Source: Tribonema minus
Lineage: Eukaryota; Sar; Xanthophyceae; Tribonematales; Tribonemataceae
DNA: 64,000 nt
Direction of reading: 5' to 3'
Assembly (NCBI GenBank): GCA_017506865.1
Contig: JAFCMP010000066.1
Coordinates: forward strand, 1-64,000
Below are positions 1 to 64,000 of this stretch, in pieces. The number at the start of each line of letters is the position of its first letter. Position 1 is the first letter of the stretch. A program made the position numbers and the translations under genes. Below the pieces are notes generated by a model. It had not been told where the DNA came from, did not search any database, and saw only the letters and a program-made list of their open reading frames with translations.

Positions 1-1391
1 ACGAGGTCCTGCCGCCTCCGGCGCAGCTGATGCCTCAGTTCCGCCAGTCCGAGAGTCTGAAGCCACGCCGCTAGCAGTGAGCGCTGCCGCAGCTCTGGGA
101 AGGAGGCCAAGGGATGGAAGGCACTGATATTGATATGCACTTTGCCCTGCAATCCATGATCTACCCGCAACAAAGCCACTGCGTTTCCTGCCGCCCTGCA
201 AGCATATTTAAATGACACTCTGGCACTTTCACTGCCCAGAGCGAGCACAGGTGAGACCGAAGGGTGGCAAGCCAGGCGATGGATGGTACGACAACCAGGG
301 GACCGGAACACTGCAAAAGGCAACGTGGGCTCCAACACGCATCTTGAACGAAGCGAATTTGTGTCAGGAAAAATGCTTTGTTGAAAATTGAGCCTTGGAG
401 AAAGCTCACCTACGCCTCTTGCGCCGGCTTAGCCCTGCCGTTCATCACACTGCCAAGTGCGCTGGCCGCTGTGACACTGCCCTTCACGCACTCCCAACAC
501 CTTCCGACTGCGGCTTGGGTTTATTCTCAAAAATTTTATTCATTACAAAGCACCTCAAAAGAAGGAGGAGATAGATTGCCAGGGCCATCTGCCATACGTG
601 CTACAGTTGCAGCGACATCATAGGGCAGGCGCACACTTGCATGCCGCCAGTGTTTCAAGGCTAAGCGTGTGTTGCCCGCCGCCCACAACTTCAAGTGCCG
701 CGTCCTGAACAGGCGACGCTCCGTTTTTTCCTGAAGGAGGACAGACATACAAGTCCATACGGACAGACATACAGATCAGATGGACGAGGATGTAGTGGGG
801 GCGGGTAGATGCCAATTGATGATGCCGTTAAGAAGTGATGCGCGCTGAGGCACGTTCAAGTTGTCACAAGATGCATGTAAATTCTGGGACATCCACAACG
901 TTTGTGCCCTTTTTTAAAAAAGCGATAGTTTTGACAAAAGTCACACAACGGTGCACTTGCATGGATATGGTTGTCAACGCACGCAGCTGTAGCTGCACCG
1001 ATGCCTCCATGCATCGCCCAGGCCGGATATTGCATCTACAAAGTCGCGCGTTTCAGTGCACCTTGAAAGTACTGACCACTCTCAAGGGCATCGCCCTGGC
1101 GCGCTTACGCTCGGCACTGTCGGCAGCGCTCCACATGGCGTACTCTGGCCGTGTCATGACACACATGGCAGAATCCAGGGGGGGGGGGCATATGGAGGAG
1201 GACGTAGGGGAGGCCCCCGAGATGCCATTTGGCGGCGGCGGCGTTTGAGTGGTTGTCGTTGCGACACTTTCAGACTGTCATACGACATGTAGATTCCTTA
1301 CAGCTAGATGCCAATCATCGGCGTTTTTGCGCCTGAGCGAGATTCATAAAAGTATGACCACGCATTGCCAGCTCCTTGGCCTCGAGGTTGC
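1..1391. other. Left flank of retrotransposon, no recognisable gene
   Basis: No exon or gene could be recognised. Short open frames exist on both strands but lack a convincing start, splice signals or family resemblance. A possible acceptor (gagcgctgccgcag, ending about 95) resembles the 3' splice sites of the genes further right, so the first 100 bases could be the edge of an upstream gene. From about 1056 to 1375 lies an inverted copy of a repeat that recurs near 32.8-33.3 kb. Confidence 0.4.
1056..1375 (-). repeat. Dispersed repeat, long copy
   Basis: The reverse complement matches 32811-33090 over about 270 bases with scattered differences. Both contain the tract agtacgccatgtgg, the run cgacaaccactcaaacgccg and the tail aatctacatgtcgt. 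The end facing the LTR carries the ctcgctcag-gcgc head that also occurs as short copies at 32.2, 33.2, 48.3, 62.8 and 63.5 kb. No terminal inverted repeats were seen. The class is unknown. Confidence 0.75.
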
Positions 1392-1754
1392 TGACACGGG
1401 CAGCTGTATGTAAAGTAAACTATTTATGTAGCCTTCTGGCTTATGATGTTTCAACTCTATTATATTCGGCCGTTATTAGGGCCCAGGGCAATTGGTTCGA
1501 ACTAGGGGAACATTGCAGGAAAACCCCTTAACCGGTGAGACCCTTGAGTCTCCCCAGATGAAGGGTTGTGCTTGCAAGGCCTCGGTTCTTGTCAGTCAGC
1601 TAGGATACCACGGCTCCAGGATAGAGACAACTGAAGCCAACAACCATCAACCATCATGGACCCTTCTAAATCAGCCCAAGCCAACGCTGCCCCATCTACA
1701 AGTAAGACAGGCTTAACATAACAAATATAACCCCAACTTTGTTTCATGGCACTC
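1392..1754 (+). repeat. 5' LTR
   Basis: It begins tgacacgggcag and matches 12431-12793 base for base as far as I can read. The last shared bases are tttcatggcactc. If the terminus is the canonical CA, the LTR ends at 1751. It contains the leader ATG (1656) and a splice donor gtaaga at 1702, so both sit inside the terminal repeat. Confidence 0.93.
1656..1701 (+). CDS. Leader exon of Gag, encoded within the 5' LTR
   Basis: The ATG at 1656 opens 15 codons reading MDPSKSAQANAAPST plus one base, then meets a consensus donor, gtaaga. The Gag frame has no ATG near its beginning: its upstream in-frame stop is about 2862 and the first in-frame ATG lies far inside. A clean acceptor, ccatgtgcag, ends at 2910. 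Joining 1701 to 2911 keeps the frame exactly (ACA A + AC TCG GAC), and the spliced frame is 1485 bases, 494 residues plus stop. The same ATG and donor occur in the 3' LTR, which could supply a start to downstream host sequence. The splice is inferred from frame and signals; there is no transcript evidence here. Confidence 0.72.
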
Positions 1755-2910
1755 TTTCATGGCACCTACAGACAGTCCTTACCCACCCCTTGCTTCGCTC
1801 TGGCGGGCCCTGACGAACCAAGCTACACGTGCTCACTAAATATCGTATCGTTAGCCCTCGCTTGCCCTCATCAACACGTGCTCTGGAGCGCCAACGTTGC
1901 TTTCCCGCTCCTTAACGTAGGCCAATTGACTGAATAGGAAATCGTCCAATCATTCAGTATCGGCCCTTCGCGAGGCGGACGCGCTGAGTGTTGGTTACCG
2001 CTCGTACTAACTGGAGGCAGCTACGAGGAGGAATTTAGCGCAGGGGTCGGTGTGCATGCACATTGTAAATATGCGCCTGCATGCCGCATCCTTTGCTTGG
2101 TTGTGCCAGCTGTCGCTACCAAGTGAACACTGAGCAGCAGTGCTTTTATGCTGCGTGAGCCGCCCTAGCTCCAGTGCCTGTGTCGGAGGAATCATGCTTA
2201 GCAGCGGCTCACACACCCGTAGTTGCTTCGCATGACGTCGGCTGTTAACGCTGTGTAATTGAGATGATGAGGCTGACTGTCGAAAGCTGCGGTACGGGTT
2301 CTCCCGTACTGACTTGCACGGGCATTAGTGGGCTTGCGAGGTTACCCATCACCCCCCACCCTTTGTTTCTCGGCACCATCTGATGATGGTGTAATCGAGC
2401 TGATGATCACAGTTCGTCTTGCGAATGCGTCGACGCTCGCTTGAAGTTGCTACCCAGAGCAACTTAGGTAACGGTTGCATACCGGAGGTGTTGGATTGGT
2501 GCAGGCCACAATCAGCTAGGCAACAGCGTTAACTACGACGATAAACAGGTGTGCATATGGTGCTTGCGCAGCAACAACAGTAACTCTGCTCTGCCGCTGC
2601 CGCACTAGAATCAAATGCATTGAGACATAGCATGCCGCGGTTGACACGGTTGCGGGAGCCCGTGGTTCTACTGACTTGCGTGGCTATGATTGGCAACCAC
2701 ATGCATCTCATGGGAGTGCCGGTGTGTTCTGTGCACGTCCCGGGCTGGCTAATTGCACGGGCGAGCGCACAGGGACATCCCATGTTCCAAGAGAGGCTCT
2801 CTTGATGAGTACTATAATAATTTTTGTTCTCCCAGGCTGATGGATACTTATTGTTGGATGGTGAGGGGTATATTTGAGAGACTCAACACATGATCCTGTT
2901 CCATGTGCAG
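1702..2910 (+). other. Leader intron / 5' untranslated region of the retrotransposon
   Basis: This 1.2-kb stretch between the LTR donor (gtaaga) and the Gag acceptor (tgtgcag) has no long frame of credible composition. It must hold the primer-binding site and probably the packaging signal. If spliced out of Gag mRNA, those cis signals would remain only on unspliced genomic RNA, as in retroviruses that separate genome from spliced mRNA. Confidence 0.6.
1760..1775 (+). promoter_or_regulatory. Candidate primer-binding site
   Basis: A TGG-initial stretch (tggcacctacagacag) lies six to nine bases after the 5' LTR. Primer sites complementary to tRNA 3' ends start with TGG. I cannot match it to a specific tRNA, and the tttcatggcac segment here repeats the LTR end, which blurs the boundary. 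Confidence 0.25.
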
Positions 2911-4349
2911 ACTCGGACTCCTCCACGAAAAGAAAGGGGAGTAAGGGCAAGGCTGATGCGGCACCGGCTGACAAGCCGGAGAAGCCCGCGAAGAAGTCCA
3001 AGTCGTCAAAGGAGCCCGCAACCCCTCCTGCGCCGGCCGTTGGCGGTAGCGAGCGAGAGGCGGAGCTCGACGACGAGATATGCGCTGGCGCCGGTGACGA
3101 CGCCAGCTCTGATGCGGGTGAGACTGGTGCCGGTCTAACCGTATCCAGAGCCCGTTATACCCGGCTGCTCGAGCTGTTGGCGGCCTCGCACAAGTCCGGG
3201 GCATCTGCCTCGGCGAGACTGTCTGCAGACGAGGTACAGCTGCAAGAACGTTTCCAGGACCTTGACGCCCAGGCTAAGGTGTTGCGTGGCCTGCGCGATG
3301 CTAGCAAGGAGGGTTCCCCTGAACGTACAATGTACAAGACGGACCTCTATGCGATCACGTACCAGCTTCCACGTCTTAAGGCGAGCATGGAGCAGGTAGA
3401 AGTTGACCGCTGCGCGTACTCACAGAGATTCAGCGCTTTGGAGACTGCTCGCATAGAACTCGACGCAATCATGGATCGCGATCTTGGCGATGCAGATACA
3501 CTGCGCCGTCTCAAGGCGTTCGAGAAGGTGCAGCTGGTGCAGCACTTGCAGGCAGGGCGTTTGGTCCAGGTTGCCCCGCCCCGCGTTGGCGTGGCGGCCT
3601 CGATTCAGATGTCTCATACTGCGCCGTCGAGCACTGGGGTCACCACGACCCCCAGCGACGATGGCAGTGAACCGTCCCGAGCGGACGGCGCTGACGCTGC
3701 TAACAGGGGCAAGGGAGACGTCTATGCGAAGGCTGGTAGGATTGCCGGCGTAGCCGACCTCTCTTCTCGCGTAGGTGTATGTGTCACCAGGCTTGACTCA
3801 CTCACCGCTGCGCTGCGCTCCATGGCAGAGGACGTCAAGGTCCACGCTCTAAGTGTGGCCATAAAGGCGTCGAAGGACAAACCCTTACTTTCAACTGTGC
3901 GCCTACTGTCCCTAGAGGTCGGCGGCAAGCGGAAGGGGTGGGAGCAGCTAACGTACGCAGAACGTTGTGCAGCCATAATTGAGCACTTCAACTCTGAAGC
4001 TGCCCAAGAGAAGGTGTACAATTCTCTACTTCAAGCCAGGCGTCTCCCGAGCGAGAGCCCTGGGGAGTTGGCTCTCCGCGTGCGGAACATGGTTGTACAG
4101 GCAGGTGGTAGCGAAAGTTCTCGTGAGTTTTCTGAAAAGCTTCACTACTTACGCCTCATCTCATCCAAGGAGCGGACGGCCGCTAGGGTTGCACTGGGGA
4201 GGGGCTGGCAGGACGCTGGTCTTGCGAGCATTCAGGAGCACATTGAGCGCACCTGGAACGGGAAAGCCCATGCCGCGAGCAAGGGCGGACCCACGTCGCA
4301 GGATGGTTCTGACCGCGAGTTTGCGCGACGACGCGTCGCAAGCAAGTGA
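2911..4349 (+). CDS. Gag structural protein, main exon
   Basis: It encodes the retrotransposon's nucleocapsid-shell protein. With the LTR leader exon it predicts 494 residues. The N-terminal 90 residues are Lys-, Ala- and Pro-rich and likely disordered. A helical, probably coiled-coil region follows (around 'LQERFQDLDAQAKVLRG' and 'ALETARIELDAIMD'), then a capsid-like helical part with the core 'YAERCAAIIEHF' and 'LRLISSKERTAARVALG', reminiscent of gypsy Gag. No zinc knuckle is present before the stop at 4347. A Cys-Cys-His-Cys finger lies just downstream in the +1 frame, so the nucleocapsid function appears to belong to the Pol frame. An ATG start is absent from this exon; see the LTR leader. 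Translation from a non-ATG codon is the alternative. Confidence 0.88.
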
Positions 4350-7300
4350 CGCGCCGCGCCAGACGCCCTCTGCCTCGCAGATTGCGCGCAAGGAGAGGGC
4401 GCTGGCGGACAAGGAGAGGCGCCTCGCCAAAAAGGAGAAAGCCTTGGAGGTGCGAGCTGCTGCTGTAGCCGCCAAGTCGGCTCCGGCAGCCGCGCCCGCC
4501 AGGCGTGGGCCCCCCGCGCCTGAGCATGACAATTCAGGCATGGTGCAGTTCAACCCGCGTTCTCACTGGGTATGCTTTGACTGCCAGACAACGCTGCCGC
4601 GCGGTATCGCCGTTGACATGCATCGCAACACGCCCAACTGCCCGGCGTTTGATCCTTCCCGCCGCCCCCGCGCCGCACCGTACGGCGGGCCGCGCGGTGA
4701 GCCGCGCGGCGCGCCACCGGCGCATCAGGCGAATCAGTACACGCGGTACGGTCCCCGCCCCCCTTTTCCGCCCCCGGCTGCTATGCCGCAGGCGCCGGTC
4801 GTGGCAGCGGCGGCTGCTGCCGCTGCGCCAACGCCAGCGGAGGCGGACGAGTATCACAAGATGATGGCCTTTGTGGCCTGGCAGAGGGCTCAGGGTGAGT
4901 CTACTTCGCTCGCGCGCGCGCGTGCGGCCCTCTCAGGGGGTGGCACCAGCGGTGCGCGCGCCGCAGTTGAACTTGAACATGCTTTTGGTCAACGTGATAT
5001 GTGCGTCTCCGCGTCCATCGCAACCTCACCACGTGAGCGCGCGCCTGGGCACAATGACGCCGTATTGCTGGCTATGTTGCATCCTTCGTTACCCAGCGTA
5101 CCTTCCCTCGCGGAAGTGTCGCAGTCTACGGCTGATGCTAACATGCAACTTGAAGGTGATAGTGCAAACGATACTCCCCCATCAAACACTGGTTCGCCGC
5201 ATACGGTTACCATACCTAATGCAAGCGAATCGCCTGTCTGTGCTACCGCTGTGACACAGGACCCTGATGCTGGCATGCCAGTGGCGGGTGCAGCGCGGCA
5301 TGTGACACACGCCTCCATATGCTGCGGCATTGGTGGCTGGGACGAGGGTTTAAAGCAGGCAAGTGTGGCAGGCCTTGTGGTGGACACTCAACTTGCTGTT
5401 GACAAGTGCCCCCGCGTGTGTGAGGCGTACCACGAACTGCACCCTGGCACCCACAAGGTTTTAAACGCGTGCCTGAGCGATGATGCAGTAGCCATAGCAC
5501 TGGCTGAACTGGATCCTGACCTCACCACAATGTCCCCCCCGTGCACAGATTATGCAAACGGGAGTGGCGTTGAGGGGGCAGCGGCGGAGGTGACGATCAT
5601 GGCGGTGCGGCTGATTGTGAGGGCGACGCTGCGCTGCTGTGTCATCGAGAATGTGGTATCCATGCTCAGCTCCAAGGCGTGGGCGCGCGCGCAGGCTTTG
5701 CTGCTGGCCCACGGCTACTGTCTCTATGTCAGCAAGCTGAAGGGGTCGGATTTTAGCATAGCGTGCCACCGGCGGCGGGTGTATGTGGTGATTGCGCGGG
5801 CAGGGGTTGGTGTCACGACCGCTATGGCACGGTTCGGGGCGTTAATTAATGCAATTCAGCGTTCATCATTACCCATGTCCGTACGGCGCGTTCTTCGCTG
5901 CCCTGAGCGCTGTTTCTTTTGGAAATCTCGCGTGAAGGGTACCAAGAGTGTGTATGATGCCGATGACTGCATGCCCAGCCCGGTCAGGCGGAACCCTGGA
6001 AAACCACCAGTGGATCTGGCTGACTATGTGGCTGATGATGAACATGATGCTGGCCCTGTGCAAAATGCAAGAGTACTGTCATTGCGTGAAATGGCTGTCC
6101 TGCTCACCTTTACACGTGACTTGCCATGCAAGGCCACCATTGAGGACATGAAGTTATGGCTTGTAAACTTAGTCATGCCACGCATGGCTTTTCACATTGC
6201 CGTTGGGCTTGTGGGATCTGGCATGCTTGATCTTCAAGTAGGCGCCCCTTGTCCCCGGGGTGTCCGCCTGGACCATGACCCTAGTGCACCCCCCCCTGAA
6301 TGGATGCTGCCAGGGTCTGAAGATTACATGCATGTGGCAGAGACTCCTACTGAGCAAGGCAAGGTGCAGGCTAGGGTTGCGGCCATCACCGCACGATACA
6401 GTGCTTGGCAGTATGCAGTCACCCCTGATATGATATGTGCAGAAGGTTTGAACACAGGTCCTTGGTCTTGCACAGCGCTCAATGACTCGTGCAATGACTC
6501 AGACTCTGATGTTGATGAAGTTGAGGAAGAGGAACTTGTGCAGTCACACCCTAGCGGCTCCTCACAAGGTGCATACGCCAGTGAAGACGAGCATCACTTT
6601 GACGACACGGTGCATGAGGCAACTCGCAGGCGTGGGCTAGGCAACCCTCGCGTGAGCGCTGTGGCTGCCAAGCTACACGATGAAGCGAGCCGCTCACAAG
6701 CCGCTGAAGTGGATCCCGCCTCGGTTAGGCCGGGAGAGACAGTTGTGTTGCCAAGTGGCCAGCCCAGCAAGCAGCGGTTTGCCAGGCTGAAGGCACGCGT
6801 GCAGCACCAACGTGGGTTCAAAGAACGAGACTTTGTCTCATTGCTGGACCCCGGCGCTGAGGCAGGCATCATGGCAAAAGCAACGGCGGATGAGCTATCT
6901 CCAGGGACGACATGCCCTCTTGAGAAGGGGGACCATTCAGTCATAGAACTGGCAGACAGTCGCACACAGGTCAAGATCGTAGGCGCTTTGCACCTCACCT
7001 TACGGTTTGGTAACAAGCTGGTGCGGCACAAGTTCTACATTGTGGACTTGGCCATCACCACCATTCTAGGCAGCGACTTCTTTGGCATGTACAAAACCCT
7101 CTTTGACTATGAGGATTTGACATACCAGCCGTTAGGTTCGGACGGCCCAAAGTTGAAGATGCTAGGCAGCGAGGCAGCGCATGGGACGGTGTGGCAAGGC
7201 GCTAAGACCGCAGGGGCTGTGAAAATTAGCCCCAAAGTACCAGCCCCCCCTGCGCATCGTGCCGTGTGCCTGGTGAATGACATACTCATTCCAGCGCACA

Positions 7301-10300
7301 CCGAGGTGAACGTTGAAGTTGTATTACACCCACCAGTGAAAGGGCTGAGCCCCTACTCGGCAGTAATACAACCCGCAATGTCTCAGACGATGTTGAAGTT
7401 GCAAGAAAGGGGCGTAAAGGCCGCCATGTCGGTGGATATTGTTGGCGCGCACAACCCTGTGCGCGCACGCATGGTAAACTTCTCAGACCAGCCGGTGCTT
7501 ATGGCCAGAAACACCTTCATTGGTGAGGCACGGCCGGCTTCGCCTGAGGATATCATTGAGTTGGAGGACGCATCTGCGACCAAGCTTGAGCAACAGCTCT
7601 TGCAGGTGGCTGCAGCTCACCACCCGAACAGCGAGTTCAGCTACGCTGCAACCGCGGCGCTGCGAGCAATTGCATTGGGGAAGGCTGCTGGTACCTATGG
7701 TGCTGCTAATGTGTCTGCTGCTACACCAGGCACAGAACGCACTCGTACCACACAGGAACCCTGCACTGAAGCAGAGCTACGCGAGATGCTACCCACCAAA
7801 GGTGACCTTCATGATATGAAAGCCCCCGATGGTAGGCCATATGCTGAGCATCTGATGGATGTGTTCAACGAATTCGCGAGCGTGTTTGCAAAGGACCCCA
7901 AAAATCCGACAGTGACAAACCTCATGGAGTTTGAGATTGACACTGGTGATGCAATGCCTATCGCTGAAAAGGCTAGGAGGTGGGCGCAAAAGGAGGCAGA
8001 GTACATCATGGAACATGTCAAGGCCATGCATGTGCGCAAGCAAGTGGAGCCTAGCAATGGTCCATGGGCATGCAACCCAGTACTAGCAAGGCAAGGTGAT
8101 AAGATACGATTTTGCGTGGACTTCCGCCGTCTCAACGCTGTCACGAAGCGCGACAGCAGAGGTCTAGGCAACATCGATGATATGGTGCATCAAATGAAGG
8201 GCGCCCGGTACGTGTCCTCAGTCGACATGGCCGCGGGCTACCATCAGATACCATTGCGCGAAAGTGACAAGCCTAAAACGGCATTCCGCACACCTGATGG
8301 AGGGCTATGGCAGTACACAGTGGCACCTTTTGGGCTTGTGAATTTGCCTGCGCAATTCACACGCTTGATGCACAACACTTTGGGCGCTGCCCTAGGTGCA
8401 TATGCCATGGTTTACGTCGACGACGTCTTGATATATGATGACTCCATGGAAACGCACCTTGCGCATATCCGTGACGTCCTATCACGCATCAAAGACGCTG
8501 GTATAAGTGTGGCGCGGCACAAATGCCAATGGTTCCAAACTGAGATCAAGTTCCTTGGTCACATTGTGGGATCAGGGGGCATTCGTCCGGACCCAGAAAA
8601 GGTTCAGGCAATGTCTGACATGAGCGCGCCATTGAATGCCAAAGGGAGAGCTGACAAGGGGCTAGTACGTACAGTACTGGGCTGCTTCAACTATTACCGG
8701 CGGTATGTTCAAGATTTTGCGACATTGGCAGCCCCACTTGTGGAGCTGACCAAAAGTGATGCAGAAATGGTATGGGATAGGCGCAGGCGCGATGCCTTTG
8801 AGGCATTAAAAAAGGCAATGTGCGAGGCAAAACTGGTGTCACACCCAGACTTCTCACTACCATTTGTGCTGTACACTGATGCATCTCAAACTGCCACTAG
8901 TGGCATTTTGACGCAATTTAAACCAGTGCAGGCACTTAGTGGCAAAGAAGCTGCCCCCGCGGCAGGCCGCAGGCGCACAGTAAATGGGAAGGAGGAAATG
9001 GAAGTAGTAGTGGGTTACTTCTCAAAAATTAATTCCACACAAGACGCCAAACTTGGCGCTACCGCGCTAGAGTGCCTGGCCGTCGTGCTGTCACTCAACC
9101 ATCACCGACCTTACGTGTGGGGCAACCCAGTCACAGTGGTTACAGATGCGGCGGCCCTACGATGGCTGCTGACTTTGCAGGACCACAATGGCAAGCTTAT
9201 GCGGTGGGCTATGAGGTTGCTGGAGTACGACATTACCGTACAACACCGACCAGGCCTGGTGAACTCAAATGCAGACGGCCTGTCCAGGCTCCCTATGCAA
9301 AAAGAGTTGGACGCTCCTAGAGAGTATGAGCAAGCAGACGAGCAATGGTCAGACTCAATTCCATGCTTTGCAGCACCACCTTCAGGGGTGAAGTTTGCAC
9401 ATTTTGTGGAAGAGTTTGCGGCGCCCTTAGGGGAGTTTGCTGACCAAGCAAAGGCGACCAACCATGGGTCACATGTTTCTGCAGCGGCAATTAAAATTGC
9501 CAACTTCAGGGGTAAACTGGTGAGCAATGAGTGGGGCACTCCCTTCTCGCTCAATGAGCTAGCCATGAAGAATGCAAGTGAGGACTCAAGCATAGCAGCC
9601 AGGCTGGCTACGCTTACGGTCCAACAGGTCAATGTTTTGCTATGTGAGCTGGACGAGGAAGACTCTTCGTGGACGGATGGAGAGACTGCGTCGATGTCTT
9701 TCAGTCCAGCTACTTTGCATATGTATGCTAATGCATGCATGGATGAGGCGGCAGAGTCTGACTGGGACTCCCCGGCATCTAGCAAGACTGCGAGCATATC
9801 TGCCAAGCGCCGCCGGGTCGCTGCCAACACCGCTGTACCGCTACCAGGGGGCGCCATCCCCCCGCAGCGAACAGAGGGGGTGTCGGAGCCACGCCGTAAG
9901 CGCACACTCAGCAGGCCCAGCCATGAACTGGTCCCTGAACCAGTTGACGGGACCACGCCTGTGCCGGCAATGCTAAGCCGGGAAGCGTTTATTGAGCTCC
10001 AGCAGCGGGACCCCTTGTGTCAGGCAGTGTCACGCACTCTGAGGGACAATATATACCCGCAGGATAGTGAGCTGGCTGCACACTTAATGGTGAACCGTGA
10101 CTGGTACTGTCACGAGGAGGACGGCCTGCTGGTACATCTGGCCACCAGCCACCCCAAACGCGGGATGGTGCTGCGCCAATGGTTTGTACCCGCCGCGCTG
10201 CGCCCTCTGGTTTTGAGGCTGGGGCATGACGACGCCACGGCCGGTCACGCCGGCGCAAGCGCCACGTATGTCCGCCTGTTTGAGCGCTTCTACTGGCCTC

Positions 10301-12177
10301 GCATCAGCAGTGATGTACACACGTATGTCACTAGTTGCATGTCTTGCCTACAGCGCAAGAAGGCTACGACTGGCAAGGCCAAGATGATGTTAACACTGCC
10401 AACTCGCATGTTTCAGCGAGCGCACACTGACATCACCATGACCTCGGTGGTGTCTTCAGAGGGGCACATAGGGCTGCTGACAGTAATTGAGGCACGCTCT
10501 GGATTTTGCTGGCTCATGCCAATTAAAAACAAGGACATGCATACGGTTGCAAGGCTCTTGTACAAGGTAATCCTAGAAATGGGATCCATGTTAGAGGAGC
10601 TGGTGTCGGACCAAGGCAAGGAGTTTCTGAACATTGTGGTGCGCGATTTGTGCTCAATTTTCAGGATCATGAAAATTGACACAAGTGCATACCACCCACA
10701 GGCAAATGGGGTCGCTGAACGGCAAAATGAACGCATCATGGCCATTCTGACTGCCTGGGTTGACAAGACCCAACAGAATTGGCATGAGGGCGTTGAGGCT
10801 GTGCAGTTCGCTCTCCGGTCCACCCCCAGAGAAGAAACAGGCCTGAGCCCTTTCTACTGTGTGTATGGCCGCGAGCCGTCCCTGCCATTCGAAACCTTCC
10901 CTGATGAAGTGCATGGTGGTGACTTACATTCTGAGATTGAACGCAAGCGCGTCAACCTCAAAATGGCACAGAAGGTTATTGATGAGGCATATGGCATCAA
11001 GGCGCGCAGAGTTGACAAGGCTAATGAAGCGGTCAAGCGCGCAATGAAGGTTAAAGTTGGGGACCTGGTCATGATCAAGCAGAAGCCTGCTAAGGGACGC
11101 TCCAGGAAGCTGGACCCTAAATTCATTGGACCATGGGTGGTAGCAGAGGAAACTGGCGGATCTGGGCTGTCATTTTCATGCCGCATGATGGGGCGCCGGG
11201 TGCGTCGCACGCGGGCACATGTGACCAACATGAAGCCTTTTCATTTAAGGCCAAGTGTCATGGAACTTGACAAGCCCTACGCGGTGCTTAATGAGGAAGA
11301 CATTAAGCAACTGCCCAAAGATGGCTGGCTAGAGAGGCTGGTAGACCGCCGGTACAACCCCAATGGTTCGTGGGACTACCGTTGGCTGCTCAGAGATGGT
11401 ACGTTGAGCACATGGAAGACAGAGGACGATGCACTCGAGGTTGCCATGCCTTGGACGCTCGATACTTTTCACGCGCTCTACGAGTTGAAGCATGTGAATG
11501 ACATGCCTGACTACGCCATGAGGATACCACGGGAGGACCGGCGCGTAGCCACGAAAGAGGCTGCGCTGGCCCTATTCCCGAGAGGTACTAAGGTGGTGCG
11601 TGAGGAGCGCGGCGCGCTTAAGCAACAAGTCAAGTACCTATGGGGAACCATCACTGGTTACCTCGCACCGTACTGGCGCGTGCGCTATGAAGATGGTGAC
11701 TGGGAGGACTTCACAAAGCGGCAGTTGCAATGCGCAATTGCGTTGGCTGAAGCCACTCAGCAGCGCGCAAAGGATCTGGGCGTCACGGTTTCTAGCCCCA
11801 AGGTGGTGCAGGAAATGTGCCCTGGGATCCCACCAGACTTTGGTGCGACTTACCATGGTCAGACCGTGAGAGTCAAAAGTGCAACTGGTTGGAGCCGTGC
11901 AGTGCTCAAGGAATACTTGCCCCGGGCCGGCAAGTACACATTTCGCGTGCATTACAACGGGCACCCAGTCACGCGTTTAATCACCGTGCGGCTGAGGCCT
12001 GACTACTACAGCACCGCAGTTACAAGCGAGCAGGCTGAGGCAGACCCTATGTCCAGTTGGAACCTACTGCTGACCACGGTCGCAGAAGAGGTCCCCTTGG
12101 GCCAGGAGTCTGGTCAGGGAGGTTCAGGTTCATACAGTGGCGATGACATGGATTTGAGCGATGGTGATGTGAGGTAG
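3979..12177 (+). CDS. Pol polyprotein with embedded DNA methyltransferase
   Basis: The open frame has 2732 codons; its first part overlaps Gag and real Pol probably begins near 4350. Residues below count from 3979. A zinc finger C-x2-C-x12-H-x5-C lies at 199-221. The DNA methyltransferase spans about 444-745. The retropepsin-like protease has LLDPGAEAG (Asp 957; Pro replaces the usual Thr/Ser) and ILGSDFF near 1030. Reverse transcriptase has FCVDFRRLN and YVDD at 1479. RNase H has Asp 1634, Glu 1698 and Asp 1723. An unassigned 250-residue linker contains a KRRRV basic patch. Integrase has an HHCC finger from 2083 and a catalytic D2151-D2211-35-E2247 triad, followed by a GPY/F-like KFIGPW. Chromodomain-like and Tudor-like segments follow. 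The protein would be processed in virus-like particles to reverse-transcribe and integrate the element. All catalytic acidic residues of RT, RNase H and integrase are present. Confidence 0.96.
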   Translation: MSTSTLKLPKRRCTILYFKPGVSRARALGSWLSACGTWLYRQVVAKVLVSFLKSFTTYASSHPRSGRPLGLHWGGAGRTLVLRAFRSTLSAPGTGKPMPRARADPRRRMVLTASLRDDASQASDAPRQTPSASQIARKERALADKERRLAKKEKALEVRAAAVAAKSAPAAAPARRGPPAPEHDNSGMVQFNPRSHWVCFDCQTTLPRGIAVDMHRNTPNCPAFDPSRRPRAAPYGGPRGEPRGAPPAHQANQYTRYGPRPPFPPPAAMPQAPVVAAAAAAAAPTPAEADEYHKMMAFVAWQRAQGESTSLARARAALSGGGTSGARAAVELEHAFGQRDMCVSASIATSPRERAPGHNDAVLLAMLHPSLPSVPSLAEVSQSTADANMQLEGDSANDTPPSNTGSPHTVTIPNASESPVCATAVTQDPDAGMPVAGAARHVTHASICCGIGGWDEGLKQASVAGLVVDTQLAVDKCPRVCEAYHELHPGTHKVLNACLSDDAVAIALAELDPDLTTMSPPCTDYANGSGVEGAAAEVTIMAVRLIVRATLRCCVIENVVSMLSSKAWARAQALLLAHGYCLYVSKLKGSDFSIACHRRRVYVVIARAGVGVTTAMARFGALINAIQRSSLPMSVRRVLRCPERCFFWKSRVKGTKSVYDADDCMPSPVRRNPGKPPVDLADYVADDEHDAGPVQNARVLSLREMAVLLTFTRDLPCKATIEDMKLWLVNLVMPRMAFHIAVGLVGSGMLDLQVGAPCPRGVRLDHDPSAPPPEWMLPGSEDYMHVAETPTEQGKVQARVAAITARYSAWQYAVTPDMICAEGLNTGPWSCTALNDSCNDSDSDVDEVEEEELVQSHPSGSSQGAYASEDEHHFDDTVHEATRRRGLGNPRVSAVAAKLHDEASRSQAAEVDPASVRPGETVVLPSGQPSKQRFARLKARVQHQRGFKERDFVSLLDPGAEAGIMAKATADELSPGTTCPLEKGDHSVIELADSRTQVKIVGALHLTLRFGNKLVRHKFYIVDLAITTILGSDFFGMYKTLFDYEDLTYQPLGSDGPKLKMLGSEAAHGTVWQGAKTAGAVKISPKVPAPPAHRAVCLVNDILIPAHTEVNVEVVLHPPVKGLSPYSAVIQPAMSQTMLKLQERGVKAAMSVDIVGAHNPVRARMVNFSDQPVLMARNTFIGEARPASPEDIIELEDASATKLEQQLLQVAAAHHPNSEFSYAATAALRAIALGKAAGTYGAANVSAATPGTERTRTTQEPCTEAELREMLPTKGDLHDMKAPDGRPYAEHLMDVFNEFASVFAKDPKNPTVTNLMEFEIDTGDAMPIAEKARRWAQKEAEYIMEHVKAMHVRKQVEPSNGPWACNPVLARQGDKIRFCVDFRRLNAVTKRDSRGLGNIDDMVHQMKGARYVSSVDMAAGYHQIPLRESDKPKTAFRTPDGGLWQYTVAPFGLVNLPAQFTRLMHNTLGAALGAYAMVYVDDVLIYDDSMETHLAHIRDVLSRIKDAGISVARHKCQWFQTEIKFLGHIVGSGGIRPDPEKVQAMSDMSAPLNAKGRADKGLVRTVLGCFNYYRRYVQDFATLAAPLVELTKSDAEMVWDRRRRDAFEALKKAMCEAKLVSHPDFSLPFVLYTDASQTATSGILTQFKPVQALSGKEAAPAAGRRRTVNGKEEMEVVVGYFSKINSTQDAKLGATALECLAVVLSLNHHRPYVWGNPVTVVTDAAALRWLLTLQDHNGKLMRWAMRLLEYDITVQHRPGLVNSNADGLSRLPMQKELDAPREYEQADEQWSDSIPCFAAPPSGVKFAHFVEEFAAPLGEFADQAKATNHGSHVSAAAIKIANFRGKLVSNEWGTPFSLNELAMKNASEDSSIAARLATLTVQQVNVLLCELDEEDSSWTDGETASMSFSPATLHMYANACMDEAAESDWDSPASSKTASISAKRRRVAANTAVPLPGGAIPPQRTEGVSEPRRKRTLSRPSHELVPEPVDGTTPVPAMLSREAFIELQQRDPLCQAVSRTLRDNIYPQDSELAAHLMVNRDWYCHEEDGLLVHLATSHPKRGMVLRQWFVPAALRPLVLRLGHDDATAGHAGASATYVRLFERFYWPRISSDVHTYVTSCMSCLQRKKATTGKAKMMLTLPTRMFQRAHTDITMTSVVSSEGHIGLLTVIEARSGFCWLMPIKNKDMHTVARLLYKVILEMGSMLEELVSDQGKEFLNIVVRDLCSIFRIMKIDTSAYHPQANGVAERQNERIMAILTAWVDKTQQNWHEGVEAVQFALRSTPREETGLSPFYCVYGREPSLPFETFPDEVHGGDLHSEIERKRVNLKMAQKVIDEAYGIKARRVDKANEAVKRAMKVKVGDLVMIKQKPAKGRSRKLDPKFIGPWVVAEETGGSGLSFSCRMMGRRVRRTRAHVTNMKPFHLRPSVMELDKPYAVLNEEDIKQLPKDGWLERLVDRRYNPNGSWDYRWLLRDGTLSTWKTEDDALEVAMPWTLDTFHALYELKHVNDMPDYAMRIPREDRRVATKEAALALFPRGTKVVREERGALKQQVKYLWGTITGYLAPYWRVRYEDGDWEDFTKRQLQCAIALAEATQQRAKDLGVTVSSPKVVQEMCPGIPPDFGATYHGQTVRVKSATGWSRAVLKEYLPRAGKYTFRVHYNGHPVTRLITVRLRPDYYSTAVTSEQAEADPMSSWNLLLTTVAEEVPLGQESGQGGSGSYSGDDMDLSDGDVR
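4270..4349 (+). promoter_or_regulatory. Gag-Pol junction, probable +1 recoding zone
   Basis: The Gag frame ends at tga 4347-4349. The Pol frame is +1 to it and is open back to about 3979, so they overlap by up to 371 bases. A +1 shift near the Gag stop (…agc aag tga c) would fuse them, as in Ty3-type elements. Two in-frame Pol ATGs just before the Gag stop (4270 and about 4303) would also permit termination-reinitiation. A single-base assembly error is the simplest alternative. Confidence 0.5.
5308..6213 (+). other. Cytosine-C5 DNA methyltransferase domain within Pol
   Basis: The conserved motifs occur in order with normal spacing. Motif I is CCGIGGWDEGL (5320-5352, S-adenosylmethionine loop). 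Motif IV is SPPCTDYANGSG (5533, catalytic Cys of the Pro-Cys pair). Motif VI is IENV (5644) and motif VIII is CHRRRVYVV (5764; Gln-x-Arg-x-Arg in the family). Motif IX-like LREMAVLLTF is near 6082 and motif X-like LVNLVMPRMAFHIA near 6157. Between VIII and IX lie about 90 residues, suitable for a target-recognition domain. No PWWP, BAH or other Dnmt N-terminal domain is seen. The expected reaction is methyl transfer to C5 of cytosine in DNA. The frame is intact, so activity is plausible. Whether it modifies the element's own cDNA, host DNA or neither is unknown. Confidence 0.92.
11320..11745 (+). other. Chromodomain-like and Tudor-like tail of integrase
   Basis: After the integrase C-terminal GPW segment, 'WLERLVDRRYN', 'WDYRWLLRDG' and 'STWKTEDDALEV' (11326-11445) follow the pattern of a chromodomain: V-D-x-R, a strand with an aromatic, then W-x-x-E-x-x-L. 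Further on, 'GTKVVREERG', 'WGTITGY', 'YWRVRYEDGDWEDF' (11584-11715) fits a Tudor-type beta barrel. Chromodomains at this position define chromoviruses, where they steer integration to marked chromatin. Both calls rest on pattern alone; the Tudor call is the weaker. Confidence 0.5.
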
Positions 12178-12417
12178 CTACACCACGCATGTGCTCAGTG
12201 GCTGGCCGGCGCTGTGACATGAAGCTATCCTCGAGCTGTGCAGCGGCGCCTTAAACGAATATTGCGCTGCACAGTACCTATGTGGATACTCTATACGAGG
12301 GTCTGTAAAGGTTGGGTGTGGAGGTGAAGCAAATTGAATTACACATACGCTAACGTAGAACTGTAGCAACGTTGATCCCTGTGGTGCTATGCGTTTCTCT
12401 GGGGACAGAGAAATCAT
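12178..12417 (+). other. 3' untranslated region of the retrotransposon
   Basis: 240 bases lie between the Pol stop and the purine tract. No frame or strong signal was found beyond the polypurine tract that follows. Confidence 0.6.
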
Positions 12418-12429
12418 GAGAAGGGGGAG
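12418..12429 (+). promoter_or_regulatory. Polypurine tract
   Basis: An all-purine run, gagaagggggag, lies one base before the 3' LTR. This is the expected place for the plus-strand primer of reverse transcription. Confidence 0.88.
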
Positions 12430-12430
12430 T

Positions 12431-12793
12431 TGACACGGGCAGCTGTATGTAAAGTAAACTATTTATGTAGCCTTCTGGCTTATGATGTTTCAACTCTATT
12501 ATATTCGGCCGTTATTAGGGCCCAGGGCAATTGGTTCGAACTAGGGGAACATTGCAGGAAAACCCCTTAACCGGTGAGACCCTTGAGTCTCCCCAGATGA
12601 AGGGTTGTGCTTGCAAGGCCTCGGTTCTTGTCAGTCAGCTAGGATACCACGGCTCCAGGATAGAGACAACTGAAGCCAACAACCATCAACCATCATGGAC
12701 CCTTCTAAATCAGCCCAAGCCAACGCTGCCCCATCTACAAGTAAGACAGGCTTAACATAACAAATATAACCCCAACTTTGTTTCATGGCACTC
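12431..12793 (+). repeat. 3' LTR
   Basis: A direct repeat of 1392-1754, with no difference found by eye. It also carries the leader ATG (12695) and donor gtaaga (12741). Transcripts starting in this LTR could splice into host DNA to the right. Confidence 0.93.
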
Positions 12794-13581
12794 GTTTCAT
12801 TGCTACATTAGCAGCGCGCCAGTTGAAGGCCCAGTGACACATGGCGCAACTGGCACAACTCACCAGCTGACGATGTTCAACTGGCACAACTCACCAGTTG
12901 ACTTCCGAGCCGTCTTGTTGACTCACGAAGTCACTCACATCACAAGCCTTAAGCAATTGCCTAGGGCTACATAGGATTTAAACTGGACTTGGTGACACTT
13001 TTGCCTAGCCCATGTACGTACAAGCATTACACGGCCATACAATATAGCACCTGGCTCCAAACATCAGCCCAGTTGTGCCAAGGCTCTTGGAGTTGAGGTG
13101 CTAGTCCTGACTTTCACAGGCACCGAACACACAACCATGCATGCATGCAGGAAACACCTGAGAAATGCCAAATGCTAAACTGATTCAGAAAGGGGCTTCA
13201 TGCTGCCTGTGCAATGTGAGGCTGCCTGTGCCCAGCGGTTAAGCGCGTGATCACGTGCAGTGCTGGATGCCTGTCACGCACAGGCAGGCATGCAAGGCAG
13301 CACAGCAGTTCGGGCTATCAGTCTTGCATGTGCCATGCACTTTATGCCAAGCAGATATAGAGAGGCAGTTCAGGTATGCGCGCGTGCCTCTTCGGTGGTG
13401 CCGCATCGGAGGAATTTAGTTTGTATAATAAACGTTAGGTTTTGCAACCTTGTTGGCGACACAGCAGCACACGCCCCTCCCTCCCTCTTGCAAGCGACGC
13501 AACGGACCAGGCCTTCCTGCCTAGGGTGCTGTCGCCGCCGGTTCTCAACTGCTTCGCACACAACGCTCGAAGGCAAGCGCA
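12794..13581. other. Intergenic region between retrotransposon and first secreted-protein gene
   Basis: No gene was found. A short tandem pair of caactggcacaactcaccag units lies at about 12847-12904. The last 200 bases should contain the promoter of the gene at 13582; an AT-rich patch (tttagtttgtataataaacg, 13417-13436) is a possible core element but is not diagnostic. Confidence 0.45.
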
Positions 13582-16500
13582 ATGGTGGCTATAAAGTGGG
13601 CTGCGGGGATGTGTTGTAGTGCTTGCATGGCGACGACGGCCATGGCTGGCAACTCGGAGCACTTCGGAGATATCAGCCAGCGCCTGCCGCATTCACAAGG
13701 CACTGACGGCAGCCGCAGGCTTCAAACTGCGGCGCCGACCGCGGCACCAACCGCAACCCCGTCCGTGGTGAGTAGTACGTTAGCTTGCGTTGGTTCAGAG
13801 ATGCGTACATCAGGCTGACCTCGTCTGCCACGTGCATGAACTGTCAACTTGTAGAGCTATCCACTTCACGAGATCAGCAGAAAGCGTGTCCGGACTCTTA
13901 GAGTTTCCTTAATGGCGTGCCTAACATTTCAAACCCCGGGGCAGGTCCAACTGTCTTACCCAAGTGCTCAAGGTTGATTCCCTTGCGGATAACTTTGGGG
14001 TTGTAGCTCTGCATATGCACACAGGGCTTCCAGCGGTGCTCCGCTGCTTGCAAGCACATCAGATTTGCAGGGGCATGTACCCCTAGAATCTCAACGTCCT
14101 GTTGTGCCTGCGCTGGATCGGAAACGAAGACGCACTTGCTCATGCTCACAAGACTTTCATCTGCATAAGCGAGCATTCTCTTGGCTTATTACGCCTGGCA
14201 TCAGTTCAGATAGTGATGTCAGTGAAGGCTGGGTCACGATAGCCAGTTGGTGGTTCATGGGTGTCCGGTACTTGCAGCCGTTGAGATCACTCCACGAGCA
14301 GCACACGCTGTGCTGCTGAGTAGGGTGGGCCTTGTTTGAGTGCAGTGGAATCTAGTGCGGTGTTTACCGATTGCTTAGCTGTCTCCAGGGGATTGGCTTA
14401 CATGCTGCCGGTCGTCAGACTTTCGAAAATTGCACTAAATTTTGTGCACCTGTGCCTGTCATCGGTCCCTGTCACAGGCGCCTACGGCATTTACATCAGC
14501 ACCATCGTCGGCGCCAACCGCGGTAAGCTCAATTTGCTGTACGTGTTGACGCGCAGGCATTGCAGTAAGTAGTCGGTGATCTCACAGACCACATGCCGCA
14601 CAAAATTACACTTGGCCAGATGACTGTCCTGAGCACTGCTGCTGGTGCGTTGTGTTGAAGTTGCAGCGTGAAATGTACGTGACAAGCCCCAAGTCATACC
14701 TTGGCGACCACCAAATGCCTGTCAACAGGGCTTGCTCCAGCGTTGCCGTGAATCACCGACAATCAACTCGCATGCATGTCACAATCACCCAATGGATCGG
14801 GTCCGTGCTGCTGCAATTGCCAGCGCTGTAGCCCGCAAGCAGCATGTGACCGCTGTTCATACCTGCCAACGTGCAGCCCACCGCATTACTGAGCAGCGCT
14901 GCCCCCCCCCCCCCCCCACCCCCCTGCCTTCATCGTCTCGCGTCACCGCTCGTCAGACTTGCCCCCCCCCACCCACCCACCCCCCGTGTTGTGCGTCCAC
15001 GCATCGCCTGCCGCCCCTCTGCACACCCGTCCGCCCTTCCTCACTCCCCCCGCGATGCGTGTGCGCGCATCGTGCTCACGCTCAGCAGACTTGCAGCTGC
15101 GTAAGCGAGCATTCTCTTGGCTTGCTACGCCTATCACCAGTGCATATGAAGTGACAGCAGTGAAGGCTGGTTGACGACTGTCAGTGCGTGGTTCATGGGT
15201 CCCTGCACTTGCAGCCGTTGAGATCACTCAACGAGCAGCAGACTGTGCCGTGCTGCTGAGCAGGGCGTGCGTTGTTTGAGTGCAGTGGAATCTAATGCAA
15301 ATGAAGATATTGAGTAGCTTTCTCCGTGGGGTGGCTTACCATGCTGCTGGCCAGCCTTCCCAAAGATTGCCATTGAGCGACACGCACCTGTGCCTCTCAT
15401 CGGTCCATGTCGCAGGCGCCTACGGCATTTTACACATCAGCACCTTCGTCGGCGCCAACCGCGGTAAGCTGAAGTTGCTGTATGTTTCTACGTGCAGGCA
15501 TTGCAGTAGGTCAGTGATCTCACAGATTACTCGCAGCAAAAAAATACAGGTGCCTGAGCACTGCTGCTGGTGCGTTGTGTTGATGTTGCAACATCAAACG
15601 CAGGTGACAAGCCCCGCATCATACCTTGGCGACGAGCAAACGCTGCTGACTTGCATCAAGCAGGGCTTGTATGTTTCTGCACATGCTCCGTGTTTTGCAC
15701 TTAGCTAAAGGGAGGCTGGCTGTCGGGTGATGTCATGGCTCAGCACCCGCCAGCCACATCAGTTTCGGGGTGCATGCTACAGGGATGACATTGAGCATTG
15801 TTGAGCGCTTCACATTGCATCAATTTGACAGACATCGGACTATCCAGCATGACACAACTCATCCGGTCTCTGCGCGCCCTCAGCGACTATCATCACAAGT
15901 ACAGCTTGGTGATGACATTCGCTTCCGCAGCACGCTGACTTGGCTGCGCGAGTGTCGTTTGAGGATTTGGCAGACTCAGCATCAAGACAGTCTTGACTCA
16001 CGAGCTCAGAAGGGCAAGCTCGCTCTCCAGCATTGCCATGAATTATCAACAAGCGACTTGCTTGTATATTATAATCAACCAACGAATCAGGTCTGTGCTG
16101 CAGTATTCGCCAGCACTGTAGCAAACAATCACCACGTGTGACCGCTGTACCTATCAGCATGCTGGCCAATGAAATGCTGAGCAGCGCTGCCCCCCCCCCC
16201 CCCCTCCCCCCCCATCGCCACTCATGATGCCGCCCCCCCCCACACCCCCCTGTGTTGTGTGTCCACGCAGCGCCTGTTACCCCTCTACGCACCCGTCCGC
16301 CCTTCCACACTCCCCCATGATTATGGTTGCACGAAAACGTATTTGACCACACAAGTACGGCGTATTTGGGACGTTTGGCAACCAAGCCTTAGGAATACAT
16401 CTTGAGCAAACCTTGACATGATAACATGCTGATCGAAGGGCGTATTCGTGGGGTATGTGGTGAGTCTGCTTGATTCCGACCATACAGCCCACCTCGAAAG

Positions 16501-19500
16501 GGGCACTTAAACTCAGAATTGGATTTCAATACACGATTGTGTGCAGCCTACCCATGATGCATTTGCGCGCATCGTCTGCCTTTTCTAGATCAACCCTAAC
16601 CCTAGCCCTACTTGTGCCCCCCCAGGCGCCCATCCGCAGGCACCTCGACGACGCGATGGACTACTTTGCAGAAGCCTTGCCTTATTTTGGGCTGCGGCAA
16701 CTGGACGACGTTGGCACGGCGGCGACGCTCGCGCCGAGCAGCGCGCCCACATCCGTGAGTCTAATAAGTGTGTTCTGGCGTGGACAAACGTCACTGCGGC
16801 GCTGAATGGCTCTCTGCTGATGGTTCCTGTCTGTTACTGTTGTTTGAGAGCGCTGTGATGTAATTGCATCCATTACGTCTACATACGTGAGTCTAATAAG
16901 CGTGTTCTGGCGTGGACAAGCGTCACGGCGGCGCTGAATGGCTCTCTGCTGATGGTTTCTGTCAGTTGATGTTGTCTGAGAGCGCTGTAACAGAATTTGT
17001 TACGTCCGCGTCCATGAGTCGAACAAGCGTGTTCTGGTGTTGACAAGCATCACCGCGCAGTTGAATGGCCCTTTGCTGCTGCTCCCTGTCATTTGGGAAT
17101 GATCGAAAGCACTACAACTGCATCAGCGATGCGCACTGTATCCGTTGCGTAAGGTCAAGCGATGTGTAACTACTGGTCAGCTACTGTCATTTGCTTGCAA
17201 CGGTCTAGTAGTTGGCCAATGAGCACAACTGCAACAGGAACATGCGATTGGAACGTATGCGTTTTTCTGGCCAATAGTGTCGCACCCACGGCTGAACACG
17301 TGTAACTGCTGAACACGTACAACTGACGTCACTGCCTGCATGTGGTCTGTGTGTGCTGTAACTGACGTAACTGCTCGCATACCATATGTCTGCACGTGCC
17401 TCGTCTACAGGCGCCCAGCACGGCACCCACTGCAGCACCCTCCTCTGCGCCAACAGCGGTGAGGCCCCATCACTTTTCGTTGTCCGCAATGCATTTGCAA
17501 CCCCATCCCTTCTTGATGTCTGCAATGCATTTGCGACGGTGTAAGATGTTGCCATGGCACCCACTTTCGCCTTTTCAGCAGTGCTGCTGCTGGACAAGTG
17601 CTGAGCACTGACTGCGTTGACTCGGCAAGTCCGAGCACTGTCGTCTGTCTAAGTGCTGAGCGCTGATTGACCTGCAGCACTTTGCTGCATGCAAAACACT
17701 TCCAGACATCATCTGCAGCACAGCACAGATGCCAGCAGCAGTGCCTTGACACGACGTCTGCGAGCGTGTTGCACGCAGCACAACGCACTCACGGACATCA
17801 GCGCTGCGCACTGACTGTCTCACTGCTGAGCGCTGCCTGCACAAAAGCTGAGCGCTGTGTGTTTGTTGCACACTGCTGTGCACTGACGTCCTGAGCGCTG
17901 CTGTGACCTCATGCCCCCGTTGAGCGCTGTGTCAGGCCCCCATCGCGCGGCGCCTCGACGACGAGGAGGAGGCCTACTTCAGCCTGGAGGGCCGCTACCT
18001 TGCCACTCTGGTAAGAGACTCCGATATGAATACTTGAAGTTGCCAGTTGACGTAGTTTGCACTCTGGTAAGAGACTGCCCCAATATAAATACTGTTTGAC
18101 TCGTGGCCACTGACTGCAACAGCGGCGACCACGGTCACTGGTGGAGAGCACTTGCGGCCAACCACTCCTTGTCACCTAGAGCTCTACGATCTTTTGATGC
18201 ATTTCCATTCATCCAACAATACTATACTACCTCAGCGATACTGCCACAGTGTCGGTCGATAAATGCGCCTGGCGAGTCGTGCCATCCCTGCAGTCTTGTT
18301 GAGCACTGTTGTGCTGAGTCATGTCATCCTCGAGGTCCGGCTAGTTGAGCACTGCTGTGCTGAGGCTGATACTCGCACCCTAGCCCTTTCCCGAGCGTTT
18401 GCAGCTGTCGGGTTGCATTCCTACTCTTGCAGCAGGCACAGGCTACTATGCACAACTCACCTCTCCGTCCGTGGTGTTCTTGACGCAAATTGCAGTTGTT
18501 AATAATGTTTGGAATCGTTTTTGACTTGAATTTGTAGTTGAGGTGGAGGCTGACAGCGCGACTTTGTGGTATGTCGAAATTGTTTTTGACTTGAATTTGT
18601 AGTTGAGGTGGAGGCTGACAGCGCGGCTTTGTGGTATGTGTGTGCCCCCTTCCTTGCTCTCAGGGCCCCTCTTCCGCTCCCACGTCGGCACCTTCATCAG
18701 CACCTTCATCGGCACCTACAATGGTGAGAGTCAATGCAATGGATTTATACAATGCGCCGCACGTGTGACTCACCAGTAGGAGTCAACGCACCATGTATGT
18801 AGCCTTGCATGACATGCATACAATGTTCATTGATGCGAGTCAGGGCAGCACTTTGGCATAGCGTGCACTGTGGTTCATACGACGCTGTCTCACTTTTGGA
18901 GGTCAACGGCACACACCGGCATACACGTACTGTACTTGATGTACTCTTTATTAATTCTCGCTCAGGATGTACTTCCGCATGAGTTCCGCATGAGGGACGG
19001 AAACCCCATGGACAATGCAAAACATGTAATTGGTGTACGCATGTGCTTTGTCAGACGTGTAACCCTCTGTGGCATGCGCCATCTACATCAGCAAACGGTC
19101 ACTGACCGCCAAGCCAACTACAGATGGGCTTCCAGGAGGACTGGGTCCGCCTCAGAACCCCCTCTACTGCCCCCTCTGTACCAATATATGCTGTACCACG
19201 CAGCATTGCTCATCGTCAGAGCCAGCGCACGCGTTGCCGCTGCTGCCCATCGCCGCACTGGGCACCAGCACATACGTACTGTACCTCGCAACATTGCCCA
19301 ACGTCAGAGTCAGCGCCTGCATCGCCGCCAGTGCTGCTCCTGCCATCGTGCTTCACTGACGTCATATCTGCGCTGCGCGTGCCCGTTTCCTTTGCTCCCA
19401 GGCCCCGACGGCTGTGCCCTCATCGGTGAGAAGTTGAACTTGAAGTTGCTGTGCTGAGCTGCAAGTGCAGCGCGCTTGCCTTGGCACCTCTCACTGCGCT

Positions 19501-20017
19501 TTGTGTTGAGAATGTGGTTTTTGTGAGTGTTGAGCACTGGCTTCCTTCTGCTCCCCACCAAACATATCGGGACTGTGCTATGTATGTACTTAGTGTACTT
19601 GAAGTCTTTGGCGAGCTTGAAATTGAGCTCATAGGTTGCAAGCTTATGAAGTTGCAAGCAGCGGTATGTTCCAACTTTGCCTGTGCCATCAGAGTCTCAG
19701 GCTTAGCCGTCAATTGTGCTGTACTGTTCGTGGCGCATGAGCAAAGCAGAAGAAGCCCGTTGATGGCAGCGGCAGCAGTGCTCATTCACGTGCTACAGTG
19801 CTCATCCGCGTGCTACAAGCCAAAGCGTGCACAGCATTCTCCACATGTACCTGCCCCATGTGCAACTGTCACTTCATCTGTACAGTGCATGAGCACGCCT
19901 ATCACGCTCTGACCCCCCCCCCCCACCCCCACCCCTTTCCCTTTTCAACAGGCGCCCACCGCCGCGCCAGTGCTGCGGCGCTCCATGCTCGGCGGCGACG
20001 ATTACTTTGAGGACTGA
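13582..20017 (+). CDS. Secreted Ala-Pro-Thr-repeat protein with RR-DD-YF modules, copy 1
   Basis: I assemble nine exons: 13582-13767, 14478-14522, 15416-15463, 16626-16754, 17411-17458, 17936-18010, 18664-18723, 19402-19425 and 19952-20017. This gives 226 residues plus stop. Every exon is a multiple of three, starts and ends in phase 0, and is bounded by AG and GT. Exon 1 encodes a hydrophobic signal-peptide-like start (MVAIKWAAGMCCSACMATTA). Short exons encode linkers such as APSTAPTAAPSSAPTA. Longer ones encode modules with two Arg, acidic residues and Tyr-Phe: APIRRHLDDAMDYF, APIARRLDDEEEAYF and the ending VLRRSMLGGDDYFED. A paralogue follows at 21867. I do not recognise the family. The features suggest an extracellular or cell-surface protein with disordered, probably O-glycosylated linkers. 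The true start could be a later Met in exon 1. Confidence 0.8.
14140..15640 (+). repeat. Tandem exon-plus-intron duplication inside copy-1 gene
   Basis: About 14145-14690 and 15090-15620 are diverged direct copies (shared: aagcgagcattctcttggctt, gccgttgagatcact, agtgcagtggaatcta). Each contains one exon, APTAFTSAPSSAPTA at 14478 and APTAFYTSAPSSAPTA at 15416, with the same gtaagct donor, 938 bases apart. The intron stretch 14750-15060 also recurs at 16030-16320. This shows directly how the APT linker number grew. Confidence 0.85.
16755..17120 (+). repeat. Three tandem copies starting at a splice donor
   Basis: Intron 4 of the copy-1 gene opens with gtgagtctaataag. The same start recurs at 16888 (gtgagtctaataag) and, diverged, at about 17015 (atgagtcgaacaag). 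Each is followed by gtgttctgg…gacaa…ggctctctgctgatgg-like sequence, in units of about 126-133 bp. The repeated donor gives at least one alternative GT site without a matching exon. Confidence 0.85.
18512..18639 (+). repeat. Two 64-bp tandem repeats in intron 6
   Basis: Two nearly identical units contain tttttgacttgaatttgt, agttgaggtggaggctgaca and gctttgtggtatgt/gactttgtggtatgt. They lie shortly before the exon at 18664. Confidence 0.9.
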
Positions 20018-21866
20018 TGCGCGTCAGCGCTCTGCGCTGCAGCCGTCAACTTCAACTCCACCAACTTCAATTCCACGCCCATCGGCCAAACAAACCGGGT
20101 CTGTCCTCGGCGGTGCAGCGCAGCGCCCGCACAGCTCGCTGCTGCCGTCCCATTGTGCCCTACTTTTCCAGGCACAGCGAGCGTGTTGCATAGCATGGGG
20201 AGGAGAGCCTTGTTGCTTCAAAGTTGTGGTCGTGCGCGTTGGCGAGCGGTGGCGCAGAGAGAGAGGGGGGGTGCGTCTGCGTACAAAATTTCGGCGCGCG
20301 TGCGCACGCGTCCGTAGCATTGTGTGCACAGTTTTGTTTTAGGCTGCCGGGTGATTCGCCGTATCGGTGCGCGCGTGTGTGTGTGTGCGGAGGATGGCCG
20401 CCAGGCGGCGCAGGCGCATCGAAATGCGGCGTCACCTCGGCAGTTTGCGTGCGTCTCTCGTTGGATGTGCCACAGCAACCCGGGGTGCCACAGCAACCCG
20501 GGGTGTGTGTGTGTGGGGCGTTGAACAGTGGCGGAGCAACCTCAACGTTGTCATGGAACCTTTTTTGCCGAATTCCCTCATCCACACGCGCGATGTCTCA
20601 TTTTTGGTTACCGCTCTAGGAGGCTCATAGGTCCACAGCTCAAAGCTAGTGTACTTCAAGTGGCATTCGCCAGTTACAAGTTACGGCCGTCGTTGCATAT
20701 TCGCCCCTCTCTAGGCAGCGCGTGCATTCGTTTATCATACATGTTACATTCTTATTACCATCGTACTTAGCCGAGCGGGCTTCTTTTGCGCCACTGCATC
20801 TGCGCTGACTGCGTGCGTGTGCATGTGGGCATTCTCCAACTTTAAGTTGTGAGACTCAGTCAGGACACAGAAGGTTTGAACTTTGAGGAAGTGTACCTAC
20901 CATGTGCCCACATAATAATTGCCGGTAAAGGTGCAAGTATTTCCCGCGTCTTGTTGCTAGCTATAGTCTCTCAAGACTGGCCTCTTGGAGAGGACGTGCT
21001 TTTTTTCGTGCGTGCAGGGGGGCTAGCCTTCATCTGATTTGCACCATACGGGATGAACTGCAGCACATGAGAGCGTCAGGACTCTCGTTGGGCACCCTTC
21101 CCTGTTTCTGACTGCAACTGTCATGCTATGCACCTCAGATCTCAGCGACCCATCTCACATGTGTATTGGAGGGGGGGGGGGGGGGGGGGGGAGAAAGATG
21201 ACCACGCGCGTCTCTGCGGCTCCGCATATCCAAAGCCGCCAAAGATGTACTGACATCCTCGACCTCACCTCATGAGAGGATGGTGCACACAATCCGGTTA
21301 AAGGATGCTCAACCTCATTCAATGATTTATATAAGGGTTCATACGCATTGTGAAATGGCAACTGCCAATATACCTTGAGTAGTTGGACGCCAGTCATCCT
21401 GACATTGCTGGCCGCAACATTTGGCCCTGATACGTTGTAAACATCAGCCAGTAAGGCCAGCTCGGCGCAAAGCACGGTGGACGTGTCATCAGCATGGACA
21501 TGAGCAACGTAGCATGACATCAGAGAACCACATACGTCTCTGCGTCAAGATCGTCCCACTGTCTTGAATTCAGAATTGACCATCCAAATGGTTTTTTTTT
21601 TTTAAAAAGCTCGCGATGATCCGCATGTCTCAGCTTTCGTACCCCCAAAGAACTTTCCTTACCTGTCGAAATAATTCTCGGCATAATGAACTGCTTCCCA
21701 GCCTTCTGTACAGCAACCTGGCCTGCCGCTGGAGCAGGCGTGGGTGCGGGCACGTAGAGGTGGGGCTACTGGTTGCAAGGCGCTGCGGAGGCAAAGACTG
21801 CCGAGCCTACTCAGCTCTCGATCTGGTGCTCGCAGCTCGCATTCCTGAATCCGCAAAGTGACCACC
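20018..21866. other. Intergenic region between the two secreted-protein genes
   Basis: No gene was supported. It holds an 18-bp tandem pair (tgccacagcaacccgggg, 20468-20503), a G-run of about 20 at 21171-21191, and the presumed promoter of the next gene. Open frames on both strands overlap each other and lack start context or splice signals. Confidence 0.5.
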
Positions 21867-24800
21867 ATGGCACCAAGATGTCTGTGCGTACTGGCTGCAG
21901 CGTTGTGTAGTCTGGCGGGCGCCAGCGACACGGACTACTTTGGTGGCGCCAGCAGCGCTCACGGACTCGCTTTGCATCGCCTCGCTGAGAGCTTGAGGGA
22001 TCTAGCGACAACAGAGGCTCCCACTGCGGTGAGTGCAACGTCGGTGGGGCACACGGTAGGCAGCGAGTTTGCAGACACAAGAAGCACGCACATTTGAGTA
22101 TGCAGTTTGCTGGCGCGTGTTTACCTTAGCTATGCGGTATCCCGCAATTTCATGTCAAGAACACAGCTCTAGCGCGAACTTGCGGAGAGCGGCATTTTTA
22201 CCGGCAATGGCTTATATCGGCCTTGAAGCTTCGTGCAGCAGCGGCACACGAGCATCTGTGGCTTGTGTCATGATATTGTGTCGATCACGCTGCGTCACAG
22301 CTGCTGTAGCCAGCTGACAGCGCAGGTGCCGGCCTGCCGGCAGTCCCTGGATGTTCCGTCTTATCGTGCTCACACACACACGGGTTTTTTGGTGCCCTAC
22401 TTGGTGCGACAGTGGCTGAAAGGTGCTTGGTGCTAGGGGCTTGATGTTTCACCTCCATGTTCAACAATCATTGTCAAAGCAAAGCAGACAACAACATACT
22501 ATCCTGCATTTTTTTTTCACGTGAAGCTCTAGCCCTGCAATCTTACCGGGCGAAGTGGATATACAGCAGATTCTGCGCCCGGATTGCATCGGCATCACTG
22601 CTCACAAATGTGTGGCATTGTGCCGGCCTACGCAGGCACCGACGGCAGCGCCAACCAGTGCGCCAACCAATGCACCAACCAGCGTACCTACCAGTGCACC
22701 CTCAGCGGTAAGCGCCACCGTTACTCGCAGTTTTTTTAATTCGTCAACTCTTCGACCCTGTCACAATCGGCCCAGCCCTTAAACCAGTAAGCGGCGCTGA
22801 CACGCGCTATTGGTCACGCTAGAGCACACTCACCCGCTTCCATTGATGTGCACAAAACCTGCCAACTCGACTTGGTAACACCAATAAATAACCTGAGCTA
22901 ACTGCCAGCTTGAGATAGAACTGCTGCCACCGTGTTTTTCGTATGCTTGCACCCACCCCGTTTTTCACACATATGCTTCCACAAGGTGTCCTGCAGGCAG
23001 CAATGCTCAGCTGCACGGTGGGACGCTCTCGACACTGACTTCATATCTCGTACCGCATGCAGCTTTTTGTAGCTATCTGAACTCTTGAGCTCATGCTCGT
23101 CACATGGATATCAGACAGTGATGTTGCCGATCGCGTTTGCCGACCCTCCTGCCGCTGCAGCATGTCAACCAGCATGCGCCGTGTCAAGCTGTCTTGTCAA
23201 TGATTGCATACTCATTTTCAAAGTACACTGTGCATGCGAGCTTCACAGTGCGCTGGAGCAAACGCCTGAGAAAGCACACACAGAGTCACTGAAAGAGCCG
23301 CTTGGCATGACGTGTACGATCGCATGCGCGGAGGGACAGGCACGGGATGTGACAGTGAGACAAACGGTAATGAATTTGGTATTGAATGACATGCTTCAAT
23401 GTACACTTGGTAGGCCTGGCACACATGTCGACAAAGGGCTTGATCACTTTGAGCATTGATTCAGGGCAGACAGAAAGACGCAATGCTGTGCAACCTCAGG
23501 TGCTTGTGAGCCGAGGGAGCCTAAAAGTCCTACAGCATCGTACGGATTATTCGTTTACAAAGGCGGTGGTGGAGAGGGCGCAAGGCAGTGAGTGAGGCTC
23601 AGACAGCGGTCATGAAGGCGGTGATGATCAACAACTGTGAAGGGTATGTATGTAAGCCGTGCGCCGCTGTCCAGCGCAAGCGCGCGCGACTGTCACTGCG
23701 TCACCCCAGAAAAGGCTGGTCTCTTGAAGTATCAGAGTGAGAATTAGACTGAAGATGCGGCAAAGGCGGGGCTAAGTGGTGCTGCCAAGCGCAGCAGCGA
23801 CGGCGCCTACCCACACAGCGCGCTGCAGCCTTGAAGTTGCGGTCTTTCCGCATCAGCAGAACCTCAACTCTAGTTACAACCGGTGACTCACCCCTCACCC
23901 CCCCCCCCTCCCCATACTGAGCGCCGCCGCAGGCCCCCGCAGAGCGCCGCCTGGACGTCAACGACACCTACTTTGGGGGGCGCGATGCAGCGGAGCAGCG
24001 CGATCTCTGGGACGACGAGCACCCTGAGGATTCTGGCGACTGCGCCCCCACCCCCGAGCCGAGCTGTACCCCCGAGCCGGTCCCCTCGTGCGAACCTACG
24101 CCCCCGCCGGAGACGGCCAGCGCTCCCGTGAGTACTTTATTTGCTTCCGCTTGAGGGGCGGACACCCTACAAAACACGCAAAATATGCAACTCGTGTACA
24201 CATGTGCTGGTATGTTGCAGCTGTACTATTCGTTTCACAGTTCCCGACCCCACTTTTCTGGATTTTGCGCTAAAACACATCAGCGAGCGCGCCACTGTGA
24301 CCTGATACAGCTTGCGACGCAGGAGCAGTTGATCAGAGCCGTCTTAAGCAATTCCAAGGATGTGCTCATGATTAGTCAGCCTATCAGAGGGCTGCACAGC
24401 GCGTGCTGTTTGTGGTGACTTGTGCGCATTCCAGGCGAAAAGTGCCTTCACAAAACGGGGAGAAGCTAATGTCCTCAACCATGCGCTGCCTCCGTGAGCG
24501 CTGCTAAGCAAAGTGGTAGCCTGCCAGTGTGAAATCGGGACCATAGAAGCCGATTTTCAATTGGTGCTCATGGTCAAAAGTTATCACTGTCGTCGCCAGC
24601 ACCTCCGTCTCTGCGCGGTACTAAACGTTCGAAAATGAGCGCAAAAAAAAACAGCCCGAAACGACGCAGGAGGCCTGAGCACAAACAACGACGCAGGAGA
24701 ATAGGTACACCGCGCGATAACGATGGATCTCTCACGCTCTGCATATCTGTGTCATTAGGCTGAGACGTAGCGGTGGCATCCCTCAAATTTGCGTGGAAAT

Positions 24801-26365
24801 TCACCGAGTCGTTCGCGAGCAATGGCTGCTTAAAAAATGGAGCGACTTTGAGCACAACAATGCAGAAGAATGGAGATACCGCGCGATAGGGATGATCTCG
24901 GCACGCTCGCTGTATTTGTATACGTAGGCTGACATGTGGCAATGGCAACCCACGAAATTGCATGCAAAACCATCAGAGCGTTTGCAAGTTACGGCTGGTT
25001 GAAAATTGTGGACGGCAAATTTTTAGTATAATGGAATAGTAGCTCACGAGTACCGCGGTTGTGTGATTGGGCCTTTGGTCTGTGTGGTGTATGCTGTCGC
25101 TCTAGGCTTCTAGTGGTTTTGTGTTGCGAGACTGCGCGGGTGCTTTCGTGCGCGTGTACAGTTTCAGTGTGCTCGCCGTGCAGCATGAGCCTCACTATGA
25201 TGACATAGGTAGGTAGGTATCATATCGTGTATGCTGCAGCGTCCTCAACTAGTTGCTCGAAAGGTGCAGTAGTTTGCCTCGATGGTCGCGCATAGTGTGC
25301 GGTTGTTGTAGGCGCTGTGATGGTGATAGGGTATGCTTACATCGCCGTTGGAGTATGATGTAGTATGTGTATGTATCATGCTGTGTGTGAGAGTTCTTAC
25401 CCCCATGCATGGTCGTCCCACTAGGCTGGAAGATCGTGACAGTCGCCATTGAGTGTTGTACGATGAATGGTCTCGTGTGTCAGGCGCTGTCATGGCTATA
25501 GGTTGTGCTTACATCGCCGCTTGAGGGAGGTATGTATGGAACAGGTATGTGGGTATCATGCGGTGTGCGAGGACCTACCCCCATGCATGGTCATTCCACC
25601 AGGGTTAACCTAGGATGAGGGTTACACGTTCACACTTGGACAAGCAGCTGAGGCCAATGCGCCTTGGCGATGCCTTGATGGAAGCGTGCGCCACTGAACA
25701 TTAGCGCCGCTTACATTCTACAAACTGCACCCCCCAATCATCGCTGTTAAGTGGTCAGCGCCACTTGCTACGCTCCATGCACAATACCACAAAGGTGGAC
25801 GAAATACCACCTGCATCAGATGGGGGAGCGGGGCAAGGGCGATGACTTTTGCACAAGGAAAGCGGGTGATATGCCTACATTACATACCCTATACCTGCTG
25901 AGCATCATCATAGCGCACGTGATGTGCGTACATACCCTATGCTTGCTGAGCATCATCGTAGTGCGCTCATGCAACAGCGCATCTGCCGCACCGCACGCAC
26001 CAACGCTGCGTCTCGCGGTTGAAATGGCACTTCTGCCTGCGCCACGCTCCCTGAGCAGCGCTGCACCATGCGCCCTCGCTGAGCGCTGACACATAGTGAA
26101 CTTCAACGGAGCTTGAATGAAGTGAAGTTGTCCATGGTGTATCGTAGTCCACCATGCCTTCCGCAGTTGATTTGTGCAGCCCACTTGTTTGCTCGTCTTG
26201 ACACGCGGAAGTGTGTTCGTGCTCACCGAGTGCAGCACCAGCACCAACAGGGTCTGCGGCCGCGGCCCAGTGCAGCAACGGAGGCGACGGCTGCGGTCAA
26301 GCGCCGCTGCGGCGGGGACGATTCAACGCCGTGGCGGCCATGTACCTTCAAAAACATGCTTCAGT

Positions 26366-26397
<32 letters not shown>

Positions 26398-29300
26398 TGC
26401 CGCGTGCTCTGTCACCACTGCCTGTCATCTTGGAATTGACCTGATGTCTCACACTCGGACTCTCTTTCCGTTATTTTGCTGCTCCCAGGACGTTACGACT
26501 GCACCTACTTCAAGTCCAACTTCAAGTCCGACCGTGGCGCCCACCAGTGCACCCTCCTCTGCGCCCTCTGCGGTGAGCTCCACTTGCGCTTTATGATATC
26601 ATGAGGTTGTTTGTGTGATGGCTGACATAGCCAATGCACGCGCTCTCAGGGGGACCTCTACGCACAAAGTATAACGAAAGTCGTAAGCAGCTGCAGCGTT
26701 GTGTGCATCTGTTCCCCTGCGTGCACCGCCACCTCTGCAATGAAAAGCGTGCCGAACTGACAGATTAAGCCGGCGGCGATCATGATGAGGTTCGCCCGCT
26801 CAGCAGTCAGGTGCAGCATTGTTTGCGGAGTTAAGTGCGCTCCACGTTTAGGTGGGCGTAGGGGGAGCTTCACTGCAGAGTTTTGGTGGGGTGAACACTT
26901 TCTTTACTAAGCCCCCCCCGCACCCCCTTTCCCCTAGTGTCTACTGGTGTGATCGGCAGCCTACTGTTCTACACGCCTCACCTGCAATGGCCAGCGATCT
27001 TATGTGCACTCTGCTGGACTTGCACACACTACCACGGGCATGTGCCCGCCCGCACACAAGCTGTGATGACATGAACGTTTCATATATAGATGCAGAAGTG
27101 GCCTTTGCGTGGCAGAGCCACAATGTGCGCTTGGCCTTACGGCCCTGACACCCCATTCATGCTTCTCGCTGGGACACCCGCCGCTGACTTGTACAACGCG
27201 CGATTCACAGCAGCAACAGCAGCGCTGCTCGACACAGATGCCGCTGATATCCGCGCATACGCGCTGCAAATCGTCACGCGGGCCCGCCGCTCCGCACACT
27301 AAACTTCAAAACCAAAGTTCAACAAAAGTAGCAGCCCCGCTCGATGCAGAAGCACCCCTTGCGTGCCAAGCGCGCCCGCCCCAAGTGCTCACAAATACCC
27401 CCCAAATGTGGCAGCCCCGCTCGATGCAGAAGCAATCCTTGCGTGCCAAGCGCCCCCGCCCAGATAGCTCTTTGAAAAAGAAAACCTTTTTTTGTGCTAC
27501 CCCCCGACTGAGCGCTGCCGCAGGCCCCCGCTGCGCGCCGCCTTGACGATGATGACGGCGAGACCTACTTCAAGACCTACTTCGCAGAGGCTGCCCTAGC
27601 GCTAGGGCTAGGCGAACACCGCGATCTCACCGACGACGGGTCTGGTGACTGCACCCCTACCCCCGAACCGGCCCCCTCGTGTGAGCCTACCCCCACTCCA
27701 GGGCCCGAGTACAGCCCTGTAAGTGCAAAGAGGGGCACATATTGTGCATCTGGCGTGCTGCAGTGTGTGTGTGTGTCTGTGGCCCTTCTCGCCTGATCTC
27801 GAGAGCAGTCGAGTCGATCGTGCGCGAATAAATGGGTGTCAGTTAGCGTTGCTGTGCGCGGCGGGTTTGCGTGTGAGTCTGTGCTGTTGTCCACTTGATC
27901 TCAAGAGCAGCCGAGTCGAGCGTGCGGGAACGAAAATGGGGTTGAGTCCGTGCTGCTGTGTCAATCGGACCTCGTGTCCAGTGGCGCAACATGTGTTATA
28001 GTCAGCGCTTTCCTCAGCGGGGTCCAGAGTGTGCGTTTGAGTGCGCGAGATGGGCGGCGTGTCCGCCTCGCGATTGAAATTTGCGGTGATGTTGAAGATC
28101 GTGGCACATGCGCTTGTGAAGCACACACCGCAGAGCGTTGACATCGTGCCAGGGTAGTGGGCCATGCCATATCCCACCCTCAATGAGTGAATGCAGGGGG
28201 TAATAGATCTGCTGAGCACTGCTGCAGGTGACACAACCCCCTGAAGACCTCTGTCCTGCCCCACGACATTTGTTTGTCATAGGTCAAGTGACGGTATCAA
28301 ATAATGGGTTGGGATTCTGCTGGCGACTTGCACTTCAAAACACGATCGCACCAAAACTCTTTTCATATGCCATGAACTTCCCAAATGGCATGTGCCCCCC
28401 ACTGCACAGAGCAGCGAGCATCGTGCGGCGCAAGCAGCTTCGGGAGGGGCAGCCAGCATCCGCCCATGTTAATTGATGATAACTCACTTTCAGTGTCACT
28501 GAATGAGCTGCCAGGACTTGCAACGCGCTGTCGCTGACATTGCGCGCATTGCTGCTGCGTGTGTGTCCAGGACGCCGTCCCAACTTCAAGTCCTACTTCA
28601 AGTCCTACTTCAAGCCCCACCACCGCGCCAACTTCCGCGCCGACCACCGCACCAACGGGATCTCCGACCACGGTACGCCCCTGCTGCCCCCCCCCCCCCC
28701 CTCCCCTTGTACCATATGTACACCAACGCTTCCAGGATTTTCATTCTCGATTTCGTGAGAAGGTCATTTGATGCTAACATGGATGACAGAGCAGCATGGC
28801 ACAGAGCTGCCCGCTTTTAGTGCCCACTGGCTCGCACGTGGCAAATGCCGGCGCGGCGCTTCTGTGCTTTCGTTCGTTGCGATCCAGCCGTTCAGGCACT
28901 TGTGTGCTCTTCTTCTTTGGTATATACTATCCAGCCATTCCGGCACGTAGGCAATATACTGAGCTTAAGATCGCGGCTTGAACGCAGCACTGAGGCAAAG
29001 CGCCGTTAGACTGATGCACTCATGACCTGAAGCCACAAAGTCATCTCCAGTGTTTTACTACAGTCGCTGCAGACCTTAGGTTTAAAATTAGGGTTAGGGT
29101 CCTTTGGTTTGGTTTAGGGCCCTGCACCTCTGTGTTTTGCTGCAGTCCCTGTACCTTAGGGTATAGGCTAGGGTTAAAGTGAGGGCCCTGCACCTTTGAC
29201 GTTTCATCATCGCCTGCGCCGTGGTCAGATAACAGCGCTGCACTCACCGATGGCTAGGTTTAGGGTTAAGGTCAGGACTACAGTTAGGGTTAGGGTTTAC

Positions 29301-31416
29301 GGTCAGAATTAGGGCAGCAGCGAAGGGTACGGGTTAGGGTTAGGCGACTGTTCAATAACCTCAACTTCATCGCCAGGCCCACCTGATGTCCCTCCTCCTG
29401 CCAACCTCCGTGCATGCCTCTTTCACATAGCGCGTGCAGCGGTGGTGAATCATGTAGGAGGGAAATGGTCTTGGAAAAGCCTGTGACACAAAGCAGCACA
29501 ACAGTTGAACATGGAAACAAATCACAAGATCGTAGAGCTCTAGGTGACAAAGTGTGGTAAGTCGCAAAAGCCTTTCACTTATAAGTGGTCGCCGCTGCTG
29601 CGTCAATTGGCCACAAGTCAAACAGTGCCATCATATCCACAGGAGCCAAAAGGCTTCAGTGAGCAAGCTTTTTAGCTTCCGAGTCAGTGAAACTCACGCA
29701 GAATGCCTTTGCTGAGCGCTGCAGGCCCCCTTTGCGCGGCGCGCGGAAGAAGAATCGCAAGACTACTTCAAGGAAGTTGCGGGCAGCGAGCGGCGCCGCG
29801 CCACAGACTCCGACTCGCACTCAGACTCCCCCTCATGCGAGCCCACCCCCCAGCCCAGCTGCGCCGACCCGATTCCCATAGGGGCAGACGCGACGGGGTC
29901 ACCCACAGCGGTATGTATGTATAGTGCAATAAGGTTAGGGTTAGGATCGGTAATTAAGTGTTCTCTAGCCCTGGTGTTCGTTTAGCGGTATGGCCCAGTC
30001 TATAGACGACTGCCAATTCTTAGTCGGGACGGGGCCTTTGGTCGCATACGGTTGAGGCTGTGTCTCAGTAGGTATTGTGCGATAGGATGAGGGTTAGGGC
30101 TGGTGTTGGTGCTTCAATGGTATTGGTGTTTCAGACGGTTGAGGGTTCGGGGCGGGAGCGATTTATGCCTTTGCGGCTGGTGCAACGAAGCGACCGTGAT
30201 GCGTCGACCGAGCATTCTGCTGCTTTCTGTTGGCGTGCAAGTACGCACCCCTCCGACACACGTGCAGGGACCCCTTTGGTGATGGAGTGCCAGGGTCGCG
30301 TGCTGTACTCGTATTGACCTGTACAGTTGTACCTGTAGAATCGTGTGCAGCGTGCACGCGTGGCGGATTGAGTCACCTGCGCATGCGGGCTTGTCACCTT
30401 CCTCCGCCCACCGGCCACTGTGTATGTCATTCGTGCGGCCTGTGCCCAAGCAGGGTCGCTACTGTTTCAGACCAAGTTTGCTACTTTAGAACTTGAAGTG
30501 CTGCTCTGTCTTGTTTCTTTACCGCACCCATGTGATCAGCGCTGGACGACCTTGCTGCTGCACTGCTCCGAGGTGCCTCGTGCCGCTGAGCTCATGTGTT
30601 TGAACTACTGTTGTCAACTACTTCAACTTGAAGTTGAAGTGGTCAGGGTCACTACCCGCTGCGCGGTGCATGCCTGCGTGGCCATTGGAATTAGCTGTAT
30701 GTGCGCTGCACCGCTCATCTGCGACTGCTTGCGCTGCTGCATGCGTTTGCGTCCCTTCAGAGCCCGACGTCGGCGCCGACCACATCCCCAACTTCAGCGC
30801 CCTCCGTGGTAAGATGCCGCGATCTGACTGAGCCACTTGCAACCACTGATTATGTAAACGAGCACCTGGTCTGCTCTTGTAGCATGGCTGCTCTTGTAGC
30901 AAGTGTCACTCGGATCATGTGGCTTTCTTTGCAGCTCGAGCGAGCATCACCAGCAAGTGCCTGCAAGCCTGCGCAAGTCTGCAAGAGGACCATGGGTCAC
31001 GCAAGTACCTGCAAGTCCTCTATATTTGCGTGAAGGACCATGGTGGTCACGCCTTCATGGTTTCTGCACCTGTAAGGATGTGCCCCATTCAACATCATGC
31101 TGTAGGGTAAGGGTTAGGGTTAGGGTGTGGTCACCGACTCGTACAGACAATTGGCGTAAGTTGCGTGCGTGTTGTGTAGGTTTTGCATTCCATTTAGCAA
31201 ATGCTCAATGTGTTTCTAGAGTTTACATCCCATGCAGCAACTGCGCCTGCACTGTGCTTCAAGAGCTTGTCCACTGATACTGCAAACCTTATAATAAATC
31301 ACGACGTTCACGTATCTGTTTTCTCCCCTCTCCCCCCCCCCCCCAAACAGGCCCCCACAGCCATGCCAGTGCTCCGCCGCGTCCTCACCGGCGATGAGCC
31401 CTACTTCAACGACTGA
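21867..31416 (+). CDS. Secreted Ala-Pro-Thr-repeat protein with RR-DD-YF modules, copy 2
   Basis: I assemble nine exons: 21867-22028, 22636-22707, 23933-24127, 26489-26572, 27524-27718, 28571-28672, 29725-29910, 30761-30808 and 31351-31416. This gives 369 residues plus stop, all exons phase 0 with AG/GT borders. The ATG sits in accaccATGg, ahead of a clear signal peptide (MAPRCLCVLAAALCSLAGAS). APT-linker exons (for example APTAAPTSAPTNAPTSVPTS) alternate with module exons beginning APAERRLDVNDTYF, APAARRLDDDDGETYF and APFARRAEEESQDYF. The first two are 65 codons and the third 62, and each adds a Cys-Pro tail such as PSCEPTP. The last exon mirrors copy 1: APTAMPVLRRVLTGDEPYFND. Function is unknown; a secreted matrix, scale or cell-wall protein is a guess. 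Small exons may have been missed in the 2.3-kb intron 3. Confidence 0.82.
24690..25015 (+). repeat. Diverged tandem duplication in intron 3 of copy-2 gene
   Basis: Two units of about 170 bp share accgcgcgata, ctcacgctc/ggcacgctc, taggctgaga/taggctgaca and the aaat…accatcagagcg/accgagtcgttcg stretch. They are partly decayed. Confidence 0.6.
25305..25610 (+). repeat. Second tandem duplication in intron 3 of copy-2 gene
   Basis: Two units about 172 bp apart share gcgctgt(g/c)atgg, tgcttacatcgccg, gtatcatgc(t/g)gtgtg and tacccccatgcatggtc. Confidence 0.8.
27328..27470 (+). repeat. 80-bp tandem pair in intron 4 of copy-2 gene
   Basis: The units begin at 27328 and 27408 and share gcagccccgctcgatgcaga and cttgcgtgccaagcgc. 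A third, weak relative lies at about 27088. Confidence 0.85.
29070..29345 (+). repeat. Interstitial telomere-like tract in intron 6 of copy-2 gene
   Basis: This patch is rich in ttaggg and degenerate forms (gttagggttaggg, ttagggtcc, ctagggtt). It lies deep inside a gene, so it is not a chromosome end. Similar short tracts occur near 29930, 31110, 42550, 42890, 44890, 46540, 48490, 50260, 54430, 54660 and 61060. Confidence 0.8.
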
Positions 31417-31937
31417 TTCCAGAAACTTCAAGACTTGTGGCATCGCGCTTTTCCTACCGCGGAGGTTGCCCTTTCCAACTTCAACACAGTTGTGCCCGTT
31501 TGGAGCATTACTCAACGCTCAGCAGTGCACCCCTTCACGCCTACCCCTCGCGTTAAGAACAATGCATGTTCCCGGGGGCTGCACCCCCTCGGTCTGTTTG
31601 TGAGAAGCGCTTGCGCTAGGGCTTAACCCCAACCCTGAGGCTAGGGCTTGGGGGGCTGGCAGCGCGCGCTCTGCGGTGTCTGCAACAACCCTAGATTTTT
31701 CTGGTTGCCCTACAGGCGGCGGGGGGGGCTGTGAGTTAGGGTTAGCTAGCCCTAATGACGCGTGCGCGCGCCGTGTGAACTTCACAATGTCCGTATGCAC
31801 GGTTTTGATTGTGACTACGTGGCTGCGACAGCACGGCTAGGCGGCACCGGAGCAGCAGTGTTCAGCAGCAGCAGCAGCAGCGCCTTTGTTGCTGTGTCTC
31901 ATTGATGACTGTGTTTTGTATGTGTCTTGTTGTGCAG

Positions 31938-32046
31938 TGTGATCGCGTGGCCTCTGCACGCGTGTCGCCTGCCTACAGACCTACCCTGAATGTTGACCCT
32001 GCGCACACACTGCCCTCTGTGCGACAATACAAGATTGTTGGTCCAG
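31938..32046 (+). CDS. Possible isolated exon
   Basis: An acceptor, cttgttgtgcag, ends at 31937, and a gtga donor follows at 32047. Only one frame is open: CDRVASARVSPAYRPTLNVD, then a Pro/Leu stretch ending VRQYKIVGP. Composition looks protein-like and the other two frames have stops. I found no neighbouring exon that continues it, and I do not recognise the family. It may be an exon of an unassembled gene or a relic. Confidence 0.25.
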
Positions 32047-32199
32047 GTGATTTGATGTTTTTGGGGTGATTTCTGCCTTTCTGTGCTTGCTTGCCAACAC
32101 TCACATGTGCCGAACTGTTCAATCGTTGCAGCAAGAAGCTACCTCTGCTTGCTTAATTTCAAGTAGTGCAGCTGATGCATTTGCAATGCGCTGGTCAGT

Positions 32200-33335
32200 G
32201 ATGTACTTTCTATTAATTGTCGCTCAGGGCGCGAAGAAGCCCAGATGAATGGTATATAAAGCTTGCAGTGCTGTACGGAATCTACATGTCGTGTGTCAGT
32301 GATGTGTACCTGTGGACGGTTCAATGTTATTTGTAGCGCATGCAACCACCACATGTGGTAATGTGCTGATAATGTAAACTGCGGATTCCATTGGCTTCGT
32401 TGCACATAGTTCAGCTCAGGCTGGGCAACATAGTCCGTCGGATTCATATGACGGCGTCTCGTAGATAATGTCTGATGCTTGGGAAAACAGCGGCAGAGGG
32501 CTGCGTAGGTTTTTCGAGGCCTGACATTTATTTACTTTATAAATAAACTTTGATGGTGCAGAAACAGGATGGCGCTCCGAAGGGCGCATAGAAGCGATTG
32601 ACACTTCTACGGTCGCCACCGCTCGGCAACTCCCTTGGCATTGCCATTGCCATGGCGTCTCCTCATTCACTCAACAGCAGACGCAACAACGCGCCAAACA
32701 GGGGCGCGCCACCATTGCACCAGCATGTGAATGAATTGCGAAACTCAAGTGATCTACCAGCTGCATGGAGGCTCTTGGCCAATGACGAAGCAAAATGCAA
32801 CTCACTGTCCTTTTTATTAATTCTCGCTCCGGGCGTGAAAAAGCCCAGATGATGGTCGAACTTGATGCTGCTGTACGGAATCTACATGTCGTGTGACTTC
32901 TGAAAGTGTCTCAACGACAACCACTCAAACGCCGACGCCGCCAAATGGCATCTCGGGATCCTCCCCTGCGTCCTCCTCCATGTGCCCCCCCCCCCCTGGA
33001 TTGTGCCATGTGTGTCATGACACGGCCAGAGTACGCCATGTGGGGCGCTGCCGACAGTGCCGAGCGTAAGCGCGCCAGGGCGATGCCCTTAAGAGCTTTA
33101 GGGCGCGCTCCTCCGGGCACTAACATCCTCCTGGCATACTCCGTCGCCACAGCCTCCAGCAGCTTCCGCCCCTGCTCCCCGATGTACTATGCTCTGGTGC
33201 AGGCATCTCAGAGCTTGTACTTTTTATTAATTCTCGCTCAGGGCGCGAAAAAGCCCAGATGATTGGCATCTAGCTGTAAGGAATCTACATGTCGTATGAC
33301 AGTCTGAAAGTGTCGCAACGACAACCACTTGTACG
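32200..33335 (+). repeat. Cluster of three dispersed-repeat copies
   Basis: Heads of the form ttattaattctcgctcaggg-cgcgaaaaagcccagatga occur at about 32208, 32813 and 33220. Each is followed within 10-45 bases by ggaatctacatgtcgt. The middle copy is long and matches 1056-1375 in reverse. The copies are close direct repeats, with a 24-base fragment of the head also at 18945. The head resembles a 3' splice site (ttaat, pyrimidines, cag). Confidence 0.8.
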
Positions 33336-36000
33336 TCCGAGTGGCACTGTAGCACCAGCGCTGCAGCGGGCTGAGCCAACTTCTGTCTTCAAAATTGCGA
33401 CTTTCATGGAAATCAGCCTCAGACAATTCACTCGTGACTGGCATCATGATGGACTGGTCTAGGACTTATGCACAGCAGGCAAACCAGGTCGGAACGCAGT
33501 GTGTGTGTGTACTCTCAGCAGCAGAGCCCCTGGACCGCTCCAATGAATAATGCCTTGTTCGGTGCCATGTGTGTAGCAAGGTGGATTAACGGGGTTGGTT
33601 TCTGCCACAGTCTGCGTCTGCAGGTGCCAGCAGGTGGTCTCTGGTCCCAGTGGCCATATTAGGAACCAGCTCAATAGGCTATACCAGGAAAGTGAAGCTG
33701 TACTGTATGAGATGGTGATGTGAGTACAAATGCAACGTTCATCACACGATGCCATGATTACAGTCAGGCGCCCCCTGAGTAATCATTGCAGTACCACCAA
33801 AACGTGTTGGCTGAAGTGCGTGCATTAGCAGGCCTTGACAAGGGTGGCCGCGCATGCACATCGCTTGCAGCAGACAACTTAATCTTGAAGAGTCTGCTGC
33901 AGAATGTAGCATTGAGAGACCAAGAATGACATGCACATCACCAAGACAGTAGATGATACAGAACACGACTCTGGGGAAAGAACGGGCACTTACAAGCGCA
34001 GTAAGGTACGGGTTACAGGCACTCACAATACAATTGTGCAGCGTGCGCACTGCACAGGCAATTGAAGCATACGCAACAGGCACATGCGTTATTGGATACT
34101 CATTGACACAGTCTGTTTCTCGTGCATGTACTGATATGTACAAGAGGCACTCGCGCACCCGCTTGTGGCGTATCTGTCTAGCTCTTGTACACGCTCATGT
34201 ATGTACTTCTACAAGAGGTGCATGTTATGTTGCACACCCGTCTGTGTATGGGGGAGAGCTGGAGCGTGTGAGCTCAATGTACAAGGGCACTTACTTCCGC
34301 ACCCTATGGGCATCTACAAACTTCAACATGAAGTTACAGTTGCAGTTGCCTGCCTGCCCGCCTCTCAACGATATCTGCTTCCATCACTGCTGCCGCTGCT
34401 CAACAGTTGAAGTTCAAACGCCCCCCCCCTCATCGCTCAGCAAGTCAGTGTCCACAAACCCCCAATCTCCAAGCGAACGTGGTAATGTACCAGTTCAGCC
34501 CTAGCGTCGGCTGTATGCTCATGGCGATAAAAGGTCGCCAAACATGGCACTACCGCCGACACTGCGGTGCATATGACTTAATGGCAGTCACATGCACCAT
34601 TAGACATGAACGATGCACACACGCCAGCGAGACAAAAGGGTGTTGACTCCGGCTTGTCCGTTGGAGTTGGCGGTCCGCCATGAAAGCCTCTTCCGGTGTG
34701 TCGCCGCTGCTGTTCCGGATAGCTGTCATGCAGACGTACAGACAAACAAATGGCACAAACGCCAGGGCGGGTTGGATGTATGAGTATGATGCTCGCAGCA
34801 TTGCTGATTTACGGCAGAAAAAGCAAGAGCTAGTTTATCAAGGCAGCACCGCTATACATGGAAAACCGCTAATAAGACTACTTGAGAAGGCCCTCGTTCA
34901 TGCTGTGTAAGTTGGCGCGCATACATACAGATGAGTGTACTGACTCAAAGTACCCAACGCTGGCACTGAGCAGCAAGCAGAAAAAGGAATGGGCAACGTA
35001 TGAATTGCATCAAATGCCCCTGCTGTCAAGCAGGACACACACCATGTGATGACAAATCTGTTGATGCTAAGCATATACATTGACATGAGCCCGCAGTGTG
35101 GCATGTTCGACTGGCGTGTTGAAATACAAGTACTTCAAGCAATATTGGTGTCGCCATGTATGTGACCTTTCAAGACCGCCAAGTACATGCCTACACAGAG
35201 CTAATTGCAGTGCACAAGCAGATCTACTTGGGGACTGCAATGCTGACCTGATATTGTCAGTCGCCAGCAGACATGGCTCCAGCAGTCGATTTGGGCCAGG
35301 AAACCGCATGCCCCTGACCCCCTTTATTAAGGCTGGTTCTTCTGCCAGTACCATGTGGCATCGCTCCGTAAACGTCACACGTGCATTTGTGCATGACGAT
35401 GCTCTTCGCGCCAGTGTTGCTGTGCGCAGGTGCTGCGGCCGTTGCCACATGCTGAGCACTGTTACAATCGGCGTAGCTGTTGTCGATGCTATCGTGCGCA
35501 GTATCGCTGATGCGACGTGTGCCTCCCTGTTGATGTTCCACAGCATCCCCTGCACGATGCAGCACAACAATTGCTCTGGGTGTAAGACATCACTGTGAGA
35601 ATTTATGGCCAACTCATTCAAGTACTCCAACTCAACAATATTGGGAACTTGTGGCTGACTACATGGCAATCACAGAGACATGTCAGATTGACCACAAATT
35701 GACTCCATGGCTGTCACAGGAACACATCGGATTGCGAGTGAGTGGGGGCTCTTGGCAGCGCTCACACGCTGCTGGATGCTTGTGAACAGGTGCAGCTGGA
35801 GCGAAAATCTCAGGCAGGTCATTATGACATCTATACGCGAGTAGCCTTCTTGCAACTAGCAGTGTGGACCCATGGAATGACAGATAGCAGTAGCTCACAG
35901 GTTGCGATACTGCCTCACCTGTTTCTACTGCGTCCTGTACATCTGTTTGGTGGCACCCCCCCTCGCCAGCTGGCTGCCATCTCCTCATCAGCATGAAATT
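33336..36000. other. Stretch without a supported gene
   Basis: Open frames of 160-200 codons overlap on opposite strands at 35067-35669; the minus one has no ATG at its start and neither resembles a known family. No convincing exon with matching phases was found. Scattered acttgaagt/acttcaagt motifs are present. Confidence 0.4.
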
Positions 36001-36029
36001 GCCACGCTTGAATAATTACATTGCCCTCG

Positions 36030-36090
36030 ATTCAGCAGCAGCGGCCGCCGCCACCGTCGCTACCTCCGCTGCCTCCGCTGCTGCCACCGC

Positions 36091-36121
<31 letters not shown>

Positions 36122-36995
36122 GCCGCAGCCGTTGCCGCCGCCGCCGCCGCTGCCGCCGCTAAACAGCAGCATTAAATTGCACCTGAGGTGCCTGTCCCGC
36201 CATGGCAGCATCGCCGCTGATGCGCCCTTCTCCCGGTGCGGCAGCAGCAGCGCCAGTGGCACACATCGCACCGCCTGTGCCTGCGCTGGTGCTGCTGCTG
36301 CTGCTGCGAGTTGCTATTGCCGCGTGTTCCGCCATACGTGGTGCGGAGCATGGCCATGCAGCAGCGATATGCGCTGTGTGCATCAGCCTGATACTCTAGT
36401 CTCCCTTTGCTACCGCCGCTGCTGCTGCTGGTGCTGCCTGCTCCGCTGCGTGCTGACTTCTCCGCTGAATTCCCCCCTTCCCATGGCCTCCTCTGCTGCG
36501 ACAGGTATACTGAAACAGCTGTTGTCTCCGCTGTCACCTTGCTGCGCCGCTGCATGTAGACACAACCAGCTGCAGCTGCCGCCGCTGCTGCTGCTGCTGC
36601 TGCTGATGAGGCTGCTGCTGCTGAGCCGTTGGCAACACCGACAGCGGAGACTCCGCCACTCTCCTGAGCAGCGCAACGGCGGCGGTAGCTGCAGCAACGC
36701 CCTGAACGTTGCGTCCGCCATATGGCTTTTGCGCTCTCCGTCGAGGCGGCAGCAGTGCCGCCACCGCCAAATACGCCAGCGCCAGCACTCCCCTGAAATC
36801 CGCTCCCTGCCCTCCATGGACCGCCCGGCCCGCTGCTGTCCTAAGCGTTCATGGTGATCAGCGGACGGAACATGCTTGCACCGCCGCCGCTGCCGCTGCC
36901 GCTGGCGCTGGTGCCGCTGCTGGCGCCGTCGTCGCCATCGCAGTGCGCAGCTGCCGCCGCCGCCGCCGCCACCGCGGTCGCTGAATGGGATTTCG
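36030..36995. repeat. Trinucleotide-rich low-complexity region
   Basis: Dense gcc/gct/gca triplet runs, longest at 36037-36165, with ctg runs at 36290-36306 and 36582-36622. All six frames therefore read as poly-Ala, Pro, Gly, Ser, Leu or Arg. It lies just beyond the stop of the minus-strand gene at 37002 and may be its 3' untranslated region. Confidence 0.8.
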
Positions 36996-37001
36996 GTGCT
37001 A

Positions 37002-38306
37002 CTACCAAGGGACCTCCTCAATGCGGCGGTGGCGACGTCGGCTCTGAAAGCGGCTCGCTGCTGCCGCGCGGCGCCTACCCGCTGCTGCCATGGAGTCGGG
37101 AACCACCACCGCCTCACCGTCGGGCAGCAACGGCTCAGCGGCAGCAGCAGCAGCAGCAGCAGCAGCATGGTCGCTCAAGCTGTGCAGCAGTGACCCCCTG
37201 CCCTCCACTCGCCTGTGAGGCACCCGTCGCAGCCTGGAAATGTGAGTGTTTGCCGCCCTCCTTGGCTCAACATGCTGCACCTGATGCACCTGTGCAGGTA
37301 CGCTGATCGCTGGCACCGGCGGTGCCCAGAAAACAGGCGGCGGCCAGGGATAAGCGTTGTGCTGCAGCAGCAAGGGCGTGAACGACTCCGCAAAGGCACG
37401 GAACGCCATGCTGCGCTGGATGTAACCTGTAGCAAGAGCCTGCAGTTCATCTAATGTCTCCTGTGGAACCGGCACCGCGCGGCTGTCGATCGGCTGCCGG
37501 CGCACGTTGACGTAGGGCTTCATCCACTGCACCAGTGGCACGCAGCGCGTGTCTCTCACAAACTTTTTCAAGCACACCGCAATGTTTAAGCCAATGATGT
37601 GCATCCTCCACGCCCGAGGCACCAGCTCTACGATTGTGGCTACCCTGTCAGGTGCATCCGCAGCGAGGCTGTTCACTGCCGCCATGCAACCCACCGTGAT
37701 CTCTTCCGTGATGATGAGAGAGTCGCGGATACCCATGATCAGCTCCAGACGCTCTCTGGCTGTTGTCTGGTCCCAGGGTGATGCTTGTAGGGCTGGATAG
37801 ACCTGCATCACATAGCTCGGTATCCACTCCCAACTGCTCTTGCGGCGTCGGTGAGCCAACGTCGCCTCACGGATCGCCGCCAGCTCTTCCTGAGGTAGGC
37901 TGACTGGCTGGACCCGCAGAAAACGGTTCAGGTAGTGGTACGTGTCCTGACACGATTCCAGCAGGTGGTGCACCTCGGCAAGGACTCCTGCTGCCACGCT
38001 CTCCAAGTCCGTGTCTGCATGCACCTCTGGCGCCCCGTCGCGTGTCAGGACGTCTCGCACGTACTGGCTGGCGCTGTCAATCACCTCTCCTTGCATGACG
38101 CAACGCTGTAACACCAGTTGGATCCACTCTGCGTCGACTGGAGCATCGCAGGCCCATGACGCTGTGCGGGTGCTGGACTTCGTCTTCAACAGCAGCTTGC
38201 GTCGCTGACGCTGAGCCAGCCCCCGTTTGATGCGGCGAGGCAGGTACCAGGCTGCGCCCACCAGGCACACTGCCGCGCCGGCGATAGCCGTTCGGCTCAC
38301 CACCAT
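37002..38306 (-). CDS. Unrecognised protein with N-terminal membrane anchor
   Basis: A single uninterrupted frame of 434 residues begins at ATG 38306. Residues 5-22 (RTAIAGAAVCLVGAAWYL) form one hydrophobic segment followed by a strongly basic stretch (PRRIKRGLAQRQRRK), typical of a signal anchor with a positive flank. The middle is a soluble, helical region with few low-complexity runs (for example LESVAAGVLAEVHHLLES, ITVGCMAAVNSLAADAPDRV). The C-terminal 100 residues are Arg/Ala-rich with a poly-Ala run from a CAG/CTG tract at 37138-37166. I do not recognise a family; peroxisomal or mitochondrial outer-membrane anchoring is possible from the N-terminus but unproven. Its first 36 codons are duplicated upstream. 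It is divergent from the p28 gene, with 403 bases between the two ATGs. An intron cannot be excluded. Confidence 0.7.
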   Translation of the reverse strand: MVVSRTAIAGAAVCLVGAAWYLPRRIKRGLAQRQRRKLLLKTKSSTRTASWACDAPVDAEWIQLVLQRCVMQGEVIDSASQYVRDVLTRDGAPEVHADTDLESVAAGVLAEVHHLLESCQDTYHYLNRFLRVQPVSLPQEELAAIREATLAHRRRKSSWEWIPSYVMQVYPALQASPWDQTTARERLELIMGIRDSLIITEEITVGCMAAVNSLAADAPDRVATIVELVPRAWRMHIIGLNIAVCLKKFVRDTRCVPLVQWMKPYVNVRRQPIDSRAVPVPQETLDELQALATGYIQRSMAFRAFAESFTPLLLQHNAYPWPPPVFWAPPVPAISVPAQVHQVQHVEPRRAANTHISRLRRVPHRRVEGRGSLLHSLSDHAAAAAAAAAAEPLLPDGEAVVVPDSMAAAGRRRAAAASRFQSRRRHRRIEEVPW

Positions 38307-38612
38307 CGTCTCGCTGTCAGTTGTCTCTGTGTGCGTTTCTCGGCCGTTTCTACTTGAAGTTTGTTTTCTTTTGTTTCAGGGTGACCTCATGTGTGCGCAT
38401 GAACTTTGCGTCGCTGACGCTGAGCCAGCCCCCGTTTGATGCGGCGAGGCAGGTACCAGGCTGCGCCCACCAGGCACACTGCCGCGCCGGCGATAGCCGT
38501 TCGACTCACCACCATCGTCTCGCTGTCAGTTGTCTCTGTGTGCGTTTCTCGGCCGTTTCTACTTGAAGTTTGTTTTCTTTTGTTTCAGGGTGACCTCATG
38601 TATGCGCATGAA
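38197..38612. repeat. 209-bp tandem duplication covering the minus gene's start
   Basis: 38197-38405 and 38406-38612 are near-identical direct copies. I see gttcggctc versus gttcgactc and catgtgtgcg versus catgtatgcg. Each carries the start codon and first 36 codons of the minus-strand gene plus its upstream sequence. The outer copy has its own ATG (38515) but reads into a stop at 38387-38389, giving a 42-residue peptide that would share the membrane anchor. Confidence 0.95.
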
Positions 38613-38709
38613 CTTCCCGACGTAACCGTCAGATCCGTTTTCTTTTCATTTTCACAGATCATAGCAATCAGAGGAGTGTTCAAGGAGCCGCGAACTGGAA
38701 GCAGCAAGG
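38307..38709. promoter_or_regulatory. Divergent promoter region of the anchor protein and p28
   Basis: Both start codons face away from this 403-base gap, so regulatory DNA should be shared. Most of it is the tandem duplication. Two pyrimidine-rich tracts ending in cag (ttcttttgtttcag at 38366-38379 and 38575-38588) and one ending ttttcacag (about 38658) could be acceptors of a 5' untranslated intron of p28. No TATA box was identified. Confidence 0.5.
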
Positions 38710-41700
38710 ATGAATGCGCCGCCTCACAGCTCGCTAGTGAAGTATGACACACCAGTGCTCGTGAGCACCACACAGGGGAAGAAGGGCAAAGGAAAAGCGC
38801 AACAATCAGGTGACGTGATCTATGCTTGATAGTGGTCTCATAGTACATGCCACGCCATAAGAGTAAGAGTGCCGTCGGTTGCCGCCAACAGCACTAACTA
38901 TACTCATGTCAGCACAACGGCCAGGAATTCTGGCTGTAGACCGTGGACTTTGTTCAGATACTTCAAATACCAGCCTGATCGATGTCCATGCACGATTGGT
39001 GCTGCTTGAGCCAGCATTTGTTGAAAGGCTAGCTTTCTAGACTTGAGTGAGCGAGATGTGCTTGTAGGCACAGTAATAGCCTGATGCTGGTGTAAAGTAC
39101 ACGTGCATGCAGGAGCATTGGCGAACTGACGAACTGGCCAGTTGTGCGGAGAGTCTACACGTTGAGTTTCACTCCAACTCCAGCTTTTATGCGCAGTGCT
39201 TGATCCATCTGATTGATGAAGTTTAGTATGAGCCCCCCCACTTTTTTCTGATAAATCTGTATTTGTGCAGTAACAACGACATCATTCCGCACTCAGAAAA
39301 GGACAGCTGCGGGCTCGGTCCGCGCTTTGCATTCAGACCTCCCACCGCTTACAACAGACACACCGTTCCTCTAAGGGCTTTCTTCCTTTCACAATGCTCA
39401 GCAGTGCATCACAATGTTTCATGCTGCAGCGCATTTTGGCGGCTGTTGGCTGGCTGCCAGCATTCAGTGTGCACAACAGCTTGCTCTGCAGCTACCCCTG
39501 ACCCCTCACGAAAGCCAGTGCAACTGATGACATCACTTACGCACTGATGAATAGTCGTCTGGCCCGAGCAAGGTGTGGACTTGTACTGAACAAGTGTGCA
39601 CCTTGTGCTCATGCATTGCTCATGCATGCATTCAAGTCAACAGGAGTGCTTCATGGTCGTTCTGCAGGCGCCAGAACTCCGAAGCACAAACGATCTCGTG
39701 CATGTGTAGCTGGAGCAAGATGCACACAGTATGTAGCTTGCCAACATCGTAAAAAGACCGTGCATACGGAAATGGCCATTGACATTCTCCTGTGGTGAGG
39801 CGTAGTCTTTGGCAAGCGGCATGCTCTCAATACCTCATTTCATTGCAGTATGCCAGCTGAGGGTTGCCATGCGCAGAATCGCGCCACTGCTGGCAAATTT
39901 CAACGAATCTTTTGTCGCAGCCTTTCGGCTTTGCCGCAAGTTTTCACTTCACCATAGCAGCAGTTGATAGCCCTACGCTCTCTGCAGTGTCTGTTGCCAA
40001 ATCCAGGTCACAAGTCCACGTTCATTCTTTCGAGTATACAATCTCATACTTCAAGTATGCATTTCGAGTTGGAGCACACAGTCGACCTGTCTTGGACGCC
40101 GTCACTTGCGCATACTTCGAAGTATGAGTACTACCTGGTACTCACGCGCATGCAAACTCCAGAGTACATAACCCATGAGTACTACCTGGTACTCACGCGC
40201 ATGCAAACTCCAGAGTACATAACCCTGTGGTACTGTGTGTCAAAGTACCTCTATGGGCAGATCTGGATCTCAGCGTTGTTGCCGTACACCCCGTCATCAC
40301 ATTGAATACACTGTCACGTGCAAGTTGAAGTACCTCTACTAACCCTACGCATGCTCAGTGGGGAGGACAGCTACTGAAATCATGGCACTAGTGCGTGAAT
40401 TGCACCAGCGCTTCCAAGACATCTACTATCCTGCGGTGTCTCTGTTTCCAGACAGACAAGCAGTCTATATTGCTGCCACACCGCAAACGCTCGTGTGAGT
40501 TCAGCAATCACCTGCCCCCTCGTTTTGCATATCTATGAGAAGCAGACGGCGGAGATAGAGGCCATGCGGAACTCAACACTGTGCTTCTTGGAAAATTCTT
40601 GCTTTCTTTTGTTTTCCTCGAGGTTAGCTTTCTTGTACATCCTTCCAAAGTTTCATTTGGCAGACGTGACACCCGAGAGGCATGCTCTGCCAGCCACATA
40701 TGACTAGGTTGTTAGCCCCAAATCAGCCCTAAATGTCGACATGTGTTCTGCTGTTCTCGTCTGGCAGGCCTGGAGAAGCAGACGACGCAGACAGAGGACA
40801 TACTCAACTCTATACTGCCGCCGCGCGAGTGGACTTCAAACGGGCAGCTGTGGGTGCAGTATGTGTCCAGCACTCCCGCAACGCGGCTTGATATCATCAA
40901 CCTTCAGGTACATACCTACTCTGTGTGTGCTGAGCACTGCTTACCCGCACTCAACATCATTCATGCTTACGAACGCGTTTTGAGTACTGTTACCGTATAC
41001 CCGACAACATTCAGCTGTGTGTGCAGTATCACTGTCAGTACGTGTCCAGCACTCCTGCAACGCGGCTTGACATCATCAACCTTCAGGTGCATACCTACGT
41101 GTGCTGAGCATTTTGTTCTTGCTCTATACATCACTCATGCTCACGCACACGTTCTGAGCACTACTACCATATACGCATCAATACTCAGCTGTGGGTGCAG
41201 TACGTGTCCAGCACTCTTGCAATGCGGCTCGACGTCATCAATCTTCAGGTACCTACGGTGCTGTGCACTTATTAGTAACTCGACTCACTCTACAGCATCA
41301 GCATGCGTTGATGCTGAGCGCTGCTTGCCGTATCCCTACATACCACACGCCTCTACATAATACCCTTTAGGCGCCTGTATTGAGCGCTGTTCATAGTACA
41401 CCAACGAGTATACGCGGCTCGGCGTCATCAAACTTCAAGTACTTGCGCTGAGCGCTGTTGAACTACTAGCGCACCAGCTTCATGCCTCATCGGAGATTTT
41501 ATTGCTGAGCAGTGTTGCATTGCGCAGCTCGACATCATCGTCCTTCAAGTATCTCTGTGCGCTGTGCGCGGGGCGCTACAAGCAGCGTATCTAATGTATG
41601 CCTGCCGCACACTCCTTTACATCATACCGTTTATGATGGCGATTAAGCACCCTTTAGCAATCAAGTACCCTCTAGGTGCGAGTGTTCCGCAAAGTCTGTA

Positions 41701-44700
41701 CGGCTCGAGTACATCAACTTCCAGGCTTTTTTTCGGCTGAGCTGTGGTGTGTCGGCTCGGCATCATCAACTTTCAGGCACCTATGTGCGCTGTGCGGGGG
41801 GCGCTACAGCCAGCGTGCCCAACGTATACCGGACACACAGCTCCACACATTCAAACTTTGAATGCTTGCACTTAGCGTTGTTGACACTACATGAGCCACA
41901 TGCCTCATCATTCGGGTACCTGAGCTGAGCACTGTTTGCAGTACACCGGCCACACAATGTTATAAATAAACATCGATACCCCTCAGGTATCACTGCTAAG
42001 CGCTTCACTGTTCGGAAGGGTCCGAGAATCTCATGTGTTCACTCTTGATGTCACTCCCGAGCAGGAGCAGCTGGACCACAAACTGCAGCAGCGGCAGGCG
42101 CGCGAGACGGGTATCTGCCCCGTGAGGGAGGAGCTCTATGCGCAGTGCTTCGACGAGCTCATTCGCCAGGTACGTACACTTCAAGTGTATGTTGACTTCA
42201 AGCGCGTGACAAGTGTGTTGACGACTTGATTCGCCAGGCGGACATGACAAGGATTGCATCGGAAGCCCCGGTCAGGGGGGAGCTTCACCGGCAATGCTTC
42301 GGCGAGCCCATTTGCCAGATGCGCGTACTTCAAGTGTATGCTCTACTTCTTCTGTTGAGCATGACTTCTTGAAATTGAACCCCCCCCCACCTACCCCCAC
42401 CCACCCTCCCCGCCCCGCAGACACACACACACACCAGGTCACCATCGACTGCGCGGAGCGCGGGCTCCTGCTGCTGTGCATGCGCGACAAGATCCACATG
42501 ACGGTGGCAGCACTGCCCTATATCATCAGCTGAGCACTGCCACCTAACCCTCACCCTAACCCTAACCTAACCTAATCTTAACTCTAACCCTCGCGCGCGC
42601 AGGTCACCATTAACTGCGCGGAGCGCGGCCTGCTGCTGCTGTGCGTGCGCGACAAGATCCACATGACGGTGGCGGCATACCGCGCACTGCCCTATATCAT
42701 CCGCTGAGCGCTGCCGTAGCCCCCCACACACACACACCCTAACTCCCTCCCTACCCCCTATGCACGCAGGTCACCATCAACTACGCGGAGCTTGGGCTCC
42801 TGCTGCTGCGCGTGCGCGACGAAATTCACTTGACAGTGGCGGCGTTGCCCTTGTCATCCGCTGAGCGCTGGCACCTGACCCTACAGTAACCCTAACCCTA
42901 ACCTAAGCAACCCAAACCCAAACCTAACCCCTCCCTCCCCCACATTCAGGTCACCATAAACTGCGCGGAGCGAGGGCTCCTGCTACTGCGCGTGCGCGAC
43001 GAGATCCATATGACGGTGGCGGCGTACCAGACGCTGTACGAGAGCAGCATCGCGTTCGGCATGCGCAAGGCGCTCATTGCGGAGCAGCGCAAGGCCGAGA
43101 TGCATGCGCGCATTCGCCAGCTGCGCGAGGACAGGGATGACCTGGAGGCGAGGGTGGCTGAAATGGCAGACAAGTGAGCCAAATCACCACTTCAAGAAGT
43201 ATATGTCAAGAATGTAGTAGAGATGCACGCGCGCATTCGCCAGCTGCGCGAGGACAGGGATGATCTCGAGGCACGCGTCGCTGAAATGGCAGACAAGTGA
43301 GCATGCAAATCCCTAAATGTATATACAGATGTGAACTACATCAACGAGTAGTGCCTCCGTACAAATATGTATGGCACGTGTGTATGGTGTGGAGGCACGC
43401 ATCGCGGAGACGGCAGACAAGTGACTTTCAGTATACTCACAATTAGTTAATTAAAAAAAATAGCATTACCATGTAAGCATGAACTGATGTGTTTATCTAT
43501 GACAGCGACCTGGAGGCGCGCATCCGGTATGGCCGACAAGTGAGCATACACAACAAACAGTATACAAACTCAAGACTAGGAAATGTGGCAAGTAAATGCT
43601 TCAAGCATACTCACATGTCTCGGTTCAAACGTACAGTACATGCATGTAATAGTGCATGCATGTATGTACAACCTGGACGACACGGATGACCTGGAGGCAC
43701 GTTGTTTGCCGAGATGATCGAACATTGTGCAGAGAAACAGGTGCTGGCAGCTATTGACTGCATGTACGCACCGAAGCGGTCAGCCCCCCTTGCAATGTCG
43801 GTCGCCACCAGTCCGAGAGACCATGCAACTTCAATAAAAGGTGTATAAATTCCATACGCCTGTGCGTTGCCGTCTGCTGCCACTGCCAGGTGCGAGCAGA
43901 TACAGAGGAGGGAGGTGGAGCGGCGAGCGGCGGATGAGCGGGCGCACCAGGACGAGGTATGTATGTATGGTATCACATAGCATGGCAGGGTATGTATTGC
44001 TGTGGCAAAGCGGTAAATGTACTTCTATGGTATGGTTCTACGTAGTATGGTAGGGTATGTATTGCTGTAGCGGATGAGAGGGCGCACCAGGATGAGGTAT
44101 GTGTGTATGGTTTGACATAGTATGGTAGGATATGTTGTAGGTATGCTTGATATGCTATGTACAGTAATGGTATGCAAAGGTATGGTACGGTATCATATAT
44201 ATTGACGTATGGTAGCGTATGTACTCTGTGGCAAGCGGCGGATGAGAGGGCACACCAGGACGAGGTATGTATGCATGGTGTCACATAGTATGGTAGGGTA
44301 TGTATTGCCGTGGCAAGCGGTATGTATGGTATGGTTCGACAAAGGGTATGTATGGTATGGCAAGCGGCGGATGATATGGTATGGTACGGTATGCATGTAT
44401 ACTGTGGCAAGCCTCTGATGAACGGGGCGCACCCGCACGAGGTTTATATCGTGATATGATGTGACGCGGGTTGTATGTTGTAATAGGTAAGGTATGGCAT
44501 GTTATGGTAGGTATGCTATGGTATGTTGTGACAGAAATAATAAGCACCAAACTTGAGGTATGCTTATATGCTTATTCAAGTGCGCGGAATGTATGCATGC
44601 GTGGTTGAGAGATGCTTCGCGTGCTGTCACCTCCTGCTGTCTTTTGAATGGAGCACTTTTCCGCAATGTCGCTCCTGTCTGAGCATGCTGCTGCACTGAA

Positions 44701-45805
44701 GCCTCACTCGAGACACACCAGACAGGGGCACGAACTGTACAGTTTTTGCGGGCCATGCATGAGACTGTGGTTCACCAACGCGCATTTCACGCAAACAAAG
44801 CGATTGCGGTTCATTGGACATTGAGTGCGTCAGAGGCCGCTGACGACGCAGTGCAAATCGCAGCGCCGTATCAGTGTCATGGGCACCAGCTAACCCTAAC
44901 CCTAAACCTAACCCTAAACCTAATCCTGACCATCGACAGCAGCTGCGACAGCAGCGCAAAGCAGCACGCTCTCCGAGCATACGCCCAGCCCCTAACCCTA
45001 ACCTTAAGTTCGAGCGCACCATCTAATTGGGTGAAAGCTCGTTCGCACACTCTTCTACCTCACCCCCATGATGTTCCCTTCATCGACCCCCAAAGGCCAT
45101 AGTGAATGTCAGTGGCCCCATCATGATCGATGCCACCAGTTTCATTATACTTCACATCACTTGGCCGTACGGAGTAACTTCAAAGCCAGATGATGCCAGC
45201 ACTTAGTAGCGCCACGGTACTTGGCATGCACCAAAAACATCCCCGTTGGGCCTTGAAACTTACATGGAGTCATTGTGAACTGCCGCAAAAGTTATGGTCT
45301 ACACAGCCGCCGCAGCGTACGTCTATTGCACAATTCAAAACCTGTGCTGTGCCCTGCCCACTTCTGCATGTCATCGTGACTGCTTGTTGTGCGCTGGCGC
45401 TCGCTGAGCAGGCAATTCAACAGGCGGCTTCCGATTTGAAAAAAAAACACATGTCCACAGAGGCACGGACGCAGCAGTGCACCAGGCAATTCCTTCCACT
45501 TTGCCAAAAGCGCGTGAGGAGCGCTGCAACATTTCAACCTCAACATTCAGCTTCAAATATGTGATACCCGGCGCACAGGTGTTTCTATGTGCAGGGCGTC
45601 CGTATAGCAGGGTGGGCACCTCAACCCCGCCCCCCCCCTCTCTCGCGCTGCCAACTTCAATGCACGTGTGCTACTGATCACATGAGCTGCGCGCCCTGAC
45701 TCGGACTGTGACTCATACTCTGACTCGCAGGTGGAGCACCTGAAGCGCACAAACCTGCAGCTCAGGCAGACGCTGGAGCAGCTCCTGTCGGCACCCAAGA
45801 AGTGA
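38710..45805 (+). CDS. DNALI1: Axonemal inner-arm dynein light chain p28 (DNALI1)
   Basis: Six exons join in frame: 38710-38809 (phase 1 end), 40768-40907, 42065-42169, 42950-43173 (phase 2 end), 43890-43956 and 45731-45805. This gives 236 residues; animal homologues have about 258. Family hallmarks are all present: SLVKYDTPVLVS at the N-terminus, DILNSILPPREW, QLWVQYVSSTPATRLD, QQRQARETGICPVREELY, INCAERGLLLLRVRDEIHMT, AAYQTLYESSIAFGMRKAL, a coiled coil (REDRDDLEARVAEM) and the ending LSAPKK. The protein dimerises and attaches inner-arm dyneins to axonemal doublets together with actin or centrin, so the host swims with a flagellum. Each split codon is restored across introns (G+GC, AA+G). 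Introns are filled with decayed copies of the neighbouring exon edges. Confidence 0.95.
40124..40225 (+). repeat. 51-bp tandem pair in p28 intron 1
   Basis: Two almost perfect copies of atgagtactacctggtactc… ending agagtacataaccc. The preceding tacttcgaagta is a palindromic form of the dispersed acttgaagt motif. Confidence 0.95.
41015..41776 (+). pseudogene. Train of decayed copies of p28 exon 2's 3' edge
   Basis: The exon's end (…cggcttgatatcatcaaccttcag|gt at 40907) recurs with edges near 41086, 41248, 41439, 41549, 41723 and 41776. Decay increases outward. The first copy keeps YVSSTPATRLDIINLQ and a gtgc junction; the second reads YVSSTLAMRLDVINLQ. Later ones keep only ctcg-catcatcaa-cttca. 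Intervals are 179, 162, 191, 110, 174 and 53 bases. A copy of the exon's 5' edge (gagaagcagacggcggagat) lies upstream at 40537. Confidence 0.85.
42208..42320 (+). pseudogene. Decayed copy of p28 exon 3
   Basis: Starts with gacttgattcgccag (42223-42237), copying exon 3's end. A degenerate version of the exon's second half follows (ccggtcaggggggagcttca…gcaatgcttcggcgagcccatttgccag), ending about 42318. It has lost the matching donor. Confidence 0.75.
42438..42865 (+). pseudogene. Three truncated copies of p28 exon 4's 5' edge
   Basis: Copies start at 42438, 42603 and 42770, ahead of the full exon at 42950 (intervals 165, 167, 180). Each follows a good acceptor (accag, gcgcag, cgcag) and repeats gtcaccat-aactgcgcggagcg-gggctcctgctgctg, through …atccacatgacggtggc. 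They then break off at ctgccctatatcatc…tgagc, with stops and no donor. The sequence between them is CCCTAA-rich, which supplies ctaac and pyrimidines upstream of each acceptor. Confidence 0.9.
43214..43545 (+). pseudogene. Three decayed copies of p28 exon 4's 3' edge
   Basis: The exon end …gaaatggcagacaa|gtgagc (43173) recurs with ends at 43296, 43420 and 43539, at intervals of 123, 124 and 119. The first copy retains EMHARIRQLREDRDDLEARV intact with its donor. The others keep only ctggaggcgcgcatc…gacaa|gtga. A further donorless relic is at about 43681. Confidence 0.88.
44072..44441 (+). pseudogene. Three decayed copies of p28 exon 5's 3' edge
   Basis: The exon end gcggatgagcgggcgcacca…gacgag|gtatgt (43956) recurs with ends at 44096, 44264 and 44441 (intervals 140, 168, 177). 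They retain gtatgt, gtatgt and gtttat junctions. The surrounding intron is a degenerate tatggtatg-rich repeat. Confidence 0.85.
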
Positions 45806-47846
45806 TGAATGCATGCTCAAGTTCAGCTTGAAGTTCAACTTATAAAGTTCAACTTGAAGTTCATGCTCCTTCGGCGCCCAAGAAGTGACGACGGCACGCA
45901 ACGTGCAATTGCGTGCAAAAGGTCAACGTGATGTTAATACTACGCCCCCGTCTACTTGTCTGCGCATGACTGCAAGCGATTTGTCACCCTGCCACACAGT
46001 GCGCGTTGCGCTTGCAGTTGTCGCACATTGTGGTGCCCCAAGAAGTGACGACGCCACGCGCATGCACAAGTTCAACTTGAAGTTTTTTTGAGGTAGCATC
46101 GGCGCCCAAGAAGTGACCGCGGCATGCAGCGCGCATGCACCACAAGTTCAGCTTGAGTTTGTGCATGCGCAAAAGTTCACTTTGGTCTCAACACTACCCG
46201 CCCATCTGTACACGGCTGCACGCAGTTATGTCCCCCCTGGCACACCTTGCGCGCTCTGCTTGCAGTTGCCCCCCTCCTGTTGCATGCTGTAGTATTCAGT
46301 AGGTGACACGCGCGCAGCGCGCATGCACAAGTTCAATTGAAGTTTATGTTTGAGAAGTTCACCTTGGTGCAAATACTACCCGCCCAATCTGTACACGGCT
46401 GCACCCAGTATGTCACCCCTGGCACACTGTGCCACCTTGCGCGCTTCACTTGCAGTTGCCCCCTTGCTGTTGCATGCTGTAATATTCTGCAGTGGGTGAT
46501 GCGCAGTCGTGCACAGTAGGTGACGCATAGTCGTGAACTTAGGGTTAGGGTTAGGGGTAACCCTAACGCTAACCCTCAGGCGCAGTCGTGCTCCATCTGT
46601 GCGCACCCTGGGCGCCAGCATAATCAAAGGCAAGAATTTGCTTTCGTCGGGACTCGGGCGTATGCCAACAACACCTGAAACTCGACTTGCAAGCAACACA
46701 TTACCTTGACTTGAAAGTGGCTGCTGGCAGCACGAAACCCTCATGGCACAAATCGACGGTTTTTGGGCGCCATGACTGGTATAGCAGTTGAGCACCTGTG
46801 CCCCATCACTATGAAACTTTGTTGAACATTGATCGCAGTGCTGCGCCAGCATGGTTTGATGAGAGGAGGTGTCTAGGCCAGCACATCAGAAATGGATGAA
46901 ACCTTTTTGGACACGAATCGCAGTGCTGCGCCAGCATGGTTTGTTGAGAGGAGGTAGCTAGGCCAGCTTGTCAGAGTTGAAAGCCTTCATCTACAACAGG
47001 TTGTCTTTGATGTGACTTGCGCGTAAATGGGTTGGCCGTAGCATTCGGTTACCCTTCACATGGTTCGGCAGTAAGATTCACTGTTCGTTCTTTTTGTTGG
47101 TACTGGATGGGCATCAGCGCCTGCTGCATATGGCAGGTCATGCCTTTTCTGTCGCTGCACTGCACGTGTGCATATTTTCCAATGAAAGAGAAAGACAGGC
47201 AACAGCACGCAGCAGCAAAACAAGACGCATGCTTGGGCCTAGTACCAAGCCACCGAACGGCAAGCCAGCTAGAGAAACGATGTCATATCGGTGCACTCAC
47301 AGGGGTGCCCCCGCTAAAATGGAGTCACTAGAGTGTCATTATCGCTGCAGTCATGCAGACTGGGCGCTGAAGGCAAAACGCTGCTCTTGTAGCGACGACG
47401 ACAAGCAGATCCCAAGTCCCTCAGTGCAGCTTACGGCCAGGGCAGCATCACTGACTTGAGGCAGGCACTAATGCCACTTCTGACCGTGCTGCGGACATAT
47501 GAGGTTGCCACGATAATCAGGCTGCAACGCCGGGGCCAGGTTCGCGCTAGCATGTCAATGCTGAGCATTTGCCACTCTGCTTGCCAGAGCCGAGCACAGC
47601 AGAGTCTACGAGATGACTGCCAGCTCATTGCTGCGCTGCCGCTACATACTAATCAGCCGCACGTTGGCCGGCGACTTGAAGTGTGAGGGTCTGCAGCAGT
47701 GCTCGAGAAACGGTCTCCCCCCCCCCCCTGCCAGCGGAACCGCTTGGTTGAAGCAGCAGCAGGGTAATGCCATGCCCCGACCGCAGGGGGTGCACGACAC
47801 GCTACTGCAGGGTTCACTTGCAGTACACTTCTGGTACACTTCCGGT
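45806..47846. other. Convergent intergenic region between p28 and RRP12
   Basis: It separates the p28 stop from the RRP12 stop. The left part repeats the p28 3' end: cgcccaagaagtga occurs again with stops at about 45886, 46046 and 46114, embedded in 3' untranslated repeats that share acacggctgca and gttgcatgctgta. Telomere-like tracts lie at 46540-46580. No independent gene was supported; a 121-codon frame at 47094-47459 looks incidental. Confidence 0.65.
46809..46978 (+). repeat. 85-bp tandem pair
   Basis: Two copies share atcgcagtgctgcgccagca, tggtttg(a/t)tgagaggaggt and ctaggccagc, at intervals of 85 bases (46831 and 46916). Confidence 0.92.
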
Positions 47847-48487
47847 TCACTTCTTGTTGTTGCCGGTGCGGCTCTGGTAGCCGCGCTTCTCACGGTGCAC
47901 AACGGCACCGTACTCCTGCACCACAGCCGACTTGGCGTGCGACTTCTTCTTTGACGCCAGCAGCGCCTGTCATCACAGCAGCAGGTGTACAGTGCGCAGG
48001 GTGAGAGCAGTACAGTGAACTGTGTGTTGAGCGCTGACTTGGCGTGCGACTTCTTCTTGGACGTCAGCAGCGCCTGTCATCACGGCAGCAGGTGTACAGT
48101 GCGCAGGGTAAGAGCACTACAGTGAACTGTGTGTTGAGCACTGACGTGGCGTGCGACATCTATTTTGATGCAGCAGCGCCTGTCATCATGGCAGCAGGTG
48201 TACCATATGGCGATGTCGTTGAGAGGTGATCGGCGATGCGCATTGAGACACTGTCAAGGTGTTCACATAAGAGACACATGTAGATTCTGGTTGCAAGTCC
48301 ATGGACATCCACCATGTGGGCTTGTTCGCGCCCTGAGCGAGCATAAATAAGAAGTACAACGCGCAAAGTAGTGCAGTGAACACCAGAGCAGTACAGTGAA
48401 CTAGGTGTTGAGCACTGCTGACATTGCAGCGTGCTTGGTCACATAAGCATCTGCCATGCCAGCTGTGAGAAACCCGACACTGCCCGT

Positions 48488-48519
<32 letters not shown>

Positions 48520-51500
48520 GAAGAGCGATGTCCGCTGGTGCACCTCACAACGCTGGCGCACGCAGACGGCTCTGAACAGACAAGTCGCACAAAATGGTAC
48601 ATGCCTGAGCAGGCTACTGCTGTCAAACTCGGTGTTTCTAACGGCGCTTATGTGGCGTACGATTCTTCAACAGAGCATCTGGAGGCACTTCAAGATGATG
48701 ACATCCCACACTCTGTGCGGCACTGTTACTGAATATAATACTTCTATATAATTTCTGTGTAAGCTGGTGGGGGATTCCAACACAGCGTCGCACATTTACA
48801 TCCACCCTAACCCTAGCCCTAAACCTACACAACAAGTCAGCCTGCAGCAGACTGCCAACGCACTGCCCCTTGAAGTACAGTGGCCACTGCACTGGGTGAA
48901 TCCATTCATGTCATGTACTTTTATCTGCCCTTCCATCTACCCCTCTGGCATCGTTCTCTTAGACTACCAGAGCTTGTCATGCATACTTCAAAGCATCCTT
49001 GTGCAAGCCGCTGTGAATCCTGACCGCACCGCCTTTTCGATGTTACGGCTACCGGTAGCCGCTGAGCTCACCTTGGGATCCAGGGGTATGTAGGCATATG
49101 GCTCCAGCTTCTGCCCCTTCCGGCGCACGTCACCGCCTGCCTTCTTCGACTTGAACTCCGCACCCGGCCTCGCACCGCCCTGCTTTCCCTTGCCCCAACC
49201 CCCTGTGCCACGGGGGAGGGCACCCGCCTGCAGAGGTAAAACGATGAACGGTCAATAGTTGAATGGTGGAGTTGTGCTGACTGTTGGGTGCCATGACGCA
49301 AGGTCTAGTGATGCCTCACTTCACGTACAGCTTAAACTGCAACTCCCTGCTTGCCCTTGCCCCAGCCTTGGGGGGCCCCCGCCTGCACAGGTAAAACGAC
49401 AAACAGGTAACACTCAAGAAGCGTTGTGATTACTGTTGGGGCCCAGTGATGCAAGGTTCAGTGATGCGTCGTTAACATACAGCTTAAACTGAAACTCCCT
49501 GCGTGCCCTTGCCTCCTGTACCGCGGGGGGCGCCCACCTGCGAAGGCAAAACGCCGAACTAGAAATAGTTGTATGGCGTTGCGCTTGTGGATGAACGCCA
49601 TGACTCAAGGTTTGATGATGCCTCAAATGCAACTCTGTGAGGGGCAAAACGACGAGCCAGCAACGGGTTAGGTGTTGTGTTCTTTGTTAGGGCCCGGTGT
49701 GACGTGAGGTCTGGCGCCTCACTACACGAACAACTTCAAATGCAACTCTGTGTTTGCCCTTGCCTGAGCGCCTAGATGCCTGTAGAGAGCTGACCACGAG
49801 CCAGCATGGTTTGGCCCCCTTCTGATGCGCGGTCTAATGTTACAATGATACTGATGCTTCACTGCAAGTTGAAAATGTAACTTTTGCTCGACGTCTTTTA
49901 CCACGGTCATTGATACACAAGCACGCACGCAGCACTGCGCAATTGGGCTCTTGCGCGCCCTATGCGACTGTGAACAGGAGGCGCTTTCGCTCCAACCTTT
50001 GGGGGGCTGACCTTCACCTTGATTGGCGCCTTTGACAATGCACACTGCCGTTTGCGCGCGCGACGGTTACGGCGGTTACGCTTGCCGGTGAACCGACACA
50101 ATCACAGTTACGGCAGTTACACATGCTGGTAGACAGACTACAATACATTCATTTCCCGTAGGACGCGACTGGCGTCGGTCTTCTCTTGCATTGGTAATCG
50201 TGATGTCTACTTTTGGCGACGTTCGGCACGAGGCTAGCAGGCGACAGCGCGGTGTTAGGGTTAGGGTTTGGCCGCGCAGCGCGTCTGGCGCCGGTCTCCA
50301 CGCTCACGACAAATAGCACTGAGCCCTCCGTGCAAGCATATGTAGCCCCAATTCTAAACTAGATCTTCCTTGATTGACAATCCTGATCACACGTTCTGAA
50401 GCCCTTCCTGCAAGCCTATCGCCAATCCCAATCGCCACCCTTCCTTGATTTACATCCCGAATCCCGCGTTCTGTCTGTTCCTCGAGTTGCCATAACACCT
50501 TGACAACGGCGCCACCACCGCTGCCGCCGCCGCTTGTCGCCTTGGCCATGCGCGCAGCAGCGGCGGCGGCGGCGACGAAGCCATCTTGGCCAGCCATTGC
50601 ATCGTGTGCCCAGCAACAATATGTTGTTGAGTTCTTCCAAAACACCAATTTGAAACTCTGATCCCAACCAACGCTGTGTTCTGCCTGTGCCTCAAGATGA
50701 CGCCTCACCTTGACAACAGTGCCGCCGCCGCTGCTGCCGCCGCTGGTCGCCTTGGCCTTGCGCGCAGCAGCGGCGGCGGTACCGTCCTTAGCGAGCCGCC
50801 GCGCAGTGCGCCTGGTGTCATTGTCGGCGGCATATTCGCCGCCGCTGTCATCGGAGTCTGCAGCCTCGTTGCGGCCGCGCTTGCGCTTCGACGGCGCATA
50901 TTCGAGGTCACCGTCCGATGCGTCGTCATCATCGCTGCTGTCGCCGCCGTCGTCTGCATTCAGTGAAGATGCAGGCAGTAAGAAAGGGGGGGGGGGGGGG
51001 GGGGGCGGCAGTGTCACAACTTTGTCGCGGGCAGGATGAAGGGGGGGGGCGGGAGGGGGGGGGGGGGGCAGTGTCACAGCTTCAATTGTCAGTCGCGCGG
51101 TCAACAGGTGACACGGCGTTTCGTTGATATCAGCGTGCTTGCGCTTCGACGGCGCGTATTTTAAATCGCCAACTGATGCGCCATCGCCGTCGCTGGTGTC
51201 GCCACCGCCGTCTGCGTTGATGAGGAGCGTGTTACGAAGAGGGAGGGGGGGGGGGGGGGGGGGGGGGCGGCACGCGGAGTTCAACTAAAAGTGCAGTTCA
51301 GCAGGCTTGCTTACGGTTGCAGGGAGACAGCGCTGACACCATGATATCCGCAAAGTCCACAAAGGTGTTGCACTGACGATTGGCCCACTGGAGAGTACAA
51401 GAACTTGTCTGACAGAGCGAGATATGTCAGAAGTACCTCTTGTCTTCAAGCAGTGTCGCTCTCTTCGCTCAGAGTTTATCCATACTTACATTCTCTTCCA

Positions 51501-54500
51501 TTCATGCTCGTACTCACAGAAATCAGCCCACTGCTGTCGCTGCCCACGCACATTTCGTTGCGGTTCTCTCTCTGTGTTCCTACATGGTTGTTGTGATGCA
51601 CACACAGACACCTACAGGCATGCACACTATAAATTCGACAAAGTACCTCACGGTTGTGAGTGCAACGACAGGTTGTGTCAGAATCAGCGTGATGCCACCC
51701 CTGCTGCTGTTGCATGGTACTATGAGCACGATAAAGGATGAACTGGCCATCGGTAGCGGTGGTAGTACAAACCGCTGCTACATTGCGGTACTTCCATCAC
51801 ACAAGTGCAGTGAATCTGCGTGCCACTTTACCATGCATCAGAGTGCGTAGAGGAATGTACAGAACCGGTACGACAAGCCTGCCATCCTCTCCGGCGCAAA
51901 CTTCAATATTTTCGCCCCCCATGGCCCAGTCCTCTGATGCAGTGATGGACAACAGTTTCATGGTCCCGTACTACATTGTGCTATTCAGATGAAGAATTAC
52001 ACTCTAGAAGTGTGTGTGCATACCACTTGACGTGTCAGCTGGATGCAACAAAGTACACTTCCAATGATAGTAAGATGCATCCAGAAGCGCATAATATCAC
52101 TTGAAGTGTCTCTTGAAGTGTTAGTTAAATGCCAAACGAGCACAGACCTGGCCCGACAAGCCCGCCATCGTCAACTTCAATGTCCTCGCCCTCCATGTTG
52201 CTGTCCGCTGACGCTATCATGTACAACAGTTTTCGATACCATGGTATATTTGTGCAATGCAGATGATATTGACTACACTTCAGAAGTGTAAACATCACAA
52301 CTGCAAGTATCAGTCAGAGCAAAAACAACAAACCTGGTATGACGAGCCTGCCGTCCTCTCCGACGCCAAATTCAATCTCCTCGCCCTCCATGTCGCTGTC
52401 GTCTGACGCTGACAGTTTTCTGGCACTAGAGTATACTATATGCAATTCAATGGAAAGTTGCACTTGAGAACACAAGTGTACTCATCACTTGAAGTATCAC
52501 TCAAACAAGGACCAACCTGGTATGACAAGCCTGCCATCCTCTCCGACGCCAACTTCAATCTCCTCGCCCTCCATGTCGCTGTCGTCGGACGCTTCGCCGT
52601 CAACCAGCTTGAGGTTGCGCACCATGGCGCCGTCCAACAGATCCACCACGCCGTCTTCTCCCTCGTCCCCCTGCAAGATAAACACACCAATGGGTGGATT
52701 GATTGCACTCACACCACGTGATGACGTTGGGCAACAAAAAGTTGAACTTATGCTTGAGGTTCCGCACCATGGCGCCATACAACAGATCCACCACGCCACC
52801 ATCTCCCTCATCGCCCTGCAAATACGCCGTATTGTTGGGAGACTGAAAACCACATGCGTTCACACCACTACAATCTAGCACAACTGCTGCGCATATGAAG
52901 TTCAGCAACAAAAACCATGCGTTGCATGTACGCTGACAACTTGCGGCTTCGACGATACACTTTGAAGTATACTTCGAAGTACCCGTTATGCGATATGACT
53001 TCTAAGAAAGCATTTACAGACCTTCAGCAAATCATGAGGTGCGATCACAATACACTTGCTAATAACGTGCTTCTAGATGATGCAGCGTGCAATCACTTAC
53101 ATACATATATGCGTACAAATGTACCCCCGCATTGCACACAACCACTTGCCTTCTCGCGGACCATGAACTTGCCCCCCCCTGCCCCCCCGCGCCGCGCCGC
53201 TGTTCTCTCTAACTTGCCCCTCTAATCTGGAATAACTCATTAATACATGTTGTGCTGGCACCAACCTCTGCACTACAAGTACCCCCCTGCATTGAAAACC
53301 CACCTTCTCTCGGACCATGAACTCGCCTCCCCTGCCCCCCCGCGCCTTGCCGCCCTTCTCCTTTGCAGAGCGCTGCTGCTGCTGAGCACTGTGACGCGGC
53401 TCGTCATCGGAGTCACTGTGCGCTGACGCGTCGCTGTCGCCGTGCATCATGGCGTCGAAGCGGGTGTTGGCGCCTCCACCGCCGCCGCTGCTGCGCTGCG
53501 ACTTGGCGGCGGCCCTGGCGTCTTCGCGTTTCGCCTGCGTTGGCAAAGCGCATCAGCCGTTTGTATGAGTTCTCGCGAGCACTGCAGTAGAGGTAGCAGA
53601 AGTATATAGACTTCTTGACGCGTGTAGTTCAATAGGTGAGTTGTGAAGCAAATACCAATATGGATTCGAGGTGTCTCAAGCACTGCAGTAGTGTAGACTA
53701 TGGAAGTAGACTTTCTTGGCGTCGGTAGCTTAGTAGGTGAGGTGTGAAGCAAGTACCAATTATAGATAGTGGTGAGCGCGCGAGCGACAGGATTAGCCCT
53801 CTGCAACACGTCTCGGCGGCGTTCCTGGCGTCTTCGCGTTTCGCCTGCTTTCACAAAGCGCATCAGCCGTTGTATGAGTTTGCGGTGCTCTCAAGTACAT
53901 CATTCACGAACGCACCAGCAGAGTGCGTGGGTTCACGCGCTCTCTCAGGTACTTCAAGGGTGAAGTAGTGTACGCACTTGAAGTATGCGCTGCAAGCAGT
54001 GCAGGTGCAGTAGTAAGTTTAGCCCTGGCGGTCGCTTGCGCCTGAGGTGCGCAAACATCAGCCAAGTACTTTGCGCTTGGCCTGCTTTGGCACAGTGCAG
54101 CAGCCGTTGTACGAGTTCGAGGTGCTCTCAAGTGTTTCAGTAGGGGTACAGACTTCTTGACGCATGTAGGTGTGTTGTGAAGCCATAATGCAAATATAAG
54201 GAGCGGCAAACACAAGAAGTGTCCCTCTGCAACACAGGTCAATTATTCACGGTGAGAACACCCCGCAGTCTCAGGCGAGTACTCGTAATGAGTATTCACG
54301 ATGTAATGCATTGGGCGAACATACATGCTCAGCGATGTAGCATCGCATATCACCAAACCGCATTTCGATGCAGCAGGCGCCCGTGTTTGACCCTTGTCGT
54401 GTCTGACCCTGACTTCAATCTTAATCCTAACCCTAACCATAACATTAACCCTAGCGCTGTGTTGGCGCCGACCTGGTCCTTGTTGTAGTTTCACGGTTGA

Positions 54501-57500
54501 AGTTAGGGTTGGAGTCTTATCAAATAACGAAAATGGGCTGATGAACATGACTGACTCATAAGTCGCGCTGCCTAAACCTTTGAGCCCCTTCTCAGCGAGT
54601 CAGAGTTGAGGTCAGAGTTAGCGCAGCGCTGACAGGTAGGGTTAGCTTAAGGCTGAGAGGTAGGGTTAGGGTCAAGACAAAGAACAGGATTAGGGTTTGA
54701 AGGCACTCACGTGTCGTGCCGCCTTGGCCTTGAGCTCCTTCTCGGCGGCCTTCTGCATGCCCACAATGAGCTTGCGGTCCTCCTCCGGCACCAGCTCCTG
54801 AGCATCATCAGAAAGAAACACGCAACAATGCAGCTTCACCAAAAGGGAGAGAGGGGCGTGGGGGGTGGGGTGTTACAGCAATACTGAGCATCACCCCCAG
54901 TACACAGGCGCCCGCGTCTGAGTGTCACGAAGGGGGGGGGGGGCTAAGAATCACCGCATAGTACTAAAATAAAACCGAGCATCACCACAACCGTGCGACG
55001 CACACATGGTAGCTGAGCATCAGCACGGCAGAACGCTCAGAGGATGAGCATCCCCACAGCCCCCCCAGTCCTGTGCATCACTTCGAACCACACAGGCAGA
55101 ATTGGGCTCAAGGAGGCACCCTCAAAGCGTCAGACCCAAAGCGTCACCACAAGCACATAAGAACAAGAGTCAAGAAGAGCGGCACCGGTTGCTAACCCTA
55201 ACCCTTAGGCGAGCAGCTGTGCAGTAGAGCTGGGGCTGCAGAGCTAGTGCTGCGTGCAGGCACGATAAATGTTATGCTGTTAAAGGCAAAGTGAAATTGA
55301 GGATAGGGTTGGGGTTCAGGCTTAAGTGAGCAATGGGGTTACGGCCGAGCCATGATGTGTGTAGTGAGAGCTACAATTATCGCGCACCTTGACACGCTCA
55401 AAGCCGAACTTGCGGCACAGCTTGGCGAGCACGACCTTGGTGCGCGCGCGCAGATACATACTTGAAGTTAGGGTTGGTAATTGAAGTTAGCGTTACTGCA
55501 CCTTGACGCGCTCGAAGCCGAACTTGCGGCACAGCTTGGCGAGCACGACCTTGGTGCGTGCGCGCAGGTACAGGCGCGTCGCGCGCGGCACGCCCGTCAT
55601 CACGCCCGCCGTGATCTCCAGCAGCAGCGGCTCGAGAACGGCCCTGTCCGCGCCGCCCACGGCCACGCGCAGGAAGCCGAGCACTGCCTTCACGACCTCC
55701 CTGCGTGGGGTCGGCAGTGTTTATGGCTGAGTGCGGGAGTCTGTGGCGCCATGCAGAAATGGCTCAAGATTGCCTTCAAAATGGCTCAAAATGAGACAAC
55801 TGACTACCACGCGCACGAAGCTGAGCGCTGCCTTTGCGACCTCCCCGCGCGGGGTCAGCAGCAACCAAGGGGTCAGGGCAAGTTGTATCAAATGGTGTGG
55901 GCTGGAAAGTCGTGGTGGGTGAATGGGTAATTGGCGGTGCGCAGTGGCTTGAGAAGACGCAGCGCGGCATGTACGCACTTCCAGAGAGGCACACCTTGAG
56001 GACTTGCACATTTCAAATACTTCAAGCGTGTAATACCTGCTTGGCTCCCTCGCCAGCAGCAGCATGGTGGTGATGAGCTGGGGGGTCATCTGCGCCACGC
56101 TCTCCTGGTGACAGTTGAAGAGTGAGTCAAGTGAATGAGTCAATGAGTCTTTGAGTGAAGTCACTGCGACACGCTCTCCCGCTGATGGGTGACGGGTGAT
56201 TTCATGCAAATGAGTCAATTGTTCAACAAGTCAAAGTCAGCTCTAGCAGCGAACCGTCAAGTACATGAGTCAATGAGTGAATGAGTCACCGAGCCGGGTG
56301 TTCATACAGTGATGACAGGGAAGGGGAAACGAGTGCGTAACGCATGCACCTGGGGTGGGGTCATCGGTACATGGAAGGTGGTGTGCGGGTGGTTTCTGCA
56401 CTACAAGCTACAGAAAAAGAGGCCCCCTGAAAGAGGCCCTATGTGTGCATGTGCACCTTACAGCAGAAGAGGGCGCCGCGCGCTTATGCTCAGTGCTTAG
56501 TGTAAGCACTTGAAGTACAGGCAGTGGTGCGCAACCGCCAGTTGCTCGATCGGACATGGCTAAACTCGCAGTGCAGGCAACCACATGCCAACATCCCCAC
56601 AGATAAGATATACATATATATGCAAAGCGCTGTCAAGTCTGCAGCACTTCACAGTTATACCTCAATTTCTCACTGCCAGTACTTGAAGTGGGGACAGCGG
56701 CACAAAACCTGCCAGTTCCCCGACCGGAAGTGGCCAAACTCGTATTGCAGCAGAGTGAGCACGAGCACGCCCGCAGAGCATGTAGATATATACTTGAAGT
56801 ACATATATGCAAAGGCCTACTTTTTGAATGCATAGCTTACTGCGAGTACTTGAAGTATTGGCACACACCTGCCAGTTCTCCGACCAGAAGTGGCCAAACT
56901 CGTACTGCAGTCGACTGAGCGCGAGCACGCAAGCAGACCGTGAATGAATGTATTACGCACGACGCACTCTGAAGTCTACTCTACAAGAGTACGCTTCAAT
57001 TAGTGACTGTAACTACTTGAAGTGCAGACAGCGGCATAAACCTGCCAGTTTTCCGACCGGAAGTGGCCGAACTCATACTGCAGCCGACTGAGTGCGAGCA
57101 TCCCCGCGCAGCGTGAACCAACGTATCATGCAGAAAGCACACTAAGGTCTACGCATCCAGGCTACATTCCAGTTAAAACCTGTAAGTTAGTAATCTTGAA
57201 GCGCAGATGGCGGCACTAACCTGCCAGTTCTCTGACCGGAAGTGGCCAAACTCGTACTGCAAGCGACTGAGCGCGAGCACGCCTGCAGACCGCATGTGCG
57301 GGGTGTGCGCGCCCAGGCAGCCGAGCGTTGCCACGACCATTTCGCTGGGGTCAGCGCACGCGTAGTGCGCCAGCGCCAGCAGCAGCTCATACTGAAGAGC
57401 AGGGGAGGCAGGCGTTGGTGCAGAGTTGAGCGGCAATGCGTTAGTTATTAGAAGTACATGCGTATTCAGCAGAGCAATTGAGCGGTGCCTCGACCATATT

Positions 57501-60500
57501 GCAGGGGTCACTGCACTTGTAGTGCGCCAGCGCCAGCAGCTCGTACTGAAGAGCGGGGGAGGCAGATATTGGGCAGAACCGCAATACGTTAGTTTTTGTA
57601 TGCTGTGCTTCACAGTATATCAGTATATCAGGAAAGTGCTTCAACTGCGTACTCAACCAGTAGCTGAGCGTTGCCACCACCATATTGCAGGGGTCACTGT
57701 ACACGTTGTGCGCCAGCGCAAGCAGCAGCTCATACTGAAGGTGAGGGGGGGCAGCCATTGGTGCAGAATTAAATAGGTATGCGTTACTTGCCGTGTGCTG
57801 TGCTTCACAATATGTCGAGAGGATAATTCAACAGTGTACTCAGCAAGGCACTTGAGCACCTGAGCGTTGCCACCACCTGTCGCAGGGATCGCCGCACGCA
57901 TAGTGTGTCAAAGCTAGCAGTAGCTCATATTCGGGGGCGGAGGCAGACACTGGTGTGCAATTGAGCGACAACGTTTCAGGGGCTCTACACTTTACAGTAT
58001 TCCAAAATAGTAATTCAACAGCAATGCGTTAGTTGGTGTGTGCTGTGCTCCACACTTTTTCTTTTTCTAAAGGCTACTTCAATATCGTACTCAGCAAGGC
58101 GCCGATGCACCTAGAACCAAGATGGCAACGAGGAGCCCCGTCAGCGTCGCAAGTCAAGAGTCATGAGTGAAGGTTGCCGCCAGGCCACACCACTACGAAG
58201 CAGTGCACTACATTAGACTTGTGCATGTGCCTCGCAGCAGCAGCACTCACTGCACGCCCTCCAGCCTGATCCTAGCCCCGATTGCAATCCTAACCATCCG
58301 AGAGGCATGCAGGAATAAAGTGTGTACACATCGATATACTGCTTAGCTAGCCCCCATTGCATATGAATCGTTCGAAAGGCATACAAGAAAAAAGTGTGTA
58401 CACATCGGAATATTGCAACTTGCAGCAGCAGCAGCAGCAGCAGCGGCGGCAGCAGCAGCACCACCAGCAGCAGCAGCAGCGGCGGCGGCAGCAGCAGCAG
58501 CAACGGTAGCAGCAGCAACGCTCACCGCGCTCTCCCGCGTGCGGCCGTTGCTGTCCTTGGTGCTGAGCACTACCTCGCCCAGCAGCGCGGGCACGGCCGC
58601 TGCGTGCGCCGGATTTGTCGCATCAAAAGACTGCAGTGGCAGCGGCAGCAGTAGCAGCAGCAGCAGACCAGTGCATGCCGTGATTGAGGTCAGCCCGGCA
58701 CTGTAACACTCAAGAAATATGTATTCATACTATACTTCGAAGTACGTGCTTGAGCAGCAGCTTGTGCCCTGGGGCATCGCACGCCCCCTCGTCAAGTGAT
58801 CACAGCGCAGCTCGAGTTTGGAGGCGGCACTGGTTTTGAGTGGCAGTGGCCGCAGACCAGTGTGGCCGTGACTCAGCAATCCGCACTCGCTTTTGAAGGC
58901 CCCAGGGCAGTGAGTGCTCCCTCTCGTCGGTCAAAGTGCAGGTCTTCTTTGCAGGCGCTGATGATGTGCAGCCAGCATGGCGCCAGCAGGCTAAAACAAG
59001 CAGCACCAGCCGCAGCTGAGAACTTGCAACCTGCTGCAGCCAACTGTGCGCTTTGGTATGTAGGCAGTGGCAGTCATATTTATATACATACCCCAGCCCT
59101 TCCACCACAGCAATGCGCGCCTGCGCCAGCGGCGTCAGGCACCGCAGCCGAGCTTGGCCGCGCAGCGGCATGACAGCACACAGGCTGGTGATAACGCCCA
59201 AAGGAACTATTATTACTACATATTGAGCGCTGCTGCTTGCACGCAGCGCATGCCAACACAAGCGTTAAGGTGCGCTGCTGATGCCTTCCACTCTTCCGCA
59301 TCGTAACGCGGCAGCACAAGAGGCTGGTGACAGCGTTCAAGGAACTATCATTATTACAGATTAAGCGCTGCTGCTTCCACGCAGGGCATGCCAACGGTTT
59401 CACCCACAGGCGTTGAGGCGCAAATGTATATCTTCTACAGTGACGTACCTGCGCCAGCAGCGTCAGACACCGCAGCCGGCTCTGCCGCGCGGTGACGTGG
59501 CAGCACGACAGGCTGGTGACGACGCCCAGAGGGACTGTTATCATTACAGATTTGCTGCTGCTGCTTGCAAGCAGGGCACGTCAACACAGGCAGCGAGGTG
59601 CACCGGTGATGCCTTCCACAGAGACGTACCTGCGCCAGCAGCGTCAGGCACCGCAGCCGGCTCTGCCGCGCGGTGACGTGGCAGCATGACAGGCTTGTGA
59701 CGAATAGCTCCAGCACGTCCGGCAGCCGCTCGGCGGACGCCAGGAGCTTGCCCTGCGGGTTGAAGTTGGGAGGCAGGAATTGAAGTTGGGAGGCAGCAGC
59801 GCTTAGAGTTAGTGGCAGCCCTCGGCGGTCGCGAGGCGAGCGCCTTCAAGCTGCTTGCATGTGCTGGCACTGCGCACATCCTTTCCGCGCTGTACGTTAG
59901 GGTAACAGTTGGAATTAGGGTTGGCACCGTCTCTGCGCCGCCTGCCGCGCGCAGCGCCAGCTCGTCACCACATGTGAGCTCGGCACCAGTTGTGAGCACA
60001 ACAAATAGAATACATGAGGTTATTCCACAGAGGCATGGGTTGGGATGGGACAGGGTCGAGGCTAGGTTAACGGTAGAGCTAGGGTTGAAGCAAGGGGTGG
60101 AGTCAGCGCCGTGTCCCACCTGCTGCGCGCACAGCGCCAGCTCATCGTTAATTGTCATTTCGCTACTACTTCGGGAAGTACTAAACAGCATAACACTCAC
60201 ATGAGCTCACCATGTGGAGGGGAAAGGTGTCAGGTTCAAGGTTAGGGCAGCGTCTAGGTGTAAGCGCTAGGGTTAGAGCAAGGGCTAGGTCTAGCGGCGC
60301 CTCTCGCCTGCGACGCACACAGCGCCAGCTCATTGCTGGATGTGAACTCGCTATGTACCGCAAGAGCGCACAGACACAATGAGCCTACTGCACACAGAGG
60401 CGTAGGGTACACTTAGCATTAGGGCTGCAATGAGGTTTACAGCAAGGGCTAGGGTCAGCACAGCCTCACACCTGCGACGCGCACAGCGCCAGCTCATCAC

Positions 60501-63500
60501 CAAATGTGAACTCGCTACTTCTCAAAGGTTATGTAGACGGGGTAAATTTCATGCTCAGAGTTGGGGCAACGTCTAAGTGTAAGGTCAGGGTTAGAGCGGG
60601 GTCAGTGCCGCCTCTCACCTGCGATGCGCACAGCGCCAGCAGCATGCGGTACGCGAGTCAAGCATTACATGGTGAGCACGACACACAAAAGCGGTAGAAG
60701 GGGGGTTAAAAGTGTTGACCCTTGAGAGTAGAGTGATTGCTAGGGTTTAGAGCAATGGCTGGGAGTAGCGTCAAGTCTCACCTGCGACGCGCACAGCGCC
60801 AGCAGCATGCGGTACGCGCGCTTCTGGAGCTGAGCGCTGACATCATCCAGCACCAGCGGCTTGCACGCGCGGTACAGCAGCGCGCTGCACTCCTCCTCCT
60901 GTGACAGTTGTGATTGCAGTTGAAGTTGCAGATGAGTGGGCAACAATGCGTCAGTGCGCCTGCGAGCGTTAGCTGAGATGTGATGTTGTTATGGTTGTGA
61001 CGAGTACTGGAGTACAAGGGCACAAGGCACGTCTTGATGTTTAACCACTCACAACTCAACAAGGGTTAGGGTTAGAGATAGAGCACGCTTACAGCGAGAG
61101 CGCTGGCGTTCTACGCAGCAGACGGGTTTGGCTCGAACAACTGGATCAAACATCATCACCAGGGTCTTACTAGAGGCATTGTCGGACTTGACTGGCGCTC
61201 TTGCATCGTCTAGCCTCAGGTTCCCGCTGATGTACCACAAAGCATCGCTACACAGCATCCAAGCAGTGGCATCAGGAACCCCGCCAGGCTTGGCACCACA
61301 GCGGTGGCCACGGCTGCTGTACCTGAATGATTCACGCCTGCTCCTGTCAACCAACCAGGCAAAACACTACATGCATACCGCTGGTATTTCAAGATGCAGC
61401 ATGTGTTGGCTCCAGGGCGAAAGCCATACATACCCTTACATGCACATCGTAAGGCGCTTGACACTTGGTGTGTCAGGAGCTTACCAGACTTGGCACTAGG
61501 GCAGCGGCCATAGCCATGTAGATCAGCGTTGTGTATAATTCGCAGGGGTTGCTATCAAGGCGCCCATCGATTAGGCAAAATACCACATTCTTTCCGCAAG
61601 GCATCTCATACTTAGCAAGAGCCATGGCTGTATACATGCGGCCAGGCACTGTCACGTGGTGTCAGGAGCTTACCAGGCTTGGCACCAGAGCAGCGGCCAT
61701 CGCCATGTAGTGTAGTAATTACCGTAGATCACGGAGTATAAACCCCCCCCGTTTTAGCAAGTTGCGAGGCCCGTGTTCGGAAGACGGGGGGTCTTATACG
61801 GGGGGGGGGTCTTATACAACGTACCCCCCGTCTTGCACGCTCGTGAGTGGCTGCGGTAGCATATATCGCATGATATACACTGTAGCACACAGCGACTGCA
61901 AGCAGCAGGCCGCAAATGAACGTTCTGCAGCTCCTACCCTAGCACGCCTGGTTCAAACACGCCCTTGGCACTGCAACACACGGCTGCAGAGACATTGCAC
62001 AGCAACGCAGCTCGCACCACCTGCTTTTGCGCTGCACACCTTGTCCCCTCGCGCTGAATTATGCCGAAACAACTTGAAGATGGCGTCACTGCCATGTTTC
62101 TTTGTCTACAACCCCGGTCTTATACACCACGTGCTTACCCCCGGTCTTATACAGCATACCCCCGGTCTTGCGTACACACACACACCTCCCTATGGAGACG
62201 GGGGGTCTTATACTACAGTATACGATGGGGGGGTCTTATACAAGAGGGGGGGTTTATACTCCGTGATCTACGGTATGTATGCAATTTACGTACATATTTA
62301 TATGTGTCAATAAACTCCAAGAAGTGTACTTGATGCATGGTATCAGGAGCTTACCAGGCTTGGCACCAGGGCAGCGGCCATGGTCATGTAATCCATTGAT
62401 ATGTAGTATATACCTCATAGTTATAATGGTATCAGGAGCTTACCAGGCTTGGCACCAGGGCAGCGGCCATGGCCATGTAGTTCAGCGCGACGCGCGTGCC
62501 TTCCTGAGCGGCGGACTGCGCATCCGCCACGTCCATGTCGTCCGACGGAGCGTCACCGCCCTTGTCCCTGCAGCAACCATTGTCAAATACAAGTTGAGTA
62601 CAAGTCAAGTACAAGTCAAGTACAACGAAAGCGATAATATCTGAACAAGGCGTCCAACGGAGCATCACCACCCTTCTCCCTGCAGCAGCAACCATTGGTC
62701 AAGTACAAGTCAAGTACAAGTCAAGTACAAGTCATGTAGAAGTGTTCGGCAATGCGCATTGAGACTCTTTCACGATGTTCACAAAACAGGTGTGTAGATT
62801 CTGGTTGCAAGTCCATGGGCGTCCACCATCTGGGGTTTCACGCGCCCTGAGCGAGAATTGATGAAAAGTACAAGTGATTGGTGAACATCTGACAAGGCGT
62901 CCGTTGAAATGTCGCCGCCATCTCCCTGCGGCAGAAATGATACGATTTGAGTACAGCACAACAAGAAAGTCAGGAACACATCCATGGAGCGTCACTACTG
63001 TACTTTTCGTGCAACAGCGATTGCACGAGTCAAATGCGCGTCAACTTCTGCTCGAGCAGAGTGCAACTTCAAGTCAGTGGCACCTTTCTCCAAATGACTC
63101 TTTACCATGCATTATACTCTTAGGTGATGTTGAGTTCATGAGCGTTGCCACCCCTTCTCACTTGGGCAGCAATCACATGAGTCAGGTGTGAGTCAACGCA
63201 TCAAGTCGAGTACAAGTGATGGTCGCTGCCAAGACCTCCAATAACCTTGATGTTGATGCTTTGCAGCATGACTGATGTGGCTTACGATTGACCATCGCCA
63301 CCATTATAGTTGAAGCGGTGCTATAAACAAATGGTCAGCGCACCCTTAGTTGCTAGATCACAGTCCTAGATCACAGTACGTGAAGCAATGAAGTGCAACC
63401 GCAAAAAAACTCTGTGTAATAAGCACACATACAATCTGTCTGGTAGCTCAACAACCTCAACATCAATCATCTGTACCTTTTTGCGCCCTGAACGGGAGTC

Positions 63501-63670
63501 AATGAAAAACGCAATTGAAGTATTTATTTGAAGTTGAAGTCGCACCTGGATGCCTGCGCAGCCGCCGTTGCCTCCAGCAGCTTCTGCAGTAGCCTCTTGA
63601 ACAGCTGGGACAGGAATGGCTTGGGGGACACGCGCGCAAATGCAGCAGCAGCGCCGCACACCGCCAGCAC
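47847..63670 (-). CDS. RRP12: RRP12-like ribosome-assembly factor, 3' fourteen exons (5' part off window)
   Basis: Exons in transcript order: 63546-63670, 62444-62567, 60782-60898, 59630-59752, 58526-58630, 57221-57391, 56037-56104, 55502-55700, 54711-54797, 53304-53534, 52517-52670, 50709-50953, 49072-49227 and 47847-47966. Together they are 2025 bases, 674 residues plus stop, about half of a typical RRP12. All split codons are restored (AG+G twice, G+AC). HEAT-like helices come first (for example [37 protein letters not shown]). An acidic, disordered region follows ([21 protein letters not shown]). The lysine-rich end contains [19 protein letters not shown], the family's C-terminal signature. 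RRP12 is a nucleolar and shuttling factor needed for 90S/40S precursor maturation and nuclear export. The first exons lie beyond 64000. Nearly every exon is flanked by partial copies of itself. Confidence 0.92.
47967..48185 (-). pseudogene. Two copies of the last RRP12 exon's 5' edge
   Basis: The acceptor-side segment (on plus: acttggcgtgcgacttcttc…cagcgcctgtcatca) recurs with edges at 48073 and 48179, intervals 107 and 106. The first copy keeps [15 protein letters not shown] before diverging. The second has a stop (aaaatag on the minus strand). Confidence 0.92.
48250..48355 (-). repeat. Dispersed repeat, short copy in RRP12 intron
   Basis: The reverse complement carries the family's ctcgctcagggcgcgaa head and a following atggtggatgtccatggact…aatctacatgt. 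One frame reads [20 protein letters not shown]. Confidence 0.8.
49340..49780 (-). pseudogene. Copies of RRP12 penultimate exon's 5' edge
   Basis: The exon's acceptor side (edge 49227) recurs with edges at 49382, 49537 and about 49779, intervals 155, 155 and 242. Copies keep [12 protein letters not shown] coding or tgcccttgcc on plus and the flanking aggtaaaacgac-type intron sequence. A donorless fragment lies at about 49630. Confidence 0.85.
50487..51270 (-). repeat. RRP12 acidic exon flanked by its own edge copies and long C-runs
   Basis: Downstream in transcript sense, 50499-50580 repeats the donor half ([18 protein letters not shown]). Upstream, 51120-51211 repeats the acceptor half ([20 protein letters not shown]). 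Between and beyond lie G-runs on plus (C-runs in the sense strand) at 50985-51005, 51054-51068 and 51246-51268, which may act as polypyrimidine tracts or simply be unstable. Confidence 0.88.
51866..52440 (-). pseudogene. Three copies of an RRP12 exon's 3' edge
   Basis: The exon end at 52517 (ctggtatgacaagcctgcca on plus) recurs with edges at 52334, 52148 and 51866, intervals 183, 186 and 282. Codons for GEDGRLVIP are kept in the nearest copy and decay outward. The opposite, acceptor half of the same exon is copied upstream at 52745-52815 ([18 protein letters not shown]). Confidence 0.9.
53147..53220 (-). pseudogene. Copy of an RRP12 exon's 3' edge
   Basis: ttctcgcggaccatgaactt plus a C-rich stretch repeats the donor half of exon 53304-53534 about 155 bases away. 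Acceptor-half copies of the same exon (tcttcgcgtttcgcctgctt and relatives) lie at about 53805-53844 and 54040-54081. Confidence 0.8.
55388..55460 (-). pseudogene. Copy of an RRP12 exon's 3' half
   Basis: Plus-strand caccttgacacgctcaaagc onward repeats the donor side of exon 55502-55700 at 114 bases, including codons for [19 protein letters not shown]. The acceptor side is copied at 55812-55844 ([10 protein letters not shown]). Confidence 0.9.
56535..57110 (-). pseudogene. Four evenly spaced copies of an RRP12 exon's 3' edge
   Basis: The edge at 57221 (ctgccagttctctgaccgga on plus) recurs at 57042, 56869, 56709 and 56535, intervals 179, 173, 160 and 174. Each copy spans about 60-80 bases and encodes parts of [17 protein letters not shown]. 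The outermost is the most decayed and has lost the usual junction (aaccgcc). Confidence 0.93.
57480..57929 (-). pseudogene. Three copies of the same RRP12 exon's 5' edge
   Basis: The acceptor edge at 57391 recurs at 57545, 57734 and 57929 (intervals 154, 189, 195). Copies encode YELLLALAH…[16 protein letters not shown] segments of 70-80 bases. Taken with 56535-57110, one exon is flanked by seven partial copies. Confidence 0.92.
58394..58520. repeat. CAG/CGG-rich microsatellite
   Basis: cagcagcagcagcagcagcggcggcagcag-type repeats lie in the RRP12 intron just after the donor of exon 58526-58630. A shorter run is at 58635-58670, before the acceptor of the same exon. Confidence 0.9.
59110..59530 (-). 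pseudogene. Copies of an RRP12 exon's 3' edge
   Basis: Edge 59630 (ctgcgccagcagcgtcaggc on plus) recurs at 59449 and 59121. An intermediate copy, missing the edge itself, lies at about 59305-59335. The intervals of 181 and 328 equal about one and two units. The near copy keeps [18 protein letters not shown]. Confidence 0.9.
59942..60660 (-). pseudogene. Five evenly spaced copies of an RRP12 exon's 3' edge
   Basis: Edge 60782 (ctgcgacgcgcacagcgcca on plus) recurs at 60619, 60472, 60308, 60120 and 59942, intervals 163, 147, 164, 188 and 178. Each has only about 25-45 exon bases (LALCASQ and a little more) plus a similar intron with a gctaggg-type motif. Confidence 0.93.
61265..62390 (-). pseudogene. 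Four copies of an RRP12 exon's 3' edge, split by a transposon
   Basis: Edge 62444 (caggcttggcaccagggcag on plus, donor gtaagctcc in sense) recurs at 62355, 61674, 61485 and about 61270. The distance 62355-61674 shrinks from 681 to 127 once the 552-bp inverted-repeat element and its TA duplication are removed, so the train predates the insertion. Acceptor-half copies lie at about 62650-62679 and 62893-62925. Confidence 0.9.
61722..62273. mobile_element. TA-flanked inverted-repeat (MITE-like) DNA element
   Basis: Perfect 28-bp terminal inverted repeats: ccgtagatcacggagtataa then a C-run on the left, and its reverse complement on the right. They are flanked by ta on both sides (61720-61721, 62274-62275). 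Subterminal copies of ggggtcttatac and its complement recur at both ends. There is no transposase; the inside holds only short frames. The TA duplication points to a Tc1/mariner-like or similar mobilising enzyme. It sits in an RRP12 intron. Confidence 0.9.
62755..62870 (-). repeat. Dispersed repeat, short copy in RRP12 intron
   Basis: The reverse complement has attctcgctcagggcgcgtg, then atggtggacgcccatggact and aatctacac. Its frame reads [20 protein letters not shown], matching the copy at 48.3 kb. Confidence 0.8.
63425..63515 (-). repeat. Dispersed repeat, diverged copy in RRP12 intron
   Basis: The reverse complement has gactcccgttcagggcgcaa and a frame reading [20 protein letters not shown], so the SRSGR-x-x-x-QM core is kept despite base changes. 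Confidence 0.7.
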
Positions 63671-64000
63671 CTGCAATGCGGCCAAGAGCACTAGTTTCAG
63701 GCTTGAGGCTTTTCAATAATCTTGGCACTGTGCACGAAGGGCGTGGGCAGACTAGCCGCAGCTTGTATTTTACAAACGCTAGCTCGGCAGTCACGCGCTG
63801 CTCATCACAACCCCTACCAAACGCAGCAGCAGCGCCGCACACCGCCAGTACCTACAGCGCACCCAACAGCACAGCACTAGGGGTAAGGTCTGAGGCTTTC
63901 GACAATCTTGGCACCCAATACAGCCAGAAAAATAGGAACTAGCAGGAGGCATAGCAACGGGGAGGCAGCTCCGCACACCTACAACACGGCCAAGAGCACT
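63671..64000 (-). other. RRP12 intron reaching the right edge
   Basis: It contains two partial copies of the neighbouring exon's 5' edge (cgccgcacaccgccagtacc, edge 63850; ctccgcacacctacaacacg, edge about 63978). The preceding exon of the gene lies beyond the window. Confidence 0.75.

Follow-up and report, generated by a model that had tools for sequence, protein, structure and literature searches.

Families of Ty3/gypsy retrotransposons with C5-cytosine methyltransferase domains in two positions of Pol in the genome of the xanthophyte Tribonema minus

Because cytosine methylation is a main route by which hosts silence retrotransposons, an element that carries its own methylation writer presents a paradox. 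Such elements have nevertheless been described: De Mendoza et al. (2018) reported that LINE and DIRS elements of Symbiodinium carry DNMTs and that a gypsy element of Klebsormidium carries a DNMT3, with evidence of purifying selection, so that the first-pass annotation of the locus described here was right to point to dinoflagellates and a charophyte for precedent (PMC5890265). The relevant passage of a later review places adenine- and cytosine-methylase retrotransposons of the gypsy and DIRS clades in stramenopiles, among other groups (PMC6338049), and a stramenopile host alone therefore makes no claim to novelty; the same passage treats the two methylase types together, does not name any gypsy element with a C5-methyltransferase (C5-MTase) from a stramenopile, and cites De Mendoza et al. 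for the C5 type. Tribonema minus is a xanthophyte belonging to the PX clade. Its methylation system is represented, in an excerpt of the published literature, by DNMT5, HELLS and a putative CDCA7-like protein (PMC10538959). Brown algae are reported, in an excerpt of another study, to have lost DNA methylation and their outgroup Schizocladia to have retained it (PMC13076208), and the elements described below therefore bear on the coevolution of methylation and mobile elements in that setting.

The window analyzed here, a stretch of 64,000 nucleotides of T. minus DNA, contains a Ty3/gypsy LTR retrotransposon of recent age, in which the Pol frame includes a complete C5-MTase between the gag finger and the protease (Table 1). 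The element has direct LTRs of the TG...CA type, a 4-bp target site duplication (TSD), a primer-binding site and a polypurine tract, and its Pol follows the order protease (PR), reverse transcriptase (RT), RNase H (RH), integrase (IN), with a gypsy-type RT, a D,D-35-E integrase and a PR match that lies under its Pfam cut-off. The two LTRs share an exact match of 363 nt, followed by TTTCA past the one-base indel that is their sole difference. A Pfam search of the gag ORF gave no family above cut-off, and tRNA and Rfam scans of the window gave no match. Just 3′ of the element lie diverged direct repeats (14137-15643) of 68-91 nt, 82-88% identical and spaced 925-941 nt apart.

Table 1. Features of the MTase-bearing LTR retrotransposon in the window.
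Feature	Position	Strand	Basis or remark
TSD TTGC, left	1388..1391		Read from flanks; equals 12800-12803
5′ LTR, TG...CA, 368 nt	1392..1759	+	Match to 3′ LTR
Putative primer-binding site, starts TGG right after LTR	1760..1775	+	Sequence
gag ORF, 491 aa	2874..4349	+	Frame differs from pol in window copy
pol ORF, 2732 aa open frame	3979..12177	+	Spans finger, MTase, PR, RT, RH, IN
Cys/His finger C-x2-C-x12-H-x5-C, non-canonical	4573..4641	+	Sequence
C5-cytosine DNA methyltransferase domain, complete	5296..6234	+	PF00145
Motif IV MSPPCTDY with catalytic Cys	5530..5553	+	Cys invariant across 7 families
Motif VI IENVVSM	5644..5664	+	ENV invariant across 7 families
Aspartic protease, active site D-P-G	6823..7083	+	PF13975 E 0.012, below cut-off; conserved columns
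Reverse transcriptase, YVDD	8098..8568	+	PF00078 E 4e-29; best PDB match Ty3 RT, E 8e-56
RNase H	8848..9228	+	PF17917 E 1.4e-21
Integrase zinc-binding domain	10186..10362	+	PF17921 E 4.6e-19
Integrase core, D,D-35-E	10402..10737	+	PF00665 E 1.1e-9; D2151, D2211, E2247 of pol
C-terminal Tudor-like reader	11632..11730	+	PF21743 E 2.5e-5 (C-terminal piece), 24.4 bits, below cut-off 27.2
Polypurine tract GAGAAGGGGGAG	12418..12429	+	Sequence ahead of 3′ LTR
3′ LTR, 369 nt	12431..12799	+	Match to 5′ LTR
TSD TTGC, right	12800..12803		Read from flanks

The methyltransferase had been read from the letters of the sequence at 5308-6213, between the finger and the protease of a gypsy element, and our analysis confirms both its identity and its place, with slightly wider limits. 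A profile search puts the segment in the C5-methyltransferase family (PF00145, 43.9 bits within the whole Pol and 52.0 bits for the domain alone, against a curated cut-off of 22), and motifs I (5311), IV (PPC, 5530), VI (ENV, 5644), VIII (RRR, 5764), IX (6067) and X (6157) follow one another in the expected order. By single-sequence search the domain finds relatives in the PDB at E 0.027 only, and the NCBI dcm superfamily model TIGR00675 matches at E 1.3e-9 and 38.2 bits, below its cut-off of 100.65. Despite these weak matches we regard the identity as settled, because a profile of seven families leads to C5-MTases in the PDB, with DNMT2 tRNA methyltransferases at the top (6fdf, E 1.7e-9), and because the fold spans both the catalytic and the target-recognition lobes; Foldseek ranks plant MET1 first and a DNMT2 chain second. 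As for class, phylogenetic placement argues that the domain is not a DNMT2: in the tree described below the DNMT2-type rows P0009 and L034 pair with starred support (100/99) and lie outside the clade of the window domain. The CFT motif typical of DNMT2 is not seen in it. Membership in DNMT3 appears improbable; motif IV of DNMT3 reads SPC where the window domain has PPC. DNMT3 chains were absent both from the 39 PDB sequences matched at E up to 1 by the seven-family profile and from the 50 structural matches listed, the latter absence being no exclusion of DNMT3.

Far from being peculiar to the window element, the MTase is shared by a group of several families in which two domain orders occur. 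In the draft assembly surveyed (158.2 Mb in 554 contigs), a six-frame search with the window domain returned at least 113 matches (458 first-look candidates, 112 scored), and 106 of the 113 listed lack an internal stop. At least 31 rows on many contigs, the window copy included, are 98-100% identical across 330 or more of the 366 residues; the remainder fall at 72-77%, 64-65%, 47-50% and 42-44% identity, some being partial or intermediate. In each of eight further families, represented by a 7-kb locus apiece (L061-L068), a single open frame contains above-cut-off matches to the MTase, RT, RNase H and the integrase zinc domain; the integrase core passes its cut-off in three of them and falls short in the other five. 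Nine loci with further C5-MTase types (L035-L037, L043-L048) have open frames between 342 and 1204 aa long and perhaps also lie in mobile elements, and a homologous protein of T. minus, P0007, is recorded as JKP88DRAFT_250746. A PF00145 search of the same genome listed 123 matches, all above cut-off (378 candidates, 123 scored), at least four of which (L031-L034) fall outside the retrotransposon type. Three of these are uninterrupted ORFs of 367-390 aa with C5-MTase motifs, L031 (C223:937874), L032 (C223:702740) and L033 (C181:39962), the best match of L031 being M.HhaI; the fourth, L034 (C523:358815-359333), is a DNMT2-like ORF that stands in the tree with a fungal DNMT2. The genome also contains short rbcL fragments, presumably red-type, at L069 (C334:714136) and L070 (C112:516888), which are perhaps plastid DNA inserted in the nucleus. 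A search with an 18S pattern gave no match.

An intact polyprotein and a currently or recently active copy had been proposed for the window element. The first description holds for Pol and fails for the copy as a whole, since gag lies in a different frame, and the window copy therefore is not an intact one. Recent activity is borne out for the family, in which near-identical LTRs are joined by the at least 31 rows at 98-100% amino-acid identity. A single open frame of 3104 aa, a length that fits gag plus pol, is found in 8 of the 31 listed rows in this identity class. Among 29 loci evaluated (L026 left out), the frame stays open up to the locus end, ~1.5 kb upstream of the MTase, in 22, and a stop interrupts it first in the window copy and six others. 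From these lengths we infer that sister copies would have one continuous gag-pol frame. The proposed nucleocapsid finger is present as a Cys/His finger and is not a classical CCHC knuckle; the C-x2-C...H...C pattern recurs in six of the seven aligned families. Aspartic proteases normally have D-[ST]-G at their active site, and the residues here (6841-6858 in the window) vary with family: D-P-G in the window family and B, D-S-G in C, D-C-G in D and H, and D-N-G in E and L. Despite this variation, the neighboring domain columns are conserved across the aligned families.

The MTase lies ahead of the protease in seven families (the window family, L061-L064, L066 and L068) and behind it in two (L065 and L067), the latter order being shared by an environmental protein, P0023. 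RT-RNase H identity is 55-92% inside the first group and 83% inside the second, against 30-34% between the groups, and a profile comparison of the MTases from one group with those from the other gives 26% identity at a probability of 99.3. In an MTase tree of 43 rows with moderate support, one clade (support 92/91, not starred) gathers 22 of them: all nine families, another four types from T. minus, and nine environmental proteins, including two that are not known as retroelements. The bacterial row P0035 is nearest to this clade (92/90), the remaining bacterial rows fall outside, and DNMT2 is separate, in a tree that holds no DNMT1, 3, 5 or 6 sequence. Two environmental MTases of 412-423 aa, P0005 and P0006, have a C-terminal extension and are ~30% identical to the window domain; of the relatives recovered, they are the closest that show no retroelement domain. 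A word search with the Pol region, covering 2615 candidates, gave no homologue with E at or below 0.001. Scans with short exact patterns, which a distant donor could escape, gave no confirmed relative in viral contigs (A1, P0006 and A2 as queries) and none in prokaryote genome contigs (window domain as query). On these comparisons it seems probable that two anciently separated gypsy lineages of one xanthophyte genome came to bear C5-MTases, one before and the other after the protease, by at least two captures or by one capture and transfer between elements, and then radiated into many families, several of them young. Such a radiation would, to our knowledge, be the largest described for MTase-bearing LTR retrotransposons. 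If this history is correct, a relative of the brown algae with a small genome would allow methylation delivered by retroelements to be put to the test.

Loss of motif IV or VI residues in all other copies had been named in advance as an outcome that would refute the first reading, and the opposite was found. We examined 68 loci (L001-L068) and set L031-L034 aside; all 64 remaining loci, which are of non-host type, retain the catalytic Cys, ENV and RxR, 63 of them by fit to the pattern and L025 as confirmed by eye. The 64 loci correspond to 62 places, as L063/L049 and L065/L042 were read twice, and nine of these places (L035-L037, L043-L048) are known from the MTase alone, their RT context being unread. 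Motif IV varies around the invariant Cys, with SSC in L068, TPC in L064 and APC in L066 and L059 in place of PPC. The motif I glycines, which bind SAM, are invariant across the seven families, and residues of the C-terminal half are also among the invariant columns at identities down to 30%, which suggests that one target may have been kept. Between the window family and family B, dN/dS is 0.139 for the MTase, 0.026 for RT, 0.051 for RT-C/RNase H, 0.067 for IN, 0.122 for the PR-RT segment and 0.53 for gag, ratios that are approximate because dS lies around or above 1. The MTase ranges from 0.14 to 0.31 across the six pairs computed and RT, where computable, from 0.03 to 0.07, many segments in pairs other than window-B being saturated; the MTase evolves faster than RT. 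MTase and RT distances over the seven families are correlated (Mantel r 0.89, a value reached in 9 of 5040 permutations). These sequence comparisons show that the domain is selectively conserved, its distances moving in step with those of RT, and its identity and conservation, taken jointly, are nearly certain. Its presence, conservation, frame and recent spread are what the sequences show.

The copies themselves hold a possible trace of methylation. In family A (30 loci), private transitions affect 23 of 573 CpG sites and 27 of 1787 other C/G sites; the corresponding counts for family D (11 loci) are 23 of 460 and 27 of 1482; pooled, the counts are 46/1033 and 54/3269 (odds ratio 2.8, p 1.2e-6), from sites that are not fully independent and from MTase-bearing families only. 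Four copies contribute most private variants, with L025, L030 and L026 giving 75 of 107 in family A and L060 giving 83 of 105 in D, and the nine found in family F (5 loci) are too few to tell. The excess suggests that copies get methylated at CpG; it does not name the enzyme, and host DNMTs could cause it. The observed/expected CpG ratio is 0.80 for the whole element, 0.82 for its surroundings and 0.40 for the LTR alone.

The explanation that we favor, with a probability of about 0.6, is that the MTase is packaged in Gag-MTase-Pol and methylates the cDNA of the element. Gag-MTase-Pol would be translated as one frame in sister copies, so that the MTase would enter every virus-like particle, where the protease could release or expose it. 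Cytosines, most likely at CpG, would be methylated in the particle or on freshly made cDNA. New insertions would then come pre-marked, resembling methylated host DNA, hidden from the sensing of unmethylated DNA and soon quiet, and such quick silencing would keep the damage low and let the family last. What we infer rather than observe is that the enzyme is packaged and active, and what its target and benefit are. Of the published analogues, SymbioDIRS DNMTs have CpG activity in yeast, and KnitGypsy-Dnmt3, the nearest of them, showed none there, a result its authors call inconclusive (PMC5890265). Some thirty near-identical copies and several older families in a 158-Mb genome are natural replicates for the question of whether elements mark their own cDNA.

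We give DNA, in the form of cDNA, even odds of being the main substrate of the predicted MTase. Because the best PDB sequence matches of the profile are DNMT2 tRNA methyltransferases, the enzyme may instead act on RNA, methylating and stabilizing either the tRNA primer or the genomic RNA in the particle; the second place of a DNMT2 chain in Foldseek, behind plant MET1, is consistent with this, and for SymbioLINE-Dnmt De Mendoza et al. consider methylation of RNA (PMC5890265). We consider an RNA substrate unlikely as an account of the whole. A released MTase might also be turned on the host, altering chromatin or competing with host DNMTs and, together with the C-terminal reader, opening or marking integration sites. 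Open frames in many of the listed copies would fit such a role. So would the C-terminal matches to reader domains, which occur in both architectures and in each case fall short of the Pfam cut-off (Tudor-like for the window copy, 24.4 of 27.2 bits; chromodomain-like in L067, 23.2 of 25.1 bits). However, an MTase borne on Gag-Pol would be expected to stay mostly in cytoplasmic particles, and the CpG composition around the element is not unusual. We consider this reading improbable; it and RNA methylation are the two rivals still in contention.

It is also conceivable that the domain is kept for its fold and takes part in assembling the particle or in binding nucleic acid, catalysis being dispensable. 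Its dN/dS above that of RT and the SSC of family L068 could be taken in this sense, but preservation of the catalytic Cys, ENV and RxR in every non-host-type locus, even at 30% identity between families, and of the SAM-binding glycines of motif I, makes it very doubtful. Chance fusion or mis-assembly of an MTase gene into one element, for which only the draft state of the assembly speaks, is refuted for practical purposes by the recurrence of the fusion across contigs in the near-identical rows, in eight further families and in environmental proteins with close MTase domains, one of them (P0023) also with the protease ahead.

Among described systems, KnitGypsy-Dnmt3 of Klebsormidium nitens is closest, with a Ty3/gypsy-type Pol ORF, an embedded C5-MTase and purifying selection (PMC5890265). 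That element has an MTase of DNMT3 class and repeats described as DIRS-like, whereas the window element has ordinary LTRs and PPC in motif IV, in a different host with two domain orders in one genome. SymbioDIRS-Dnmt3 and SymbioLINE-Dnmt of Symbiodinium are alike in that MTase-bearing retrotransposons are numerous and the MTase and RT trees congruent, and the SymbioDIRS elements also in that two DIRS domain orders coexist in one genome (PMC5890265). In contrast to the tyrosine recombinase of DIRS and the endonuclease of LINEs, the T. minus element has a DDE integrase and LTRs; with PF00665 and ordinary LTRs, and with neither a tyrosine recombinase nor a split-repeat layout, it does not belong with SymbioDIRS-Dnmt3. 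Gypsy-10_Ec32 of Ectocarpus resembles it as a gypsy element with a C-terminal Tudor domain, and the passage describing that element mentions a T. minus homologue and no C5-MTase (PMC12477816). Dam-like adenine-methylase DIRS elements (PMC5890265) and, in the passage that presents it, the ParB-methyltransferase DNA transposon Sola1-1_Ec32 (PMC12477816) are likewise mobile carriers of a methylase, but of another kind and in another element class. DNMT2/TRDMT1 shares the core fold and gives the best PDB sequence match of the profile, and differs in occupying a separate branch of the tree. The open-licence PMC literature searched, as far as its available text extends, names no gypsy element with a C5-MTase in a xanthophyte. 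The T. minus elements are of a kind already known from De Mendoza et al., from which they differ in host, element structure, probably MTase class, and the coexistence of two gypsy domain orders.
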